Shown here in pieces: positions 1 through 64,000 of a DNA stretch of 64,000 nt (within the stretch, counting starts at the first letter, position 1; every line of letters begins with the position of its first letter). The position numbers and the translations under genes are program-made. The stretch lies in assembly GCA_021732785.1 (NCBI GenBank), contig JAKFUG010000004.1, positions 1-64,000 on the forward strand, read 5' to 3'. The notes under the pieces were generated by a model. The model did not search any database and had not been told where the DNA came from. It was given only the letters and a program-made list of their open reading frames with translations. The DNA is from Planctomycetaceae bacterium (GTDB lineage: Bacteria > Planctomycetota > Planctomycetia > Planctomycetales > Planctomycetaceae).

Positions 1-410
1 CAGAGTTCGAGAAACTCCTTGGCAATCGGCGACACACTTCCCAAACGAATGAGGTCATCCAGCGTGAAGATATCGCGGCTGAACTTGCGGATGGTGAAAT
101 AGATGCCCCGCCGCGCACTCGGCGGCAGCACCACATGCACGCGCGAACCATCGGGCAACCGGGCATCCAGAATCGGGCGGTTCTCGTCGATCTCGCGGCC
201 CACATACTGCGCGACGTTATGCACCGCGGACAAAAGCGCATCGTGACTCGGAAACGCCGCATCGGTCCGTTCGAGCCGTCCGCGGCGTTCGATGTAGACC
301 TCGCGAAAACCGTTGATCATGATTTCGGTGACGGTGTCATCCTGAAGAAAATGCCGGATCGGCGTCAGGAAGTACCCGAGACTCGCTTCAAAAACGGCTT
401 CGCGCGACAT
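1..410 (-). CDS. cpaF: CpaF/TadA-type secretion ATPase (N-terminal part, runs off the window)
   Basis: Reading the reverse strand from an ATG at 410 gives 136 residues with no stop before the window edge. The segment EIMINGFREVYIERRGRLERT-like (residues 29-49), followed by RPILDARLPDGSRVHVVLPP (about 79-98) and FTIRKF, is the N-terminal domain that precedes the Walker box in CpaF/TadA ATPases. These hexameric cytoplasmic ATPases drive assembly of Flp/Tad-type pili or related type II/IV secretion machines. The Walker A and B motifs would lie beyond the left edge and cannot be seen, so activity is inferred from family only. Family members are usually about 400-480 residues, so roughly the first third is present. 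Confidence 0.85.
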   Translation of the reverse strand, partial: MSREAVFEASLGYFLTPIRHFLQDDTVTEIMINGFREVYIERRGRLERTDAAFPSHDALLSAVHNVAQYVGREIDENRPILDARLPDGSRVHVVLPPSARRGIYFTIRKFSRDIFTLDDLIRLGSVSPIAKEFLEL

Positions 411-501
411 GACCCACGTGTTCCGCAGAAATGATGCGTAAGACGATGACGCAAGCCATGATAACACACGCCTGATGAGGATGACGCCATTCTGATCCGG
501 T

Positions 502-1647
502 TTACGGCGACGAGGGTTCAACAACCAGCAGCACCGGGCGAAAGGCTTGCCATTCGCCGAGGCCTTCACGACTGACAAAATGATACGTGGACAGGCTTGG
601 TGCCGGGACGTCCTCGCGATCGAATTTCAGCAGGACGCCGTGGTTCGTCTGCGGGGCTGCGGCTTGCTGTCGCACGAGTTTCGTGACATCCACGACTTTC
701 CAGCCTTCCCCCGCGGTCATTGGGGTCGTGGTGATGGGAAGTGTGGCGATGGTCGGCTGTTGCTCCCACGCGGTCCGTTCCGGCCAATCCTTGGTGATTT
801 CGTGCACCTGCCATTGAACGATTGGTTGTTGTGCCTTGGCCTGCCGAGCATAGACGGCGAGCCAGAAGCGGGTCTTTGGTGACGCAAGAACCTCAGCCGA
901 AGGGAGCGGCCAGTGGATGAGTGTGCGAACGCCTCCTTGAGTGTTCGCGACGGCGAGATTATCGACTTCACCGTGGTTCCATGTCGGCATGTAGCCGAGC
1001 ACCATGGCATCTTTATCGATCGGCATGGTCGCTCGAATATGTCCTCCCGTCAGCCGTTCCAAGCCTTGTTTTGATTGATCGGGCTTCGTCGGTGATGTTG
1101 GCGATTCCGACAGCGTGAGTTGATCAAACCAGACGGCTCCTAAACCGCACAATGCCGCCCGAACCACCATCAACTTGGTACCGGGGGGGACAACGAATGC
1201 CTCGCTCTCCATCCACTTCCAATCCTGGTCGCCTTTGACAACCGGTGTGCTGCTGAAGGCCAGCATGATCGGCGAGGGGGGATCCGACAGACATTGGACG
1301 CAGACATTGGCGTTCTCCGCGCCCTCGGTCTTGATGTAGGCCCCGATGCGCATCGATTTGCCTGACGGTACGTCGCGGACAATCTGATGCCAGTTGTTGC
1401 AGGTCAGTCGGTCATAGACGTGGGTGTTCGAGATGGCCAGCGAAGCCGAGCCCGACTTTGAATGATTTATCGAGCGCGAGAACTTGAGGCCCGGCGCGGA
1501 AATCCGGGCCATTTGCCATTCCGTGGGTTGATCTTCGACGACTTGTTCCGCCCCGGGATTCAACAACCAGTTCCGCTCTTCGGCCACCGTTGTGGACGCG
1601 ACACACAGCGTTACAGCGAAAACGAAAGCGGCGGCAGAATGTGGCAT
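502..1647 (-). CDS. Secreted DNRLRE-type domain protein
   Basis: A 381-residue protein with an N-terminal signal peptide (AAAFVFAVTLCVASTTVAEE). Residues about 25-185 read like a carbohydrate-binding/jelly-roll module (NWLLNPGAE start, many beta strands). The C-terminal half, from about residue 205 (TMPIDKDAMVLGYMPTWNHG) to the end, has the DNRLRE pattern: a Ser/Thr-rich beta domain with VVDVTKLVRQQ and a closing FRPVLLVVE strand. DNRLRE domains occur in large secreted surface proteins and have no assigned enzymatic function. A strong AGGAGA ribosome site precedes the ATG. The gene start overlaps the end of the upstream regulator gene by 37 bases, so it is likely the third gene of an ECF-sigma operon. 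Function unknown beyond a likely extracellular structural or binding role. Confidence 0.7.
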   Translation of the reverse strand: MPHSAAAFVFAVTLCVASTTVAEERNWLLNPGAEQVVEDQPTEWQMARISAPGLKFSRSINHSKSGSASLAISNTHVYDRLTCNNWHQIVRDVPSGKSMRIGAYIKTEGAENANVCVQCLSDPPSPIMLAFSSTPVVKGDQDWKWMESEAFVVPPGTKLMVVRAALCGLGAVWFDQLTLSESPTSPTKPDQSKQGLERLTGGHIRATMPIDKDAMVLGYMPTWNHGEVDNLAVANTQGGVRTLIHWPLPSAEVLASPKTRFWLAVYARQAKAQQPIVQWQVHEITKDWPERTAWEQQPTIATLPITTTPMTAGEGWKVVDVTKLVRQQAAAPQTNHGVLLKFDREDVPAPSLSTYHFVSREGLGEWQAFRPVLLVVEPSSP

Positions 1648-1997
1648 GGATCAGTCTCCTGCAAGGGATTGGATGCTCGTTGTTCCAACAACGGAACCGA
1701 CTTCGGACGCGTTTCATTCAGGACTGTGTGAAGGGAAGTTTGCTTCGAATCCTGCTGCCAAGGCAGCGCAGCGGATCGGATCACCATTGCGAGCAGTCCC
1801 AAGGCGCAGACCGCTGCGATGAGCACACCCGGTTTCTGTAGCGGTGCCCTAGGGGATGGCTTCCTGTTCGGGGATCGCGGAATCGCCGCGATGAGCCTGC
1901 GCTCCAGATCTGCCGGAAGAGGCCCCTCGTTCCGTCGCCGAAGTTCGTCTTCCAGACGCCGGATCGTCCACGGAGTGGATGGGTCATTGGTGTTCAT
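1611..1997 (-). CDS. Small single-pass membrane protein, putative anti-sigma partner
   Basis: A 128-residue protein with a charged N-terminal cytoplasmic part (WTIRRLEDELRRRNEGPLPADLERRLIAAIP), a single membrane segment at about residues 56-75 (GVLIAAVCALGLLAMVIRSA) and a short outer tail. The start overlaps the end of the ECF sigma gene by 14 bases, so translational coupling is likely. Position and topology fit a planctomycete anti-sigma or sigma-accessory protein, but no zinc-binding anti-sigma motif (HxxxCxxC) is visible, so the role is inferred from context alone. Confidence 0.6.
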   Translation of the reverse strand: MNTNDPSTPWTIRRLEDELRRRNEGPLPADLERRLIAAIPRSPNRKPSPRAPLQKPGVLIAAVCALGLLAMVIRSAALPWQQDSKQTSLHTVLNETRPKSVPLLEQRASNPLQETDPCHILPPLSFSL

Positions 1998-2544
1998 GGA
2001 GGGCCTTGATAGAGAGGTCGGATCGTAGTTGTGCCAATGCCCGGCTCAATCGCCATTTGATCGTGCCCAGAGGTTGCCCGAGCACTAACGCCATTTCTTG
2101 AAAGCTGAGCGACTCTTTGTAGTGCAACTGGATGACCGCCCGATCCACATCGGAGAGTTGTGCGACCGCGTGCCATAGCCGGTCAGCATCCTCGGACTCG
2201 ACCAAGGGATCGGATGCCGTTTCATCGGTCAGCGCCGTCCGCTCCTTGGACGCCTGGTGCCAGGCATGGTGTCTTCGCTGAGACTTCTTTTTTCCATCGA
2301 GAAATCGGCGGTAGAGAATCCGCAGCAGCCACGTCTTCAATCCCGCTGGACCTCGAAACTCGCCGATTTTTTCCCAAGCGACGGTGAAGGTTTCCAATGT
2401 AAGTTCTTCCGCCGCCGCGCTATCGGCGGTGAGTTGCCGAGCGAACTGGTACAGTCGAATGTGGTAGCACCGAATCAACTCCGCGCAAGCCTGTGCGTCC
2501 CCGCGTTGCACGCGCTGCAACCATTCCTGGTCGGGATTCTCCAA
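1984..2544 (-). CDS. ECF-type RNA polymerase sigma factor
   Basis: A 186-residue sigma-70 family protein of extracytoplasmic-function type. Region 2 is visible at about residues 22-90 (AELIRCYHIRLYQFARQL, then LTLETFTVAWEKIGEFRG and LKTWLLRILYRRFLDGKKK). Region 4 is at about 118-175 (LSDVDRAVIQLHYKESLSFQEMA and LGQPLGTIKWRLSRALAQLR), which is the helix-turn-helix that reads the -35 element. The start is a TTG at 2544 with GGAAGG about 8 bases upstream; no ATG fits better. It heads an operon with a membrane partner and a secreted DNRLRE protein, so it probably controls a small cell-surface regulon. The sensed signal is not evident. Confidence 0.9.
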   Translation of the reverse strand: MENPDQEWLQRVQRGDAQACAELIRCYHIRLYQFARQLTADSAAAEELTLETFTVAWEKIGEFRGPAGLKTWLLRILYRRFLDGKKKSQRRHHAWHQASKERTALTDETASDPLVESEDADRLWHAVAQLSDVDRAVIQLHYKESLSFQEMALVLGQPLGTIKWRLSRALAQLRSDLSIKALHEHQ

Positions 2545-2755
2545 CGTGGCATCCTTCCATGCTGGGCTTGGGTCGACTCTTCAGAAGATAGACGACGTTG
2601 AACACAAAAAGGTTGGTCGGATAAGCATTTTCTTCTTTCCGTGCCGAAACGAGATCGCACCGGGCTGCGAAAGACGATAACGAAAACCACGTTCGGTGTT
2701 GCCACAGACGGTGCTCTTCCGCGAAAATGTCGGCTCACCCTTTGAGGCATGACCC

Positions 2756-4135
2756 ATGCTCTGTTTGCAAGCCCCCGGATTGACACTGTGCGATGGCCTC
2801 ACACGCCGCGATGCGCTGGTCGCCGGGGGGATGACGCTGGGCGGGATGAATCTCACGCAAACTTCGTTGGTTCGCGCGGCGTCCGCGGTCGCTCCAAAAG
2901 CCAAGCGGGTGATTCTGTTTGGTCTCATCGGTGGCCCCGCTCAACATGAAACGTGGGATCCCAAGCCCGAAGCCCCGCTGGAAGTCCGGGGCGAGTTCGG
3001 CGCGATCCCCACGCGCACGCCGGGGTTGTTCGTCGGCGAGTTGATGCCGAAGACCGCCATGCTGACCGATCGCATTGCCGTCCTGCGAGCCGTGACGACG
3101 CGCGATCAGGCTCACAGTTCGAGCGGTTATCAAATTCTGACCGGGGTGCCGCATGTGCCGATGAACGCCGAGAGCGTCACGCCGCGGCCGCCGAATCTGC
3201 ATCCGTCGATGGGGGCGGTGATGCGGTATCTGCGACCCGAACGGACGCAACTTCCGTCCGCGGTCACCTTGCCGGAACACATCTGGAACGACGGCAACTT
3301 CCCGTGGCCCGGTCAGGACGCCGGGGTCCTCGGCCCGCAGTACGATCCGTGGCTGATCCACTGCGATCCCTCCGCCCCGGAGTTCCGTCCGCCGGCACTC
3401 GCGCTGCCGAAAGAAGTCCCATCTTTGCGGTTCGATCATCGTCGACAATTGTTGGAACAACTCGATCATCGCTTCGATCGTCTCGGCTCGGTGATCGAAA
3501 CCTATGGGACCGATTCGCAACAGGCGTTCGGCGTCCTCGCGAGCGGTCCGGCCCGACACGCATTCGATCTCGACAAGGAATCGCCCATCGTCCGCGATCG
3601 TTACGGTCGTAGTCGCTTTGCGCAGAGCGTGCTGCTCGCCCGGCGGTTGGTCGAATCGGGTGTGTCCCTCGTGCAGATCAACTGGACGCGGATTGCCAAT
3701 CAACCCAACCAGGGCGGCTGGGACACGCATGCGTCGCACAACGCCGCGTGCAAGAACCTGCTGATGCCGATCATGGACCAATGTTATTCGGCTTTGCTGG
3801 AAGACCTCGAACAGCGCGGCATGCTCGCCGACACGCTGGTGGTCTGGCTCGGCGAGTTCGGCCGCACGCCGAAGTTCAACGGCAATGCCGGTCGCGATCA
3901 CTGGGGCCACGTCTTCTCGCTCGCGCTCGCTGGCGGCGGTATTCGCGGCGGCGTGGTCCACGGTCAGTCCGACGGGCACGCGGCGTACCCCGTCTCCGGT
4001 GTCGTGGAAGCCTCCGACCTCGTCGCGACCATCTTCCACCTCCTCGGCTACGGCCCCGACACCGAACTCCAGGAAACCCAGGGCCGCCCGTTTCCCCTCA
4101 GCCGCGGCCGCGTGATTCAACCGATTCTGGCTTGA
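2756..4135 (+). CDS. DUF1501 family protein (sulfatase/alkaline-phosphatase-like fold)
   Basis: A 459-residue member of the DUF1501 family, which is highly expanded in Planctomycetota and is related to the alkaline phosphatase/sulfatase superfamily. An early Arg-Arg pair (TRRDALVAGGMTLGG, residues 16-30) looks like a Tat-type or lipoprotein-like export signal. Family landmarks visible include VILFGLIGGPAQHETWDPKPE (about 56-76), the GGWDTHASHN metal-site-like segment (about 322-331), LVVWLGEFGRTPKFNGNAGRDHWGHV (about 362-387) with its His and Asp residues, and the C-terminal DLVATIFHLLG. In planctomycetes these genes often sit beside cytochrome-domain DUF1549/DUF1553 genes; here that partner is absent. 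GAGG lies about 9 bases upstream of the ATG. No biochemical function is established for the family. Confidence 0.9.
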   Translation: MLCLQAPGLTLCDGLTRRDALVAGGMTLGGMNLTQTSLVRAASAVAPKAKRVILFGLIGGPAQHETWDPKPEAPLEVRGEFGAIPTRTPGLFVGELMPKTAMLTDRIAVLRAVTTRDQAHSSSGYQILTGVPHVPMNAESVTPRPPNLHPSMGAVMRYLRPERTQLPSAVTLPEHIWNDGNFPWPGQDAGVLGPQYDPWLIHCDPSAPEFRPPALALPKEVPSLRFDHRRQLLEQLDHRFDRLGSVIETYGTDSQQAFGVLASGPARHAFDLDKESPIVRDRYGRSRFAQSVLLARRLVESGVSLVQINWTRIANQPNQGGWDTHASHNAACKNLLMPIMDQCYSALLEDLEQRGMLADTLVVWLGEFGRTPKFNGNAGRDHWGHVFSLALAGGGIRGGVVHGQSDGHAAYPVSGVVEASDLVATIFHLLGYGPDTELQETQGRPFPLSRGRVIQPILA

Positions 4136-4145
4136 AAGTCCGCAG

Positions 4146-4230
4146 CCGTAGGGTTTGCCGAGTCCGCGAAGGCGAACCTTTCGTGCAGCATCGTAAGAGG
4201 TTCGCCGCGAAGACTTGGCAAACCCTACGG
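4146..4230. repeat. Palindromic repeat family A (copy 1)
   Basis: An imperfect inverted repeat of about 85 bp. The left arm starts CCGTAGGGTTTGCCGAGTCC and the right arm ends with the complement, GGCAAACCCTACGG. Inner arms carry GGCGAACC and its complement GGTTCGCC. A second copy with the same arms lies at 24472-24554, so this is a dispersed element rather than a gene-specific terminator, although it could act as one after the DUF1501 gene. Confidence 0.9.
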
Positions 4231-4334
4231 GTCTGAGTGAACCCGGCGAATTTCAGAATGTGCCCTTGCTTCCCCATGCTGCATAATGTATTTTTGAACA
4301 GGTATTGAAATTTGATCCGCACGGAAGCTGGTTC

Positions 4335-5393
4335 ATGCGTCATGGTTCGATGCTCGACCCGCCGAATCGGTTTGAAGCCACGCGGCACGAGGTCGATTTC
4401 GAGCATTGGGAATGGGATCCGGAGGACATCGCCGCGCGCGATCGCCGGCCGGTCGAGTATCTCGCGGATGCGTCGAAGTCGATCATCTCCGAGAACAAGT
4501 CGCCGGACCTTTCATTTCGTTACAGCATCAACCCCTACCGCGGTTGCCAGCATGGATGCTCGTATTGTTACGCCCGCAACAGTCACGAATACCTCGGCTT
4601 CAACGCCGGGCTGGACTTCGAGACAAAGATCGTCGTGAAGCATGATGCGGCGGTGTTGTTCCGCGAGTTTCTTGCCAGGCCCCAGTTTCAAGCGGACGTG
4701 ATCGTCTTCTCAGGCGTGACGGATTGCTATCAACCCGCCGAGCGACAGTTCCGGATCACGCGGCAATGCCTGGAAGTCGCGCGGGTATGCCGAATCCCGG
4801 TGGCGATCGTCACCAAGAACGCGCTCGTCTGTCGGGACATCGACATCCTGCGAGAGATGGCGGCGCTGCGTCTCGCGCAAGTGAATGTTTCGATCACCAC
4901 GCTCGATCCGGAACTCGCACGGGTGATGGAACCGCGGACGAGCATTCCGTCCGCGCGATTGCGAGCGATCGAGTTGTTGACGCAGGCGGGTATTCCCACG
5001 CGGGTGATGGTCGCCCCGATCATTCCCGGTCTCAACGACGCCGAAGTACCGGCGATTCTCGCCGCGGCGAAAGCGGCCGGAGCGCAGGCGGCAAGTTACG
5101 TTCTCCTGCGGTTGCCGATCACGGTGGAGCCGGTTTTTCGCGAATGGTTGACGCGCACGCAACCGCTCAAGGCGGAGAAGATCGAAGCCCTCATCCGCCA
5201 GACTCGCGACGGTGAAATGTACCGCAGCGGCTGGGGCGTCCGTCATCGCGGCACCGGCCCCATCGCCGAACAAGTGCAGCAAATGTTTCAAGTCTTCGCG
5301 AGGAAACACGCCCTCGATCGCCGGTTGCCGCCGCACGATTTCACGCTGTTCCAACCGCCTGCAACGGATGATGGCCAGTTGCGGTTGTTCTGA
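4335..5393 (+). CDS. PA0069-like radical SAM protein (SPL-family Rv2578c type)
   Basis: A radical S-adenosylmethionine protein of 352 residues from the ATG at 4335, which has GGAAG 7 bases upstream; an in-frame TTG at 4305 would add 10 residues. The cluster motif is YRGCQHGCSYCYAR, with cysteines at about 71, 75 and 78 in CxxxCxxC spacing. Downstream are the conserved DVIVFSGVTDCYQPAE, VAIVTKN, VSITTLDPELARVMEPR and VMVAPIIPGLND segments typical of the PA0069/Rv2578c group of radical SAM proteins related to spore photoproduct lyase. The protein should bind a [4Fe-4S] cluster and cleave SAM reductively. The substrate is unknown. It stands alone between convergent genes. Confidence 0.88.
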   Translation: MRHGSMLDPPNRFEATRHEVDFEHWEWDPEDIAARDRRPVEYLADASKSIISENKSPDLSFRYSINPYRGCQHGCSYCYARNSHEYLGFNAGLDFETKIVVKHDAAVLFREFLARPQFQADVIVFSGVTDCYQPAERQFRITRQCLEVARVCRIPVAIVTKNALVCRDIDILREMAALRLAQVNVSITTLDPELARVMEPRTSIPSARLRAIELLTQAGIPTRVMVAPIIPGLNDAEVPAILAAAKAAGAQAASYVLLRLPITVEPVFREWLTRTQPLKAEKIEALIRQTRDGEMYRSGWGVRHRGTGPIAEQVQQMFQVFARKHALDRRLPPHDFTLFQPPATDDGQLRLF

Positions 5394-5403
5394 TGTTGGC
5401 CCT

Positions 5404-8400
5404 TCAGCGCGGCGGGATCCGGTGCAACGTGTAAGTCGCCTGATTCGGCCACAGTGCCGGTGCTCCACTACCGACCGGTTCGACCGCGATGTCATACACA
5501 TGCCCGGTCTTCAGTCCGTGCAGAGTGAGCGACACCGTTTTTGCGTCATCGCTGATGGTTGCCGTGCGGACTTCCACGGTGTGACGGCCGGAGTCTTCCG
5601 TGGCGTAGGTTCCCTGCCACACGCGTTGGTATCCCGTGATTTTGTACGCTTCGGGTCGTGCGGCCTTGATCTTGTCGACGGGACGCACGAATTCCAGTGT
5701 CATGCCCGTCGGGGTCGCGCGGACTTCTTTCAATCCGTTCGGCAAGGAATCATTCGGCGTGAGCTTCACGATGTCGCCGGTGTTGAGTCCGCCGAGCCAG
5801 CCGCTGTCGTGAATGCTGCTGACGTAGAGTTCGCCTTGTGGTCCGAAGGTGACCCCCATCGGGCCGAGAAACTCTTCCACGCCATTGGTTTCGCCGAGTT
5901 TCGTCAATGGATACACGGCTCCCTGTAACGTGCCGTCGACGTCCTGCAAGGAACACCGAATGAGGAAGCGGCCGTTGTATTCCGCACCGACAATCTGTCC
6001 CGCGAACGGATGTTGTGTCGACCGCGGCCACACCGCGACGCCGTTGACGCTGCGGGTCCACGGATGCGGAATCTGCACGGCGGGCGGATCGGCGGGTTCT
6101 TCCGTGGGTGGATCGAGTTTCGCCGGGACGCCATAACGGTGACCGGGGATAATCACGTTGAGTTCGTTGAACGTATTCTGCACGCCCTGTTGATCACTGC
6201 ACACGAGGCGGTCATCATCCCACAGCGCGAGGCCCGTGGGATACCGCAGACCGGTGGCGATCGATTCCACCTTGCCATCGTCCTTGAACCGCAGGATGTG
6301 GCCGCGCCATTTCGATTGTGCCGCCGGGCGGTTCTTGTGGGCGTAGTCGCTGCCGAGGCCGATGTAGTTCCATCCGGTTTTGTCGCGGACGATGCCGCAG
6401 GTCCAGTCGTGATAATCGTCGGTGTAACCCCATCCGGTCGCGACGATGCGCATGACATCGGACCGACCGTCGCCATCGGTATCGCGCAGCGCGACGACTT
6501 CCGGTTTGTGCGCGACATACAAATCATCGCCGTGCGGCAGAATCCCGAACGGTGCGGCGAGTCCTTCCGCAAATGGCGTGAGCGTGTCATCAAGGCCGTC
6601 GCCGTCCTCATCGCGTGTGACGAAAACATGTCCCTTCAGTGACGTGAATGCCAGCCGCCCGTTCGGCAGCACCGCCATCGCCGTCGGCATGATCGTCCGC
6701 GGCAACGGCAACCGCACACCATCAAACCCCGGCGCGGATGTGATTTTTTCGATGTTGATTGTTGGTTGCGGTGGTGGAACCGCGGTGAGTGCCGGGTTCT
6801 TCAACTTCGTCGTGTACCAGAATACAACCGGTTTGTTGTCGAGAAGAATACGGCTCGGTGGAAAACCTTCCTGAAGGATAACGCCAAATGCCTGTCCGTA
6901 ATTCTTCTCCGGCGGTGCGGGCGCCCACCGCGCTTCGGGACGCAGCCCGTCCTGGAGCAACGGCCGCACGCCGATCACCCACCCGCTCGGCGGTCCCAGT
7001 CCTGTCTGTGAAATCTCGCGCTGCAGACCGTCCGGCAACTCGGACCAACGATCGCGAACTGTTCCTTGCAGCGTCTGCTTCATCCCCATGTTATTCACCG
7101 TCCACTCGACGGTGTAACGGACTTCCACTGACGGGCCATTCACTTGGATGCGCTGCAACCGCATTGTCGGTGCGACAATCGGTACATCGGGATCTATTCC
7201 GCCACGGAAGCGGATGTCGTATTGCAACGCGAGGTCCACTTCATCGCCGCGAGTGTGCATCAGCGGCGACCCGGCCATGTCCCAGAACCAGCTTTTGCCC
7301 TGGGTGCGTTCGCGGGCGAAGTCGCCAATGGTCCACATGCGGACGCTCGCGGTGTCGGCGTCGAACAGGATGCTGTGCCCGTTGCCGAAGCCGATGGCGA
7401 TCGCGCGGGGAATCGATTCCGGCTGCCCCTTTTCGCCGGGAATGGTGACCACATCGCGCAGCACGCGCGGTTTGTCGCCGGGTTGCAACGTCCATAATTG
7501 TTCGACCACGGCGGGGTTGGTAGGCGCGGTGAAGTTCGGGTCGTGCAGCGCGTCCCACAACGCCGCGAGTTGTTTATCGAGTTGGCCGTCCAGCAACGTC
7601 GGATGCGGGCGTTGGTAACCCGGCATCTCGACGCCCGGGAGAATCCGCAACGGCGAGCGCATCCAGCGGAAGAAATACGTCGGCCGTAGTCGGGCACCGA
7701 GTTGGTACAGGTCCGAACCGCGCGTGCCGAGGGCCACCTTCGGCGGCTGGTAATCCTTCAACTGATGACACGCGACGCAACTGAAGCCCTTGCCTCCCGC
7801 GAGTTCCCGCCCGGCGAGCAGCGTCTGCGTGTCAGCGGTGGCGATGTCGGGATGAATCGGATACGCCGGGGTCGCCGGGGCGTCATCGGGGATGCGGTCG
7901 TGGCCAATGAGATGCGCGACAATTGCCGCGGAGTCTTCTTTCGTATGCGAAAACTTCGGCATGTGGACTTTGAGCCACGTCATCCGCGGTTTCTGTTCGC
8001 CTTTGATCGCGAGCGCTAATGGTTCATCGCGCATGCGATCACCGACGGCCGTCAACGCCGGGGGGACGAGCGTCGGGGCTTGCCCTTCCCACTCCGGCAC
8101 CGACTTGACGACATTGCGCACGATGCCCGACAGCCCGCGACCGCCGTCGCGATCATGACACGCGGTGCAATTCTTCTGGTCGAGCAGATCGCGCCCCCGC
8201 GCGAAGTCGTTCAGCGTGTGATCATTCTTCGCGGCGGAATCGAGATCCGCCGTCACCGCCGTGATGTCATCGGGGCGATATGCCGGTTGCTTTTTTGCGG
8301 GATCAATCTTCGCGCTGAGACACCCGCTCACCTCACCTCGCTTGCGGCTTCGCGCCCCGCGTTGCACCACCGCCGGCTTGCCCACCCCCGGAATCTCATG

Positions 8401-9534
8401 ACACGCCGTACAACGGGATTCTTCGATCAGGGTCTTTCCCCGCGCGATCACGGCGTCGTTCGATTTTTCGTTGTCCACTTTGATCGGTTTCTTCTCGCCC
8501 ATCAGCGCCGCCACAATCTGCTTCCGTTCCGTCTCATTCAGATTGAAGACCGGCATGCGCGCGTGGGCATTCAACTTCGTCGGTTCACTCAGCCATTGCA
8601 GCACCCACGCGGGCTGTCGGCGCTCGGCGATGTCATCCAGCGGCGCTCCGGCCCAGATCGATGTCTGTCCGAGACCGGTCCAGGTGTGACACGCCAGGCA
8701 ACCGAGCGACTTCACCAGTTCCGTCCCCGCGGCGATGTCCTTCGTGTTGCCGAGTTTGGGCGGCGACGGCAGCGCGACATCCTCCCGGACACTCCGCAGG
8801 TACGCTGCGATGGCCGAGGCGTCATCGTTGCTGAACCCGAAGGCCGGCATGCGACCGTGTGTGTCCGGCGTGGTCCGCGTCAACCGGGCGAGCAACCACG
8901 CGGACGATGTTCCTTCGCCGAACGATTTCAATGACGGCCCGCGCGTCGAATCATCGGCCCCGTGTGCCTCATGGCAAGCCGCACACCGCAGCGCCCGCGA
9001 CAATTGCCGACCGTGGGCACTCAGCGCGATCGCCTTCGGTTCCGGCGCATGAAACAGCGCATGATGCGGCACCGGTTCCAGCGGAAACGATTCCGCCGAC
9101 CAATACCATTGCAAAGGGCCACGAATGTCCGCCGCTGCAATCTGCACGGGATGTTCCCCGAACGTGAGGACCATTTCGGGACCGGAAACCCATTGCGGAC
9201 GGTCCGTCACCGCGGCGAGCACTTCGCGTCCCGCCACCGTCACCACGACCCGGCCTTGCACGAACGCATAGAACCGGTATTTTTCCTCGGTCCGCAGAAG
9301 AATTTGCCCGTCCCACACCACCGACAACGGCCCCGCGGGCAGACGTTCATCGACCGTGGTGTCACCGGCCATCAAAGCCACGTCGCGGTCAATCTGCTGG
9401 ACCGACATTTGGCCCGCGCGATAGGTCGCGAGCAACCCCGGCCGCAGTTCGTCATCGTCGTCATCTTGTGCCGTGGCGGTCCACGGCACCGTCATCAAAA
9501 CCAGCCATACGGACAGCCTTCGGGCAGACGCCAT
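5404..9534 (-). CDS. Large secreted multi-heme cytochrome c / beta-propeller protein
   Basis: A 1376-residue exported protein. The start is placed at ATG 9534 because the signal peptide (MASARRLSVWLVLMTVPWTATAQ) begins there; an upstream in-frame ATG at 9585 adds 17 unlikely residues. Residues about 35-160 resemble a PA14-like module. Five CxxCH c-type heme motifs follow, at about residues 184 (CAACH), 279 (CLACH), 375 (CTACH), 456 (CTACH) and 586 (CVACH), each followed by a plausible Met ligand segment such as RMPAFGF or HMPKFSH. The C-terminal part (about 900-1270) is a six-bladed propeller-like region (ILPHGDDLYVAH, GWNYIGLGSDYAH, VTFGPQGELYVSSIHDSGWLGG) similar to planctomycete glucose/sorbosone-dehydrogenase-like domains. 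Likely a periplasmic electron-transfer or sugar-oxidising enzyme; substrate unknown. Confidence 0.85.
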   Translation of the reverse strand: MASARRLSVWLVLMTVPWTATAQDDDDDELRPGLLATYRAGQMSVQQIDRDVALMAGDTTVDERLPAGPLSVVWDGQILLRTEEKYRFYAFVQGRVVVTVAGREVLAAVTDRPQWVSGPEMVLTFGEHPVQIAAADIRGPLQWYWSAESFPLEPVPHHALFHAPEPKAIALSAHGRQLSRALRCAACHEAHGADDSTRGPSLKSFGEGTSSAWLLARLTRTTPDTHGRMPAFGFSNDDASAIAAYLRSVREDVALPSPPKLGNTKDIAAGTELVKSLGCLACHTWTGLGQTSIWAGAPLDDIAERRQPAWVLQWLSEPTKLNAHARMPVFNLNETERKQIVAALMGEKKPIKVDNEKSNDAVIARGKTLIEESRCTACHEIPGVGKPAVVQRGARSRKRGEVSGCLSAKIDPAKKQPAYRPDDITAVTADLDSAAKNDHTLNDFARGRDLLDQKNCTACHDRDGGRGLSGIVRNVVKSVPEWEGQAPTLVPPALTAVGDRMRDEPLALAIKGEQKPRMTWLKVHMPKFSHTKEDSAAIVAHLIGHDRIPDDAPATPAYPIHPDIATADTQTLLAGRELAGGKGFSCVACHQLKDYQPPKVALGTRGSDLYQLGARLRPTYFFRWMRSPLRILPGVEMPGYQRPHPTLLDGQLDKQLAALWDALHDPNFTAPTNPAVVEQLWTLQPGDKPRVLRDVVTIPGEKGQPESIPRAIAIGFGNGHSILFDADTASVRMWTIGDFARERTQGKSWFWDMAGSPLMHTRGDEVDLALQYDIRFRGGIDPDVPIVAPTMRLQRIQVNGPSVEVRYTVEWTVNNMGMKQTLQGTVRDRWSELPDGLQREISQTGLGPPSGWVIGVRPLLQDGLRPEARWAPAPPEKNYGQAFGVILQEGFPPSRILLDNKPVVFWYTTKLKNPALTAVPPPQPTINIEKITSAPGFDGVRLPLPRTIMPTAMAVLPNGRLAFTSLKGHVFVTRDEDGDGLDDTLTPFAEGLAAPFGILPHGDDLYVAHKPEVVALRDTDGDGRSDVMRIVATGWGYTDDYHDWTCGIVRDKTGWNYIGLGSDYAHKNRPAAQSKWRGHILRFKDDGKVESIATGLRYPTGLALWDDDRLVCSDQQGVQNTFNELNVIIPGHRYGVPAKLDPPTEEPADPPAVQIPHPWTRSVNGVAVWPRSTQHPFAGQIVGAEYNGRFLIRCSLQDVDGTLQGAVYPLTKLGETNGVEEFLGPMGVTFGPQGELYVSSIHDSGWLGGLNTGDIVKLTPNDSLPNGLKEVRATPTGMTLEFVRPVDKIKAARPEAYKITGYQRVWQGTYATEDSGRHTVEVRTATISDDAKTVSLTLHGLKTGHVYDIAVEPVGSGAPALWPNQATYTLHRIPPR

Positions 9535-9611
9535 ATCATTACTCTCGCGCGGAAACCAGATCGCTAGCGCAGCGGACGAAGCCATCCTAACCCGTGGATG
9601 CGACCCGCGGA

Positions 9612-9765
9612 ACCGTGCCTGAATTCGGTGCCAGGGCGAACGCTTTAATCAAGTTGGGGTGGCCGGGGCTGGACCGACGGGAAGCCCCGGAACAGACAGC
9701 GCCGTCCTTTTCCGGGGCTTCGCGAGGACGCTCCAGCCCCGGCCACCCACCGTGCCTGAATTCGG
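9612..9765. repeat. Palindrome bracketed by 17-bp direct repeats (family B)
   Basis: An inverted repeat at about 9657-9748 with arms GGGTGGCCGGGGCTGGA and complement TCCAGCCCCGGCCACCC, plus inner arms GAAGCCCCGGA/TCCGGGGCTTC. It is bracketed by a perfect direct repeat, ACCGTGCCTGAATTCGG, at 9612-9628 and 9749-9765. The region 9535-9882 contains no gene that I can support; this element fills about half of it. Confidence 0.85.
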
Positions 9766-9882
9766 CGACAACGATCATTTTCTGATTGACAGACCGGCCG
9801 CGGGACGATAACTTTGCGATAGAAAGTGTTTCCGTAACGAAACGCTCTTCGGTTACCGCCTCTCGGTCTCACGGAGTTTCGC

Positions 9883-10131
9883 ATGCGTCGCCTGCTGCTG
9901 TATCCTTTTGCCGGTGCGGCTTTGGGGGTTCTGGCGGCCGCAACGGTGATCCCTGCGATCGGTGGCAACGCGGAGGGGACCTTTGGGGTGGCGCTGGTGG
10001 CGGGAATCTTCCTGGCGGGATCGGGAGCGATTGCCGGGGCGATTCTCGGTGCCGCGGAAATGTTCCGGACGCGCATGGACCACCAGGCGAAACCCGCACA
10101 GGATCGCAATGGGATCGACACCGAGACGTAG
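9883..10131 (+). CDS. Small hydrophobic membrane protein, unknown function
   Basis: An 82-residue protein with two predicted membrane segments (residues about 4-26 and 35-58, rich in Ala/Gly: FAGAALGVLAAATVIPAIGG and VALVAGIFLAGSGAIAGAI) and a charged cytoplasmic-looking tail. CGGAG lies about 12 bases upstream of the ATG. It is followed within 25 bases by a second membrane protein and a winged-helix regulator, so it is probably the first gene of a three-gene operon. I do not recognise the family. Confidence 0.6.
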   Translation: MRRLLLYPFAGAALGVLAAATVIPAIGGNAEGTFGVALVAGIFLAGSGAIAGAILGAAEMFRTRMDHQAKPAQDRNGIDTET

Positions 10132-10153
10132 TATTGGCGGAGTCAACGAAATC

Positions 10154-10825
10154 ATGGCGCGGGTTTCTCCAGGCGAGTTGCAGGACGCCGTCGCCCATCT
10201 GGCGGAAATCCAGCGGCGGATGGTCGCCACGGAAACGTTCCGCGGGTATCGCGCGGCAACGATTGCGGCGACGGCAGTGCTCGCCGTCGCCGGTGCGATC
10301 GTGCAAGCCGTGTGGTGTCCCGACCCGATGGCGCAGCCGCTGCGATATCTCGGGCTGTGGGTTTCGATTGCGGTCGCCAGTCTCGTCACCAGCACCGCGC
10401 AGGTGTTGTGGCAGGGATGGACTTCGGCCTCCTCGCACCGTCAGCAACAAACGCGGATTGCCCTCGAACAATTTCTGCCCTGCACCTTGCTGGGGGGCGG
10501 TGTGACATGGGCAGTGACCGATGGGGACCCGTCCGCCATGTGGTTGCTGCCCGGTTTATGGAGCGGGCTGTTCGGGCTCGGCGTGCTCGCTTCGAGCCGA
10601 CAATTGCCGCGGCCGGTGGCGTGGGTGGGCCTCTATTATTTGGTCATGGCGGCCGGACCATTTGCGGCCGGACCGGGCCGTTGGGCGTGTGCGCCATGGT
10701 GGATGGTGCTGTCGTTCGGCGTCGGACAAGCGGCGGTGGCGGCGATTCTTTATGCCTATCTGGAACGGGATGCGGCCGAATCTCCTTTCGACGACGCGGG
10801 TGAGGTGACCGATGGCGAAATCTGA
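10154..10825 (+). CDS. Multi-pass membrane protein co-transcribed with a winged-helix regulator
   Basis: A 223-residue protein starting at ATG 10154 with GGCGGAG upstream; the longer open frame upstream overlaps the previous gene and is not needed. The N-terminus is a soluble helix (MARVSPGELQDAVAHLAEIQRRM), followed by about six hydrophobic segments (for example ATIAATAVLAVAGAIVQAVW, YLGLWVSIAVASLVTS, WVGLYYLVMAAGPFAAG). The last 14 bases overlap the next gene, a winged-helix regulator. Membrane protein plus small regulator pairs of this sort recur in planctomycetes; the membrane protein may be the regulated target or a sensor. Function unknown. Confidence 0.75.
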   Translation: MARVSPGELQDAVAHLAEIQRRMVATETFRGYRAATIAATAVLAVAGAIVQAVWCPDPMAQPLRYLGLWVSIAVASLVTSTAQVLWQGWTSASSHRQQQTRIALEQFLPCTLLGGGVTWAVTDGDPSAMWLLPGLWSGLFGLGVLASSRQLPRPVAWVGLYYLVMAAGPFAAGPGRWACAPWWMVLSFGVGQAAVAAILYAYLERDAAESPFDDAGEVTDGEI

Positions 10826-11228
10826 GCGAAAGACCCCGCCTCCGGACAAGACCTCGGGGCGGTATGCCCTGAGCGGGTTGGACCGCACGATCCACGAGAA
10901 AGCGCGGCTCGGCATCCTCACATCGTTGATCACGCGCCCCGATGGATTGCTGTTCAATGATCTCAAAGACTTGTGTGCGCTCACCGACGGCAATCTGAAC
11001 CGTCATCTGAAAGTGTTGGAAGACGCCGGGCTGGTGGAGATCTGGAAGGGTTTCAAGAACAATCGTCCGCAGACACTGGTGCGGATCACGCCGCTGGGAC
11101 GGACGAAGTTCGCAGAATATCTCGCCGTCCTGCAAGCCGTTGTGGCGGAAGCCGCACGCGGACAGAAAGCCGTAGCGACGACCAATTCATCGGCCGTGTT
11201 TCCCCACTGGGGATTGGCACCAGGCTGA
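10812..11228 (+). CDS. Winged-helix transcriptional regulator (MarR/ArsR-like, HTH_34 type)
   Basis: A 138-residue DNA-binding protein. The core winged helix runs from about residue 28 to 105: IHEKARLGILTSLITRPDG, then FNDLKDLCALTDGNLNRHLK (recognition helix region), LEDAGLVEIWKGF and the wing QTLVRITPLGRTKFAEYLAVL. This matches the compact single-domain winged-helix regulators that act as dimers on DNA. The start overlaps the preceding membrane gene by 14 bases with GAGG just upstream, so the two are translationally coupled. No ligand or metal site is apparent. Confidence 0.85.
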   Translation: MAKSERKTPPPDKTSGRYALSGLDRTIHEKARLGILTSLITRPDGLLFNDLKDLCALTDGNLNRHLKVLEDAGLVEIWKGFKNNRPQTLVRITPLGRTKFAEYLAVLQAVVAEAARGQKAVATTNSSAVFPHWGLAPG

Positions 11229-11338
11229 AGTCGCATTCCCCTGGGATGGCGCATCCGGGGCGTCATTCCGTTCGGTTCGATGAAGGAAAGGGTAGCCTGG
11301 AACGCAGGCCGTCATGGAATCCCCCCGATGAGAGTCCG

Positions 11339-11465
11339 GGTCCCCTCCCCCCCGTCTGCGGGGGAGAGGGTTAGGGTGAGGGGGCATGGAAGAGAGCGTG
11401 CTGAAGCATTCGGCCCCCTCATCCGTCCTTCGGACACCTTCTCCCCCGCGGACGGGGGAGAAGGA
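11339..11465. repeat. Palindromic repeat family C (copy 1)
   Basis: An imperfect palindrome of about 127 bp with arms built on CTCCCCCGTCTGCGGGGGAG, the stretch GGGTTAGGGTGAGGGGGC, and the complementary half CGGCCCCCTCATCCGTCCTT. A near-identical copy lies at 36392-36509. It occupies most of the 329-base gap before ispH; the remaining bases show no gene. Confidence 0.9.
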
Positions 11466-11557
11466 ACCGCATCCGCGCGGGTCCTGTTAACGCGAATCGA
11501 CCTGCCTGCACCGCCATTTGCTTTACGCAACAGAGTACTCTCTGAAAGAAACTCAAC

Positions 11558-12430
11558 ATGCGCGTGATTCGTGCCCGTGCCATGGGGTTCTGCTTCGGCG
11601 TGCGCGATGCCCTCGCCGCCGCGGAACAGGTGACGCATCCCCCACAAACTGCGATCTACGGCGAGCTCGTCCACAACGAGCAAGTCCGCGACCGGTTGGC
11701 GAACCGTGGTTTCATCAGTTCCTCCGAAGAGAACCGTTCGATCCCGGCAACGGTGACGCAGGTCATGGTCACCGCGCACGGCGTGAGCGATCGCGTCCGG
11801 CACCAACTCGTCTCGTCCGGATTGACGATCATCGACACGACATGCCCGCTGGTGCGGCGCGTGCATGCCGCGGCACAACGCCTGGCCGCCGAAGATCGCC
11901 ACGTCATTGTGATCGGTCAACCGGGCCACGTCGAAGTCCGCGGCATCATTGAAGATTTGTCGTCGTGGTCCGTGTGGGCAACCGTGGCGGATGTGGAAGC
12001 GACCCGCTTTTCGCACATCGGCGTGATCGCCCAATCGACCACGCGGCCGGATGTCGCCGCCGAAGTTCTGGCACAGATTCATCGCCTGCATCCGCACGCC
12101 GACATCGCGTGGGTCGACACGATCTGTCAACCGACACGCGATCGGCAGGAAGCGCTCGAAGAGTTATTGGCCAAGGCGACGGTTCTGGTCGTCGTCGGCG
12201 GAAAACGCTCGAACAACAGCCGGTCGCTGTTGCAACGGGCCCTCGATCGCGGCAAGAGAGCGCATTTCATTCAGACCGCGGAGGAGATTGACATCGGTTG
12301 GTTCGAGTCCCCCGATGTCGTCGGCCTGACCGCGGGGACCTCGACACCGGACGACATTATCGAGGCCGTCGCCGCGCGGTTGGATGCGCTGGCGGTCTTG
12401 TTATCGGGAGATGACGCATGTCCGTCATGA
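11558..12430 (+). CDS. ispH: 4-hydroxy-3-methylbut-2-enyl diphosphate reductase
   Basis: IspH (LytB) catalyses the last step of the MEP isoprenoid pathway, reducing HMBPP to IPP and DMAPP with a [4Fe-4S] cluster. The three cluster cysteines are visible: C12 in MGFCFGVRDAL, C96 in IIDTTCPLVRRVH and C190 in WVDTICQPTRDRQ. Other family landmarks are YGELVHN (about 34-40), VTAHGVS (71-77), VIAQSTT (156-162), GGKRSNNS and GLTAGTSTPDDII near the C-terminus. Length (290 aa) is normal. The last 13 bases overlap the next gene, a ferritin-like protein, which implies co-translation with an uncharacterised diiron candidate. Confidence 0.96.
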   Translation: MRVIRARAMGFCFGVRDALAAAEQVTHPPQTAIYGELVHNEQVRDRLANRGFISSSEENRSIPATVTQVMVTAHGVSDRVRHQLVSSGLTIIDTTCPLVRRVHAAAQRLAAEDRHVIVIGQPGHVEVRGIIEDLSSWSVWATVADVEATRFSHIGVIAQSTTRPDVAAEVLAQIHRLHPHADIAWVDTICQPTRDRQEALEELLAKATVLVVVGGKRSNNSRSLLQRALDRGKRAHFIQTAEEIDIGWFESPDVVGLTAGTSTPDDIIEAVAARLDALAVLLSGDDACPS

Positions 12431-13206
12431 CTGTTGAACCGTGCGTAAAGCATCCCGGCTGCTCGGAAGCACCCGGGATGCGGGGTTGGACGTCCGCCGA
12501 TTGGTTGCGGCATTTCGAGCAACGTGCGGCGACACGGCCCGCGCTGCCATTTGAACGCGGTATCTCACTTTCGACCGACGAACGGCGTGATTTGTTGCCA
12601 TCCATGGCGATCTTTCAGCGCGGCGAAAGTGGGACCGGGCGTCACTTGTTGCGCGTGGCTGAAATTCATGCGCGGGCGATCGGCGATGTCGATTACGTCC
12701 CGGCGCTGCGGCAATTCCTCGCCGAGGAAAACACGCATGGGGCGATGCTGGGCGCGTATCTCGATACCTGCGGTTATCCGCGGCTCGAACAAACGTGGAC
12801 CGACAACGGCTTCCGCTGGGCCCGGCACTTATCGGGCCTCGAAGTCGCGGTGTCGGTCCTTGTCACCGCGGAAGTGATTGCGATGGTGTATTACGCCGCG
12901 CTGCGGAAGGCCTCCTCGTGTTTGGTCCTGCGGGAGTTGTGCGAACAGGTTCTCGACGACGAAGTGTACCACTTGCACTTTCAGGGCGTGCGTCTCGGTG
13001 GCCTGCAGCGCGGCCGCAGTCGGTTCGGTCACCGATGGACCACAGCCATGCTCACTGCCATGCTGGAAGCGGCCGGACGACTGGTCTGGAGCACGCACCG
13101 CGCGGTCTTCCTCCGGGCCGGGTTACCGCTCGCGTCGTATCGCCATCGCCTGCACCGTCACGGCGCGATGTTTCAACGCATCATCGCGACAGAACGTGAG
13201 GCGTGA
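12418..13206 (+). CDS. Ferritin-like (diiron-type) helical protein
   Basis: A 262-residue all-helical protein with a likely four-helix ferritin-like core. Candidate metal ligands fall in the right order and spacing: E70 (FQRGESGTG), E104 and H107 (LAEENTHGAM), E152 (LVTAEVIAMVYY), and E182 with H185 (LDDEVYHLHF). These resemble the E/ExxH/E/ExxH ligand set of diiron carboxylate proteins. The N-terminus before about residue 22 is probably disordered. The start overlaps the end of ispH. Neither a specific oxygenase nor a storage function can be named; iron handling or an oxygen-dependent modification are both possible. An in-frame Met at residue 21 is an alternative start. Confidence 0.75.
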   Translation: MSVMTVEPCVKHPGCSEAPGMRGWTSADWLRHFEQRAATRPALPFERGISLSTDERRDLLPSMAIFQRGESGTGRHLLRVAEIHARAIGDVDYVPALRQFLAEENTHGAMLGAYLDTCGYPRLEQTWTDNGFRWARHLSGLEVAVSVLVTAEVIAMVYYAALRKASSCLVLRELCEQVLDDEVYHLHFQGVRLGGLQRGRSRFGHRWTTAMLTAMLEAAGRLVWSTHRAVFLRAGLPLASYRHRLHRHGAMFQRIIATEREA

Positions 13207-13212
13207 ACTTTG

Positions 13213-13295
13213 GTGTGCCACTGGTTCTGCCAGTGCTTCTTCCGTGGTCTCGTTACGGTTTGAAGAAAAAGACACTGGCAGAGCCCGTGGCACAC
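13213..13295. repeat. Palindromic repeat family D (copy 1)
   Basis: An inverted repeat with outer arms GTGTGCCACTGGTTCTGCCAG and complement CTGGCAGAGCCCGTGGCACAC around a spacer of about 40 bases. Family D has five copies in this window (13213, 17474, 31813, 60185 and a shorter one at 63124). It lies between converging genes. Confidence 0.92.
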
Positions 13296-13345
13296 GTGCG
13301 GCTCTTTCACTCCGCACTCATCACTCTGCATTCCTCACTTCTCCC

Positions 13346-13687
13346 TCACGTTCCCGCGGGCTTCATGTAGAAGATGAAGAACACGGCGGCGATAATCAGC
13401 CCGAAGCCGACCCAGTCGTTCCACCGCAGGGGTTCCTGCAGCACGGTATAGGAAAAGACGCCGAAGACGATGAGCGTGATCACTTCCTGCAGGATTTTCA
13501 GTTGCGGCGCGGTGAATTGTCCGTGCCCGTAACGGTTTGCGGGGACTTGGAAGCAGTATTCAAAGAACGCAATTCCCCAGCTTACCAGGATTACGATCCA
13601 CAGCGGCTTGGATTTGTAATTCAGGTGGCCATACCACGCGAACGTCATGAAGACATTGGAAATGGTGAGCATGATCAGCGTGAACAC
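13346..13687 (-). CDS. DMT-superfamily small membrane protein (DUF486)
   Basis: A 113-residue protein of the DUF486 family, a short relative of drug/metabolite transporters with four membrane helices. Recognisable family segments are LTISNVFMTFAWYGHL (residues 7-22), SWGIAFFEYCFQVPANRYGHG (about 36-56), LKILQEVITLIVFGVFS and GFGLIIAAVFFIFY. The start is placed at a GTG (13687) with CGGAG about 9 bases upstream; ATG 13672 is an alternative. The much longer open frame extending upstream is non-coding. Transport activity has not been shown for the family. Confidence 0.85.
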   Translation of the reverse strand: MFTLIMLTISNVFMTFAWYGHLNYKSKPLWIVILVSWGIAFFEYCFQVPANRYGHGQFTAPQLKILQEVITLIVFGVFSYTVLQEPLRWNDWVGFGLIIAAVFFIFYMKPAGT

Positions 13688-14025
13688 GTCGGCAACTCCG
13701 GGATCAACCGCGGGGAATGAATCGCAGCAACCGTATGGCAGGTCAGCAGAACGGTCAAGCGGCGTTTCGCGGTGAGAGTTTGGCCAGCAAATCCACCGAA
13801 GACTCACATTTCGTATGGTCATTCTGTGTAATGACTTACAGAGCAAAAGACTTTTTCGGTGACGAACGATGGCGACAGATTGGGCGTGTCCTGACCGAAG
13901 AGGGCGGTCTGGATGAAGCGGTGTTAACAATTTCTCCAAAAATTCCAGAAGCGCTAACCCCCAATCCGAACGCAACTTGTGGGTGCCGGAACCCGTGGAA
14001 CCCCCATATCGGGTGTTTCGTCCGA

Positions 14026-14053
14026 TTGACAATCTCGCCCGGCAGTTTATAGT
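14026..14053 (+). promoter_or_regulatory. Putative sigma-70 promoter of nrdJ
   Basis: TTGACA at 14026-14031 and TATAGT at 14048-14053, separated by 16 bases. This is the closest match to a housekeeping promoter in the 559-base gap before nrdJ, and would start transcription near 14060, giving a leader of about 190 bases. Confidence 0.55.
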
Positions 14054-14081
14054 GACGAGCGTGTTGGTTTTACCACTCGTT

Positions 14082-14138
14082 GAGGCGATTTGCGACGCGA
14101 CTACCATAGGTAGTGGGTCAATTCTTCCGAATCGCCTC
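14082..14138 (+). promoter_or_regulatory. Structured leader element upstream of nrdJ
   Basis: A 9-base stem, GAGGCGATT (14082-14090) with AATCGCCTC (14130-14138), encloses a perfect 15-base palindrome, ACTACCATAGGTAGT, at 14100-14114. Both lie downstream of the predicted promoter, so the transcript would fold into a closing stem with an internal hairpin. A further hairpin, ACTGCCAG/CTGGCAGT, lies at about 14189-14207. The central palindrome could alternatively be a DNA operator, for example for an NrdR-like repressor, although it does not match the usual NrdR box. The rest of 13688-14246 shows no gene. Confidence 0.45.
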
Positions 14139-14246
14139 CGTTTGGGGAGACTTTCCGTGACGAACCCGGTTCTTTTGCGTCGATAGGAACTGCCAGGTCT
14201 GGCAGTGTTCGGACGTTCCCGTCCACCCCCCAAGAATGGAGCGTGC

Positions 14247-17200
14247 ATGATGCACCAGTCTAAAGGATTGTCTGCGCCGTCTGCTTTGTCCTCGAACGGA
14301 CACACCAACGGCAACGGTCACGCGACCCGTACTCTTCCCGAGCGACAGCCGATGCACATCGAGTTGACGTTCTGCCCCGCCGAAACCGACCCCTTCAACA
14401 CCGTGGAATGGGATTACCGCACGGCGCACATTAAAGATGAGAATGGCAAGGTTCTCTTCGAGCAGAACGACTGCGAGATTCCGAAGCCGTGGTCGGCCCT
14501 CGCCACCAACGTTGTCGTCAGCAAGTATTTCTACGGCGAACCGAACACCGCCGAGCGCGAACACAGCGTCAAGCAGGTGATTCATCGCGTCGCCCGGACG
14601 ATCGCCGACTGGGGCATCGCCGACGGTTACTTCGCGAGCAAGGAAGACGGCGAAAACTTCTACAAAGATCTCGCCTGGCTCTGCCTGCATCAATACGGCT
14701 CGTTCAATTCGCCGGTCTGGTTCAACGTCGGCCTGTTCCATCAGTACGGCGTCCGCGGCTGTCGCGGCAATTACTTCTGGAACAAGACGACCGAACAGAT
14801 CGAACGGCCGGAAACCTCTTACGAATATCCACAAGCGTCCGCGTGCTTCATTCAGTCGGTCGACGACAACATGGAAGACATCATGCGTCTCGCCACCAGC
14901 GAGGCCATGCTCTTCAAATTCGGCTCCGGCACCGGGACCGACCTGTCGACCATCCGCAGCGCGAAGGAAAAGCTCTCCGGTGGTGGAACGCCATCGGGTC
15001 CGCTGTCGTTCATGCGAGTCTACGATCAGATCGCTGCGGTGGTGAAGTCCGGCGGGAAGACCCGTCGCGCCGCCAAGATGCAATCCCTCAAAGACTGGCA
15101 TCCGGACATCCTCGACTTCATTCAGTGCAAACTGAAAGAAGAGAAGAAAGCCCGCGTGCTGATCGAGTCGGGCGAGTACGATTCCAACTTCAACGGCGAA
15201 GCGTACAGTTCGATCATGTTCCAGAACGCCAATCTCTCGGTCCGGCTCAGCGATGAGTTCATGCGGGCCGCGGAGACCGGCAAGAAGTGGAAGACCCGCT
15301 GGGTCACCGACGGCAACAAGGCCGGTCCGGAATACGACGCCAAATACGTCATGCGGCAGATGTCGGAAGGGGCCTGGTTCTGCGGCGACCCCGGCGTGCA
15401 GTACGATTCGACCATCAACCGCTGGCACACGTGCCCGAACTCGGGACGGATCAACGCGTCCAACCCGTGCTCGGAATACATGTTCCTCGACGACACCGCC
15501 TGCAACTTGGCGAGTCTCAATCTCCGCAAATTCCAGCGTCCCGATGCTCAGTTCGACATCGAACGCTACCGTCGGGCCGTGTCGATCTTCTTCACGGCGC
15601 AGGAAATTCTGGTCGATCATGCCAGCTATCCGACGCCGACGATTGCGAAAAACAGCCATCTGTATCGTCCGCTCGGTCTGGGTTACGCCAACCTCGGCAG
15701 CCTGCTGATGTCGATGGGCATCCCTTACGACAGCGACGCCGGTCGCGGGATCTGCGGGGCGCTCACCTCGATCATGCACGGTCAGGCGAACCTCACCAGT
15801 GCCCGCATGGCGAGCTACATGGGGCCGTTCGCCGGGTATGCGAACAACGCCGAACCGATGCTCCGCGTAATGCGAATGCACCGGGACGCGGTCGACCGTA
15901 TCGACAGCACCTGTCCCGATTATCTGCGGCAAGCCGCCAGCCAGGTGTGGGACGAATGCGTCGACGCCGGTCGGGCTTACGGTTACCGCAACGCCCAGGC
16001 CACGGTGCTCGCTCCGACCGGAACCATCGCCTTCATGATGGATTGCGATACGACCGGGATCGAACCGGACATCGCCCTCGTGAAGTACAAGCAACTCGCC
16101 GGTGGCGGGATGATGAAGATCGTCAACCGCACGGTGCCACTCGCGCTGAAGTCACTCGGTTACGATCAGGAGCAGATCGATCGCATGATTCAGCACATTG
16201 AATCGCGCGAAACAATCGAAGGAGCAACCGATCTCAAGCCCGAGCATGTCGCGGTCTTCGACTGTGCCTTCAAGGCCCAGAACGGAACGCGGACGATTGC
16301 CTGGCCGGCTCACATTACCATGATGGCGGCGGCCCAACCGTTCCTCTCGGGAGCGATCTCGAAGACGGTGAACATGCCCGCCGACTCGACGGTCGAAGAC
16401 ATCGAGAAGGCGTACATCGAAGGGTGGCGGCTCGGTCTCAAGGCTCTCGCGATTTATCGCGACGGCTCAAAGCAAAGCCAGCCGTTGTCGACGAAGAAGG
16501 AAGGGGACAAGCAGAAAGGGGCCGGTCAACCGGGTCAACCGCTGCGTCGTCGCCTGCCCTCCACACGGCACTCGCTCACCCACAAGTTCTCCGTCGGCGG
16601 TCACGAGGGGTACATCACGGTTGGCCTCTTTGAAGATGCCACGCCGGGGGAACTCTTCATCAGCATGGCGAAGGAAGGGAGCACCATCGGCGGGCTGATG
16701 GATGTCATCGGCACCGAAACGTCGATGTGTCTCCAGTACGGCGTCCCGCTGATCGTCCTCGTCGACAAGTTCTCACACTCGCGGTTTGAACCGTCGGGCT
16801 GGACCGGAAACCCGGACATTCCGAACGCGAAGAGCGTGGTCGATTACATCTTCCGCTGGATGGCGATCCAGTTCATCCCCGGCTTCCGTGAGGCGAACAC
16901 GCCGAACCGGTCGATGGGGGACGCCAAGGGGACAGGACTCGAAGGGGACGATCCCCCGGAAACGCATCGGACGGCCGAGGTCGCCGTCAAGGCAGAGCCC
17001 ACGACCTCGGCCGGTGCCCCTGACAAGCTCCCGACCGCCATTGCCCATCGGATGAACGGCAGTCTGAAGTTGAACGGCATGCTGGAAGCCGCGGTCGCCC
17101 GTTCGGCCGAGCATGCGGCCAGCGGTCCGATGATCCGCAGTCAGCAGTTCGCCAAGTTCCAGTCCGACGCCCCCAGTTGCGACAACTGCGGCGCGATCAC

Positions 17201-17261
17201 GGTCCGCAACGGCAACTGCTACCTGTGCCATAACTGTGGGAATAGCTTGGGATGCAGCTGA
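14247..17261 (+). CDS. nrdJ: Vitamin B12-dependent (class II) ribonucleotide reductase
   Basis: A 1004-residue class II ribonucleotide reductase, which makes deoxyribonucleotides using adenosylcobalamin and does not need oxygen. Landmarks are FNSPVWFNVGL (substrate region), QASACFIQSVDDNMEDI, FGSGTGTDLSTIRS, the active-site loop NPCSEYMF, DDTACNLASLNL, and the radical-site region LAPTGTIAFMMDCDTTG. The C-terminal third has the long-form extension (SVGGHEGYITVGLFEDATPGELFISMAKEGSTIGG and DKFSHSRFEPSGWTG) and ends in a zinc-ribbon-like CDNCG...CYLCHNCG that probably carries the reducing cysteines. The start is ATG 14247 with GGAG 8 bases upstream; a second ATG follows immediately. No intein is visible. 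It stands alone behind a structured leader. Confidence 0.96.
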   Translation: MMHQSKGLSAPSALSSNGHTNGNGHATRTLPERQPMHIELTFCPAETDPFNTVEWDYRTAHIKDENGKVLFEQNDCEIPKPWSALATNVVVSKYFYGEPNTAEREHSVKQVIHRVARTIADWGIADGYFASKEDGENFYKDLAWLCLHQYGSFNSPVWFNVGLFHQYGVRGCRGNYFWNKTTEQIERPETSYEYPQASACFIQSVDDNMEDIMRLATSEAMLFKFGSGTGTDLSTIRSAKEKLSGGGTPSGPLSFMRVYDQIAAVVKSGGKTRRAAKMQSLKDWHPDILDFIQCKLKEEKKARVLIESGEYDSNFNGEAYSSIMFQNANLSVRLSDEFMRAAETGKKWKTRWVTDGNKAGPEYDAKYVMRQMSEGAWFCGDPGVQYDSTINRWHTCPNSGRINASNPCSEYMFLDDTACNLASLNLRKFQRPDAQFDIERYRRAVSIFFTAQEILVDHASYPTPTIAKNSHLYRPLGLGYANLGSLLMSMGIPYDSDAGRGICGALTSIMHGQANLTSARMASYMGPFAGYANNAEPMLRVMRMHRDAVDRIDSTCPDYLRQAASQVWDECVDAGRAYGYRNAQATVLAPTGTIAFMMDCDTTGIEPDIALVKYKQLAGGGMMKIVNRTVPLALKSLGYDQEQIDRMIQHIESRETIEGATDLKPEHVAVFDCAFKAQNGTRTIAWPAHITMMAAAQPFLSGAISKTVNMPADSTVEDIEKAYIEGWRLGLKALAIYRDGSKQSQPLSTKKEGDKQKGAGQPGQPLRRRLPSTRHSLTHKFSVGGHEGYITVGLFEDATPGELFISMAKEGSTIGGLMDVIGTETSMCLQYGVPLIVLVDKFSHSRFEPSGWTGNPDIPNAKSVVDYIFRWMAIQFIPGFREANTPNRSMGDAKGTGLEGDDPPETHRTAEVAVKAEPTTSAGAPDKLPTAIAHRMNGSLKLNGMLEAAVARSAEHAASGPMIRSQQFAKFQSDAPSCDNCGAITVRNGNCYLCHNCGNSLGCS

Positions 17262-17267
17262 GAAATT

Positions 17268-17356
17268 GGCTAAGGGCTAAGGGTTGATGGCTAAGGGACG
17301 GAGCAGATTCAACAGATCGCCTCTTTCCCTTAGCTCTTAGCCCTGAACCCTTAGCC
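17268..17356. repeat. Palindromic element rich in CTAAGGG (family E)
   Basis: Left half GGCTAAGGGCTAAGGG followed by GGCTAAGGGA; right half TCCCTTAGCTCTTAGCCC and ACCCTTAGCC, the complement of the left. It begins only seven bases after the nrdJ stop codon. Single copy in this window. Confidence 0.8.
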
Positions 17357-17408
17357 TCCCCGAACAGCCGGCGACGTTGGTGAAGGATTGCCGCGTTGTT
17401 GGCGTGAA

Positions 17409-17445
17409 CGCCCCGGTCAACGGATCGACCGGGGCGTTTCACTTT
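17409..17445 (+). terminator. Rho-independent terminator after nrdJ
   Basis: A perfect 10-base stem CGCCCCGGTC/GACCGGGGCG with a short loop, followed by TTTCACTTTTT. It is the best candidate for ending the nrdJ transcript. Confidence 0.75.
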
Positions 17446-17473
17446 TTGTAGCCGTGCGAATTGTGCAATCTTG

Positions 17474-17530
17474 GTGTGCCACTGGCTCTGCCAGTGTCTT
17501 TTGAATGCACTGGCAGAGCTAGTGGCACAC
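17474..17530. repeat. Palindromic repeat family D (copy 2, short spacer)
   Basis: Arms GTGTGCCACTGGCTCTGCCA and complement TGGCAGAGCTAGTGGCACAC with a spacer of only about 16 bases. It lies between the converging nrdJ and dnaB genes. Confidence 0.92.
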
Positions 17531-17537
17531 AAGAGCA

Positions 17538-18905
17538 TCAACCGAAGTTATCCATCGCGCCGCCTTCGAGGGCGGAGTAATCCTCGAAGCGCATGGACTC
17601 TTTCCGCCAGCGCAGGGTGACGATCCCCGTTGGGCCGCTGCGGTGTTTGGCGACGATGATTTCGGCTTCACCGGGACGGTCGGACGGATCGTACGCGTCC
17701 GGGCGGTGCAGGAACATGACGATGTCGGCGTCCTGTTCGATGGCCCCGCTCTCGCGCAAGTCGGCGAGCCGGGGCCGCTTGTCTTCACGAAGTTCCACGC
17801 CGCGGTTGAGCTGCGACAGCGCGATCACCGGCAGACTGTTTTCCTTGGCGATACCCTTCAATCGGCGGGTGATCTGCGCGATCTGCTGTTCGCGGTTGCT
17901 CTTCTTGTCTTCCGGCTCGATGAGTTGCAGATAGTCGATAATCACCAGTCCGATATTGTTGCGGCGTTTCAATCGCCGTGTGATCGCACTGATCTGACCG
18001 ACCGTGCGGCCGGGGGAATCATCAATAAACATCGGCAAACTGCTCAGTTCGTTTGCCGCCTGGAGTAGCGAGTTCCGCTCGGGTTCATCGAGCAGTCCCT
18101 TTCGCAACCTGTGACCATCGAGCCGGGCACGGATACACAAGAAACGTTCGGCGATTTCGAGTTTGGACTGTTCCAGACTGAAGATGAGCACTCCGCATTC
18201 CGCGGGGCCGGCGACCCATTCAGCGAGGTTACAGACGAACGCCGTTTTCCCCATCGACGGTCGCGCGGCCACGATCACCAACTCGGCTGGCTGGAAGCCG
18301 TTGGTCTGGCGATCGAGATCCGTGAATCCCGTCGGCAAGCCGCTGATCGAACCTTCTTTGCCGATGCGGGTATTGATGCGGTCCATCGTGTCGAGCAGGA
18401 TCTCGTCGAGGCTGATTTTCGCCCCGCTTTCCTGCTGTTCGAGGATGCCGAACACCCCTTTTTCGGCGAGCGTGAGAATGTCCGCGGTATCAGTGCTGCC
18501 GTCGTAACACTCCTTGAGAACTTCGGTGCAGACGTTCGTCAAACTGCGCTGAATCCACTTGTCGCGGACGATCTCCGCATAGTATTTAACGTGGGCCGCA
18601 TGCGGGACCGCGGCGAGAATTTCGAGGATGTACGGCACGCCGCCGACATCGGCGAGTTGCTGGCGAGCATCGAGTTCTTCCGACAGCGTGACGGCATCGA
18701 TGCCGCGCACGCCGGCTTCCGACATGCGGTAGATCGCGCCGTAAATCAGTTGATGTTTTTCGCTGTAGAAGTGCGTCGCCTGCAGAAAGTCGGCGACTTC
18801 ATCGAGCGATTCGTTATGCAGCAGGATACTGCCAAGGACGCTTTGCTCGGCGACGAGATTCTGCGGTGGCAACTTGCCCTGAAAGTTCGCGGACATGTCG
18901 GCCAT
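17538..18905 (-). CDS. dnaB: Replicative DNA helicase DnaB
   Basis: A 455-residue hexameric helicase that unwinds DNA at the replication fork. The N-terminal domain is visible (PPQNLVAEQSVLGSILL, residues about 13-30), then the linker region, then the RecA-like ATPase with SGLPTGFTDLDRQTNGFQP, Walker A ARPSMGKTAF (about 214-223), Walker B-like LVIIDYLQLIEP and the VIALSQLNRGVE motif. The start is ATG 18905 with GAGG 6 bases upstream; an in-frame GTG four codons earlier is less likely. It is the last gene of the L25-pth-rpsF-ssb-rplI-dnaB series. No intein. Confidence 0.96.
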   Translation of the reverse strand: MADMSANFQGKLPPQNLVAEQSVLGSILLHNESLDEVADFLQATHFYSEKHQLIYGAIYRMSEAGVRGIDAVTLSEELDARQQLADVGGVPYILEILAAVPHAAHVKYYAEIVRDKWIQRSLTNVCTEVLKECYDGSTDTADILTLAEKGVFGILEQQESGAKISLDEILLDTMDRINTRIGKEGSISGLPTGFTDLDRQTNGFQPAELVIVAARPSMGKTAFVCNLAEWVAGPAECGVLIFSLEQSKLEIAERFLCIRARLDGHRLRKGLLDEPERNSLLQAANELSSLPMFIDDSPGRTVGQISAITRRLKRRNNIGLVIIDYLQLIEPEDKKSNREQQIAQITRRLKGIAKENSLPVIALSQLNRGVELREDKRPRLADLRESGAIEQDADIVMFLHRPDAYDPSDRPGEAEIIVAKHRSGPTGIVTLRWRKESMRFEDYSALEGGAMDNFG

Positions 18906-18944
18906 GAAAGTCCTCACCAGCCACAGGTCAGCAGAATTTGAATG

Positions 18945-19008
18945 AGCAGCACGGCGCTAGCCGCCGGTTTCGGAATCATGATTCACCGGCGGCTAGCGCC
19001 GTGCCGCT
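18945..19008. repeat. Palindromic element with CTAGCCGCCGG arms (family F)
   Basis: A nearly perfect palindrome of 64 bp. The arm GGCGCTAGCCGCCGGT is matched by ACCGGCGGCTAGCGCC across a 15-base spacer. It sits between rplI and dnaB, just upstream of the dnaB ribosome site. Single copy here. Confidence 0.88.
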
Positions 19009-19015
19009 CACGGAG

Positions 19016-19049
19016 TGGAAAAGCCCCCGGTGTTGATAACCGGGGGCCT
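19016..19049 (-). terminator. Rho-independent terminator after rplI
   Basis: On the reverse strand the stem GCCCCCGGTT/ACCGGGGGC is followed by TTTTCC. It lies 43 bases downstream of the rplI stop, so it may attenuate transcription between rplI and dnaB. Confidence 0.75.
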
Positions 19050-19091
19050 TAATTCATGATCTATTCACACACTGTCCGACCATGTCGGGCA

Positions 19092-19634
19092 TTACTTCTT
19101 CGCAGCGGCCTTGGCGGCGGCGGCAGTCGCCGTGGCCTTCGCGGACGGAACCACCCAGACCTTCACTTCAGTTTTGATGTCGCCCGTGAGTTGAATCTTC
19201 ACGGTGTACATTCCGAGTTCCTTCAGCGGGCCGTCCAGCTTGACGTGATCTTCCTCGATCGCGTACCCCGCGGACATGAGGGCCTTGCTGATATCGATGC
19301 CGACGATCGAGCCGTACAGATGGCCTTCTTCGTTGGCATTGGCTTCGAGCGTCACGCTGTACTTGGCAACGCGATCGGCGAGCGACGACAACGCTTGAAT
19401 TTTCTGCTTCTGAATCTCGGCGAGTTTCGTCTGGTGCTGCATCACGCGACGCTTGTTCTCGTCGGTCGCGATGGTGGCATAGCCCTGCGGCAACAAATAG
19501 TTGCGGGCATAACCGGGCTTCACCTTCACGATGTCGCCCTGCTTGCCGAGGGTGACGACGTCTTCCGCCAGCATCAGTTCGACTTGACGATGAGTCCGGG
19601 GACGACCGGAAGCCGTTAAATTACCGCGAGCCAT
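19092..19634 (-). CDS. rplI: 50S ribosomal protein L9
   Basis: L9 binds 23S rRNA at the base of the L1 stalk. The conserved N-terminal domain is VELMLAEDVVTLGKQGDIVKVKPGYARNYLLPQGYA (residues about 18-53), followed by the long connecting helix (KRRVMQHQTKLAEIQKQKIQAL) and the C-terminal domain ending about residue 160. Compared with typical L9 (about 150 aa), this protein has a 16-residue N-terminal extension, supported by a GAAGGA ribosome site before this ATG, and an Ala/Lys-rich tail. It lies between ssb and dnaB. Confidence 0.96.
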   Translation of the reverse strand: MARGNLTASGRPRTHRQVELMLAEDVVTLGKQGDIVKVKPGYARNYLLPQGYATIATDENKRRVMQHQTKLAEIQKQKIQALSSLADRVAKYSVTLEANANEEGHLYGSIVGIDISKALMSAGYAIEEDHVKLDGPLKELGMYTVKIQLTGDIKTEVKVWVVPSAKATATAAAAKAAAKK

Positions 19635-19725
19635 GAATCAGTTTCCTTCGCAGGATCACGCGGCTGTTTGCCGTCGCACATCCACAATCTCAATCGGATT
19701 ACGAGTGATCGTCACTCGTGATGAA

Positions 19726-20265
19726 TTAAAATGGAACTTCGTCATCGGGCGGGCTACCGCCGTCATCACCACTGCTGTATTGGCTGCCGCCGTAATCGGG
19801 CTGGTCTTGCGGAGGTTCGGCCGCTTGAGCCGGGCGTCCGCCACCGGTTCGCTGCTGCCCCCCGGAATATCCGCCGCCGCCACCATTCCCGCTGCCGCCA
19901 CTACTTCCACCGCCGGCAGGAGCGTCGCCGCGGCTGCCGAGCATGGTCATATTCTCGCCCACCACGGTCATGCGGGAACGCTTTTTACCAGTTTCCTTGT
20001 CATCCCACGAGTCCGTTTTCAGCCGGCCTTCGATCAACACGGGCCGCCCTTTGGCCAGGTATTCCCCGGCGATTTCCGCCGTCCGGCCCCAGAGGGTGAC
20101 ATCGACAAACGTGACTTCTTCCCGCTTGGAATTCGTCTGCTTATCGAACCACTGATGATTGACCGCGAGGCCGATCTCGGTGACTGCCGTTCCGCCCGCC
20201 GTGTACTTCACCTGCGGATCGCGAGTGAGGTTGCCGAGCAGAATGACTTTATTGAAACTCGCCAT
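19726..20265 (-). CDS. ssb: Single-stranded DNA-binding protein
   Basis: A 179-residue SSB. The OB-fold domain occupies residues 1-110 (FNKVILLGNLTRDPQVKYT, GRPVLIEGRLKTDSWDDKETGKK). It is followed by a long Gly/Ser-rich disordered linker and the canonical acidic tip DDEVPF, which docks replication and repair proteins. A GAGGAG ribosome site precedes the ATG. Position between rpsF and rplI is the classic bacterial order. Confidence 0.97.
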   Translation of the reverse strand: MASFNKVILLGNLTRDPQVKYTAGGTAVTEIGLAVNHQWFDKQTNSKREEVTFVDVTLWGRTAEIAGEYLAKGRPVLIEGRLKTDSWDDKETGKKRSRMTVVGENMTMLGSRGDAPAGGGSSGGSGNGGGGGYSGGQQRTGGGRPAQAAEPPQDQPDYGGSQYSSGDDGGSPPDDEVPF

Positions 20266-20344
20266 GAACGGGACTCCTCGTCAGGCCGCGCACCGTCGCC
20301 GCGTCCCCTCGTCAGCGGACCCTGTGTCCGCTGCCCCCTTCAGA

Positions 20345-20779
20345 TTAGCGATCGTCGGGAACAAAGTCTTCCCCGCCGCCGCGACGATCACGTCCGCCGC
20401 TGCCTTCGGCCCGGTCCGGCTTCTGTTCGGGGCTGTGAATCGTGCCGTCCTGCGTGGTCAATGCCTGCACCATGGCATCGAAGATGACCTTGGGGTGGCG
20501 GATGATCACTTGTCGCAAAACCGCATCGTTCAGTTTGAATAACCGATCGAGTTCCGGAGCCTGACCGCCGTCCATCGTGAAACACGCAAGGTAATACAAC
20601 CCCTTGCGCTGGTTCTCGATCGGATAGCAGAGCTTGCCTTCCTGCCAAGGACGCGAGGCGACCACCGACGCGCCAACGCGTTCCAGCATGCCGAGCACGG
20701 CCTTCTCGGTCCCATCCGGATCGGACGCGAACCGGTTGCTGTCGAGCAGGAACATCCCTTCGTAGGTATACACTGACAC
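20345..20779 (-). CDS. rpsF: 30S ribosomal protein S6
   Basis: A 144-residue S6, which pairs with S18 on the 30S platform. The family pattern is clear: VYTYEGMFLLDSNR at the N-terminus, VGASVVASRPWQEGKLCYPIENQRKGLYYLACF in the centre, and RLFKLNDAVLRQVIIRHP. The start is a GTG at 20779 with GGAG 8 bases upstream. The open frame continuing upstream of it is not supported. The tail of about 35 residues beyond the fold is charged and Gly/Arg-rich (EGSGGRDRRGGGEDF). Confidence 0.95.
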   Translation of the reverse strand: MSVYTYEGMFLLDSNRFASDPDGTEKAVLGMLERVGASVVASRPWQEGKLCYPIENQRKGLYYLACFTMDGGQAPELDRLFKLNDAVLRQVIIRHPKVIFDAMVQALTTQDGTIHSPEQKPDRAEGSGGRDRRGGGEDFVPDDR

Positions 20780-20898
20780 GTCGTCATCTCCAGGGGCGGG
20801 TCGTCCGCGGGACCACACTTCGCCAAGGCTCACTTTGCGTGGATTCGAAACTTCATCTTGTATCGTGCCGTCACCAAATTTCAATGCGACGCGGAAAT

Positions 20899-21516
20899 TC
20901 ACGGCGACTTCGGCTTCGGTGACTTCTCGCCGGAAGAACTTTCTCCCGGCGGGGTGCCGCTGTTGAACGCATTCATCGCGGCGTCCATGCCGTCTTTCGC
21001 CCACATCTCCACGGCCTGCGCGGCTTTCCGAACGGCCGCATCGATCTCCGGTAACTCGTCTTTCTTGAACTTGGCCAGCACAAAAGTCGCAGCATCCATA
21101 AACGCCGGCGGTCGATCCACTCCAATTCGCAACCGACCGACGACTTCCGTTCCCAGCGTCTGCAGGATACTCAGTAATCCTTTTTGTCCGCCTGCCGAGC
21201 CCGAAGCCCGCAACCGGATTTGTCCCAATTTCAAATTCAGATCATCGCAGACCACCAGCACATCGGTCAGCGGGATCTGAAAAAACTTCACCAGCGGCTG
21301 CACACTTCGTCCGCTGAGATTCATGTACGTTTGCGGGGCGACGAGCAATAACCGCTCGGTCCCGCATTGCACTTCGCGAAGCTCGGCTTCAAACCGCGAT
21401 TTCGGACGACCGGCGGAACCCCGTTTCGCGAGTTCGTCGAGCAGATCGAAACCGATGTTGTGTCTCGTCCCGGAGTACTTCTCGCCGGGATTTCCCAGCC
21501 CGACCACGAGTTTCAT
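20899..21516 (-). CDS. pth: Peptidyl-tRNA hydrolase
   Basis: Pth releases tRNA from prematurely terminated peptidyl-tRNA. Active-site residues are present: N9 in GLGNPG, H19 in GTRHNIGFD, the YMNLSG Asn, and the catalytic Asp of VVCDDLNLKLG. The GSAGGQKGLLSI segment matches the family GS.GGHNGL motif with Gln in place of His. Length (205 aa) is normal with an unusual Pro/Ser/Lys-rich tail. It lies between L25 and S6 genes. Confidence 0.96.
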   Translation of the reverse strand: MKLVVGLGNPGEKYSGTRHNIGFDLLDELAKRGSAGRPKSRFEAELREVQCGTERLLLVAPQTYMNLSGRSVQPLVKFFQIPLTDVLVVCDDLNLKLGQIRLRASGSAGGQKGLLSILQTLGTEVVGRLRIGVDRPPAFMDAATFVLAKFKKDELPEIDAAVRKAAQAVEMWAKDGMDAAMNAFNSGTPPGESSSGEKSPKPKSP

Positions 21517-21572
21517 GTTCGGACCTGCCGTCTTCGTTCCGAAGCCTGCCAGCCGTGAGGATTAACTCACGA

Positions 21573-22235
21573 CTACTTCTTCTTGCCGGCCTCCTTCTTG
21601 TCGTCGCCCGCCGCGGCATCCGCCGCCGGCTTCTTGCCGATGACTTCCGGTTCGGCAACCGAACCATCGGTCGGAAGTGCATCCTTGGTTTGGACTTGCA
21701 CCACATGGACGACAATCGCGTCGCCGGGGGTCTGGCAGTGAGCGCTTTCGGGCAACTCCAGATCCTTCACATGGATCGCCTGACCCACGTTGAGGCTGCC
21801 GATTTTCACAACAATCGTGTCGGGAATGAGATACGCCAGGCAGTCGAGCGTCACGCTGTGCAGCGGTTGTTCCAGCACGCCACCGGAAAGTGATCCCGGC
21901 GCGGTTCCCTTCAGAACCAGCGGCACGTGCAGGGTGATCCGTTCGTTCGGATCGACCCGCATCAGGTCAAAATGGGTGATGTGCTCGCCGAAGGCATCCC
22001 ATTGGACTTCGCGGATGAGGGCCTTGTCCTGCTTGCCCGAAACGTCGAGATCGACGACTTTCGAGCCGGATTTCACGATCGAAGTGAAGACGTCGCGGGC
22101 CACTTTGACCAGCGTGGTGTCTTTCGCGTGACCGTAAACATTGCCGGGGACGAGCCCATCCCAACGGAGACGACGGCAGGCCGCCGAGCCCTGTTCGGTC
22201 CGGGGTTCGGCGACGAGTTTGACTTCCTTCGACAT
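21573..22235 (-). CDS. rplY: 50S ribosomal protein L25 (long, Ctc/general-stress form)
   Basis: A 220-residue two-domain L25, which binds 5S rRNA. The N-terminal 5S-binding domain (residues 1-95: LVAEPRTEQGSAACRRLRWDGLVPGNVYG) is followed by the Ctc/TL5 C-terminal beta domain (HVPLVLKGTAPGSLSGGVLEQPLHSVTLDCL) and an acidic/Lys-rich tail. It is the first gene of the series running into pth. Confidence 0.95.
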   Translation of the reverse strand: MSKEVKLVAEPRTEQGSAACRRLRWDGLVPGNVYGHAKDTTLVKVARDVFTSIVKSGSKVVDLDVSGKQDKALIREVQWDAFGEHITHFDLMRVDPNERITLHVPLVLKGTAPGSLSGGVLEQPLHSVTLDCLAYLIPDTIVVKIGSLNVGQAIHVKDLELPESAHCQTPGDAIVVHVVQVQTKDALPTDGSVAEPEVIGKKPAADAAAGDDKKEAGKKK

Positions 22236-22450
22236 GATCCTACCTGTTCAGCACCGCCGTGGAGCGGGCGCGCTCATTCGATAAAATACGGGAAAACCGC
22301 ACGAACCAGCCGTCGAGGGGAGCCCGAGACGGTCCGCGCGGGAATCGGAAAGTGTACCGCAGCCGCCCCAGGGTTGCAACGGCACGAAATCCGCTTGAAT
22401 TCTGTCGACAACAATCGCCACCCTCCGGAACAAAAGTTTACTTCCAAGCT

Positions 22451-23044
22451 TCAGACATCAATTTCATCCGGTTCGGCGAGGACCTCTTCCAATAGCATCC
22501 GCAGTTTCATCTGATCGGCCAATTCGTACACCAATTCGGTTTCGGCTCGATTCACGCGGAGCATCACCTGCTTCACATCCCGCCGGCTTTTGTGGCTCCC
22601 TTTGCTGATCCAGATGAGCTTGGAAAGAACAAGATCGGGACGGCTGGCAACGGGCATCTCCAATCCGGGAAGAATCTCAATCTCGACCGCACGCCCCAGA
22701 CTGCCTGGTACCAAATCACCGGCGTAAAGAGCAAGCTTCAGCATTGAGTCGTTGTCGAAAATCTGAAACTGTTGTCCCAAAACGACGGCGTGACCAATGG
22801 ACGCTTCATCGTAAACAAAACGGTGCTGTTTCAATTGATCCAGGAAGTTCGAAAGTTGCGTTTGGATGACGTCAGCATCGACGACAAAATGAACAGTCCC
22901 TGTCAAATCGGGATCACCGTAAGCAATCGCCGCGGCACCACCAGTGAGGAAGTATCGCACTCGACAGGTGCGAAGGATTTCCGAGACGCGCGCCAGACAA
23001 CTCCGAAATTCATCGAGTTGGAACACGGTCCAGGTGCTCCTCAA
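22451..23044 (-). CDS. Nucleotidyltransferase-fold protein (MNT/DUF6036-like)
   Basis: A 197-residue protein with a nucleotidyltransferase-like N-terminus: RYFLTGGAAAIAYGDPDLTGTVHFVVDAD (residues about 31-59) has the GG-x-A motif and a closing acidic strand. The canonical DxD is reduced to VVDAD, so catalytic competence is uncertain. The C-terminal part is helical (LVLSKLIWISKG, DVKQVMLRVNRAETELVYELADQM). The first 35 bases overlap the end of the upstream 80-residue gene, an arrangement like toxin-antitoxin pairs. The exact substrate is unknown. Confidence 0.7.
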   Translation of the reverse strand: MRSTWTVFQLDEFRSCLARVSEILRTCRVRYFLTGGAAAIAYGDPDLTGTVHFVVDADVIQTQLSNFLDQLKQHRFVYDEASIGHAVVLGQQFQIFDNDSMLKLALYAGDLVPGSLGRAVEIEILPGLEMPVASRPDLVLSKLIWISKGSHKSRRDVKQVMLRVNRAETELVYELADQMKLRMLLEEVLAEPDEIDV

Positions 23045-23252
23045 TGAGTTTCCGGCATTCGGGATTGTGACCGTAAATCCACAGTGCGACCTGCCACTTC
23101 ATCTCTTCAGGTGACAACGGCCCACGCTCCGCCGTAATACACCGCTCGATGTTCCATTGCGCCCATTGGTTAAGTTCCAGCATCCGCGCGATTTTCTGCG
23201 CGGGCGTCATCGCATCGACAGCGGCTCGGTATGTGTCTTCCACCAGCGACAT
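23010..23252 (-). CDS. Small conserved-looking protein paired with the nucleotidyltransferase gene
   Basis: An 80-residue helical protein (VEDTYRAAVDAMTPAQKIARMLELNQWAQWNIERCI, then SPEEMKWQVALWIYGHNPECRKLIEEHLDRV). It lies upstream of, and overlaps by 35 bases, the nucleotidyltransferase-fold gene. Composition and layout suggest a partner or antitoxin-like protein, but no DNA-binding motif is evident. I do not recognise a characterised family. Confidence 0.65.
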   Translation of the reverse strand: MSLVEDTYRAAVDAMTPAQKIARMLELNQWAQWNIERCITAERGPLSPEEMKWQVALWIYGHNPECRKLIEEHLDRVPTR

Positions 23253-23305
23253 CGCACGGACTCCTGACGCTCATCTTAACAGCTCAGGGCGACGATCGCG
23301 ATGCG

Positions 23306-24361
23306 TCAATCCTGTATCGGCTGGTCGGAAACGGAGACGTCATCCACATAAAGTGTCGCCGGTCTGCCCTGCTCGTTGTAGGCACTGATCCCAATCTCGA
23401 AACTGTTGTAGATCGCGTGGGCCAGGACCAGCGTCTGGCCGTGTGTATCGATAATCTTCTGCCCGTCCTGCCAGAGTTCGATTACGCCGTCGCCCCGTTC
23501 GGACAGCTTGAGATGCGCGCGAAGATGCACCCACTTCCCCGTCGGGAAAGGAACTTCCTGACCCTTGGGCTGGCGATAGTACGGATGGTCGAACCCCTTG
23601 AGCTGAAAGCAGGCGTGCTTGCCGTCCGCGATGACGATCCGCATCCCCGGATGCTGGTGGATCCACGTCGTTTCGAGATCGAGCACGGTGAACGGCATCC
23701 CGCTGCCCGCAGGCACATGGCACCATAGCGACATCCACACGTCATCCCCCTTCACGAAGTGCAACAATTCGGTAGACAGGGACGATTTCGCGGTGACCAT
23801 GCCCGGACTTGGTGACACGGAAACGGTCATTAACGCCGTCTTTCCGCCATGCACCACTTCGCCGCTGGGTTCGATGCGGTTGTCGAGGAAATCGGCTTCA
23901 CCCTTCAGCAGGCGGTTCCGCAGTTGCACATAATCGTTGACGGTCGGTGCCTTGGGCGATTGCAGTTCGCAGGAGGTCCAGCCGCGCTGGAGGCCGATTA
24001 GATCCTTCAGGTGCTGAGCCCCTTCGAAGTCCTCTGCGAAACTCCGTTTCACAGGCACCAGTTCGCCTTTGTCGGCCTTGCGAAACAGCGTGCCCTCCCG
24101 CTCCACGTAGTTTTTCGCATAGAAGTCGGGATCGTACACCTGCTGGGCGAACTCCCACTTCCCGGACCGTGCGTTGACCCGATAGAGTCGGCCCTTGTGC
24201 AGCTTGTAGGTCGTCCCTTTCTCGATGACGGTCCCTTCCACCTCCGCTTCCGGTAGCGGCTCAAGACTCGCCCCGCGCCGTCCCAGGGCCGACCAGGCCA
24301 CCCAGCCAATGACGACAATCAGCGCAGCGGCCGTGAGACCGGCGGTTCGTTTGGAGATCAA
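23306..24361 (-). CDS. Membrane-anchored polysaccharide-lyase-like protein
   Basis: A 351-residue protein from a TTG at 24361 (GAAGAG upstream) with an N-terminal anchor (TAGLTAAALIVVIGWVAWSALG). The frame stays open upstream to an ATG at 24505, but that ATG lies inside a dispersed palindrome, so the longer form is doubtful. The extracytoplasmic part (about 145-350) is beta-rich with features of heparin-lyase-like jelly rolls: WTSCELQSPKAPTVNDYVQLRNRL, VWMSLWCHVPAGSGMPFTVLDLETTW, and GKWVHLRAHLKLSERGDGVIELWQDGQK. It may bind or cleave acidic polysaccharide; catalytic residues cannot be assigned. A small lipoprotein and a DUF1559 gene lie just upstream in the same direction. Confidence 0.65.
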   Translation of the reverse strand: MISKRTAGLTAAALIVVIGWVAWSALGRRGASLEPLPEAEVEGTVIEKGTTYKLHKGRLYRVNARSGKWEFAQQVYDPDFYAKNYVEREGTLFRKADKGELVPVKRSFAEDFEGAQHLKDLIGLQRGWTSCELQSPKAPTVNDYVQLRNRLLKGEADFLDNRIEPSGEVVHGGKTALMTVSVSPSPGMVTAKSSLSTELLHFVKGDDVWMSLWCHVPAGSGMPFTVLDLETTWIHQHPGMRIVIADGKHACFQLKGFDHPYYRQPKGQEVPFPTGKWVHLRAHLKLSERGDGVIELWQDGQKIIDTHGQTLVLAHAIYNSFEIGISAYNEQGRPATLYVDDVSVSDQPIQD

Positions 24362-24471
24362 CAGGATATGCTCTTCAACTTCATCGGCACGGGCAGGACA
24401 CGGGTGGAATACGTTTCTATCTTTGCCGACCGTGGGGACAAAGTCACGAGCACCCTCCCGTTTGCGGAGCA

Positions 24472-24554
24472 CCGTAGGGTTTGCCGAGTCCGCGAGGCGA
24501 ACCATTTTGCGGCCATCAATGCGGTTCGCCTCGAAGTTTCGGCAAACCCTACGG
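24472..24554. repeat. Palindromic repeat family A (copy 2)
   Basis: Arms CCGTAGGGTTTGCCGAGTCC and GGCAAACCCTACGG with inner GGCGAACC/GGTTCGCC, matching 4146-4230. It overlaps the upstream extension of the lyase-like reading frame. Confidence 0.9.
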
Positions 24555-24572
24555 ACTTCTGGTTGCGGCCTG

Positions 24573-25043
24573 TCACGTCGACGGTTGGCTTACGAGCGGG
24601 AAGTCGAACACGTTCTCACCGGGCTGCACATCGGCTTCGAGTTCCGACTTGGTGTTGTAGCGGGCGGGGACTTTCATTTTCTCGCGCTCCCGTGGCTTTT
24701 TGGCGGGCCCCGTGTTCTCGCCGCCGTTGACGACTTCTTCGGCGTCCTCTTCGCCTTCCTCATGGGGGGCGATTTCGACACGGTTATGCCCCACCTTCGT
24801 CCCGGGCGTTTGCCGGATGTACGTCAATTCGTACTTGCCGAACAGGTTGGTGGTGCCGCGTGCCGGACGACCTTTGTCGGGATAGTAGACCACCGCCGTG
24901 CCGTATAGCGGCTTGCCGTCCATCGTGACGGTACCGGTCACGCGGCCGAGTTGCGGCTGATCGCCGGTTCCGCCACAACCCGACAGATTCAGAGCCAGAA
25001 GGGACAGCGCGACCATCAGCAGGCCATCATTGATCATCTTCAC
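24573..25043 (-). CDS. Small lipoprotein with a carboxypeptidase-regulatory-like domain
   Basis: A 156-residue lipoprotein. The signal peptide ends in the lipobox LNLSGCGG (Cys about residue 23). The mature part starts with RVTGTVTMDGKPLYGTAVVYYPDKGRPARGTTNLFGKYEL, the beta-sandwich pattern of carboxypeptidase regulatory-like domains very common in planctomycete lipoproteins, followed by an acidic linker and a Pro/Lys-rich stretch. It lies directly downstream of the DUF1559 gene, a frequent pairing. The role is probably at the cell surface; no enzyme activity is expected. Confidence 0.8.
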   Translation of the reverse strand: MKMINDGLLMVALSLLALNLSGCGGTGDQPQLGRVTGTVTMDGKPLYGTAVVYYPDKGRPARGTTNLFGKYELTYIRQTPGTKVGHNRVEIAPHEEGEEDAEEVVNGGENTGPAKKPREREKMKVPARYNTKSELEADVQPGENVFDFPLVSQPST

Positions 25044-25091
25044 AAGCCGAACTCACATTACAGGTTGAACAACGTAGGCGAGAGCGAAGGA

Positions 25092-25113
25092 GTCGGGGCA
25101 GGGGCCCTGACCT
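25092..25113. repeat. Half copy of palindromic repeat family G
   Basis: GTCGGGGCAGGGGCCCTGAC only, without the matching right arm found in full copies at 30954, 52637 and 60829. It lies in the 82-base gap between the DUF1559 gene and the lipoprotein gene. Confidence 0.8.
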
Positions 25114-25125
25114 GAGATGGACCGT

Positions 25126-26106
25126 TTAGAACTCGCCCAAAATCTCGCCATTCTTACGGGTGCAGACGGCCTGGTAAGTCGCCATGTGCATGTTCTCGGA
25201 CAGGAACCGCACGGAACCGTCGCCGAACAGGAAATGGGCCCCGCCCACATGAAAGCTGCCGGTTGCCTCTTCCGAACCGCCGTTGATCGGGTCGTTGCTT
25301 TCCGCGGCGATGAGGTACTCCGACATTTCCGTGGGGGGATTCGAATCCGCACCGCCGGAGAAGATGACTCGGCGGTCGCAACCGGCGGTGAAGATGCCGA
25401 TGGCGTCACCGCCACTGTCGGGAACTTCACTCACGAAGACGGTATTGGACAGACCGTCGGTCACATCCCGGAACCGGGTATTGCTGCTGACGTGAAAAAT
25501 TCCGTCGCCGTTCATGCAGCCCCAGGGATCCGTTCGGATCTGGGCTGGATTCGTCAAGCTCGTGCCATTGTAGCAGTCGTCATTCCCGTTCCCGATGTGC
25601 GTCCCCATGTTCCCATTGTAATTGCACGTCTGGTAACCGTTTTTCTGAGAGCCGGTCCGGACATCCGGTTGAGAAGGACACCAGAACAGCGAGAGGGTTG
25701 TGGCGCGGACCACCTGCGTCTTGCCGGTGTTTTGGTCGCCGAGTTCGTTGCCCATCCCATCCGCCCCCTGGATCCCGTTGTAAACGGGAACCAGATCGAG
25801 GAACGGCAGAATGCTGGCATGCCACGTCCAGCCATGACCAAAATCCTGGGTGCCCGCCGCATTCGGCAGCACAATACTACCGGACGGCAAGGCGGCGTGC
25901 GCATCGACGTAATTGTGCAGCGCCAGTCCGATTTGTTTCAGGTTATTGCGGCATTGCGTGCGCCGGGCGGCCTCACGCGCTTGTTGCACAGCGGGCAGCA
26001 GCAGGGCAATCAGGATGGCGATAATCGCAATCACCACCAGCAGTTCGATCAGCGTAAACCCCGCGCGGCGGCGACGCCCATCCCGTGCGGTGTGGGGCAA
26101 GGACAT
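25126..26106 (-). CDS. DUF1559 protein with type II pseudopilin N-terminus
   Basis: A 326-residue DUF1559 protein, one of the most expanded planctomycete families. The N-terminal prepilin cleavage/methylation motif is [20 protein letters not shown], with hydrophobic helix and the following [26 protein letters not shown]. The soluble domain contains the family signatures near the C-terminus ([24 protein letters not shown]). The start is ATG 26106 with GGAGA upstream; the earlier in-frame Met is not supported. These proteins are processed by a prepilin peptidase and probably assemble at or beyond the inner membrane; their function is unknown. Confidence 0.93.
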
Positions 26107-26417
26107 GCTCAGTTCTCCAGCGGTATGTTCGTGAAAATGGATGGAAATCACGGCCACCGAAGTGCCCGTCGACAACGTTTCCCAGTCTCCAAAGTTCTGC
26201 GAAGAATTGATGAAAGCAAGACGAACTCTCCGTGAGTTCGACGCATGCCAATAGCGGAGGTAAGGCCCTCGTTTTGAATACGTGACACTTTACGCCGCCG
26301 TTGGCATCAGAGAGGTCTGTGGCGAGTTGTCCGATGGCCGGTGTCAACGAATTCCGGCAATCGCTGTTGGTAGAATGGCCTGTCGGTGTAACCTCCTCAG
26401 CTTTGGGAGACGGTGCG
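26107..26417. other. Intergenic region between divergent genes
   Basis: A 311-base gap between the reverse-strand DUF1559 gene and the forward DUF1223 gene. It should hold promoters for both. I see only a small hairpin (CGAACTC/GAGTTCG at 26222-26240) and a possible -10 box TAGAAT at 26371-26376 without a convincing -35 element. No gene is visible. Confidence 0.4.
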
Positions 26418-27164
26418 ATGACTTCCCCTGCCGTATCGGTGTTCGTGATGGCGTTGTTCGTGCCGCTGTGGGCCGAGGCCGCGGAACCGCTGAGGAACTT
26501 TGCGGTGGTCGAACTTTTCACGTCGGAAGGGTGCAGCAGTTGCCCGTCCGCCGATCGGTTGTTGACGGAACTGGCGAAGCAGAAGGACGGCGACGTATAT
26601 TGCCTCGGTTATCATGTCGACTACTGGAACAAGCTCGGATGGCGGGACCGGTTTTCTTCGGCCGCGGCGACGCAGCGTCAACGGTTGTATGCCCGCGTGT
26701 TCGAGAACGAGCAGGTCTACACGCCGCAGATGGTGGTGAATGGCGGATCGGAATTTGTCGGATCCGATCGCAAACTCGCCAGCGCGGCCGTGACGAAGGC
26801 GCTGCAAACCAAACCGACGAATACGCTGTCGCTGAGCGCGACCGCTCCCACCGAGAAGCGCGAGATCACGGTGAATGTGCGGGCCGCAGGCGACACCACG
26901 GGCCTGATGGCACTGGTGGCGCTCGTGCAACGGCAAGGCGAAAATCGGGTCACGCGCGGCGAGAATCAGGGCCGGACGTTGACCCACATCGGCATCGTGC
27001 GCGACTTCCGCACCTTCAAGCTCTACGGTGAAGGGGCCGGGATTGGCACATTGACGCTGCCGACCGATGTCCAGCCGAGCGAAATTGATGTTGTTGGATT
27101 TCTGCAAAATACTGAAACCGCGGCCATCACGGCGGCATCGAAGGTCGGGCTGACGCAGCCGTAG
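26418..27164 (+). CDS. DUF1223 secreted thioredoxin-like protein
   Basis: A 248-residue protein starting at ATG 26418 with GGGAGA upstream; a longer frame from 26301 is not supported. A signal peptide (SVFVMALFVPLWAEAAEP) is followed by AVVELFTSEGCSSCPSADRLL, the DUF1223 signature with a CxxC pair in a thioredoxin-like position. Other family segments are YHVDYWNKLGWRDRFSS, YTPQMVVNGGSEFVGS and VGFLQNTET. It is probably a periplasmic redox-active protein. It is followed 31 bases later by a peroxiredoxin-like gene, which suggests a joint role in oxidative or thiol stress. Confidence 0.9.
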   Translation: MTSPAVSVFVMALFVPLWAEAAEPLRNFAVVELFTSEGCSSCPSADRLLTELAKQKDGDVYCLGYHVDYWNKLGWRDRFSSAAATQRQRLYARVFENEQVYTPQMVVNGGSEFVGSDRKLASAAVTKALQTKPTNTLSLSATAPTEKREITVNVRAAGDTTGLMALVALVQRQGENRVTRGENQGRTLTHIGIVRDFRTFKLYGEGAGIGTLTLPTDVQPSEIDVVGFLQNTETAAITAASKVGLTQP

Positions 27165-27194
27165 TCGTTTGTTCTCCGCTCGAAAGGCCGTTCG

Positions 27195-27758
27195 ATGCAC
27201 ATGAAATCGAGTCCGTGGTTGATGGTTCTCTTCGTCCTGCTGGCGTGTTCGCTCCCCGCGCAAGCCGCCGATGCGCCGCCGAAAGTGGGCGATCGCGCCG
27301 AAGATTTTGAATTGGCAACGATGTCCGGCGACAAGGTGAAACTGACGGAGCAGTTGAAAACCGGCCCGGTGGTGCTCGTCGTGTTGCGCGGGTTTCCCGG
27401 ATATCAATGCCCGGTCTGTAATCAGCAGGTGGGGCAGTATCTCGGTCAGGCGGAGAAGTTGAAAGCCGCCGGGGCAACCGTGCTGCTGGTTTATCCCGGT
27501 CCCGCCAAAAACCTCAACCAGAAGGCCGAGGAATTCATCAAAGGGAAGACCGTTCCCGAGCATTTCGAACTGCTCGTCGACCCGGATTACATGTTCACGA
27601 AGGCGTATCACCTGCGGTGGGACGCACCGATGGAAACTGCCTATCCGTCAACGTTCGTGATTGGGAAAGATGGCAAAATCACCTTCGCCAAAGTCAGCAT
27701 GTCCCACGGCGGCCGCACCAAACCGGATGAAATCTTCAGCGCCCTCCAGGCGAAATAA
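27195..27758 (+). CDS. Exported peroxiredoxin-like (AhpC/TSA) protein
   Basis: A 187-residue protein with a signal peptide (LMVLFVLLACSLPAQAAD) and a thioredoxin-fold peroxiredoxin domain: PKVGDRAEDFELATMSGDKVKL, then VLVVLRGFPGYQCPVCNQQ with cysteines at 72 and 75, and YPSTFVIGKDGKITFAKVS. The CPVC arrangement resembles redoxin-type members in which both cysteines sit at the active site. It likely reduces peroxides or disulfides outside the cytoplasm. It lies directly downstream of the DUF1223 gene in the same direction, and a hairpin terminator follows. Confidence 0.88.
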   Translation: MHMKSSPWLMVLFVLLACSLPAQAADAPPKVGDRAEDFELATMSGDKVKLTEQLKTGPVVLVVLRGFPGYQCPVCNQQVGQYLGQAEKLKAAGATVLLVYPGPAKNLNQKAEEFIKGKTVPEHFELLVDPDYMFTKAYHLRWDAPMETAYPSTFVIGKDGKITFAKVSMSHGGRTKPDEIFSALQAK

Positions 27759-27781
27759 TTTATCGAACAGCATCCGACATC

Positions 27782-27815
27782 GCCGCGCGGTTGCACACCG
27801 CGCGGCTCGTTTCGG
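27782..27815 (+). terminator. Hairpin terminator after the peroxiredoxin gene
   Basis: Stem GCCGCGCGGT/ACCGCGCGGC with a five-base loop followed by TCGTTTCGG. The U tract is weak. Confidence 0.6.
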
Positions 27816-27829
27816 AGTGCGTGATTGAA

Positions 27830-28474
27830 TCACTTCAAGTCTTTCGCTGGAAAGAGTTGGTCGACCGCGATTTCGCCCAGAATGTTTCCGTCGATCACAA
27901 CCGGTACCGTTTCTCCGAGCGTGTACCGTTGCGATCGTCCGAACGCCGGAGACTCTGCTGACCCGCTGGGTTCGGAATAGACTTCGATGGTTTTATCCGT
28001 CACGTTGGCAATCCAATATTGTTGGACGCCGGTCCGGGCATAAATCCGGCGTTTGATGCCGCGATCACGATTTAAGGTGGTATCGGAAACCTCGATCACC
28101 AAGGGGCTATCGGCACTCGTGGGAAGTCGCTCGCCGTAATCTTCTTCGACGCCGCGCAGCACTGCCAGATCGGGTTCGGGTTCGCTGTCTTCCGTCGATA
28201 ACGGGTCTTGTGTTGCCACATGCCAGCCTTCGCCCAGCAGACGTTCGAGATAACGACGCAAGAGCTTGCACACCAGAATATGCGGCGGGTTCTTGGGCCT
28301 CTTGGCAACCACCAGCCCTTCCAGCAATTCGACGGCGTCATCGTCGTTGAACATTCCCGCTTCGGATAATTGACGATACTCCACCACCGTGAATCGCCAG
28401 ACCGGCAAATCGGTCACGGCGGGTTCCGGACGGATCGTAGGCATGCTCAGCGCTGACGACATCACATTTCTCAT
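27830..28474 (-). CDS. Uma2 family protein (DUF820, PD-(D/E)XK nuclease fold)
   Basis: A 214-residue Uma2 protein. Recognisable features are the N-terminal FTVVEYRQLSEAGMFNDDDAVELLEGLVVAK, the acidic strand DSEPEPDLAVLRG, PLVIEVSDTTLNRDRGIKRRIYARTGVQQYWIAN (E-x-S in place of the ExK of PD-(D/E)XK nucleases) and a C-terminal LGEIAVDQLFP. The family has a restriction-endonuclease-like fold and is greatly expanded in cyanobacteria and planctomycetes; its role is unknown. The start is taken as ATG 28474; ATG 28462 is also possible. It ends close to the peroxiredoxin terminator. Confidence 0.88.
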   Translation of the reverse strand: MRNVMSSALSMPTIRPEPAVTDLPVWRFTVVEYRQLSEAGMFNDDDAVELLEGLVVAKRPKNPPHILVCKLLRRYLERLLGEGWHVATQDPLSTEDSEPEPDLAVLRGVEEDYGERLPTSADSPLVIEVSDTTLNRDRGIKRRIYARTGVQQYWIANVTDKTIEVYSEPSGSAESPAFGRSQRYTLGETVPVVIDGNILGEIAVDQLFPAKDLK

Positions 28475-28482
28475 GTCAATTA

Positions 28483-30711
28483 TTAGTTCCGCGTAACGGC
28501 CAGGACAGGCATCACCAATCGAGGCGATTCGACCATCGCTTCCACACTTACCGGGATCGATTTGAACGCCGGGGTGCGGCTGCGGGGGTCGCTGGTGCGG
28601 GGGACGAGAATGTTGCACTCGGGATAATACATCGCGACGTTGCCCGCGCGGATTTTGTCGAACCGCGTCGCGAGGATGCCGCGCATTTCGCCGGTCGCGC
28701 TGGTGATCACGACCGCTTGGCCATCCGTCAGACCGAGCCGTTTGAGATCGTCGCCGTGCATCAAAATCACATCGCGCCGGTCGATTCCGCGATAGAGATC
28801 GTAGTCTTCATACACCACGGTGTTGAACTGCCCTTCGCTGCGGATCGTCATCAGCCGCAGTTCGTCCGGCTCGCCCACGAGATTCGGCAGCGGATGGATT
28901 CGCAACTGCGCTTTGCCGTTCGGCGTCGGAAAGTGCGGCGTATGAAACGTCCGGCCATCGATCTGGAATTCCTTCTTCGTCTTATCGATGCCGGCAATTT
29001 TTTCGAAGCCGGGAACAATCTGCGCGATGGCATCGCGGATCTTGTTGGTGTTCTGCATCGAGGCCCAATCGATCGCCGTATGGTCGCCCATCACGCCGCG
29101 GGCGATCGTGGCGATCACTTCAATCTCGCTCTTCGGTCCCACGTGCCGGGCCGGGCCGCCGTCGCTCATGCGGACATAGTTGAACATCGATTCCTGCGTT
29201 GTCGGCTGCGGTTCTTCATCGCGCGCCAGGACCGGCAGGATGATCGTTTCCTTTGCCAAACCGTACGCATGCCCGGTGTTGAGGGTCGTGTTGAGATACA
29301 CGATCTGATCGAGATTCCGCAGCGATTTCTCGGCATACGCGGCATCGGGATTGGAGCCGTACAAGTTGCCGCCGAGGCAGAAACCGACTTTCAATTTCCC
29401 GCTCGTCGCGTCCTCCATGCACGCCATCGTGTCCAGTCCTTTGGTCGTCGGCAGCGTCACGCCGAAGTGCGATTGCAGCCGCTCGAAGACGGCGTCTTTC
29501 AACTTCGGTGACACGCCCATCGACCCGATGCCCTGCACATTGGAATGCCCGCGGATCGGCATCAGCCCGGCGTGGGGACGACCGACCATGCCACGCATCA
29601 GGGCCACATTGCAGATCGCTTCGACGTTCTCGACACCGTACGTGTGATGGGTAATGCCCATCGTCCAGCAGAAGACGGTGTTCTTCGACTTGGCATACCG
29701 CTGGGCCATCGCATCGATTTGTTCGAGGCTGCAACCCGATTTTTCGACGATCTCGTTCCACGATGTGGCCAGCAGTTTGTCGGACAGCGCGGGCCAGTTG
29801 TCGCAGTATCGATTCAGAAACTCTTCGTCCTGAGCCCCGAGTTCCTGCACGCGCTTGGCAATACCGGTGAGCAGCGCGAGGTCGCCGCCGATATGCGGCT
29901 GCACGTACAACGTCGCGATCTTCGTCCCGAACAGCAGGCTGATGGGATCGCTCGGCACACTGAAGTTGACGAGCCCCGTTTCCACGATGGGGTTGATGAC
30001 GATGATCTCGCCCCCCTTGCGACGAATGTGCTTGAGCGTGCTCATCAACCGCGGATGATTGCTCGCCGGGTTGCCGCCGATGATAAAAATGCAATCGGCG
30101 TGATCGACATCCTCCAGCACGAGGGTTGCGGTGCCGGTTCCGAGGGAACTGTTGAGCCCGACGCCGCTTGCCTGGTGGCAATAGAAGCTGCAATTGTTGA
30201 CGTTGTTCGTGCCATAGACCCGCGCGAAAAGTTGCAGTAGAAAGCCCGCTTCGTTGCTGCTGCGGCCGCTGAAGTACCAGAACGATTCGTCCGGGGTGAC
30301 AGTCTTCAACTTGCCGATGATGCGGGCGAAGGCGTCATCCCAGGTGATCGTCCGGTAGTATTGTTCGCCCTGCATGTAGAGGAGCGGCTGTGTCAATCGG
30401 CCGCTGTTTTCGAGTTCCCGCGGGGTGAACGCCTGCAGTTGGGGGACCGCGTACTTCGTCACGAAATCGGTTTGGATTGCCCCCTGCATGTCGGAGACCA
30501 TCGCCTGCAGCGACTTCTTGCAGACCTCGGGGAAGACGCCGAGTTCGTTGACCATGCCCCCTTTTTGTCCGCCCATGCCGAGCGCGCACGTCTTGCAGGC
30601 GTTTTTGGATCGCATCGCCTTCCAGAGAGCCCACAACCCGCCCGCCTGTTTGGCTTTGGCGAAGGTGTAAAACAGCGCAGGGAAACCACCACCGGTGCGA
30701 ACGCGGCGCAT
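28483..30711 (-). CDS. Molybdopterin oxidoreductase of the FdhF/YdeP type
   Basis: A 742-residue molybdopterin-dependent oxidoreductase of the formate-dehydrogenase-alpha-like YdeP group. The N-terminal CKTCALG (cysteines 39 and 42) and C64 could hold a small iron-sulfur cluster. The molybdopterin domain shows YYRTITWDDAFARI, FWYFSGRSSNEAGFLLQLFAR, NNCSFYCHQASGVGL, DCIFIIGGNPASNHPRLM and IIVINP. The C-terminal cofactor-binding domain has RSEGQFNTVVYEDYDLYRGI and a closing VAMYYPECNILVPR. YdeP in E. coli is linked to acid resistance, but physiological substrates of this group are not established. It is monocistronic or co-transcribed with the downstream Uma2 gene, nine bases away. Confidence 0.9.
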   Translation of the reverse strand: MRRVRTGGGFPALFYTFAKAKQAGGLWALWKAMRSKNACKTCALGMGGQKGGMVNELGVFPEVCKKSLQAMVSDMQGAIQTDFVTKYAVPQLQAFTPRELENSGRLTQPLLYMQGEQYYRTITWDDAFARIIGKLKTVTPDESFWYFSGRSSNEAGFLLQLFARVYGTNNVNNCSFYCHQASGVGLNSSLGTGTATLVLEDVDHADCIFIIGGNPASNHPRLMSTLKHIRRKGGEIIVINPIVETGLVNFSVPSDPISLLFGTKIATLYVQPHIGGDLALLTGIAKRVQELGAQDEEFLNRYCDNWPALSDKLLATSWNEIVEKSGCSLEQIDAMAQRYAKSKNTVFCWTMGITHHTYGVENVEAICNVALMRGMVGRPHAGLMPIRGHSNVQGIGSMGVSPKLKDAVFERLQSHFGVTLPTTKGLDTMACMEDATSGKLKVGFCLGGNLYGSNPDAAYAEKSLRNLDQIVYLNTTLNTGHAYGLAKETIILPVLARDEEPQPTTQESMFNYVRMSDGGPARHVGPKSEIEVIATIARGVMGDHTAIDWASMQNTNKIRDAIAQIVPGFEKIAGIDKTKKEFQIDGRTFHTPHFPTPNGKAQLRIHPLPNLVGEPDELRLMTIRSEGQFNTVVYEDYDLYRGIDRRDVILMHGDDLKRLGLTDGQAVVITSATGEMRGILATRFDKIRAGNVAMYYPECNILVPRTSDPRSRTPAFKSIPVSVEAMVESPRLVMPVLAVTRN

Positions 30712-30953
30712 AGCAGTCTTCTCAAGGGTTCACGGAAGCCGGACGGAGCAAAGTCACGGCATCATATCGGATATCGGACGGCGGACACGCTTTTCCCGCC
30801 TGCAATCCCGAGTATGACGCATCAGCAGCGACTTCTCCATCTTCGCTCCGTAAAATGAACGCGATCATTCTCCATCCGAGACCGCTTTCGCGCTCGTTCT
30901 TCACCTTCGTCCAACCGACGGGATGGATGGGGCAGTTTCAATTCAAAAGAACG

Positions 30954-31025
30954 TCGGGGCAGGGGCCCTGACCTATGATTTCTGATTGATTTTCACATCC
31001 ATAGGTCGGGGCCCCTGCCCCGACT
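30954..31025. repeat. Palindromic repeat family G (full copy)
   Basis: Arms GTCGGGGCAGGGGCCCTGAC and GTCGGGGCCCCTGCCCCGAC around a 30-base spacer containing ATAGGT. It is the main content of the 347-base gap between the oxidoreductase and the secreted protein gene; nothing else is recognisable there. Confidence 0.92.
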
Positions 31026-31058
31026 CTTCAAGCAGATCCACTACGGACGGGAACCACC

Positions 31059-31739
31059 ATGCTGTCTACGACTTGGAAAATGTCCGCGTCGATTTTCTTC
31101 CTGGCCGGATGCACCCTGTGTCACGGTGCCGAACCGCTGTTTCAGGATTCCTTCGATCAGGAACTGTCGAAGAAATGGGAAGTCGTCGGCCTGAAGAAAG
31201 ACGACTATCGCATTCGTGAGGGCGGGTTGGAAATGCGCGTCCAGCGGAGTCAGCGCGGTCAGCCGACGCCGATGATCAAGGTAAATCTTCCGTTCACGAC
31301 CGCGGATACGGTCATCGCTTCCGTGGATGTCACCGTGGTGGGCGAACCGCTGGACCGCGGCGAAATGGCGGGGCTGTGTCTCACGGATCAAGACGGCCAA
31401 AGCTTTACCGTAAGAAAGACCAACATCGACGGCTTTTTCCTGTTCGCGCCGCCGGAAGTCGATTTCATCGGCAAGGATGGTGAAGAAGGCGACGTGAGCA
31501 AGTACACCGTCAAATACTGGCCTGCGGACAAAGACGCCGGGCCTTTGCGGATCACGGTTCGCGGCCCTTACGCCCACTTTCAGACGGGCCCCGGCAAGGA
31601 TGGCAACTACCGGACGTACTTCCATTCCGCGATCCGAGAAGCCAAAGACGGACTCGGCTTCGGACTCCTCGCCACCGGCCGCACCGATGACTCCGAACGG
31701 TGGGTCCGCTTCGACAACTTCCGCGTCGAAAAGCCGTGA
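31059..31739 (+). CDS. Secreted jelly-roll protein of unknown function
   Basis: A 226-residue exported protein (signal peptide SASIFFLAGCTLCHGAEP). The mature part is a beta-rich concanavalin-like domain: LFQDSFDQELSKKWEVVG at the start, DTVIASVDVTVVGEPLDRGEMAGLCL, ISIHYGRTYFH-like strands, and the closing WVRFDNFRVEK that typifies DUF1080/laminin-G-like domains in planctomycetes. Such proteins often bind or process polysaccharides. It stands alone between family G and family D palindromes. Confidence 0.7.
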   Translation: MLSTTWKMSASIFFLAGCTLCHGAEPLFQDSFDQELSKKWEVVGLKKDDYRIREGGLEMRVQRSQRGQPTPMIKVNLPFTTADTVIASVDVTVVGEPLDRGEMAGLCLTDQDGQSFTVRKTNIDGFFLFAPPEVDFIGKDGEEGDVSKYTVKYWPADKDAGPLRITVRGPYAHFQTGPGKDGNYRTYFHSAIREAKDGLGFGLLATGRTDDSERWVRFDNFRVEKP

Positions 31740-31812
31740 ACGACAACCCGCTTCGGCAGTAACCGGGTCTGGACCGAAAGGAAGTCCCGGAGGAAACGAT
31801 CGTAGGTTCTTT

Positions 31813-31881
31813 GTGTGCCACTGGCTCTGCCAGTGCTGCCTTTTCTGTCTTCAAAAAACACTGGCAGAGCCAGTGGCACAC
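31813..31881. repeat. Palindromic repeat family D (copy 3)
   Basis: Near-perfect arms GTGTGCCACTGGCTCTGCCA and TGGCAGAGCCAGTGGCACAC with a spacer of about 29 bases, between converging genes. Confidence 0.93.
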
Positions 31882-31915
31882 CGATTCTCAGGTCCCGTAA
31901 CGATGAAGCATGACC

Positions 31916-33313
31916 CTACCGGCGGCTGCGACCGGCCGCATTTTCGTGGGCGATTTGCGTCGGCCCGTCGGGGGTAATCATCGTCAATCCATTCGCGGAG
32001 ACGAACAACCACTGGTTTCCCGAGACCGCGACGGTGTGCGGCCCGGTGGACTGGTTGTGGGCGATCACCTGACCGTGTTGGCTGGCATCGAGCACCGTTA
32101 CGCCGCCGGCGTCGTCGAGGCAATACAACCGCGGTCCCGCACAGAGGGGTGCCGTGGTAAAACGCTCGGCGAGCCGTTGTTGCCAGATCACGCGGCCGTT
32201 GAGCCGATCGAGTGCGGTCACGCCTCCGTCTTCCTGCGCGACCACCACGCTGCCTTCCATCAAGGCGGGCGCGCCGCCGCTGCCGGCGTATTTGGCTCGC
32301 CACAGCACGTGCGTATCGGTGACATCACCCTCGCCATCGGCCCGTACGCAAATCGTTTCGCGATCCACCCCCGGTGAGGTGGCGAAAACGTGTTGATCAT
32401 CGCACGCAACCGCACCGGCGATGACCCGCGCCGACCAGCGTGCCGTCCATAACTCACGCCCGGTCTGGGCATCGTACGATTGAATGCGTCCCCGTCCCGG
32501 AAGGACGACTTGCCGACGTCCGGCGAGTTCCGCAATCACCGGTGTGGCGAAACCGTCTCCGCTTGCCCGCGGGGTCCGCCAGACGATCGCGCCGGTTTGT
32601 CGATGCACCGCCGCGACATAACCACCGAACCCGCTCCAATCCCACGGGGCGGCTTTTTGATCGACGGCAATCACGACCGTTGATCCACTCACCACTGGCG
32701 ATTGGGCCGGACCGACATCGCGACCGATCGGTCCCACGCTGCGCGACCACGACCGGGCTCCGCCGGCATCGAACGCCGTGAGGATCAATTGACCGTCGAA
32801 CGTCGATGCAACATACACGTGCGTGCCGTCGCACGCCGGTGTCGGCAGCGGGGCCGTGCTCCGCAATTCCGTGTCGCCATCATAAACGGCTCGCCAACGA
32901 AAAAGGCCGGTCTCGCGATCGAGGCAGGTCAACCAGCCTGGTCCTTGCGCCGCCGGTCGCCGCGTGACGTAAATCGCCTCGCCCGCAACGGCGGGGGGGG
33001 AAACGATTTCGATCGCACCCGACCGGGCCATTTCCTGCGGCAAAGTCCATTGGATCGGCAAGGCGTTGGTGGTGGAAATAGTTCCCTGCCGGAAACCGCC
33101 GCGCCATCCGGGCCAGTCGGTCTCGGCCACCAGGGGTTCGGCCAGAATCAGCATCCGGGAATGATCGGTCGGGGTGATCGTCGAGACCCGCGACATGCCC
33201 GCCAGTCCCCACCAGACGGCAAGGACCGCCACCACCGGCGCAGCCCGTCCCGCCCACTGTCGCCACGGCGGCGACCGTCGCATTCTCAACGTCGGGTAGG
33301 GAAGGGTGTTCAT
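31916..33313 (-). CDS. PQQ-like beta-propeller repeat protein, membrane-anchored
   Basis: A 465-residue protein with an N-terminal membrane anchor (AAPVVAVLAVWWGLAGM, about residues 26-42) and an outer domain of PQQ-type propeller blades. Blade motifs recur: WLTCLDRETGLFRWRAVYDG, VYVASTFDGQLILTAFDAGGARSWSRS, AAVHRQTGAIVWRTP, IQSYDAQTGRELWTARWS, VTALDRLNGRVIWQQRLAE and LYCLDDAGGVTVLDA. It resembles the outer-membrane assembly protein BamB fold and many planctomycete surface propellers. No catalytic residues are evident, so it is more likely a scaffold or binding protein than a dehydrogenase. Confidence 0.85.
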   Translation of the reverse strand: MNTLPYPTLRMRRSPPWRQWAGRAAPVVAVLAVWWGLAGMSRVSTITPTDHSRMLILAEPLVAETDWPGWRGGFRQGTISTTNALPIQWTLPQEMARSGAIEIVSPPAVAGEAIYVTRRPAAQGPGWLTCLDRETGLFRWRAVYDGDTELRSTAPLPTPACDGTHVYVASTFDGQLILTAFDAGGARSWSRSVGPIGRDVGPAQSPVVSGSTVVIAVDQKAAPWDWSGFGGYVAAVHRQTGAIVWRTPRASGDGFATPVIAELAGRRQVVLPGRGRIQSYDAQTGRELWTARWSARVIAGAVACDDQHVFATSPGVDRETICVRADGEGDVTDTHVLWRAKYAGSGGAPALMEGSVVVAQEDGGVTALDRLNGRVIWQQRLAERFTTAPLCAGPRLYCLDDAGGVTVLDASQHGQVIAHNQSTGPHTVAVSGNQWLFVSANGLTMITPDGPTQIAHENAAGRSRR

Positions 33314-33414
33314 GCGGCGTTTATGAATCGAGTTGTCGTCAAACAGTTTTATGGTAGTGTGTGTTTTATGTAACTAATGTTGTTGTTGAAATGTCTATAA
33401 ATAGTACGAAATGA

Positions 33415-35481
33415 TTATGCAGCCTGTTTTGAAGTTGTAGCGAACATTTTCCCGTAGAGCGGACTGATCGCCAGCAACTCTTCATGACTGCCGGTGGCAA
33501 TCACGCGGCCGTGATCCAGCAGCACCACTCGCGTCACATATTCCAGGACGGCGGCGCTGAGCTGGTGTGTGATCAGAAACGTTGTCCGGTCGCGGACGAA
33601 GGTTCTCAATGTCCGGTGCAGCAATTGCTCGCTCACGGCATCGACGGCGGCCATGGGTTCATCGAGGATCAACACGCGCGGATCACGCAGCAATGCCCGG
33701 GCAAGGGCGACGCGCTGCCGTTGTCCACCGGACAGCGATTTTCCTTGCGGTCCGACCGGCGTGGCTAATCCCAGGGGCATCGACTCCGCAAAATCCCACA
33801 CATGCGCCTGCATCGCGGCGGCGTGAATCTCTTCGGGTGTCGCCGATGGCCGACCGTAGCGAATGTTCGCCGCGATCGTGTCGTCGAACAGCATCGGTTC
33901 TTGCGGAACGATTGCCAGTTGATCGCGCAGATCACGCAAACGGACGTCACGCAGATCGCAGTCATCGAAGAGCACGGCCCCTTCGCTTGGGTCGTAAAAT
34001 CGCGTTAACAAGCCGAGAAGCGTCGATTTTCCGCTGCCATTCGGTCCGACGAGTGCGATGGTTTCCCCGGCGGTCACCGTTAATGACACGCCCTTCAACA
34101 CCGGGGTTCGCGCCCCGGCCGCGGGATCGTTGTGAGCATAATGGAAATGCACGTCGCGAAACTCAATCGTCGATTCCAGCGGAGGCAACGATAATGGTCG
34201 GTCCGTCTGCGTCACCAGCCCGGCCTGATCGTGCAGGCGGAACACGCGGTCCAGCGAACTGCCGCATTGTTTGATGAGCGGAAAGTATTTCGAAAACTTG
34301 CGGAGCGGATCGAGCACCCCGGCGAGGATGGCGTAGAGCGTGATCAACTCCGAGACCGACATCGGCATGCTCGACAGTTGCACGCCGGCAATGGAGGTGG
34401 TGTTTCGCAGCACGAGATAACCGCCGGGCAATACGCCGAGCAGCACCGCGGCCATGCCGAGGAATTCGGTCGCGGGATTGGTCAACGCATCGATTTTCAC
34501 GAACCGCATCGATTGCTTGTAGAAATCACGATTCTGTCGATGAAACTGCCGCCGCAAACGCCCCTGCTGTTGATAGGCGATGACGACCTTGACGTTATGA
34601 AACGATTCTTCCAGAAACGTATAAATGCGGGCCATCGAATCGAGCACGCGATGCACGGCCCGTTTCAGCCGTCGCCCCATGACGGAAAACAACCAGCCGG
34701 CAACGGGAACCACAATGAGTGCCAATAACGTCAAACGCCAATTCACACAGAATCCGGCAATGATACAGGCAATCGCTTTGAGGGGTTCCCGCACGATGCG
34801 GCCGCCGATGGTGGTCAGCCCGTGGGTCAATCCGGAAAGATCGTAAGTCAGCCCGGAGAGGATTTTTGGCGTCCCCTCCAGATCAATCGATTGTGGATCG
34901 CGCTTGAGCACCTTGCGGAAGACGAGCGCCCGGAGGTCGATCACGCACAACTCGGCGACGGCTCCGGCCCCCTGGTCTTGGACGAAGGTGCAGAGTCCTT
35001 TGAAAAAGGTCGTGATTACCAGCCCGGCGAGCAGGACCACCAGCAAGCGAAACTGATTTTCCGGCAGCCACGGCAGCACATTCGTTTGCGTCCAGCCCAT
35101 CAGCCAGAGCTGCCACGATTCGGAGTTCATCCGTCGTTGACACCTGGCCTGTTCTTTCAGGAGTTGCGCCCGTTCGGTGACCGCCGCGGCATCATTGCGA
35201 CCCTCGATCGCTTTCCACCGGGGTTCGAGGCGGTCGAGATCGCGTTCGTGATTCGCCAGTTGCTCTTCGACGCGGACCGACTGTTCCTGCAGATAAGTCG
35301 CGAGCGATTTGCCTTCGAGGAAAACCGTGGCGACGGGAAATGTCAGGAGCAGTTCGAGTCCCCACAGGCTGGCCGCGAGCGCACCGAAGACCACCGAGAT
35401 CGCCAGACGGCGACGGTGCGGCCACACGAGTTGCGCGAGTCGGAACCACGGAGACAAAACGGGCATCCTTGCCGATGTCAT
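33415..35481 (-). CDS. ABC exporter (fused membrane and ATPase domains)
   Basis: A 688-residue half-transporter. The transmembrane domain has six helices, the first at about 22-48 (RLAISVVFGALAASLWGLELL), followed by an unusually long soluble helical insert (about 60-115, VRVEEQLANHERDLDRLEPRWK) before the second. The ATPase domain (about 430-685) shows Walker A LVGPNGSGKST, signature LSGGQRQRVALARALLRDPRVLILDEPMAAVDA and switch FLITHQLS. It likely works as a homodimer exporting a lipid, peptide or drug; the substrate is unknown. An acyltransferase gene lies upstream on the same strand, which could hint at a lipid substrate (inference). Confidence 0.92.
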   Translation of the reverse strand: MTSARMPVLSPWFRLAQLVWPHRRRLAISVVFGALAASLWGLELLLTFPVATVFLEGKSLATYLQEQSVRVEEQLANHERDLDRLEPRWKAIEGRNDAAAVTERAQLLKEQARCQRRMNSESWQLWLMGWTQTNVLPWLPENQFRLLVVLLAGLVITTFFKGLCTFVQDQGAGAVAELCVIDLRALVFRKVLKRDPQSIDLEGTPKILSGLTYDLSGLTHGLTTIGGRIVREPLKAIACIIAGFCVNWRLTLLALIVVPVAGWLFSVMGRRLKRAVHRVLDSMARIYTFLEESFHNVKVVIAYQQQGRLRRQFHRQNRDFYKQSMRFVKIDALTNPATEFLGMAAVLLGVLPGGYLVLRNTTSIAGVQLSSMPMSVSELITLYAILAGVLDPLRKFSKYFPLIKQCGSSLDRVFRLHDQAGLVTQTDRPLSLPPLESTIEFRDVHFHYAHNDPAAGARTPVLKGVSLTVTAGETIALVGPNGSGKSTLLGLLTRFYDPSEGAVLFDDCDLRDVRLRDLRDQLAIVPQEPMLFDDTIAANIRYGRPSATPEEIHAAAMQAHVWDFAESMPLGLATPVGPQGKSLSGGQRQRVALARALLRDPRVLILDEPMAAVDAVSEQLLHRTLRTFVRDRTTFLITHQLSAAVLEYVTRVVLLDHGRVIATGSHEELLAISPLYGKMFATTSKQAA

Positions 35482-35702
35482 TGCCCCGCCGTGAGTTACG
35501 GCGAAGACATCCGGACCGCAGGCCGCACGGCGTCCCTGCCGCGAGCGGTGTCCGGTGGGGGATTACACCCGAAAATGGGGGAATGGTCCAGACCGGTGTC
35601 TGGGACGGGATATTGGCAATTAGAAATTGAAAAATGAAAATTGCAAATTGAGAAATGATAAGGCCTTACGCTTGCCGCTTTGCAGGCGGGCACAACGCCC
35701 GA

Positions 35703-36374
35703 TCATATTTGTTCCGCGCGCCATTCCGCGGCGGCGGTTTGGCAGGCGATGACGTGTTGGCGGACGTATTCCAGCAGGGCGGCTTCGTCCGATTTGGCGA
35801 ACGAAACGAGGACATCCCGCGGCAGCGCTTCCCCGTAGACCACGCGGACTTTGCCCGGCCACAGGAACGGGGTGCCGCGCGGCATCGCTTCGTATGCTCC
35901 GGCAATGCCCACCGGAATGACGGGGACATCGGCCCGGCGTAACAGGGCGAGAAAACCGGGTTTGAATGGTCCGACCGCACCGGTTTCGGTACGGGTTCCT
36001 TCGGGAAAGATGCCCACATAGAAGCCATGTTGCAACCGCCGAATCGCTTCCCGCAGGCTCGCCGTACTGGCGGATTCGCGGTTGATCGGCATCACGTAGG
36101 TGTTCCGCAGCACCCAGCCGATAAACGGCACGCGGAACAGTGAATCCCGCGCGAGGTAACTCACCGGTCGCGGCAGCGGCATGCCGACGAGCAACGGGTC
36201 GAGATAACTCTGATGATTAATCAGCAGCAACGCCCCGCCCTCTTTGGGCAGATTCTCGAACCCCCGCGCCCGCATCCGCAGCCAGAGGCCGAAGATGTTG
36301 GACATGAGCAGTTGGCCGAGCCGCCAGTGCAGATTGCGGGCGAGCGGGTTCGGCAGCGGTAGGGCATCGGGCAT
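35703..36374 (-). CDS. plsC: 1-acyl-glycerol-3-phosphate acyltransferase (PlsC family)
   Basis: A 223-residue membrane-associated acyltransferase that would make phosphatidic acid for phospholipid synthesis. The catalytic HxxxxD motif is LLINHQSYLDP (H54, D59). The substrate-binding FPEGTRT motif is at about 123-129, followed by FKPGFLALLRRADVPVIPVGI. The conserved block 3 segment is SLFRVPFIGWVLRNT. Length is typical of PlsC. It is upstream of the ABC exporter on the same strand with a 221-base gap that contains an AT-rich stretch of AAATTGAAAA-type repeats but no gene. Confidence 0.9.
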   Translation of the reverse strand: MPDALPLPNPLARNLHWRLGQLLMSNIFGLWLRMRARGFENLPKEGGALLLINHQSYLDPLLVGMPLPRPVSYLARDSLFRVPFIGWVLRNTYVMPINRESASTASLREAIRRLQHGFYVGIFPEGTRTETGAVGPFKPGFLALLRRADVPVIPVGIAGAYEAMPRGTPFLWPGKVRVVYGEALPRDVLVSFAKSDEAALLEYVRQHVIACQTAAAEWRAEQI

Positions 36375-36391
36375 GCGAAGTCTTCAAGTCT

Positions 36392-36509
36392 GGTCCCCTC
36401 TCCCCCGTCTGCGGGGGAGAGGGTTAGGGTGAGGGGGCGTGTTGAAGCACTCGGCCCCCTCATCCGGCCTTCGGCCACCTTCTCCCCCGCAGACGGAGGA
36501 GAAGGGACC
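36392..36509. repeat. Palindromic repeat family C (copy 2)
   Basis: The same arms as at 11339-11465 (CTCCCCCGTCTGCGGGGGAG, GGGTTAGGGTGAGGGGGC and complements), beginning GGTCCCC and ending GGGACC. It lies just upstream of the acyltransferase start and fills much of the 377-base gap before metY. Confidence 0.9.
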
Positions 36510-36634
36510 ATGTTCAATGTCTTGCTGCAACGGGCGGCGAATTGCGAAGCATACGCCGCCGGAGTAACATTCTTCCACGTTTGCGGCATCAGTTTTCTTC
36601 GATCCGATTTTGGGATTGAGAACACGGTGTGATT

Positions 36635-36664
36635 CAGCGCGGGGCGCGAAACCGCAAGCGGGGT
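36635..36664. repeat. Half copy of the RAYT-associated palindrome (family H)
   Basis: AGCGCGGGGCGCGAAACCGC followed by AAGCGGGGT. This matches one arm of the elements that bracket the transposase at 43698-43791 and 44444-44536. The opposite arm is missing here. Confidence 0.75.
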
Positions 36665-36736
36665 AGGGACGCCGTTCGTTGCGATCACCCGGGCTGGACT
36701 TTCTCCGGCACTGGACCCTTGACCCTCAGCACTTGA

Positions 36737-38050
<1,314 letters not shown>

Positions 38051-38081
38051 GATCGTTGTCAGTTGTCAGTTGAGAAGGAGA

Positions 38082-38127
38082 ACATCCCCCGCTGGCGGTT
38101 TCGTGCCGCGCGGGGGATGTTTCGTTT
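38082..38127 (+). terminator. Rho-independent terminator after metY
   Basis: Stem ACATCCCCCGC/GCGGGGGATGT with a 17-base loop, followed by TTCGTTTTT. It is 32 bases past the stop. Confidence 0.85.
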
Positions 38128-38324
38128 TTCGGGAGAGAAGGTAGCACCGCATCCGGGGTGAATCTGCAAAGCGGCAAGCGAGGTTCGTCATCCCATTTTT
38201 TAATTTTCAATTTTCAATTTGCATTCTTCACTCCTCATTCTCCATTCCCATCTCCATCTTGACCCATTTCCCCCATTGGCGATAATCCTCCGATTCGGGT
38301 CCGCCTCCCCACGGAAGGGTGATC

Positions 38325-38981
38325 ATGCTGCGCAAGTTGAAAAAGTTCGTCTACAAGTATCTCACGCCGACGTCCATCCGGCAGCATCATTTCGCTTCCT
38401 ACGACGACTATGTGAAAGCGCAGCTTGAAACCCACGAGCGCAAACACGAGCGCGTCTGGGTGCAGGACTCCGAACTCGAACTCCTCGCCGGCGTGATCAA
38501 GCAGGAAGTGAAGCAGCCGAAGTTCGGACTGTGTCACGGCGTCCGCAACGGGGCCGAAGTCCGCACGCTGCGGGAGTTGCTGAACTGCGAAGTTATCGGC
38601 ACCGAGATTTCCCCTCAAGCCGCGAGTTTTGAACACGTCATCCAATGGGACTTCCACAAGGTGAAGCCCGAATGGATTGGCAAGTGCGACTTCGTTTACA
38701 GCAACTCGCTCGACCACAGCTTCGACCCCGAAATGTGCCTGAAAGGCTGGATGAGCTGCCTGTCGCCGCGCGGCCGGTGTCTGATCCACTGGAGCAAGAA
38801 CCACGACCACGTCGATTTCGGCAAGAACGGTTCCGATTGCTTCCAGGGCAGCCGCAAGGCGTACACCGCGCTGATGGAAAAGCTCGGCGTCATCGACAAC
38901 GTGATCGAAACGGGTATCGAAGGCCAACGCTGCATCTTCGTCTGCCACGCCAAAGCGCAGACGATGTCGAAAGCGGCGTAG
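38325..38981 (+). CDS. Class I SAM methyltransferase-like protein
   Basis: A 218-residue protein beginning at ATG 38325 with GGAAGGG upstream. The central part resembles a Rossmann-type methyltransferase: FGLCHGVRNGAEVRTL (motif I-like, about 70-86), CEVIGTEISPQA (acidic strand 2), CDFVYSNSLDHSFDPEMCLKGWMSCLSPRGRCLIHWS (motifs IV to VI). The glycine-rich loop is CHGVRNGAEV, not the usual GxGxG, so SAM binding is plausible but not certain. The N-terminus (LRKLKKFVYKYLTP) is basic. Substrate unknown. Confidence 0.7.
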   Translation: MLRKLKKFVYKYLTPTSIRQHHFASYDDYVKAQLETHERKHERVWVQDSELELLAGVIKQEVKQPKFGLCHGVRNGAEVRTLRELLNCEVIGTEISPQAASFEHVIQWDFHKVKPEWIGKCDFVYSNSLDHSFDPEMCLKGWMSCLSPRGRCLIHWSKNHDHVDFGKNGSDCFQGSRKAYTALMEKLGVIDNVIETGIEGQRCIFVCHAKAQTMSKAA

Positions 38982-38988
38982 CACTCGA

Positions 38989-39021
38989 AGCCCGGCATTT
39001 TCCGCAATGCCCGGGCTTGTG
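38989..39021 (+). terminator. Hairpin terminator after the methyltransferase-like gene
   Basis: AAGCCCGGCAT pairs with ATGCCCGGGCTT around a short loop. The downstream U tract is poor (GTGCC), so this may be a hairpin for processing rather than intrinsic termination. Confidence 0.55.
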
Positions 39022-39030
39022 CCGGAGAGA

Positions 39031-39172
39031 AATTCCAAGCTCCCATTTCCAAGTTCCAAACAAATTTCAAAGGTCAAATTCCAAACAAAGAGCGATAGGA
39101 TGCAATCCGCTCTTCGTTTGAAATTTGGAATTGGATTCCTGTTTGGAACTTGGCGTTTGGAACTTGGAATTT
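39031..39172. repeat. AT-rich palindromic repeat family I (copy 1)
   Basis: A long imperfect palindrome built from TTCCAAGTTCCAAAC and AAATTCCAAACAAAG on the left and CTTCGTTTGAAATTTGGAAT with GTTTGGAACTTGG on the right. It is about 140 bp and much richer in A+T than its surroundings. A second copy is at 54251-54390. It ends 40 bases before the ldh start, so it would be part of its leader. Confidence 0.85.
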
Positions 39173-39211
39173 TGCATTTTGTTTCTGCCGTTTCTGAATC
39201 GGAGAACGCGG

Positions 39212-40153
39212 ATGAAAGTCGGCATCGTCGGTACCGGGTTTGTCGGCTCTACCGCGGCGTATGCGATGGTGATGAACGGCGTCGGACGCGAAATCGTTCT
39301 CGTCGACAAGAACGAAGCCCGCGCGAAAGCCGAAGCGGATGACCTGTTCCACGCGGTGCCGTTCTCGCATCCGCTGACCGTGCGGTCGGGCTCGTATGCC
39401 GATCTGGACGGAGCCGCGGTGGTGATTCTTGCCGCCGGGGTGAATCAGAAGCCGGGCGAAACGCGGCTGCAATTACTGGAACGGAACTCCGCGATCTTTG
39501 CGGACGTCGTGCCTGCCGTGCTGAACGCCGCGCCGAAGGCGGTGCTGGTGGTGGCGACCAATCCGGTCGACATCATGACGCATCTGACGACGCATTTCGC
39601 GGAGAAACTCGGCGTCCCCGCCCATCGCGTGCTCGGTTCGGGAACCACGCTCGACACCGCTCGCTTCCGCACGCTGCTGGGCACACACCTTGGTATCGAC
39701 GCACATCATGTGCATGCCTATGTGATCGGTGAGCATGGTGATTCCGAAGTGCTGACATGGTCACTGGCCACCGTCGGCGGGATGGCGCTGGACGATTTCT
39801 GTGCCGCCCGCTCGGTCGCATTGACCCCGGAAAATCGCGCCCGCATTGATGAGCGTGTCCGTCGCGCGGCGTATCACATCATCGGCGGCAAAGGGGCGAC
39901 CTACTACGGCATCGGCAGCGCCCTCGCGCGGATTGTGAATGTCGTCCTGCACGATCAACGCGCGATTCTCTCCGTCTGCGGCCGCACCGAAGACGTCTGC
40001 GGCGTGCGCGATGTCACGCTGTCCCTGCCCCGCGTGGTTGGCGGACAGGGTCTCGTCGCCACAATCCCGCTGGCGCTCGGTGAAACCGAAAACGCCGCCT
40101 TGAAGACCAGCGCTTCGGTCATCCGAACCGCAATCGATTCGTTGAAGCTCTGA
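39212..40153 (+). CDS. ldh: L-lactate dehydrogenase
   Basis: A 313-residue NAD-dependent 2-hydroxyacid dehydrogenase interconverting pyruvate and lactate. The N-terminal NAD fold starts [17 protein letters not shown]. The specificity loop is [12 protein letters not shown], where Gln rather than Arg at the discriminating position favours lactate over malate. The catalytic region is [14 protein letters not shown] and the active-site His is in [10 protein letters not shown]. The start ATG 39212 has GGAG 8 bases upstream; the longer frame from 39125 is within the AT-rich palindrome and is rejected. Confidence 0.92.
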
Positions 40154-40431
40154 AATCGTCCAACGAAATCGGGTGCGCCGCGGCTTCAAAGTCCGCGGAG
40201 AAGCCGTGTTTTCGTGCGCAGACTGCACCAGCGGCACGGTTTCTCCGAAGACTCCGAAGCCGTCGCACGGCCACATTTCGTCATCAATCAAGCAATGCCA
40301 CCCCGCCTTCGCGCCCCGCGCCAATCGCTCAGTCGTGTTTTCCAACACCCGTCGGTGCGCAACCCTGCCTGTAATATTAGGGGAATCCTGCGCACCAATC
40401 GAATTCACAAACGCGTACTGGGAAAGGCGAA
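40154..40431. other. Intergenic region with degenerate palindromes
   Basis: It holds a hairpin with arms GCGGAGAAGCCGTG and CACGGTTTCTCCG (about 40195-40246), and near 40303 a degenerate stretch (TTCGCGCCCCGCGCCAA) resembling one arm of the RAYT-associated family H. No gene is convincing. Confidence 0.4.
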
Positions 40432-41085
40432 ATGGCTCCAAAGTTGAAGAAACCGCGAAAACTGCAACCGCGCGACGTGCCGCACGGCAACACGAAATAT
40501 ACCGACGACGATGTCATCGCCGCGGTGCAACGCCTCGCCGCCGAACATGGCGACGAGCTCACGCTGCACACGTTCCGCCGGGCGACGGGCATCGGCACCA
40601 CCACCATCCAAACCCGCTTCGGCGGCTGGCTCGCCCTCCGCGAACGGGCCGGTTTCGCCCGTCGCAAAAGCTACCTGGTAAAAGCCCGCGTCCATTCGGC
40701 GAGTTCGCTGGTGGCCCAACTGCAAGAGGTGGTGAAGAAGACCGGTCCGCATCTCAACCTGATGGAGTTCTGCGAACACGCCGGTGTTTCTTCGACGACC
40801 ATTCAGCGGTACTGCGGCACGTGGAACAAACTCCGCCTCGCCGCCGGTTTGCCGCCGCGACCGAAACGCCAGCGGCTTTACTCGGAACTCGACCTGCTGT
40901 TCGAACTCCACCGCCTGGTGCAACACCTCGGCGAGTTCCCCACCAGCGAACAACTCGACCGCCACGGCCGCTTCTGCTACGCCACCTACCACGCGCGCTA
41001 CGGTTCGACGCAAAAACTCCGCAAACGCTACCAGGAATTCGTCACGCGGTTGAACCGGGCCATTGCAAACACCGCCACTCGCTAA
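40432..41085 (+). CDS. Homing-endonuclease-associated repeat (HNR) protein
   Basis: A 217-residue basic protein made of three copies of a helix-turn-helix-like repeat: residues about 26-75 (YTDDDVIAAVQRLAAEHGDE... GWLALRERAGF), 88-140 (SSLVAQLQEVVKKTGPHLNL... TWNKLRLAAGL) and 152-205 (LDLLFELHRLVQHLGEFPTS... KLRKRYQEF). This matches the homing-endonuclease-associated repeat, a putative DNA-binding module found beside or within homing endonucleases. No endonuclease domain is present here. GGAAAGG lies upstream of the ATG. Composition is host-like. It opens the accessory island that contains the TIR protein. Confidence 0.8.
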   Translation: MAPKLKKPRKLQPRDVPHGNTKYTDDDVIAAVQRLAAEHGDELTLHTFRRATGIGTTTIQTRFGGWLALRERAGFARRKSYLVKARVHSASSLVAQLQEVVKKTGPHLNLMEFCEHAGVSSTTIQRYCGTWNKLRLAAGLPPRPKRQRLYSELDLLFELHRLVQHLGEFPTSEQLDRHGRFCYATYHARYGSTQKLRKRYQEFVTRLNRAIANTATR

Positions 41086-41226
41086 CGTCAAAAAGGGGGC
41101 CACTGGCGTCCAGACCACCCACACTCATATTGATCAAGTGAAGAACACCTTCCTTGACTGGCACCCGCATCGACTCAACAATGGACATCATCCTGCGACT
41201 CACTTTACACTCTCTGCGGTACGGCG

Positions 41227-43362
41227 ATGTACTTTTCGGATGTGTACTCGATCTCAAATGACGTTCTATCAAAGTCGAAGGTCTTTGACATTTCCCTGAG
41301 CAGCGATCTGCCACTTTTCATTGATCCGTTTCTCATTTTTGACAGCGAGAAGCCGCGCTACCAGAAACTCCACCAAGACATTGTTCGTTACGTCACCTTT
41401 GTTCGGGACAAGCTTGTCAGTGAACAGGTCACTGAAAGTCAGTTGGAAGAGTGGCTCCACTTTCCTGAAATCCGAAATAATTGGCTCGGATACTCTTTGG
41501 GCAGCAATCAAGGCCACGGATTAGGTGGCAGATTTGCGGGCGGCGCTGCCATCGGTCTCAAAGGTCCCGTCAGTGATTTTGGTCACGAGAATGTGTCGAA
41601 AGGCAGCCACATCGAACGCCTTTTTCTATTCTCTGAAGGAGCTGGGAAAGATGGGCTAAGCGATTTTATCACCAATCTTTGTCACGAATTTCTTTTGGAA
41701 TTTACGCAGAAATTCGCCCGGAAACACCTACCTGAGAAGCATTGCCGGGAGTTTAACGTCCGTCGCGTACGCTTCGATTTCACCAAAGAACGGTGGGTCA
41801 GCAGTACGTTCTATCTGCCTGCATTCAAGACGGAATATGTACTACTGACTCCGTCCGATTTACTCACCCAATCGGTCCCATGGATTAACCGCTCTGATCT
41901 GTTTGAACGATTCGGCGGAATGCTTGAAGCGATGAGTGACTCGCAACTCCGTGGAAAAGTGAACGACTTCCTGTCGCAAAAACTTTCGCGGCCACCACGT
42001 TATCCGAAGAAAAAGCAGTATCGTCCCACGGAGAAGGAAAAACGTGCAGCTTATGCGAGTGCTCTTGAGCTATACCCTGAACTGGCGAATTGGTACGTAG
42101 CCGCAAAAGAATTGTTGGGCGATGAAGCCGTCGCCCAAAGCCAGCAGCGCGTGTCGCGCGCGGACGATCTGTATCGAACTCGCGTACTAGAATTCGTGTC
42201 GAGAACGCTACGTCCACTCGGCTTTTTTGACATTAATGTGACGGAAAGACCAAGGCTGTTGTCTACGTTCGCAAATTCAATTGAACAAGATGGATGTACG
42301 CTGTTTTTAGGCGACGAGGGCGTTGTGAATGAGCTATCTACTGATGATGTCAAATTAATCTGCACGCTGGCATGGCGAGCAGATGGAAACGAGCGACGGT
42401 TGCTGCCGGATTTTCGATTTGCTTATGACGACAAATCTGCAACACAATTAGAGTCGCATTTGAGTACCAGCAAAAAGAAGGCCGGTACGTTTGTTGTCAC
42501 AACGGACCATAGCAAGAAAGCACGGATTGAGTTTATCGTAGAATCAAGCGGCCTGAAGCAGGTTCAGGCCGCCTCGCTTTCAGCACAATTAGAGCGACGG
42601 GATAAAGTGGAAAGCATCTTCATCAGTTACACGACAAATGATGAAAAATGGGCTCGCTGGATTGGTCGCGTTTTGATGGCGGCGGGCTATTCCGTGACCG
42701 CACAATTCAAGGACTTCTTGCCTGGAACTAACTTTGTTAGGCAAATGGACGACGCAATCAAGAAGACGGACCGAACGATAGCGGTCTTGTCGCGAGACTA
42801 TTTGCAGTCTAGTTTCGCTACCGCGGAATGGCAGGCTGCATTCCGTAATGATCCACTTGGACAAGAGCGAAAACTCGTGCCAGTTCGTGTCTCTAAAATA
42901 TCGAAGGCCGACCTTTCTGGCTTGCTTGGTTCAATTGTCTACGCCGACCTTATCGGGCTGACAGAAACGTCTGCGACAGCAGTACTTCTCGGAGCGATCG
43001 GCGCACACAGACGGCCGGCGGATCTGATCGGAGATTCCACCTTTCCGGGCCAATCCAATGAGCCTGATGAGTTTGACTCCTTTCTGAGGAGCGTACCTCG
43101 GAAGTTCGCAAGAGTAGTTGCCGGCTCGAATGCAATTAAGCGATTACAACTGGCGGCAAGAATTGTGGGCCTGAAGACTAATCAAGTCAATTTACTGATT
43201 TATGCTTTGAATCCACCGGAGAACGAGATTCCTCCAGTTAGTGCCCCTGCAAAAGATCGCGCGACCTCATTGCTTGATTGGATATCACGTGAAGGAATTG
43301 ACTCAAGGGTTATCGAGACGCTAATCGAGCAATTTGATAGCGATGAGTCTTCCGCAATTTGA
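41227..43362 (+). CDS. TIR-domain protein with a large unrecognised N-terminal region, candidate defence effector
   Basis: A 711-residue single-gene fusion. Residues 1-455 are not recognised but contain well-formed motifs: LPLFIDPFLIF (29-38), NNWLGYSLGSNQGHGLGGRF (84-103), SDFGHENVSKGSHIERLFLF (116-135), GKDGLSDFITNLCHEFLLEFT (140-160) and YVLLTPSDLLTQSVPWIN. Residues 462-592 are a TIR domain: ESIFISYTTNDEKWARW, GYSVTAQFKDFLPG, TIAVLSRDYLQSSFATAEWQAAF, with E534 placed as the catalytic glutamate of NAD-cleaving TIRs. Residues about 630-705 are helical (IKRLQLAARIVGLKTNQVNLL, ATSLLDWISREGI), possibly an effector-associated domain. G+C is 42-50% in three 60-base samples against 63-65% in neighbours, a sign of transfer. 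The start has only a weak ribosome site. Confidence 0.85.
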   Translation: MYFSDVYSISNDVLSKSKVFDISLSSDLPLFIDPFLIFDSEKPRYQKLHQDIVRYVTFVRDKLVSEQVTESQLEEWLHFPEIRNNWLGYSLGSNQGHGLGGRFAGGAAIGLKGPVSDFGHENVSKGSHIERLFLFSEGAGKDGLSDFITNLCHEFLLEFTQKFARKHLPEKHCREFNVRRVRFDFTKERWVSSTFYLPAFKTEYVLLTPSDLLTQSVPWINRSDLFERFGGMLEAMSDSQLRGKVNDFLSQKLSRPPRYPKKKQYRPTEKEKRAAYASALELYPELANWYVAAKELLGDEAVAQSQQRVSRADDLYRTRVLEFVSRTLRPLGFFDINVTERPRLLSTFANSIEQDGCTLFLGDEGVVNELSTDDVKLICTLAWRADGNERRLLPDFRFAYDDKSATQLESHLSTSKKKAGTFVVTTDHSKKARIEFIVESSGLKQVQAASLSAQLERRDKVESIFISYTTNDEKWARWIGRVLMAAGYSVTAQFKDFLPGTNFVRQMDDAIKKTDRTIAVLSRDYLQSSFATAEWQAAFRNDPLGQERKLVPVRVSKISKADLSGLLGSIVYADLIGLTETSATAVLLGAIGAHRRPADLIGDSTFPGQSNEPDEFDSFLRSVPRKFARVVAGSNAIKRLQLAARIVGLKTNQVNLLIYALNPPENEIPPVSAPAKDRATSLLDWISREGIDSRVIETLIEQFDSDESSAI

Positions 43363-43697
43363 AGTTTCACCGACGGATGGCTGGGGCGAAGTCTACGGTG
43401 ATTGACGGTCCCACTGGCGGCTTTCCTGCCAGTGTAAGTTTGGTAGCACGGATGGGGCGTTTGCATTTCTCAATTGAGAGCGTGTTGCCCCATCGAAGAC
43501 ACGGGCGGACGAGCCGCCCGTGGCGCCTGGCGCTGTCCCGGTCGCCATCGGAATGGCAACGGCGGCGACCCGTGCCGCCGTGGATTGCGACAGGCAATCT
43601 GAGCCACTCCGATTCACGAGGGGCACGCGGGTTCCTCGCGATTTTCCTCAGGGTTGCGCGCAATCCCACGGGGTCCCTCTCTCCGTGTTCCCAACCC
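43363..43697. repeat. Cluster of unrelated short palindromes left of the transposase
   Basis: No gene. Visible hairpins include CACTGGCGG/CTGCCAGTG (about 43409-43435), ATGGGGC/GCCCCAT (about 43453-43493) and CACGGGCGG/CCGCCCGTG (43500-43522). They differ from each other and look like remnants of several dispersed families landing at one site. Confidence 0.55.
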
Positions 43698-43791
43698 CCG
43701 CTTCGCGGTTTCGCGCGTCGCGCGGAATGGTTCCCAGTGAATTCGATGACACTCAGAAACACTTTGCGCGGGGCGCGAAACCGCGAAGCGG
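43698..43791. repeat. Palindromic repeat family H, left copy
   Basis: Arms CCGCTTCGCGGTTTCGCGC and GCGCGAAACCGCGAAGCGG around a 50-base asymmetric centre. It ends 42 bases before the transposase start codon. Confidence 0.9.
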
Positions 43792-43833
43792 AATTGGTAG
43801 ACTTCTTGGAGCAATCCATCTTGGGAGATCATC

Positions 43834-44436
43834 ATGCTGATTGCGCACCACCTGATTTTCACGGCGTACGGGTGGTGGCTTCCCAATGACCCGCGCGGGA
43901 GTCTGTCTCACGACATCCGCGTCGAACGGATCGATGATCTCGGCGATGCTCACTACGGCCGGAAGATGCAGCAACCGTTGTCGAGAGAGATTCGTGACTT
44001 CTACTTCGACGCCGAACACCGCCTGCGGCATCCGTTATTACTCTTCGATGATGACGACATCGCCGTGATTGCTGACGGCATCGCCGAGACGATTCATACG
44101 CAGCACTACACCTGTTATGCCGCCGCGGTGATGCCTGACCATGTCCACCTGGCGATCCGTATCCATCGCGACAAAGCGGAAGAAATGCTCGCCACGTTTC
44201 AGGACACCACGCGGCGACGGTTGTATGCCCACGAGCGACGCACCCCCTCTCATCCCACCTGGGGCGTCCCCGGCTGGAAGGTGTTCATCGATACCGAACG
44301 GCAGTTGCGGGCCACGATTCGGTATATCGAAGAGAATCCCATCAAAGCCCGACGACCGGCACAGAAGTGGGATTTCGTCATGCCGTATGATGGTTGGTTA
44401 CCAGGGTTGCATCCGGATCGTCGAAACAGGAAGTAA
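43834..44436 (+). CDS. REP-associated tyrosine transposase (IS200-like, Y1 family)
   Basis: A 200-residue single-strand-specific transposase of the IS200/RAYT group. The metal-binding HUH motif is PDHVHLAI (H103, H105). The N-terminal LIFTAYGWWLPNDPRGS and C-terminal IRYIEENPIKARRPAQKWDFV are characteristic of this transposase-like family. The catalytic tyrosine is probably Y131 in RRRLYAHE, but that is an inference. RAYTs act on hairpin-forming REP DNA, usually without moving themselves. A GGGA ribosome site precedes the ATG. It lies between the TIR gene and clpB. Confidence 0.88.
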   Translation: MLIAHHLIFTAYGWWLPNDPRGSLSHDIRVERIDDLGDAHYGRKMQQPLSREIRDFYFDAEHRLRHPLLLFDDDDIAVIADGIAETIHTQHYTCYAAAVMPDHVHLAIRIHRDKAEEMLATFQDTTRRRLYAHERRTPSHPTWGVPGWKVFIDTERQLRATIRYIEENPIKARRPAQKWDFVMPYDGWLPGLHPDRRNRK

Positions 44437-44443
44437 ACCCACG

Positions 44444-44536
44444 CCGCTTGCGGTTTCGCGCCCCGCGCCAACTGTTTCTCAGTGTCCCCGAAGACACTGG
44501 GAAGCGATCTGCGCGAGGCGCGAAACCGCACAGCGG
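44444..44536. repeat. Palindromic repeat family H, right copy (inverted)
   Basis: Arms CCGCTTGCGGTTTCGCGCC and GGCGCGAAACCGCACAGCGG with a central GTTTCTCAGTG...CACTGGGAA. It begins 7 bases after the transposase stop and is the reverse orientation of the left copy. Confidence 0.9.
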
Positions 44537-44577
44537 CGTCGGTTCACGTTTTGAAACGATCGATTCGTTCGGGGTGA

Positions 44578-47178
44578 TCACGTCGCAAATGTGAAATCGC
44601 CGTTTTGGACGTCGATGGTGATGGTGTCGCCTTCGTTAAAGTCGCCGGCGAGGAGGCGGTTGGCGAGTTCATTTTGGAGGCGTTGCTGGATCACTCGTTT
44701 CAGTGGACGCGCACCGTAGACCGGGTCGTAGCCTTCGTCGGCGAGGACCGTTTTCGCGGCGTCGGTGACGTGGAGTGTGAGTTCCTGATCGCTCATCCGC
44801 GATTGCAGCTTTTCGAGCTGCAGATCGACGATTTTGCGGATGTCTTTCTTGTCCAACGGATGGAACACGATGGTTTCATCCACGCGGTTGAGGAACTCGG
44901 GGAGAAATTCTTTTCGCAAAGCGGCAAGCACACGGCGTCTGATCTCGGCATCATCTTCTTTGTCCGACAGATCCATGATGAGCTGGCTGCCGATGTTTGA
45001 GGTCATCACCACGATGGTGTTGGTGAAGTCGACGGTGCGGCCGTGGCTGTCGGTGAGACGGCCGTCGTCGAGGACCTGCAGCAGCACGTTGAAGACATCG
45101 CGGTGGGCCTTCTCGATTTCGTCGAGCAGCAGCACCGTGTAAGGGCGGCGACGCACGGCTTCGGTGAGCTTGCCGCCCTCTTCGTAGCCGACGTATCCGG
45201 GAGGGGCCCCGATGAGCCGGGCGACGGAGTGCTTTTCCATGAATTCGGACATGTCGATGCGGACCATGGCCCGTTCGTCGTCGAAGAGGAACGCGGCGAG
45301 GGCTTTGCAAAGTTCGGTTTTGCCGACGCCGGTGGGGCCGAGGAAAATGAACGAGCCGATGGGGCGGTGCGGGTCTTGCATACCCGAGCGCGACCGCCGC
45401 ACGGCGTTGGCGACCGCAGTGACCGCTTCTTCCTGGTTGATCATCCGCTGATGGATGTGGTCTTCCATCTGGAGCAGCTTTTGCCGTTCGGCTTGCAGCA
45501 GTCGTGAAACTGGAACGCCGGTCCACACGCTGACGACTTTGGCGATGTCTTCCTGCGAAACTTCTTCGCGCAGCATCCGCGGGCCTTCGGCGAGGCTGGC
45601 GACTTTCGTCTCCATGTCGGCGAGACGTTGTTGTGCCGACTTCAGTTGTTGCTCAGCTTGGAACGCGCGGACGTAGTCATCGTTGGCGTTCGTCTTCTGC
45701 GCGGTCGAGAAAGCCTGTTCGTAACCGGTGCGGAGTTTTTCAATTTCTTCCTGGAGGGGACGGAGACCGGAGAGTGCGGACTTCTCGGCTTCCCAACGGG
45801 CTTTGAGCGTTTTGACGGAGTCTTCGCGCTCGGCGATTTCCTTGCGCAGGGTTTGCAAACGGGACTGGCTGTCGGGGTTCGCTTCCTTGCTGAGCGCGGC
45901 AGCTTCGATTTGCATGCGGGTGAGTTGCCGGGTCGCTTCGTCGATCTCGACGGGCATCGAGTCCATTTCCATCCGCAACCGGGACGCCGCTTCATCGACG
46001 AGATCGATTGCCTTATCGGGAAGGAAGCGGTCATTGATGTAGCGGTCGGACAACGTCGCCGCGGCGATGAGGGCATCGTCGAGAATTCGGACACCGTGAT
46101 GAGATTCGTAGCGCTCTTTCAGGCCGCGAAGAATCGAGATGGTGTCTTCGACGGAGGGTTCATCGACAAGGATGGGTTGGAAGCGCCGTTCGAGCGCGGG
46201 GTCTTTCTCGATGTATTTTCTGTACTCATCGAGAGTGGTCGCGCCGACACAGTGGAGTTCACCGCGCGCGAGTGCCGGCTTGAGGAGGTTCGAGGCATCC
46301 ATTGCGCCTTCGGCGGCACCGGCACCCACGACGGTGTGCAACTCGTCGATGAAGAGAACGACCTTGCCTTGAGCATCGGTGACTTCTTTGAGTACCGATT
46401 TCAAACGGGATTCGAATTCCCCACGATGGCATGCCCCCGCGATGAGCGCCCCGAGATCGAGCGCAATGACACGCTTGTCTTTCAGGTTCAGCGGGACATC
46501 GCCGAGGACGATGCGATGAGCGATCCCTTCGACGATGGCGGTCTTGCCGACGCCGGCGTCACCGATGAGGACGGGGTTGTTTTTCCGGCGGCGGGAGAGG
46601 ACTTGGATCACGCGGCGGATTTCCGCATCGCGGCCGATGACGGGGTCAATCTTGCCCTGCCTCGCGAGGGCGACGAGATCCTTCCCGTACTTTTCGAGGG
46701 CCTGGTATTTGTCTTCGGGGTTCTGGTCGGTCACTTGTTGACTCCCGCGAACGGTCTTCAGAGCGTTGAGAATATCGGTCTCGGTCACGCCGTTGAGCTT
46801 CAGAATGCGCTGTGTCTGTTCGTCGGACTTCGTGAGCGAAAGCAGCAGGTGTTCGGTGGAGACGAAGTTGTCCTTCATCTGCTCGGAAAGCGTCGACGCT
46901 TGATTGAGGACCTGCATCAACGCAGAACCGGCCGACGATTGTCCGCCGGATTGTTGCGGCAGCTTTTTGATGTCGGCTTCGACGATGGACTGCAACTGAC
47001 TGAAGTTGACGCCGATCTTGTCGAGTAACGGCCGGACGATCCCGCCCGCTTCGTCGAGCAGGGCCTTGAGCAAGTGCAGCGGTTGGATCTGCGGATTACC
47101 GCGTTCTTCCGCCAATTGCTGAGCGGCTTGCACGGCTTCTTGCGCTTTGACGGTGAGCTTGTCCATACGGAAGGCCAT
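44578..47178 (-). CDS. clpB: Protein disaggregase ClpB
   Basis: An 866-residue Hsp100 that, with DnaK, extracts proteins from aggregates. Domains are the N-domain (1-145), NBD1 with Walker A GDAGVGKT (206-213), the coiled-coil middle domain (about 400-520), and NBD2 with [10 protein letters not shown] and the pore loop [13 protein letters not shown]. In NBD1 the usual pore-loop KYRG is replaced by CHRG (C250-H251-R252-G253, numbering that coincides with E. coli ClpB). A GAGGAG ribosome site precedes the ATG. It lies 161 bases downstream of dnaK on the same strand, so the two chaperones that cooperate are adjacent. Confidence 0.96.
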
Positions 47179-47299
47179 GCTGACTCCTCATCTCTGGGCG
47201 TGCGGCGACCTGCGTCTGTGGTCGAAGACCTCAGTGCGACGGCATCATTGTCTTGTCGTGGGAAACGATTCGTGGATGGGAAAAGGCGGGGAGGCAAAC

Positions 47300-47325
47300 G
47301 TGGCCCTCGATCATGATCGAGGGCC
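47300..47325. other. Perfect hairpin between dnaK and clpB
   Basis: TGGCCCTCGAT and ATCGAGGGCCA with a four-base loop, and no U tract on the dnaK side. It may act as a processing or partial-termination signal that sets the dnaK/clpB ratio. Confidence 0.6.
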
Positions 47326-47339
47326 ACGCGAATCGAACA

Positions 47340-49238
47340 TCAGCTCTTCTTTTCAAACTCGGCGTCGATCACACCGTCGTCTTTGCCACCGGCGGCGTCC
47401 GGTTGTCCGTCCGCACCCGGGGTAGCTCCGGCGGCGCCTTGCATGTGCTGGGCCATCGCGTAGCTGGCTTGTTGCAGGGCTTCGACGGCGGCGTTGATGG
47501 CGCCGGGGTCTTCGCCCTTTTCGACTTCCTTCACCTTGGCGATGGCGGCTTCGATTGCGGACTTGGAACCGGCGTCGAGTTTGCTGCCGTGTTCTTTCAG
47601 CATCTTCTCGACGTCGTAGACCGACGTCGACGCCTTGTTCTTGGCTTCGGCGAGTTCGCGGCGGCGCTTGTCTTCGGCGGCATGGGCTTCGGCGTCGCGC
47701 TTCATCCGATCGACTTCGGCCGTGTCGATGCCGCTGGCGTTTTCAACCTTGACGGTTTGTTCCTTGCCACTGCCGGTGTCCTTCGCCTTGACGCTAAGGA
47801 TGCCGTTGACGTCGATGTCGAACGAGACTTCCACCTTAGGCACACCGCGCGGTGCGGGCGGGATACCGTCGAGGTTGAACTGGCTGAGTTGGCGGTTATC
47901 GCGCGCCATCGGGCGTTCACCCTGGTAGACGCTGACCGTCACCGCGGTTTGACCATCGGCTGCGGTCGAAAACGTTTCTTTCTTCGTGACCGGGATTGTG
48001 GTGTTGCGTTCCACGAGGACGGTCATGATGCCGCCCTCGGTTTCGATCCCGAGGGACAGCGGCGTCACGTCGAAGAGAACCATGTCCTTCACATCGCCGG
48101 TGATGATCGCCCCTTGGATCGCAGCCCCGATCGATACCACTTCATCCGGGTTCACACCGCGGTGGGGTTCTTTCCCCTTGAAGAGTTTCTTGACGAACTC
48201 CTGAATCTTCGGCACGCGGGTCGAACCGCCGACGAGCACGACTTCATCGATCTGCTCGGGTTTCAGTTTGGCGTCGCGAAGGGCGCTTTCCACCGGAATG
48301 CGGCACCGTTCGACGAGATCGTCGATCAGCTTTTCAAATTCCGCGCGGCTGATGGTGAGTTGCAAATGCTTCGCACCGGACGAGTCTGCCGTGATGAACG
48401 GCAGATTGATGTCCGTGCTCTGCTGGGTCGACAGTTCCTTCTTCGCCTTTTCGGCGGCTTCGCGCAGACGTTGCAGCGCCATCGCGTCCTTGCGGAGGTC
48501 GATGCCGTTTTCCTTCTCGAACTTTTCGGAGACGAATTGCACCAGGCGCTGATCGAAGTCATCGCCGCCGAGGTGCGTGTCCCCGTTGGTGCTGAGGACT
48601 TCAATCACATCGTCTTCGACTTCGAGGACCGAGATATCGAACGTACCGCCGCCGAAATCGAACACGGCGATCTTTTCGTTCTTCTTCGTTTGCAGGCCGT
48701 ACGCCAACGCGGCCGCGGTTGGTTCGTTGATGATGCGGTCGACCTTCAGCCCGGCGATTTCACCGGCGTCTTTTGTTGCCTGCCGTTGCGCATCATTGAA
48801 GTATGCCGGTACGGTAACCACGGCGCGGGTGACGGTATGGCCGAGGTATGCTTCCGCGGCTTCTTTCAGCTTGCGGAGGACCATCGCCGAGATTTCGGGA
48901 GGCGTGTAGGTCTTTCCGTGAACTTCGACTTTCACGTACTCACTCGCACCTCCGACGACCTTGTACGGAACGATCTTCTCTTCGGATTCGACTTCCGAAT
49001 GCCGGCGGCCCATGAACCGTTTGATCGAGTAGATCGTGTTCTTGGGATTCGTGACGGCTTGTCGTTTTGCAGGATCCCCCACGAGGCGGTCACCCTTTTC
49101 GGTGAAGGCGACAACACTGGGGGTCAGGCGATTGCCATCCTGGTTGGCGATGACCTTGACTTCGCCCCCCTCCATGATCGAGACCACGGAGTTGGTGGTT
49201 CCGAGGTCAATCCCGATGATCTTTTCCTGGATGGCCAT
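47340..49238 (-). CDS. dnaK: Molecular chaperone DnaK
   Basis: A 632-residue Hsp70. Signatures are [19 protein letters not shown] at the N-terminus, [54 protein letters not shown], the substrate-binding domain ([29 protein letters not shown]) and the C-terminal EEV-like tip [13 protein letters not shown]. Length is standard. It is upstream of clpB. No CIRCE operator is visible in the region before it, so regulation is not through a recognisable HrcA site. Confidence 0.97.
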
Positions 49239-49591
49239 TGGTAGGTGTTCCCCGAAGAATATGGAAGTCGTGTGTCTGTGATGAATTCGGCGGCGAAGGA
49301 CGCATTTCCCATTATGCGTTGGCAGTCAATCGCGGATATGTTCTATCTTAGCAAACAGTGCGCCAACTTTCGCGGGCCGAAAGACTCTCTGCCATAAGTT
49401 GTTTTCAATGTGAGCCTTGCGCCTGAATGACGACATTGCAATCTCGATCCACGGCGCGATCGTCGGTCAAAATGGCATGCTGGCGGTCAAGCGAACAAAC
49501 CAGATCTGCCTGCCAAAACGGCAAGCCGCCTCTTCCGCGGAAATGGCAGAGCGTTTTCTGGCACGGCGTCGGTCGTCTCCCCCCACGCCGC

Positions 49592-49621
49592 TTGACAATC
49601 GTCGAAACTGACGAGTACAAA
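49592..49621 (+). promoter_or_regulatory. Possible promoter upstream of pheA
   Basis: TTGACA at 49592-49597 and TACAAA at 49616-49621 with an 18-base spacer. The 563-base gap 49239-49801 between the divergent dnaK and pheA genes holds this candidate and no recognisable gene; an open frame runs through it in phase with pheA but has no supporting ribosome site. Confidence 0.4.
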
Positions 49622-49801
49622 ACGACCTGTGACAGGTGCGTCGCTCTTTGGATTGGTGCCGAAACGACCACCACGGACTTTTCGTTCACTGCCTTGAAGC
49701 GGTGGCGACAAGCCGAAGTTTTTCCCAAAGTCAAACATCAACGGTGGTTATCGCCGACGAACGCCTCAACGGAGGGGGCCGAAGTCGTAACAGGGGGTGG
49801 C

Positions 49802-50959
49802 ATGTCCAGCAAGCCGGTGCCCAAAAAACGTCCAAAAACCAACTCCGCACCGGCCGCGTCAGCGAAATCGGCAGCAGCGGCGGCCGCAACCGCCAAGGCC
49901 AATGCCGAAAACGACCTGAAGCGGATCGATCAGGATATCCTGAAACTGGTCAACCGCCGGGCGGAAGCCACGGCGAAGTTGCTCGAAGCGGCGAATGAGC
50001 GGCGTTCGCTCACGTACGATCCCCGTAACGATGACGATCTGTTCGCCCGCCTGGAAGCGGATAACCCCGGCCCCCTCGCCGGTCGCGCCGTCCGGGGCAT
50101 CTTCCGACAAATCATCAGCGCGGTTCGCAATCAGGTCCGCACCCAACGCGTGGCGTACCTCGGCCCGGCATTCAGCTTCACGCATCTCGCGGCGGTGGAA
50201 CGCTTCGGTGAATCCGCCGATTTGATCCCCGTCAACACGATCTCCGCGGTCTTCGAAGAAGTGAACCGCGGGCATGCGGACTTCGGGTTGGTGCCCATCG
50301 AGAACAGCACCGACGGTCGCATTATCGACACGCTCGACATGTTCACCCGGTTGCCCCTCCGCATCTGTGGCGAAGTCCAACTGGCGATTCATCACAACCT
50401 GCTCGGCAAATCGCCCCGGTCGGAAGTGACGGAAATCTACAGCAAGCCGCAAGCGTTGTCGCAATGTCGCGACTGGCTCAGCCGCAACATGCCACACGCG
50501 CGGCCGATCGAAGTCGCCAGCACGTCGACGGCCGCTCAATTGGCCCGTGACAAGCCGGGTGTCGCGGCGATTGCCAGTCGACAGGCGGCGATGGAATACC
50601 ATCTCAATCTGCTCGCGGAGAACATTGAGGACAACAAGAACAACGTCACGCGGTTCGCGGTCATCGGCGATAAGCCGGTGGGGCCAACGGGGCGCGACCG
50701 GACGTCAATTCTGCTGCAAATTCCGCACAAACCCGGTGCGCTGTCGGATGCGCTGAACTTGTTCAAGGCGAGCAAGTTGAATCTGACATGGATCGAGTCC
50801 TTCCCGCTGCGGGGACCGGAAAGCGGCTACATTTTCTTCATCGACTGCGAAGGCCACTCGAAGGACGCCAAAGTGAAGCGCGCTCTCGAAGAACTGGCAT
50901 CGATGGCCGTCCGCATGGAAGTGCTCGGGTCCTATCCCCGCAGCGAAGCGATTGAGTAA
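49802..50959 (+). CDS. pheA: Bifunctional chorismate mutase / prephenate dehydratase
   Basis: A 385-residue P-protein for phenylalanine synthesis: chorismate to prephenate to phenylpyruvate. The N-terminus is a basic Ala-rich leader, then an AroQ-type chorismate mutase helix ([25 protein letters not shown], about residues 40-64). The dehydratase domain (about 115-295) starts [16 protein letters not shown] and has [13 protein letters not shown] and the catalytic NVTRFAVIG (TRF) motif. The C-terminal ACT domain (about 300-378) starts [18 protein letters not shown] and has [16 protein letters not shown], a variant of the ESRP motif that binds phenylalanine for feedback inhibition. The start is ATG 49802 with GGGGG upstream. 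Confidence 0.94.
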
Positions 50960-50965
50960 CGTATT

Positions 50966-51028
50966 ACGAGCCCGAAGCGCAAGCGCCGGGTAAATTGAAC
51001 ACACCCGGCGCTTGCGCTTCGGGCTCGT
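50966..51028. repeat. Palindromic repeat family J (copy 1)
   Basis: Arms ACGAGCCCGAAGCGCAAGCG and CGCTTGCGCTTCGGGCTCGT. It begins 7 bases after the pheA stop and ends 32 bases before tpiA. The second copy lies on the other side of tpiA. Confidence 0.93.
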
Positions 51029-51059
51029 GGATCATGGAAAACGAAAGCGGATTCACGCA

Positions 51060-51836
51060 ATGCGACGATTGTTTGTGGCCGGTAACTGGAAGATGAACAC
51101 GACCGCCGCGGTCGGCAGCGCGCTCGCTTCCGCCCTCGCGGTCGAGGTGTCGAAGTCGCAGCCCGCGGTCGATGTCGCCGTCTGTCCGCCATCGCCGTAT
51201 CTGTCGACGATCAAGGCGGTCCTCGGTACAAGCCCCATCTATCTCGGCGCTCAAAACGCCTACTTTGCGGCACCGGGGGCTTTCACCGGGGAAGTCGGTC
51301 TCGACATGCTCGTCGATGTCGGCTGCCAGTGCGTGATTCTCGGCCACAGCGAACGCCGGGCGATCTTCGGCGAGACCGACGAACTGATCAACAAGAAGGT
51401 CGCCGCCACGCTGCAAAAAGAGCTTGGTGTGATTCTGTGCATCGGGGAATTGCTCGCCGATCGGCAGGGCAACAAGACCGAAGCCGTGCTGGAAACGCAG
51501 CTCACCGGCGGGTTGGCGGGAATCGATGCCGCAGCGATGAAACACATCGTGCTGGCCTACGAACCGGTGTGGGCGATCGGGACCGGAGTCACCGCGACGC
51601 CGCAGCAAGCCCAGGACACGCACAAGTTTATTCGCAATTGGCTCGAAAAGCGGTACAATGCCGAAGTCGCAGCCGCCACCCGAATTCAGTACGGCGGCAG
51701 CGTCACCCCGGAAACGGCGGCGGAATTGTTGTCGCAGCCGGATGTCGACGGAGCCCTGGTCGGCGGAGCGAGTCTCAAGGCCGACAAGTTCATCCCGATT
51801 ATCCAGGCCGCGGCAGCAGTGAAGAAGTCGGCATAA
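51060..51836 (+). CDS. tpiA: Triosephosphate isomerase
   Basis: A 258-residue TIM barrel interconverting dihydroxyacetone phosphate and glyceraldehyde 3-phosphate. Catalytic residues are visible: Lys in AGNWKMN, His in LGHSERR and Glu in AYEPVWAIGTG; the phosphate loop YGGSVTPE and the closing GALVGGASLK are present. The start is ATG 51060. The gene is flanked on both sides by family J palindromes and followed by secG, the frequent tpiA-secG order. Confidence 0.97.
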   Translation: MRRLFVAGNWKMNTTAAVGSALASALAVEVSKSQPAVDVAVCPPSPYLSTIKAVLGTSPIYLGAQNAYFAAPGAFTGEVGLDMLVDVGCQCVILGHSERRAIFGETDELINKKVAATLQKELGVILCIGELLADRQGNKTEAVLETQLTGGLAGIDAAAMKHIVLAYEPVWAIGTGVTATPQQAQDTHKFIRNWLEKRYNAEVAAATRIQYGGSVTPETAAELLSQPDVDGALVGGASLKADKFIPIIQAAAAVKKSA

Positions 51837-51840
51837 GAAA

Positions 51841-51908
51841 ACGAGCCCGAAGCGCCAGCGACGGGTGTATTCGATCAAAGATACCCGTCGCTCGCGCTTC
51901 GGGCTCGT
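51841..51908. repeat. Palindromic repeat family J (copy 2)
   Basis: Arms ACGAGCCCGAAGCGCCAGCG and CGCTCGCGCTTCGGGCTCGT, beginning four bases after the tpiA stop and ending 18 bases before secG. Confidence 0.93.
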
Positions 51909-51926
51909 GATGAGAAGGATCGCACG

Positions 51927-52547
51927 ATGGGTTGGTTGCCGTACGTTACGATGTTCTTGCTCGGCCTTGTCGGCCTGATGCTGATTCTGATCATCCTGCT
52001 GCAACGCGGTCGCGGTGGCGGTTTGGCCGGAGCGCTGGGCGGAATGGGTGGTCAAAGTGCCTTCGGGACAAAAGCCGGGGACGTCTTCACCCGCATCACC
52101 ATCGGCCTCGCTGCCGTGTGGATGCTGCTCGCCGCAACCAACGTGTTCGCGCTGCGGATGGGCGACAAGAAATACACCGGCGGCGACGATGCGGTCACCA
52201 CGGCTCCGGGCGTGGAATCGACCGAGGGCAAGGACAAAAAGGCGTCCGTCGACGAGATGAAAGACATCGCGGAGAAGTTGAAGCAACTCGCCGCCGACAA
52301 GAAAGATGCCGAGAAGTCCGACGAGACAATGCCCGCCACGGAAACCAAAACCGACGCGGAAACGAAGCCCGCCGATCCGGCGGTAACACCGGAAAAGGCC
52401 CCCGAAAAACCGGCCACGGAAAAGCCAGCCGACGAGAAGAAGCCTGCGGAAGACAAGCCCGCCGAAAAGCCCGCAACGCCCGAGGACGCGCCGAAGACCG
52501 AGAAGCCGGCCGAACCCGCAAAAGACGGCGAAACGAAGCCCGAGTAA
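51927..52547 (+). CDS. secG: Protein-export membrane protein SecG with a long C-terminal tail
   Basis: SecG is the small accessory subunit of the SecYEG translocon. Two membrane segments are visible (MFLLGLVGLMLILIILL, about 9-25, and ITIGLAAVWMLLAATNVFAL, about 57-76) with the characteristic LLQRGRGGGLAGALGG loop between them. Unlike normal SecG (about 75-115 aa), this protein has about 125 further residues of low-complexity Lys/Glu/Pro/Ala sequence (for example KPAEDKPAEKPATPE). The tail function is unknown. Confidence 0.93.
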   Translation: MGWLPYVTMFLLGLVGLMLILIILLQRGRGGGLAGALGGMGGQSAFGTKAGDVFTRITIGLAAVWMLLAATNVFALRMGDKKYTGGDDAVTTAPGVESTEGKDKKASVDEMKDIAEKLKQLAADKKDAEKSDETMPATETKTDAETKPADPAVTPEKAPEKPATEKPADEKKPAEDKPAEKPATPEDAPKTEKPAEPAKDGETKPE

Positions 52548-52592
52548 TGATGGACCGCGATGGCTGAGTCCGTCGCGTTCACCCCCTTTGCC

Positions 52593-52629
52593 GGTCCCGC
52601 GGTTCTGTCCGCGGGACTTGGCATTTGTT
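52593..52629 (+). terminator. Hairpin terminator after secG
   Basis: Stem GTCCCGCGG/CCGCGGGAC with a six-base loop, followed by TTGGCATTTGTT. Confidence 0.65.
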
Positions 52630-52636
52630 GATGAGC

Positions 52637-52708
52637 GTCGGGGCAGGGGCCCCGACCGATGATGGATGGTAACAAACAGACTCCCTAGGTTGGGGCCCCC
52701 GCCCCAAC
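52637..52708. repeat. Palindromic repeat family G (full copy)
   Basis: Arms GTCGGGGCAGGGGCCCCGAC and GTTGGGGCCCCCGCCCCAAC with a spacer of about 30 bases. It ends 22 bases before the yicC start. Confidence 0.92.
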
Positions 52709-52730
52709 CCTTCGATTTCGAGGAATCCCT

Positions 52731-53618
52731 GTGCTGTTGAGTATGACCGGTTTCGGCGAAGCGCGGGCCATGGTGGAAGGGCTGCACCTTTCCGCGGAAA
52801 TGCGCAGCGTGAACAACCGGCATTTCAAACTGACATTCCGCTCGCCCGATCTCCTCGCCCGCATGGAAGCCGACATCGAGCGCATCCTGCGCGAGACCAT
52901 TTCCCGCGGCACGGTGTCGCTGTTCCTGCGCGTCGATCGCAATGCCGAAACGTCCGCGGCGCGGATCAACGCCAATGTGCTCGCTGCCTACTGGAAACAG
53001 TTGCAAGACGTCGCCAAGCAGTGCATTGGCGCGCCGGCAAACATGTCTTTTACAGATCTGCTGACATTGCCCGGGGTCATGGAAGACGGTCGCTGGTCCG
53101 ATGGCGATCTCGCGGTCATCGTCCCGGCAGTCGAACAATTGGTGCGGGCCACGCTCGATCATTTCCAGAAATTCCGCGTGCAGGAAGGGGCCGCAATGGC
53201 CGCCGACTTGCAAAAGCAGTTGACGATCATCGTGGGCGAAGTCGACCGCATCGCGGTGCTCGCACCGCAGGTGGTGTCGGACTACCGCGAACGATTGCAT
53301 GCCCGTGTGCAGGAAGTGCTGCAAAAAGCGGATGTGGCCCTCACCCCCGGCGACTTGCTGCGGGAAGTCGCGCTCTTCACCGACCGTTCGGACATCAGCG
53401 AAGAAATCGTGCGGTTGCGGAGTCACATCGAACAGTTCCAGCAGTTGCTGAAGTCGCCGACGTCGCAGGGGCGGAAACTCGAATTCCTCTGCCAGGAACT
53501 CTTCCGCGAGGCGAACACCATCGGCTCGAAGTCGAATCATGTCGGCGTGGCCCACGCCGCGGTGGAGATTAAAACGGCAATCGAACGGATGCGCGAAGTC
53601 GTGCAGAATGTGGAGTGA
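52731..53618 (+). CDS. yicC: YicC-family endoribonuclease-like protein
   Basis: A 295-residue member of the YicC family. Landmarks are the N-terminal MTGFGEARAMVEGLHLSAEMRSVNNRHF (about residues 5-32), RMEADIERILRETISRGTVSLFLRVDR, and the highly conserved C-terminal GRKLEFLCQELFREANTIGSKSNHVGVAHAAVEIKTAIERMREVVQNVE. E. coli YicC has been reported to act on small RNA as a nuclease. The start is a GTG with GAGGA upstream; ATG 52743 is an alternative. It lies 6 bases upstream of gmk. Confidence 0.93.
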   Translation: MLLSMTGFGEARAMVEGLHLSAEMRSVNNRHFKLTFRSPDLLARMEADIERILRETISRGTVSLFLRVDRNAETSAARINANVLAAYWKQLQDVAKQCIGAPANMSFTDLLTLPGVMEDGRWSDGDLAVIVPAVEQLVRATLDHFQKFRVQEGAAMAADLQKQLTIIVGEVDRIAVLAPQVVSDYRERLHARVQEVLQKADVALTPGDLLREVALFTDRSDISEEIVRLRSHIEQFQQLLKSPTSQGRKLEFLCQELFREANTIGSKSNHVGVAHAAVEIKTAIERMREVVQNVE

Positions 53619-53624
53619 CCGCGG

Positions 53625-54215
53625 GTGAGTGAGTCGGCAACGCCGGAGACCTTCCGCGTGGTGGTCCTCTCGGGCCCCAGCGGCAGCGGAAAAACGACGA
53701 TCGTGGAGCGATTGCTCCGCGAGGCCCCCATGCGGCTGGTCAAATCCGTTTCGGCCACCACCCGGTCTCCGCGCGTCGGTGAAGTCGACGGCGACGCCTA
53801 CTACTTCCTCACCCTGGAAGAATTTCAGGCCCGGCGATTACGGGACGAATTTCTCGAAACCGCGGAAGTGTATCAGGGACTCTGGTACGGGACGTTGAAG
53901 TCGGAGATCGACCGGGCACGCCAACTCGGGGGCTGGTCGTTTCTGGAAATCGACGTGCAGGGAGCACTGCGGGTGATGGAACTGTATCCCGAGGCGATCA
54001 CGATTTTCCTCGCCCCGCCGTCGATGGAAGTGTGTGAACAACGACTGCGGGACCGGGGCACCGAGAGTGAAGAAATCCTGCAGCGGCGGCTGAAAAAAGT
54101 CGCCGAGGAACTTTCCTATGCGAACCGGTACAAGTCCACGGTGGTAAACGACGAACTCGACCGGGCGGTGGCGGAAATCCTGCTGCTCTTGCAATCGCAG
54201 CAAAACGCGGCATGA
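53625..54215 (+). CDS. gmk: Guanylate kinase
   Basis: A 196-residue nucleotide kinase, GMP + ATP to GDP + ADP. The P-loop is [17 protein letters not shown] (about 15-31). The GMP-binding region shows [22 protein letters not shown], and the segment WYGTLKSEI and [10 protein letters not shown] are conserved. The start is GTG 53625, six bases after yicC. The yicC-gmk-rpoZ order is common in bacteria. Confidence 0.96.
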
Positions 54216-54250
54216 TGTAGGGTCCGACACGATTCATTAAAAGAGTAAAG

Positions 54251-54390
54251 CTCCAAATTCCAAAGGCCAAAATCCAAACAAGGACCAAATTCCAAACGAA
54301 GAGCAAATACTCTTCGTTTGGAATTTCTGACTTCATTGGAATTTGTTTGGAACTTGGATTTTGGAACTTGGATTTTGGAACTTGGAATTT
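54251..54390. repeat. AT-rich palindromic repeat family I (copy 2)
   Basis: Left half CTCCAAATTCCAAAGG, ATCCAAACAAGG and AAATTCCAAACGAAGAG; right half CTCTTCGTTTGGAATTT, TTTGGAACTTGGATTTTG and GGAACTTGGAATTT. About 140 bp, palindromic around 54305. It is inserted between gmk and rpoZ and ends 38 bases before the rpoZ start. Confidence 0.87.
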
Positions 54391-54428
54391 CCTGAACTGA
54401 ACGGTTTCGATTCCCCAAAGGGAAAGCA

Positions 54429-54683
54429 ATGCTCGACGAACTGAAAGAAGAAGAAATCGTCAACAAGGTCGGCGGACGTTTCAAGCTGTCCACGCTGATT
54501 CAAAAGCGGATGGTCGCGCTGAATCGGGGCGCCCGGCCGTTGATTGAAATGCAGACAAAGAACCACATGGAAGTCGTGGTGCAGGAAATCATTCAGGACA
54601 AGATTTTCCTCGATCCGCAAGGCAACCTGAAAACCCGCGACACCAGCGCCGACGACGCCGGCCCATCGCTGGACGATCTGTAA
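54429..54683 (+). CDS. rpoZ: DNA-directed RNA polymerase omega subunit
   Basis: An 84-residue omega subunit, which stabilises the beta' subunit. The family pattern is [33 protein letters not shown] (residues about 8-40) with the [18 protein letters not shown] extension. The product is of ordinary length. It lies downstream of gmk and is followed by a strong terminator. Confidence 0.93.
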
Positions 54684-54718
54684 CACACGCTCGCTGTGAA
54701 CGACAGTCAACGCACAGA

Positions 54719-54754
54719 AGCCCAGGGAATGCATTCCCTGGGCTGTTTGTTTGT
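54719..54754 (+). terminator. Rho-independent terminator after rpoZ
   Basis: Perfect stem AGCCCAGGGAATG/CATTCCCTGGGCT followed by TGTTTGTTTG. It ends the yicC-gmk-rpoZ transcript. Confidence 0.85.
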
Positions 54755-54843
54755 AGCCCTGTCGCTCCGCGACCGGAAAGCCATCTTAGAGTACAGCGCT
54801 GGTTGCGTTAACGGCGATCCTGTCGCGGAGCGACAGGGCTACG
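54753..54843. repeat. Palindromic repeat family K (copy 1)
   Basis: Arms GTAGCCCTGTCGCTCCGCGA and TCGCGGAGCGACAGGGCTAC around a 47-base spacer. A second copy lies inside a coding sequence at 59337-59425. Confidence 0.93.
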
Positions 54844-54921
54844 AGGAGTGCACACTCATTCACCGGCCTGACATCCACGGTACCATTGTTTAAGTTGCGA
54901 TGTCTTCCTCGGACACTAATC

Positions 54922-55329
54922 ATGTCGGTACTTCAGCGACGGATCGAGGTTCAGCCTCATCATTTCAGTTGGTTGCTGGGTAGCTTTCTTGTCCTGTGCG
55001 GAATTCCCGCCGTACAGAATGGGGAATATTTCTACGGGATTCTCTCCATCGCACTGGCAATCCACTTGTTTGTGGTCGCATGGTTTCGTGGCCGCTGGTG
55101 CGTGCCGTATTTTGTGGTCGGATTGTTGATTGGCCCGATGTTCTGCCCGGCCATCGGGCATGGCCCTCCTGGCGATACCATTCGTGAAATGTCGTTCCTC
55201 GTCGCAGGTGGGGCGATGGGACTGACGATTGGTTTGGTCTACGATTGGTTTGAAAGCCTGCGAAACGACAGCGAGAAGCCGCCGAACGCAGCGAAGGTAG
55301 AGAGTAAGATCGACCATGAACAACCGTGA
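54922..55329 (+). CDS. Small multi-pass membrane protein, unknown function
   Basis: A 135-residue protein from ATG 54922 with about four hydrophobic segments (WLLGSFLVLCGIPAVQNG, YFYGILSIALAIHLFVVAWF, CVPYFVVGLLIGPMFCPAIG, SFLVAGGAMGLTIGLVYDWF) and a charged tail. The tail overlaps the coaC start by 14 bases. No family is recognised. It interrupts the usual rpoZ-coaBC neighbourhood. Confidence 0.7.
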   Translation: MSVLQRRIEVQPHHFSWLLGSFLVLCGIPAVQNGEYFYGILSIALAIHLFVVAWFRGRWCVPYFVVGLLIGPMFCPAIGHGPPGDTIREMSFLVAGGAMGLTIGLVYDWFESLRNDSEKPPNAAKVESKIDHEQP

Positions 55330-55855
55330 AATCCTCCTCGGCGTGACCGGCGGTGTGGCGGCGTACAAGGCCGCGGACTTGTGCAGCAAGCTGGTGCAGC
55401 AGGGAGCCCGCGTCACCGTGATCATGACCGCCGCCGCGGAGAAATTCATCGGGGCGACGACGTTCGAAGCGCTCACCAACCGGCCATGCTATCGCGACCA
55501 GTTCACGCCGCAGGAACACCCGCGCGGCGAACACATCGGGCTGGCCCAACGCGCGGAATTGATGATCGTGGCCCCGGCGACAGCGGATTTTCTCGCACAG
55601 GTAGCCCACGGTTTGGCGGGCGATCTGCTTTCGACGGCGTATCTCGTCCGCACCTGCCCGGTGCTGATGGCCCCCGCGATGAACGCCGACATGTGGGCCA
55701 AGCCGTCCGTGCAACGCAACGTGGCCCAACTCAAAGCCGACGGCGTCCACATCATCGACCCCGGCGACGGCTGGCTCAGTTGCGGCCAGATCGGTCCCGG
55801 CCGCATGGCCGAACCCACGGAGATTCTGGCGGCGATTGCCGCAACGTTTGCATGA
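55316..55855 (+). CDS. coaC: Phosphopantothenoylcysteine decarboxylase (CoaC half of Dfp)
   Basis: A 179-residue flavoprotein that decarboxylates 4'-phospho-N-pantothenoylcysteine in coenzyme A synthesis. It begins EILLGVTGGVAAYKAADLCSKLVQQGARVTVIMT, with the flavin-binding GGVAAYK, and has HIGLAQRAELMIVAPATADFLAQ and the conserved MAPAMNADMW (PXMNXXMW) and GCGQIGPGRMAEP-like substrate-flap segment (SCGQIGPGRM). In many bacteria CoaC and CoaB are one protein; here the CoaB half is a separate gene 823 bases downstream, with an Uma2 gene between them. Confidence 0.93.
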   Translation: MNNREILLGVTGGVAAYKAADLCSKLVQQGARVTVIMTAAAEKFIGATTFEALTNRPCYRDQFTPQEHPRGEHIGLAQRAELMIVAPATADFLAQVAHGLAGDLLSTAYLVRTCPVLMAPAMNADMWAKPSVQRNVAQLKADGVHIIDPGDGWLSCGQIGPGRMAEPTEILAAIAATFA

Positions 55856-55964
55856 ACGACATCAGAAGTTGATACAGCGTTCGTTTGTGGATGCGGATAT
55901 GATGAATAGGGGCATGTGATAGTCCCATTGTCCCTTGATGTCGAAAGTCCTTCAGGAGCAAGCG

Positions 55965-56666
55965 ATGTCCGCCGTGCTCTCTTCTCCGTTGAAACTGCCG
56001 CATGCTGCCGAGACGCTCGTCCTCGCGAACGGCGAGCGGATGTCGCGGCGCGAGTTTCATCGCCTCTACGAACGGAGTCCGGAGAGTGTCCGGGCCGAAT
56101 TGATCGGGGGAGTCGTTCACATGCCGTCTCCGTTGCGTCGCCAGCATGGAACTTTTCACGTCTTCTGGAGCATGCTATTCGGGTTTTATATGATGCAAAC
56201 TCGCGGCGTCGAGGCGGGCGACAATGCCAGTCTGTTGCTCGGTGACGAAAGCGAACCGCAACCGGATTTGTATCTGCGCGTCCTTCCGGAGTTCGGCGGG
56301 CAGTCCTCAACAACCGATGACGATTACGTCGCCGGCGCTCCCGAATTGATTGTCGAGATTGCCTTGTCTTCGCGCAGTGTCGATCTGTTCGCCAAGCGCG
56401 CGGATTATCATCGTTATGGGGTCCGTGAATATTTCGTGTTCGTTCCTCGCGAAGAAACGCTCTTCTGGTTCGATCTGACAAAGAATGAAGAGCGGCCCCA
56501 CCCCAGCGATGGTGTGATTCGCAGCGGCGAGTTTCCGGGGTTGTGGCTGAATGTGGCCGCGATTGTGAAGCAAGATCACGCGACTGCATTGGCGACGCTG
56601 CAGCAGGGGTTGGCTACGGACGACCATCGGCAGTTTGTTGAGCGATTAGCAAGTCGTCGAACTTAA
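55965..56666 (+). CDS. Uma2 family protein (DUF820) inserted between coaC and coaB
   Basis: A 233-residue Uma2 protein with PD-(D/E)XK-like nuclease fold. Visible segments are MSRREFHRLYERSPESVRAELIGGVVHM, the ESEPQPDLYLRVLP strand with the acidic Asp, and APELIVEIALSSRSVDLFAKRADYHRYGVREYFV. The start ATG 55965 has AGGAG 6 bases upstream. It sits between the two halves of the CoA pathway pair and ends 11 bases before coaB. Function of the family is unknown. Confidence 0.87.
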   Translation: MSAVLSSPLKLPHAAETLVLANGERMSRREFHRLYERSPESVRAELIGGVVHMPSPLRRQHGTFHVFWSMLFGFYMMQTRGVEAGDNASLLLGDESEPQPDLYLRVLPEFGGQSSTTDDDYVAGAPELIVEIALSSRSVDLFAKRADYHRYGVREYFVFVPREETLFWFDLTKNEERPHPSDGVIRSGEFPGLWLNVAAIVKQDHATALATLQQGLATDDHRQFVERLASRRT

Positions 56667-56677
56667 AGAAGCGTTTC

Positions 56678-57301
56678 ATGCGGGTGATGATTACGGCGGG
56701 GCCGACGCGGGAGTATCTGGATGATGTCCGCTATCTCTCGAATGCGAGCAGCGGACGGATGGGGTATGCGCTCGCGGAAGCCGTGCTATCAGCCGGGCAT
56801 GAGGTTGTGCTCATCACCGGCCCCGTGATGATTTCGCCGCCCGCGGGTTGCACGGTCATCGCCGTGGAGACGACGGACGATCTGTTGCGAGCGTGTCGCG
56901 CGGAATGGGAAGCGTGCGACGGCGTCATCGCCACGGCGGCGGTATGCGATTACCGCCCGCGAGCGCGGTTCCCCGGCAAACTCGCGAAGACCGGCGTCTC
57001 GCTGGAACTGGAGCTCGTCGAAACCGCGGACGTGCTGGCGGAACTCGGTCAGCACAAAGGGAACCGCTGGATCGTCGGGTTTGCGCTCGAATCGGAAGAA
57101 TTCGCACACGTCAATGCGCTGCGAAAGCTGAAGGAAAAGAACTGCGACGCGATCGTGCTGAACGGGCCGACGGCAATCGGGGCGGAATCGAACACGGTCG
57201 AAGTCATCAAAGATGACGGGACGACCGTCGCGCGATTCACCGGCAGTAAGCGGGTTGTTGCGGGTGAATTGTGGAAGTGGGTGGACGCGACGCTGGTGTG
57301 A
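56678..57301 (+). CDS. coaB: Phosphopantothenate-cysteine ligase (CoaB half of Dfp)
   Basis: A 207-residue protein that joins cysteine to 4'-phosphopantothenate. Family segments are VMITAGPTREYLDDVRYLSNASSGRMGYALAEA (nucleotide-binding and dimer region), VIATAAVCDYRP (conserved AAV-D-Y/F), KLAKTGVSLELELVETADVLAEL (substrate Lys region) and IVGFALESE with CDAIVLN. Together with coaC it reconstitutes the usual CoaBC pair, here as separate proteins. Confidence 0.92.
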   Translation: MRVMITAGPTREYLDDVRYLSNASSGRMGYALAEAVLSAGHEVVLITGPVMISPPAGCTVIAVETTDDLLRACRAEWEACDGVIATAAVCDYRPRARFPGKLAKTGVSLELELVETADVLAELGQHKGNRWIVGFALESEEFAHVNALRKLKEKNCDAIVLNGPTAIGAESNTVEVIKDDGTTVARFTGSKRVVAGELWKWVDATLV

Positions 57302-57340
57302 AGAGACCCCGGGATCAGAATCCCTGGGCTTCCGGGTGGA

Positions 57341-60300
57341 TCATTGTTCGACGGGTTGTTTCTGCGCTGCTTTGGTGCGGGCTTCGCTTTCGCGCACGCG
57401 GGCCACCAGTTCATCGCGGTGCGAACGGAACGGCCGCAGCAGCATCCGTTCGATCACTTCCTTGCGGCAGGCCCAGTCTTCCGTCGTGTAACCCGCGTCC
57501 ACAGCGAGCGGTGCCATCGTCTCCAGCGCGTGTTCCACGGCGAGCTGGCTTCGCTCCATTTCCTGCAATGTCACCTGGGCCGCTTTCAATGGGCGTTGAT
57601 TCCGGGCTTCCCATCGTCCGCGCAAAGTTTGCAGCAATCCGTTGAGTTCATCGAACCGCTGGGCGGCCGACAATTCGGGATCGGGCAACGTGGTGAGCCG
57701 ATCGATCGCCAGCACGACATTGCGAACCGAAGCATCCTGCGCGGGGGCATAATAGATGGCGTGCAGCCGATGACGGCGTTCTTCACCCGGAAACTTGTCG
57801 CGGCGAGAGAGCAGTTCCGCCAGTTCCTGATGACCGAACAACGACAGCAACGGATCGTGCGGTGCTAACAGAGAATCGAGTGTCTGATACGCCGAGAACT
57901 CGGCATGTTCGTCGCTGGCCAGTTCCCCCAGCGCTTCGAAGTAGGCTTTGCGGCGCGTGTCTTCCGAGTGCCATTTGCCGGCGGAGTCCGCGGTGAATTT
58001 CACCGGTTGAATCGTTGACCGGGGATGATCCTGCAATTGCTCGCGGAGCACCTTGCGATATTCCCACCAATGGGTGTCCGGGTAGTCGCGAACCAGCCGT
58101 TGTTCGCCCATGAACTCGGACAGGCGGCGTAACACTTCCGGGTTCTCGCCCGCCGAACCGAGCCATTCCAGATAACGCCCCTTGCGGGACTGGGTGGTAT
58201 TCGCGATCGGTTGGGGTTCGGCAGATTCCTTTGGCAAGGGGAACCGCGGCGCGGACGTTCGCGGCTTCGACAGTACCGTCGCCGTTTCCTGCAGTTTCGG
58301 ACCCCAGCGCATCATTTCAAAAGGTGTCGAGAACGCGAATCCGGTGTTGTATGCGGAATGGAGACCAACGTGAATTTCCGCCGCGGCTTCTTTCAATGCG
58401 GCACCATCGTAAGCTGGCAGATTCAACGGGTACGACCAATCCCAATTGAGCACGCTGGCCACCGATGCAGCGCGGTTCTCCAACCGGGCTGCCAAATCGT
58501 TGCGAACCAAGACCTCTGGCGAAGCTGCACCCAAGAGCAGATATTCGCCCGCACCGACTTCCAGGCAGGCCGTTTCCGCAAACGCTGCTTGCAATGCCAT
58601 ACACGCCGACAACAACGGACGCGGCCCCAAATCGCCCCCCGAGAAACGCTGGCAGAAGACCCCCTGCGCGGTGAGATGGCGTGCCGCGCGGCGGTAATAC
58701 TCGGCGGTGTAACACACCAGGTTCGCCTGCTGGGCCGCCATTCGCGGTGACGAGACGATGATGTCGTATTGATCCTTATCCGGCAGCGCCAACCATTCCG
58801 CGGGTTGTGCAACCCACCGGCAGCGGTCGGCGAACGGATCGTAACCCGACGCCTTTGCTAACGGTCCTTGAATGAAGCGGATCAATGGTGCATCGGCTTC
58901 ATGACAGACGACTTCACGCACGGGAAACGCCGCACACATTCGCAAGGCGGATCCGCTACCGGCCCCGAGCATCAACACGCGCTCCGGTTGATCGACCAGA
59001 ACTAACGGCCAGAGGGCGGCGGCGGCTTCTGGGGCGAATTGCGGGCACCACGCCGGCGCGAGCGAAATCGCCCCGACGGGGACGCCGTTCTCGCGGAAAT
59101 GCCATTCGCCCCCTTTGTTCTGCCAGACGGTCCAGGCCCCGTTTCGGCCTTCAAAACCGGCGACAAGGCGCGTGTCGTCGAGGCGTTCCAGCAGTCGCGG
59201 CTCCCAGCCACTGCGGTGAGCCAGCACGGCGGTGGTTGAGAACAGCAATCGCGAGGCCCGCGCACTGTTCCAGTCGAGACCGCACTGCCAGACACACAGT
59301 GCTAGCGCCGCGGTCATGCCTCCGACAAGACTCCACGTAGCCCTGTTGCTCCGCGACAGGATCGCCGTTGCCAAAGTGAACTTCCGAGTGAATCGGCTTT
59401 CCTGTCGCGGAGCGACAGGGCGACCTTGTGCGACCGTTCGCTCAACAAGCATCAATGACGCCGCATGGCAAAGTAGTCCGCCAAGGGCCGCGATGGCAAA
59501 CCCGGCGCGGGGTCCGAACTGCGGGGTAATCCACCACAGCGTGACACAGATTCCACAACCGAGGGCGGCACCGCACAACGCGGTCGTTTGTGGGGCGTTG
59601 CGTTTCAGCGCGATGGCATGCCAGGCCGCACAAGCCCCCAGGCTGCCCCACACGAGGAACACCATGCTGGTGCGAAGCGTTTCCCATTGCCACCACGTCG
59701 TGAAGGTCGCGTTCTGCCACAGGACCCAATCCACGGAGACGCGGCTGACGAACAGCAGCAATGTCGCCACGACGGTGACGGCGGCGGTTGCCCACCGGGA
59801 TGTCGCACCGCGGGCAGCAATGTAAGACCCGATCACGGCCCCGAGTACGGTCATCGCCAGACTGAGATTCGTAATGACGGCGGTCACCGGCCAGAGTTCC
59901 GCCTGCCAGGAGGGGACGCAACCGATCGCCAGACCGAGGCACGACGCCGAGCACAACGTCACCCACATCGATGATGCGAATCCGCTGCTGGTGACCGGCG
60001 TGATGGGATCCTGTTCAATGGAAACCCCGTCCCGCACGGTTTGCCACGCACCGATCAGGGCACAGACGACGATGGCCATCACGGCAGGCCACAGGACGCC
60101 GGTATTCGCACCGAAGAAAAGCGTTTGCAGCACGATGCCGACGACGAATGCAATGCCACTCAACAAAGCCCAGCCGTGATCCGTGTGTGCCACTGGCTCC
60201 GCCAGTGTCTTCTCTTGGGCAGTGTGAGCTTTGTGATGAATCGGAAAAACACTGGCAGAGCCAGTGGCACACAGAGAGGAAGGGGAAGCCAGCTTGGTGA

Positions 60301-60703
60301 TAAGCGCAGCGGGAACCGTGGCGGCGAGGAGGCCGAGCAGCACACCCACCCCATTCACCATCGCCGCCGATTGCCACACGCCGGCGGGGAGCCAGCCGAG
60401 TCCGTCGATCAGCGTCGTCAGCCAGAGGGGCCACAGCCCAAGCACGGCCGCGAGGTAAATCCAGTCGGCGGTTTTCGACCACCGGCCGGTCGCGCGGGAC
60501 GAAAGTCCCCACAAGACACCGATGCCGAGGCCCGCCCAGAGGCCGAATTGCACGCCGGGATCGGTTCCCAGACTGGTGACGGCTTGTTGCCCGATGGCCA
60601 CCACGGCGAAACCGAGTGCCAGCCCGCTAAGCAGCGTCGGCCCTAAGTTCCGCATTGCGGTGAGAAAAACGTCCCCGGCCGCGCGAACCATCGCTGTGCG
60701 CAT
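57341..60703 (-). CDS. Membrane-fused spermidine-synthase-like protein carrying two palindromic elements in frame
   Basis: A 1120-residue protein starting at ATG 60703 (GGGAAG upstream). About twelve membrane segments occupy residues 1-480. A Rossmann-type domain follows (about 540-730) with the glycine loop RVLMLGAGSGSALRM, ECHEADAPL-like acidic strand and YDIIVSSPRMAAQQ. The usual catalytic Asp of spermidine synthases (in the D-x-x-D/P segment after YDVI) is replaced by SSPRM, so true aminopropyltransferase activity is unlikely. The rest to the C-terminus is soluble and helical. Residues about 144-174 are encoded by a family D palindrome and about 425-455 by a family K palindrome, both without breaking the frame. 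Function unknown. Confidence 0.75.
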   Translation of the reverse strand: MRTAMVRAAGDVFLTAMRNLGPTLLSGLALGFAVVAIGQQAVTSLGTDPGVQFGLWAGLGIGVLWGLSSRATGRWSKTADWIYLAAVLGLWPLWLTTLIDGLGWLPAGVWQSAAMVNGVGVLLGLLAATVPAALITKLASPSSLCATGSASVFPIHHKAHTAQEKTLAEPVAHTDHGWALLSGIAFVVGIVLQTLFFGANTGVLWPAVMAIVVCALIGAWQTVRDGVSIEQDPITPVTSSGFASSMWVTLCSASCLGLAIGCVPSWQAELWPVTAVITNLSLAMTVLGAVIGSYIAARGATSRWATAAVTVVATLLLFVSRVSVDWVLWQNATFTTWWQWETLRTSMVFLVWGSLGACAAWHAIALKRNAPQTTALCGAALGCGICVTLWWITPQFGPRAGFAIAALGGLLCHAASLMLVERTVAQGRPVAPRQESRFTRKFTLATAILSRSNRATWSLVGGMTAALALCVWQCGLDWNSARASRLLFSTTAVLAHRSGWEPRLLERLDDTRLVAGFEGRNGAWTVWQNKGGEWHFRENGVPVGAISLAPAWCPQFAPEAAAALWPLVLVDQPERVLMLGAGSGSALRMCAAFPVREVVCHEADAPLIRFIQGPLAKASGYDPFADRCRWVAQPAEWLALPDKDQYDIIVSSPRMAAQQANLVCYTAEYYRRAARHLTAQGVFCQRFSGGDLGPRPLLSACMALQAAFAETACLEVGAGEYLLLGAASPEVLVRNDLAARLENRAASVASVLNWDWSYPLNLPAYDGAALKEAAAEIHVGLHSAYNTGFAFSTPFEMMRWGPKLQETATVLSKPRTSAPRFPLPKESAEPQPIANTTQSRKGRYLEWLGSAGENPEVLRRLSEFMGEQRLVRDYPDTHWWEYRKVLREQLQDHPRSTIQPVKFTADSAGKWHSEDTRRKAYFEALGELASDEHAEFSAYQTLDSLLAPHDPLLSLFGHQELAELLSRRDKFPGEERRHRLHAIYYAPAQDASVRNVVLAIDRLTTLPDPELSAAQRFDELNGLLQTLRGRWEARNQRPLKAAQVTLQEMERSQLAVEHALETMAPLAVDAGYTTEDWACRKEVIERMLLRPFRSHRDELVARVRESEARTKAAQKQPVEQ
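59337..59425. repeat. Palindromic repeat family K (copy 2), inside a coding gene
   Basis: Arms GTAGCCCTGTTGCTCCGCGA and TCGCGGAGCGACAGGGCGAC, matching 54753-54843. Within the reverse-strand gene it is read as residues about 425-455 (RPVAPRQESRF...AILSRSNRATW). The reading frame stays open. Confidence 0.92.
60185..60272. repeat. Palindromic repeat family D (copy 4), inside a coding gene
   Basis: Arms GTGTGCCACTGGCTCCGCCA and TGGCAGAGCCAGTGGCACAC around a spacer of about 48 bases. Read on the reverse strand it contributes residues about 144-174 (SLCATGSASVFP...KTLAEPVAHT) between two membrane segments of the spermidine-synthase-like protein. Confidence 0.93.
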
Positions 60704-60828
60704 CGCTTCCCTGCCCCCCAAAATTCCGGCGCGCGAATCCGTCCGCGGGCGTCAAGCGAACCTTGTACCGGAATCCACACTTTTTCAGCAAGAGGGGTTC
60801 CGCCATCGGTTGCAGGTCAGTGTGAAGA

Positions 60829-60900
60829 GTCGGGGCAGGGGCCCCGACCTATGGATGGGGAATTCGACCTGAAATCATAGGTCGGGGCCCTTGCCCCGAC
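60829..60900. repeat. Palindromic repeat family G (full copy)
   Basis: Arms GTCGGGGCAGGGGCCCCGAC and GTCGGGGCCCTTGCCCCGAC with a 32-base spacer. It is the only recognisable structure in the 388-base gap between the two divergent genes. Confidence 0.93.
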
Positions 60901-61091
60901 GTCTTTGGATTCATACTGACCCACCACTCCGGCATCGGGAAGTGCTCCCTGTGATTTGATTCTGGGCCGCGTCGCCAGCCGATTCATTTTCCGCGTTTCG
61001 GGCACCGAACCGGCGTGTTAGCATGAATTGCTGAATCGGTTCGTGCAGATTCCCGGCAAACTCCCGCCTCGCAAACAAGGTGCAGCGCGCT

Positions 61092-63113
61092 ATGCTCCCG
61101 ACTCATGCCGTCGGTATCGATCTGGGAACGACCTATTCCTGCATTGCGTATCTCAACGATCACGGCGAACCGGTCACCATCCCGAATCGCGATGGCGAAT
61201 TGTGTACGCCTTCGGTGGTCATGTTCGACGGCAACCATGTCGTTGTCGGCACCGAAGCCATGCGCAATTCCGTGCGGATGCCCGACCGCGTTGTGATGCA
61301 CGCCAAGCGATATATGGGCGATCTCACGCACCGCTGGATGGTCGGCGGGAAGTCGTATTCGCCGATCGATATTTCCTCGCTGATTCTGCGGCAATTGCTG
61401 GCGGATGCGAAAGAGCGGATCGGGGACATCGAACGGGCCGTGATTACCGTTCCGGCTCAATTCAGCGACGTTCACCGCCAGGCGACCGCGGAAGCCGGAC
61501 GTCGCGCCGGTTTGAAGCACATCGACATCATCAACGAACCGGTCGCCGCCGCGTTGTGTTTCGTTCTCGGCACCGAAGGGATCTGGTTCACCGAACTCGC
61601 GACCGGCCAGACGATCATGGTGGTCGATCTCGGCGGCGGCACGTTCGATCTCTCGCTGGTCCGCTATGAAAAGAACTCCGTCCGCGTGATCGCCAGCGGC
61701 GGCGATCTTTACCTCGGCGGTCTCGACTGGAACAACCGTCTCGAAAAGGCCATCGCGAAACAATTCCAGCAGGAATTCGGCACCGACATGCTCGCCGACC
61801 GCGAAGGCAAACAGGCGCTGATGCTGGAAGTCGAGCAAGCCAAGCGCAGTCTGTCGGTCCGTCCGAAAGCCGCGCTGACGTGTCAGCACAGCGGCCATCG
61901 CAAAACGTATCAGGTGGAACTCGAACAGTTTGAACGACTGACGAAAACACTCGTCGATCAAATGGAAACGCTCACGAAAGGGCTGCTCGAAGAGAACAAG
62001 ATGGGGTGGGCCAAGGTCGATGTGGTGCTCACCACCGGGGGGGCGTCACGCATGCCGATGGTGCGGCGGATGCTCAAGCAGATCGGCGGCTACAAGACGC
62101 TCAACACGTCGCTGTCTCCGGACCAGTCGATCGCGCACGGGGCCACGTATTACGCCGGGATGCTGCTGGCGAACAACGCGTTCGCGAAATCGATTCTCAA
62201 CGCGCAGGCGGAGGCCCGTCTGAAACAGTTCAAGCAGCAAAGCGTCGCCGCGCGAGCGCTCGGGATTCTCGTGCGGGATGACGCCACCGGTGGCCGCGTG
62301 CCGCACTACTTGCTGGCAGCGAACACGGAATTGCCGGCGGAAGCCAAACAGACCGTCGGCACGGTGGTTCGCAATCAACGCCGCGCCCATTTGTATGTTG
62401 TCGAGAGCGGCACCGCGGCCGATGCGCAGTTCGTGGAACTCGGGACCTGCGTCATCGACCCGTTACCGGAAGGGTTGCCCGAAGGTTCCGAGATTGAAGT
62501 CACGATTCGCTACGACGAACAGGCTCGCGTGCATGTATCGGCGAAGGAAATGCGGACGGGGCAAGTCGCCCATGCGGAAATCGTCCGTCCGGAAAACCTG
62601 ATGGTCAGCGCGATCAGCGAAGAAAGCCGCGACGCGGATATCGCGGTGAAAGGACGCCCCGGCCACAAGCCGATTTTGTCCCCTGCCGCGATCACCAAAC
62701 CCGTCTCGCAAGCCCCGGCTCCCGACGATGAAGCGTTCGATGAACCGATCCCGCTGTGCGATGATTGCGGGGAAGCGCTCGATAACCGGGGCAAGTGCCC
62801 GAAGTGTCAACCCGCCAGCGGACCGGCCCGTCGTCCGCCGACCGACGCCCGTCCCCAGGCCCGCGGTGTCCCCGTTCCGCCCGCGATGAAAAAGCCAACC
62901 CCGCCGCCGCGGCCCATGCCGGCCCTTCCGTCCGACGATGAAATCATCGAGTTCGACAGCGGAGCCCATAAGATCCCGAAGAAGCCCGCTGCTCCGGCTC
63001 CCATCGCCAAGCCGAAAGTGAAGGCCCCGCCGCTCGCCAATCCCCCGCCGCGGGCCCAGGTCGAAAAGGCCGGCGAAGAAGAGTTCTGGAAAATGCCGAA
63101 GCCGAAGAAATGA
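61092..63113 (+). CDS. Hsp70-family protein with a zinc ribbon in place of the normal tail
   Basis: A 673-residue DnaK homologue. The ATPase domain is complete: AVGIDLGTTYSCIAYLND, VPAQFSDVHRQATAEAGRRAGL, MVVDLGGGTFDLSLV and VLTTGGASRMPMVRRML. A beta substrate-binding-like region follows to about 500 (LPEGLPEGSEIEVTIRYDEQARVHVSAKE). The helical lid is absent. Instead there is a zinc ribbon, CDDCGEALDNRGKCPKC (C556, C559, C569, C572), and about 100 residues of Pro/Lys-rich disorder. It is distinct from the canonical dnaK at 47340-49238 and lies 200 bases before an FHA-GAF gene. The start is ATG 61092. Confidence 0.92.
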   Translation: MLPTHAVGIDLGTTYSCIAYLNDHGEPVTIPNRDGELCTPSVVMFDGNHVVVGTEAMRNSVRMPDRVVMHAKRYMGDLTHRWMVGGKSYSPIDISSLILRQLLADAKERIGDIERAVITVPAQFSDVHRQATAEAGRRAGLKHIDIINEPVAAALCFVLGTEGIWFTELATGQTIMVVDLGGGTFDLSLVRYEKNSVRVIASGGDLYLGGLDWNNRLEKAIAKQFQQEFGTDMLADREGKQALMLEVEQAKRSLSVRPKAALTCQHSGHRKTYQVELEQFERLTKTLVDQMETLTKGLLEENKMGWAKVDVVLTTGGASRMPMVRRMLKQIGGYKTLNTSLSPDQSIAHGATYYAGMLLANNAFAKSILNAQAEARLKQFKQQSVAARALGILVRDDATGGRVPHYLLAANTELPAEAKQTVGTVVRNQRRAHLYVVESGTAADAQFVELGTCVIDPLPEGLPEGSEIEVTIRYDEQARVHVSAKEMRTGQVAHAEIVRPENLMVSAISEESRDADIAVKGRPGHKPILSPAAITKPVSQAPAPDDEAFDEPIPLCDDCGEALDNRGKCPKCQPASGPARRPPTDARPQARGVPVPPAMKKPTPPPRPMPALPSDDEIIEFDSGAHKIPKKPAAPAPIAKPKVKAPPLANPPPRAQVEKAGEEEFWKMPKPKK

Positions 63114-63123
63114 TCGTTGATCG

Positions 63124-63183
63124 CTGTCTGCCAGTGTCTTTCCGTGGAATGAAAAAGCAGCACTGGCCAAGCCAGTGGCACAC
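63124..63183. repeat. Palindromic repeat family D (copy 5, truncated left arm)
   Basis: Left arm reduced to CTGTCTGCCAGTG, right arm CACTGGCCAAGCCAGTGGCA followed by CAC. It follows the Hsp70-variant gene. Confidence 0.85.
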
Positions 63184-63313
63184 GAGCGGCGGGTTCGTTC
63201 GGTTGGTATAGTGATAGAAACGGTCCGTTCGCGGAGCGTGCTGCCGTCCGGGAAGAATGCTTTCACGTTTCCCGGTTCGATTTGATGATTCCGTTCGCTA
63301 AGGGCCGGCTCTG

Positions 63314-64000
63314 GTGGGGACTGCCACGCTGCTCGTCGTTCAAGGCTTCGAGCCCGGCGCGCGCTTTGATGTCGCCGACCTCCCGGTGCAAATCGGTCGC
63401 GGACCCCAAAACGAAATCCGCCTGCTCGACACCGAAGTTTCACGCTCGCACGCCTCGCTGCAACCGGTCCGTGACGGGTTCGTGATCACCGACCGCAACA
63501 GTTCCAACGGCACGTTCGTCAACGGGAAACTGGTGCGCTCGCAACCGCTGAGCAGCGGCGATCAGATTCAAATCGGCCGCACGGTGCTGTTGTTCACGGA
63601 GAGTTCCACGCCGAACGACCCGCGCGAGATCGCCGAACGGGTGCGACTCCTGCACCAGCACGATCCCGCCGACCGCTCGAGCATCATCAGCCAGATCCCG
63701 CACGATGCGGACCACGAATCGGCGACGCAAGATCCGGTGAACGTCGCGCAACAGCAGACGAATTTGCAGGTCCTGTACCGGCTCTCGGAAGAAGCCGTTC
63801 AGCCTTCGGTTCCGCTCGATCAACTTCTGCAACGGATTCTCGATCTGGCGCTGAAAGCCGTCGGTGCCGACCGGGGCTGTTTGCTGGTGGTTGATCCGCA
63901 GGATGGCGAAATCCGCCCGCAAGCGGTGAGTGGTGCCGTCTCAAATGCCCCGTCGGGCCGGATGCCGGTCTCGCGGAGCATCGTCGATTACGTGATGAAA
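63314..64000 (+). CDS. FHA-GAF domain protein (N-terminal part, runs off the window)
   Basis: 229 residues with no stop before the edge. The start is placed at GTG 63314 because an in-frame stop lies at 63299-63301; AAGGG is about 9 bases upstream. Residues about 5-95 are an FHA domain: VQIGRGPQNEIRLLDTEVSRSHASL and ITDRNSSNGTFVNGKLVRSQPL, with the GR, SxSH and NG phosphothreonine-binding motifs, ending SGDQIQIGRTVLLF. After a linker, residues about 145-229 begin a GAF-like domain (LLQRILDLALKAVGADRGCLLVVDPQDGEI). Such FHA-GAF proteins in planctomycetes may continue into a sigma-54 AAA+, kinase or cyclase domain, which cannot be seen here. Confidence 0.85.
   Translation, partial: MGTATLLVVQGFEPGARFDVADLPVQIGRGPQNEIRLLDTEVSRSHASLQPVRDGFVITDRNSSNGTFVNGKLVRSQPLSSGDQIQIGRTVLLFTESSTPNDPREIAERVRLLHQHDPADRSSIISQIPHDADHESATQDPVNVAQQQTNLQVLYRLSEEAVQPSVPLDQLLQRILDLALKAVGADRGCLLVVDPQDGEIRPQAVSGAVSNAPSGRMPVSRSIVDYVMK

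Follow-up and report, generated by a model that had tools for sequence, protein, structure and literature searches.

The window, by which we mean the whole stretch of 64,000 nucleotides analysed here, carries a long gene (hereafter the host gene) that contains two palindromic repeats, one of family D and one of family K (Table 1). The reading frame stays open through both elements, with no internal stop in 1120 codons, as the preliminary description of this DNA had it, and upstream extension to a TTG at position 60721 would give a product of 1126 residues. The N-terminal part of the protein contains many hydrophobic segments, and a simple hydropathy scan places the D peptide and the K peptide each between such segments; the preliminary description had put one of them between membrane segments. 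Its name for the gene, spermidine-synthase-like, is fair but soft, since the one Spermine_synth match (residues 566-685) scores 19 bits, below the Pfam cut-off of 22.9. The D element was confirmed at its proposed place and is 88 nt long; the K element starts where it had been placed, and in frame, but ends at 59424 instead of 59425. Likewise, of the residue ranges first given for the inserts (144-174 and 425-455), the start of the D peptide stands, but the K peptide begins at residue 427. The two families are unrelated, and both also lie elsewhere in the window, as had been claimed.

Table 1. Features of the window and copies of families D and K inside other genes of the same genome (C-numbers denote contigs of that genome)
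Feature	Position	Strand	Remarks
Host gene, 1120 aa	57341-60703	minus	N-terminal hydrophobic segments; weak C-terminal Spermine_synth match
Family D REPIN-like doublet, 88 nt	60185-60272	minus	In-frame peptide LCATGSASVFPIHHKAHTAQEKTLAEPVAH, residues from 144
Family K (GTAG-type) REPIN-like doublet, 88 nt	59337-59424	minus	In-frame peptide GRPVAPRQESRFTRKFTLATAILSRSNRA, residues from 427
Family D doublet elsewhere in the window	31813-31881
Family D copy elsewhere in the window	17474-17533
Family K doublet elsewhere in the window	54753-54842
D in molybdopterin oxidoreductase	C22
D in Mfd	C9
D in Lhr-type helicase	C42
D in LpxK	C16
D in CoA transferase	C2
D in DUF2079 membrane protein	C5
D in M56 peptidase	C1
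D in protein with sub-threshold YfhO match	C11:118226
D in proteins without named family	C52, C3:95412, C11:164247
K in heparinase-II/III-type protein, 110 nt	C16:26071		Between its two domains

Anatomy, copy number and RAYT linkage of families D and K

The D doublet of the host gene is made up of the half-site GTGTGCCACTGGCTCYGCCAGTG and its inverse, and the K doublet of the half-site GTAGCCCTGTYGCTCCGCGACAGG and its inverse, with GTCG at one end. In the genome to which the window belongs (G000; 6.69 Mb, a draft of 96 contigs), the D half-site occurs 232 times as an exact match and the K half-site 125 times with up to three mismatches, while the reversed-pattern control gave 0 matches for either. 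The terminal GTAG motif of K is present in 66 exact half-sites among the matches listed, with GTCG in some others; D elements start with GTGTGCCACTGG and have GTGTG in place of a GTAG or CGTC tag. As single-stranded DNA, the host-gene doublets are predicted to form stable hairpins, with z scores of -7.61 for D and -7.57 for K and none of 200 shuffled sequences equally stable (DNA parameters, window copies).

Sequence was fetched around 200 of the 232 exact D half-sites (100 of 127 plus 100 of 105) and 100 of the 125 K half-sites, and the fetched stretches merged to 768 kb, in which we called 125 D pairs and 9 D singles as well as 56 K pairs and 7 K singles; three of the pairs in each family are single palindromes of 29 nt. 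In this sequence around the listed copies, D is present as 122 doublets of more than 50 nt versus 12 single sites (the 9 singles together with the three paired calls of 29 nt). The lengths of the D doublets in this genome cluster near 69, 77-78 and 87-88 nt, and these steps of about 8-10 nt could reflect helical phasing.

Both families are linked to genes for REP-associated tyrosine transposases (RAYTs, Y1 transposases), K in the genome of the window and D in a congener. The RAYT gene at C37:50021-50704 has a K doublet on either side and ends in a TAG stop codon that belongs to a K element; at C3:253573, too, K provides the TAG stop codon of the gene next to it. The C37 protein is over the cut-off of PF01797 and scores 50.9 with NF047646, below the cut-off of 80 for that model. 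In the same-genus genome G001, two RAYT genes are bracketed by D half-sites, both exact at locus L290 and one exact and one with two mismatches at L291, and their products score 86.7 and 90.7 bits with NF047646 (cut-off 80). No D-specific RAYT was found in the window's own genome: the best relative of the D-type RAYT of G001 is 33% identical to it, and none of the nine Y1_Tnp matches is adjoined by a D element, the nearest lying about 1.2 kb away on C18. The variant REP found beside the RAYT gene at C2:62342 has one match in the fetched 768 kb.

Copies of the D half-site number 232 in the window's own genome, 24 in G001 and 35 in the sister genome G002, which is 64% complete, and the GTGTG form of D has no site in G003 and G006. 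The K half-site, with up to two mismatches, occurs three times in G002 and has no match in G001, G003 or G006. The high copy numbers of K and of the GTGTG form of D in G000 suggest a recent expansion there. A looser GGTG form of the D core (GGTGCCACTGGC-N-GCCAGTG) is present in 15 of 47 genomes, with 80 sites in G023 and 22 in G004, a genome of another genus; this rules out that D is confined to the genus and places it in a REP group of wider distribution.

Reading frame of the in-gene copies

We judged the coding strand and frame independently for each flank of every element in the fetched 768 kb. Nine of the 134 D elements have both flanks coding in the same frame, none has flanks in different frames and three lie between opposite strands, the others having one coding side (33), neither (88) or a position at a contig edge (1). 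The in-frame bias of D, 9 of 9, has a probability of 5e-5 against an expectation of one third. When 1500 random element-free points in the same sequence were put through this test, 869 were called same-frame and 4 different-frame, indicating that D falls within genes about 9-fold less often than random points do and that the test seldom miscalls the frame. Among 63 K elements, one was called same-frame, three different-frame and four opposite-strand, with one coding side in 29 and neither in 26. The three different-frame K elements (C3:253573, C54:26265 and C66:19206) were rejected as frameshifted insertions, their flanks being tandem genes on either side. At the loci fetched from the related genomes, three of 29 D rows of G002 were same-frame and none different-frame (two elements account for the same-frame rows, that of L270 called once and that of L278 twice), and 0 of 12 D rows of G001 were same-frame.

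The in-frame D elements measure 85, 76, 88 (six times) and 87 nt, and eight of the nine fall in length class 1 modulo 3, compared with 42 of 125 D pairs overall (p = 0.001); as a whole, the D doublets are evenly spread over the three residue classes. The genome-wide check for multiples of three that the preliminary description had proposed therefore came out in its favour, both in the frame kept and in the length class shared.

About a dozen further genes of the window's genome, core enzymes included, likewise have in-frame palindrome inserts (Table 1; genes were named by Pfam, C3:95412 and C11:164247 lying outside the scan). Among the copies listed by place, 12 D copies lie in genes and all are open throughout; an open frame was what led to three of them (C9, C42 and C11:164247). 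The strict two-sided test is not passed by the K element of the host gene, the K element at C16:26071 or the D elements in Mfd, in Lhr and at C11:164247, which are assigned to genes on the strength of an open frame, with homology as further evidence in the cases of Mfd and Lhr. An open frame alone was discarded as proof of a gene, the D element at C2:145334 and the K elements at C2:39593 and C21:58307 failing the two-sided coding test, and the D element at C1:90897, in a short open frame, was dropped as an in-gene copy.

The pairing of D and K that had been claimed for the host gene recurs in a DUF2079 membrane-protein gene (C5:151974-154397), where both lie in one frame of 807 residues, making two such cases in this genome. 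By a rough estimate, with 3 K genes and 12 D copies, coincidence would put both families in a shared gene with a likelihood of about 0.02; membrane proteins that tolerate insertions thus probably accumulate them. As to the frame in which D is read, 8 of 11 in-gene copies of the right length class use the one that gives CATGSAS...LAEPVAH (p = 0.018, weighted by how often each D reading frame is open). This preference is suggestive only, since the open frame was itself the means of finding three of the 12 in-gene copies, and the same frame is the one most often open in non-genic D copies of that length class (52 of 62 readings).

Filled and empty sites in related genomes

A search for the host protein in 79 genomes, its own included, gave matches in 50, and 29 relatives were aligned, of which 25 were usable in the D region and 28 in the K region. 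The peptide motifs of D and K are absent from all 29. The K region (query residues 395-485) spans 91 residues in the host protein, 62 in G001 and 59-67 in 25 of the 28 usable relatives, the exceptions having 81, 85 and 105, and the loop is shorter than that of the host protein in 27 of 28. The D region (118-202) spans 85 residues in the host protein, 61 in G001 and 52-78 in 24 of 25 usable relatives, with one relative at 108, a soft length figure since the membrane part of the protein aligns weakly. The orthologue alignment proposed in the preliminary description thus bore out its expectation, peptides being absent throughout and loops shorter in nearly every relative; against the medians of the relatives, the inserts add about 24 (D) and 28 (K) residues, compared with the roughly 30 apiece first supposed. 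For the host gene there is no empty site at the DNA level, since in G002 only the D insert was matched.

At other sites we counted the residues between fixed anchors in the protein of the window's genome and in a relative, the ends of the insertions being known approximately and not to the base. The counts are 41 versus 5 in G002 for LpxK (+36), 42 versus 6 in both G001 and G003 for Mfd (+36), 56 versus 15 in G001 for Lhr (+41), 40 versus 12 in G050 for the molybdopterin oxidoreductase (+28) and 53 versus 26 in G003 for the CoA transferase (+27). In the DUF2079 protein of C5, the D site has 48 residues versus 21 in G002 (+27; +16 versus G001), and at the K site the protein is longer than that of G002 by only 8 residues. 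The Mfd insert is absent from 14 other genomes, G001 among them, and from G003. In the closest aligned relatives no insert occupies the sites in LpxK, DUF2079, Mfd and Lhr, and the D insertions in the molybdopterin oxidoreductase and the CoA transferase are also present in G002, at the same site and in frame. Between the two genomes, the CoA-transferase insert differs by an internal indel of 9 nt and a flanking one of 3 nt, both multiples of three.

G004 likewise has a long Lhr loop, within which (L234, G004:C116:14461-14482) a D-like palindrome, GGTGCCACTGGCTATGCCAGTG, is read as GATGYASAE, in the frame used by the D element of the window's genome. The loops of G001, G005 and G006 are short, so the G004 palindrome is either a separate insertion or an old one that was lost elsewhere. 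Two different genes of G004, at L225 and L234, encode similar peptides, NREGEAPSEP and NRENEAPAQ, where D sits in the window's genome, and these peptides perhaps reflect a further repeat that is coding. At L263 of G002, near position 1985, a D copy lies near the N-terminus of a frame of 727 residues, whose start codon may be inside the element.

Interpretation and relation to known systems

We read D and K as two unrelated REPIN-like families whose in-gene copies are tolerated when they add whole codons in loops, a reading to which we give a probability of roughly 0.85. Such elements would be short non-autonomous mobile DNAs, each of two inverted REP palindromes and a spacer, moved by single-strand HUH/Y1 transposases of the RAYT type. 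They would insert broadly, and they lie mostly between genes; their half-palindromes are largely free of stop codons, and a copy that adds a multiple of three bases in a tolerant loop (about 30 residues) would leave a working protein, selection purging those in-gene copies that break the frame or burden the protein. Each family would have contributed a single copy to the host gene, the two lying in separate linkers that join hydrophobic segments, and the gene most likely yields a protein with both peptides. The mode of transposition, translation through the inserts and unharmed function are what we infer from the sequences. The suggestion of the preliminary description that these families can be read as tolerated peptide inserts is supported by the nine of nine in-frame D elements and by the peptide-free relatives.

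It is improbable that the inserts act as peptide modules with a function of their own and are retained for an advantage instead of being merely tolerated. The two D insertions in frame in both G000 and G002, the CATGSAS...LAEPVAH frame shared by most in-gene copies and the D-like palindrome in the same Lhr loop and frame in another genus are what such modules would be expected to leave, but four sites are empty in the closest aligned relatives, D is depleted in genes relative to random points and the preferred frame is also the one most often open outside genes. Still less probable is that the inserts are cut out or skipped at the RNA or translation level, by an intron-like process or translational bypass, to give a protein that lacks them. 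The strong hairpins predicted with DNA parameters, and the presence of inserts in Mfd, LpxK and other enzymes that are conserved apart from them, would fit skipping; a skipped element, however, needs neither to keep the frame nor to be free of stops, and the D elements do both, in nine of nine scored cases and in all 12 in-gene copies, respectively, and the CoA-transferase insert has diverged between sister genomes in multiples of three. It is just as improbable that the host gene is a pseudogene in decay or an artefact of assembly, open by luck, for all that its membrane part is poorly conserved, two insertions share it and the genome is in 96 draft contigs: it has no stop in its entire length, coding signal lies on either side of D (0.18 and 0.28), its C-terminal part is 53% identical to that of G001 (residues 462-1112), the K-region excess is close to the size of the K insert and the pattern recurs in about a dozen genes.

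Beyond tolerance of individual copies, it is conceivable, though we think it rather unlikely, that REPINs are a standing supply of ready-made protein segments of about 30 residues in this planctomycete lineage, and that some insertions outlive speciation. The acceptance of CATGSAS...LAEPVAH by LpxK, Mfd and Lhr and the hit on one loop in different genera would then belong together, tolerant genes would gather several families, and some segments may be useful.

Intragenic REPs in frame, and the palindromic elements (RPEs) of Rickettsia, are already known; D and K add to them, with D outside the GTAG and CGTC tags. REP dimers with these tags have been described inside open reading frames, where they encode 20-30 residues, sometimes with two insertions per gene, as in uvrA of O. 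terrae, and their GTAG ends supply stop codons; planctomycete REPs are mentioned in the same work (PMC3733652). D and K resemble these intragenic REPs in that their dimers code in frame and a K end supplies a stop codon, and K has the GTAG motif; D, in contrast, is tagged GTGTG. The text of PMC3733652 considered here is silent on double insertions that mix unrelated families, whereas D and K share a gene twice.

REPINs have been defined as inverted REP pairs with a spacer that form hairpins, doublets outnumbering singles and RAYT genes being flanked by the same REPs (PMC3116915). D is likewise mainly present as inverted, hairpin-forming doublets, and K flanks a RAYT gene in its own genome; unlike the REPINs described in PMC3116915, D flanks RAYT genes in the congener and not in the window's genome, and a small fraction of D lies in genes, in frame. 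RPEs are found in intergenic DNA and also, in frame, within conserved protein-coding genes, and the gmk product with an RPE insert has been reported to be translated and active (PMC2229807). The likeness to RPEs drawn in the preliminary description holds as one of behaviour, in-frame insertion in protein genes, and does not in itself show common descent; the present host belongs to another phylum, and the RPE passages of PMC2229807 assign no RAYT to these elements. The passages of PMC12306157 considered here touch neither on planctomycetes nor on REPs located in genes, and among the titles covered by our literature search none concerned in-frame REP insertion in planctomycetes. The present data add a planctomycete lineage to the known cases of in-frame palindrome insertion, test the frame rule cleanly and tie the elements to RAYTs. 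Sites that are filled in one sister genome and empty in another make it directly testable whether mobile palindromes merely survive in genes or go on to form new segments of proteins.

The window contains other palindromic repeats as well. At 43698-44536, a RAYT-like open reading frame (43801-44436), which scores below the Pfam and NCBIfam cut-offs, is flanked by a different palindrome (I2, I7, I11) in two inverted copies; this is probably another REP family, the third here, together with its transposase. One more palindromic repeat, GTCGGGGCAGGGGCCC-GACC, has four copies in the window (at 25088, 30949, 52633 and 60825); the stretches 30951-31050 and 60803-60902 are inverted copies of this repeat, and the second of these stands a short way upstream of the host gene.
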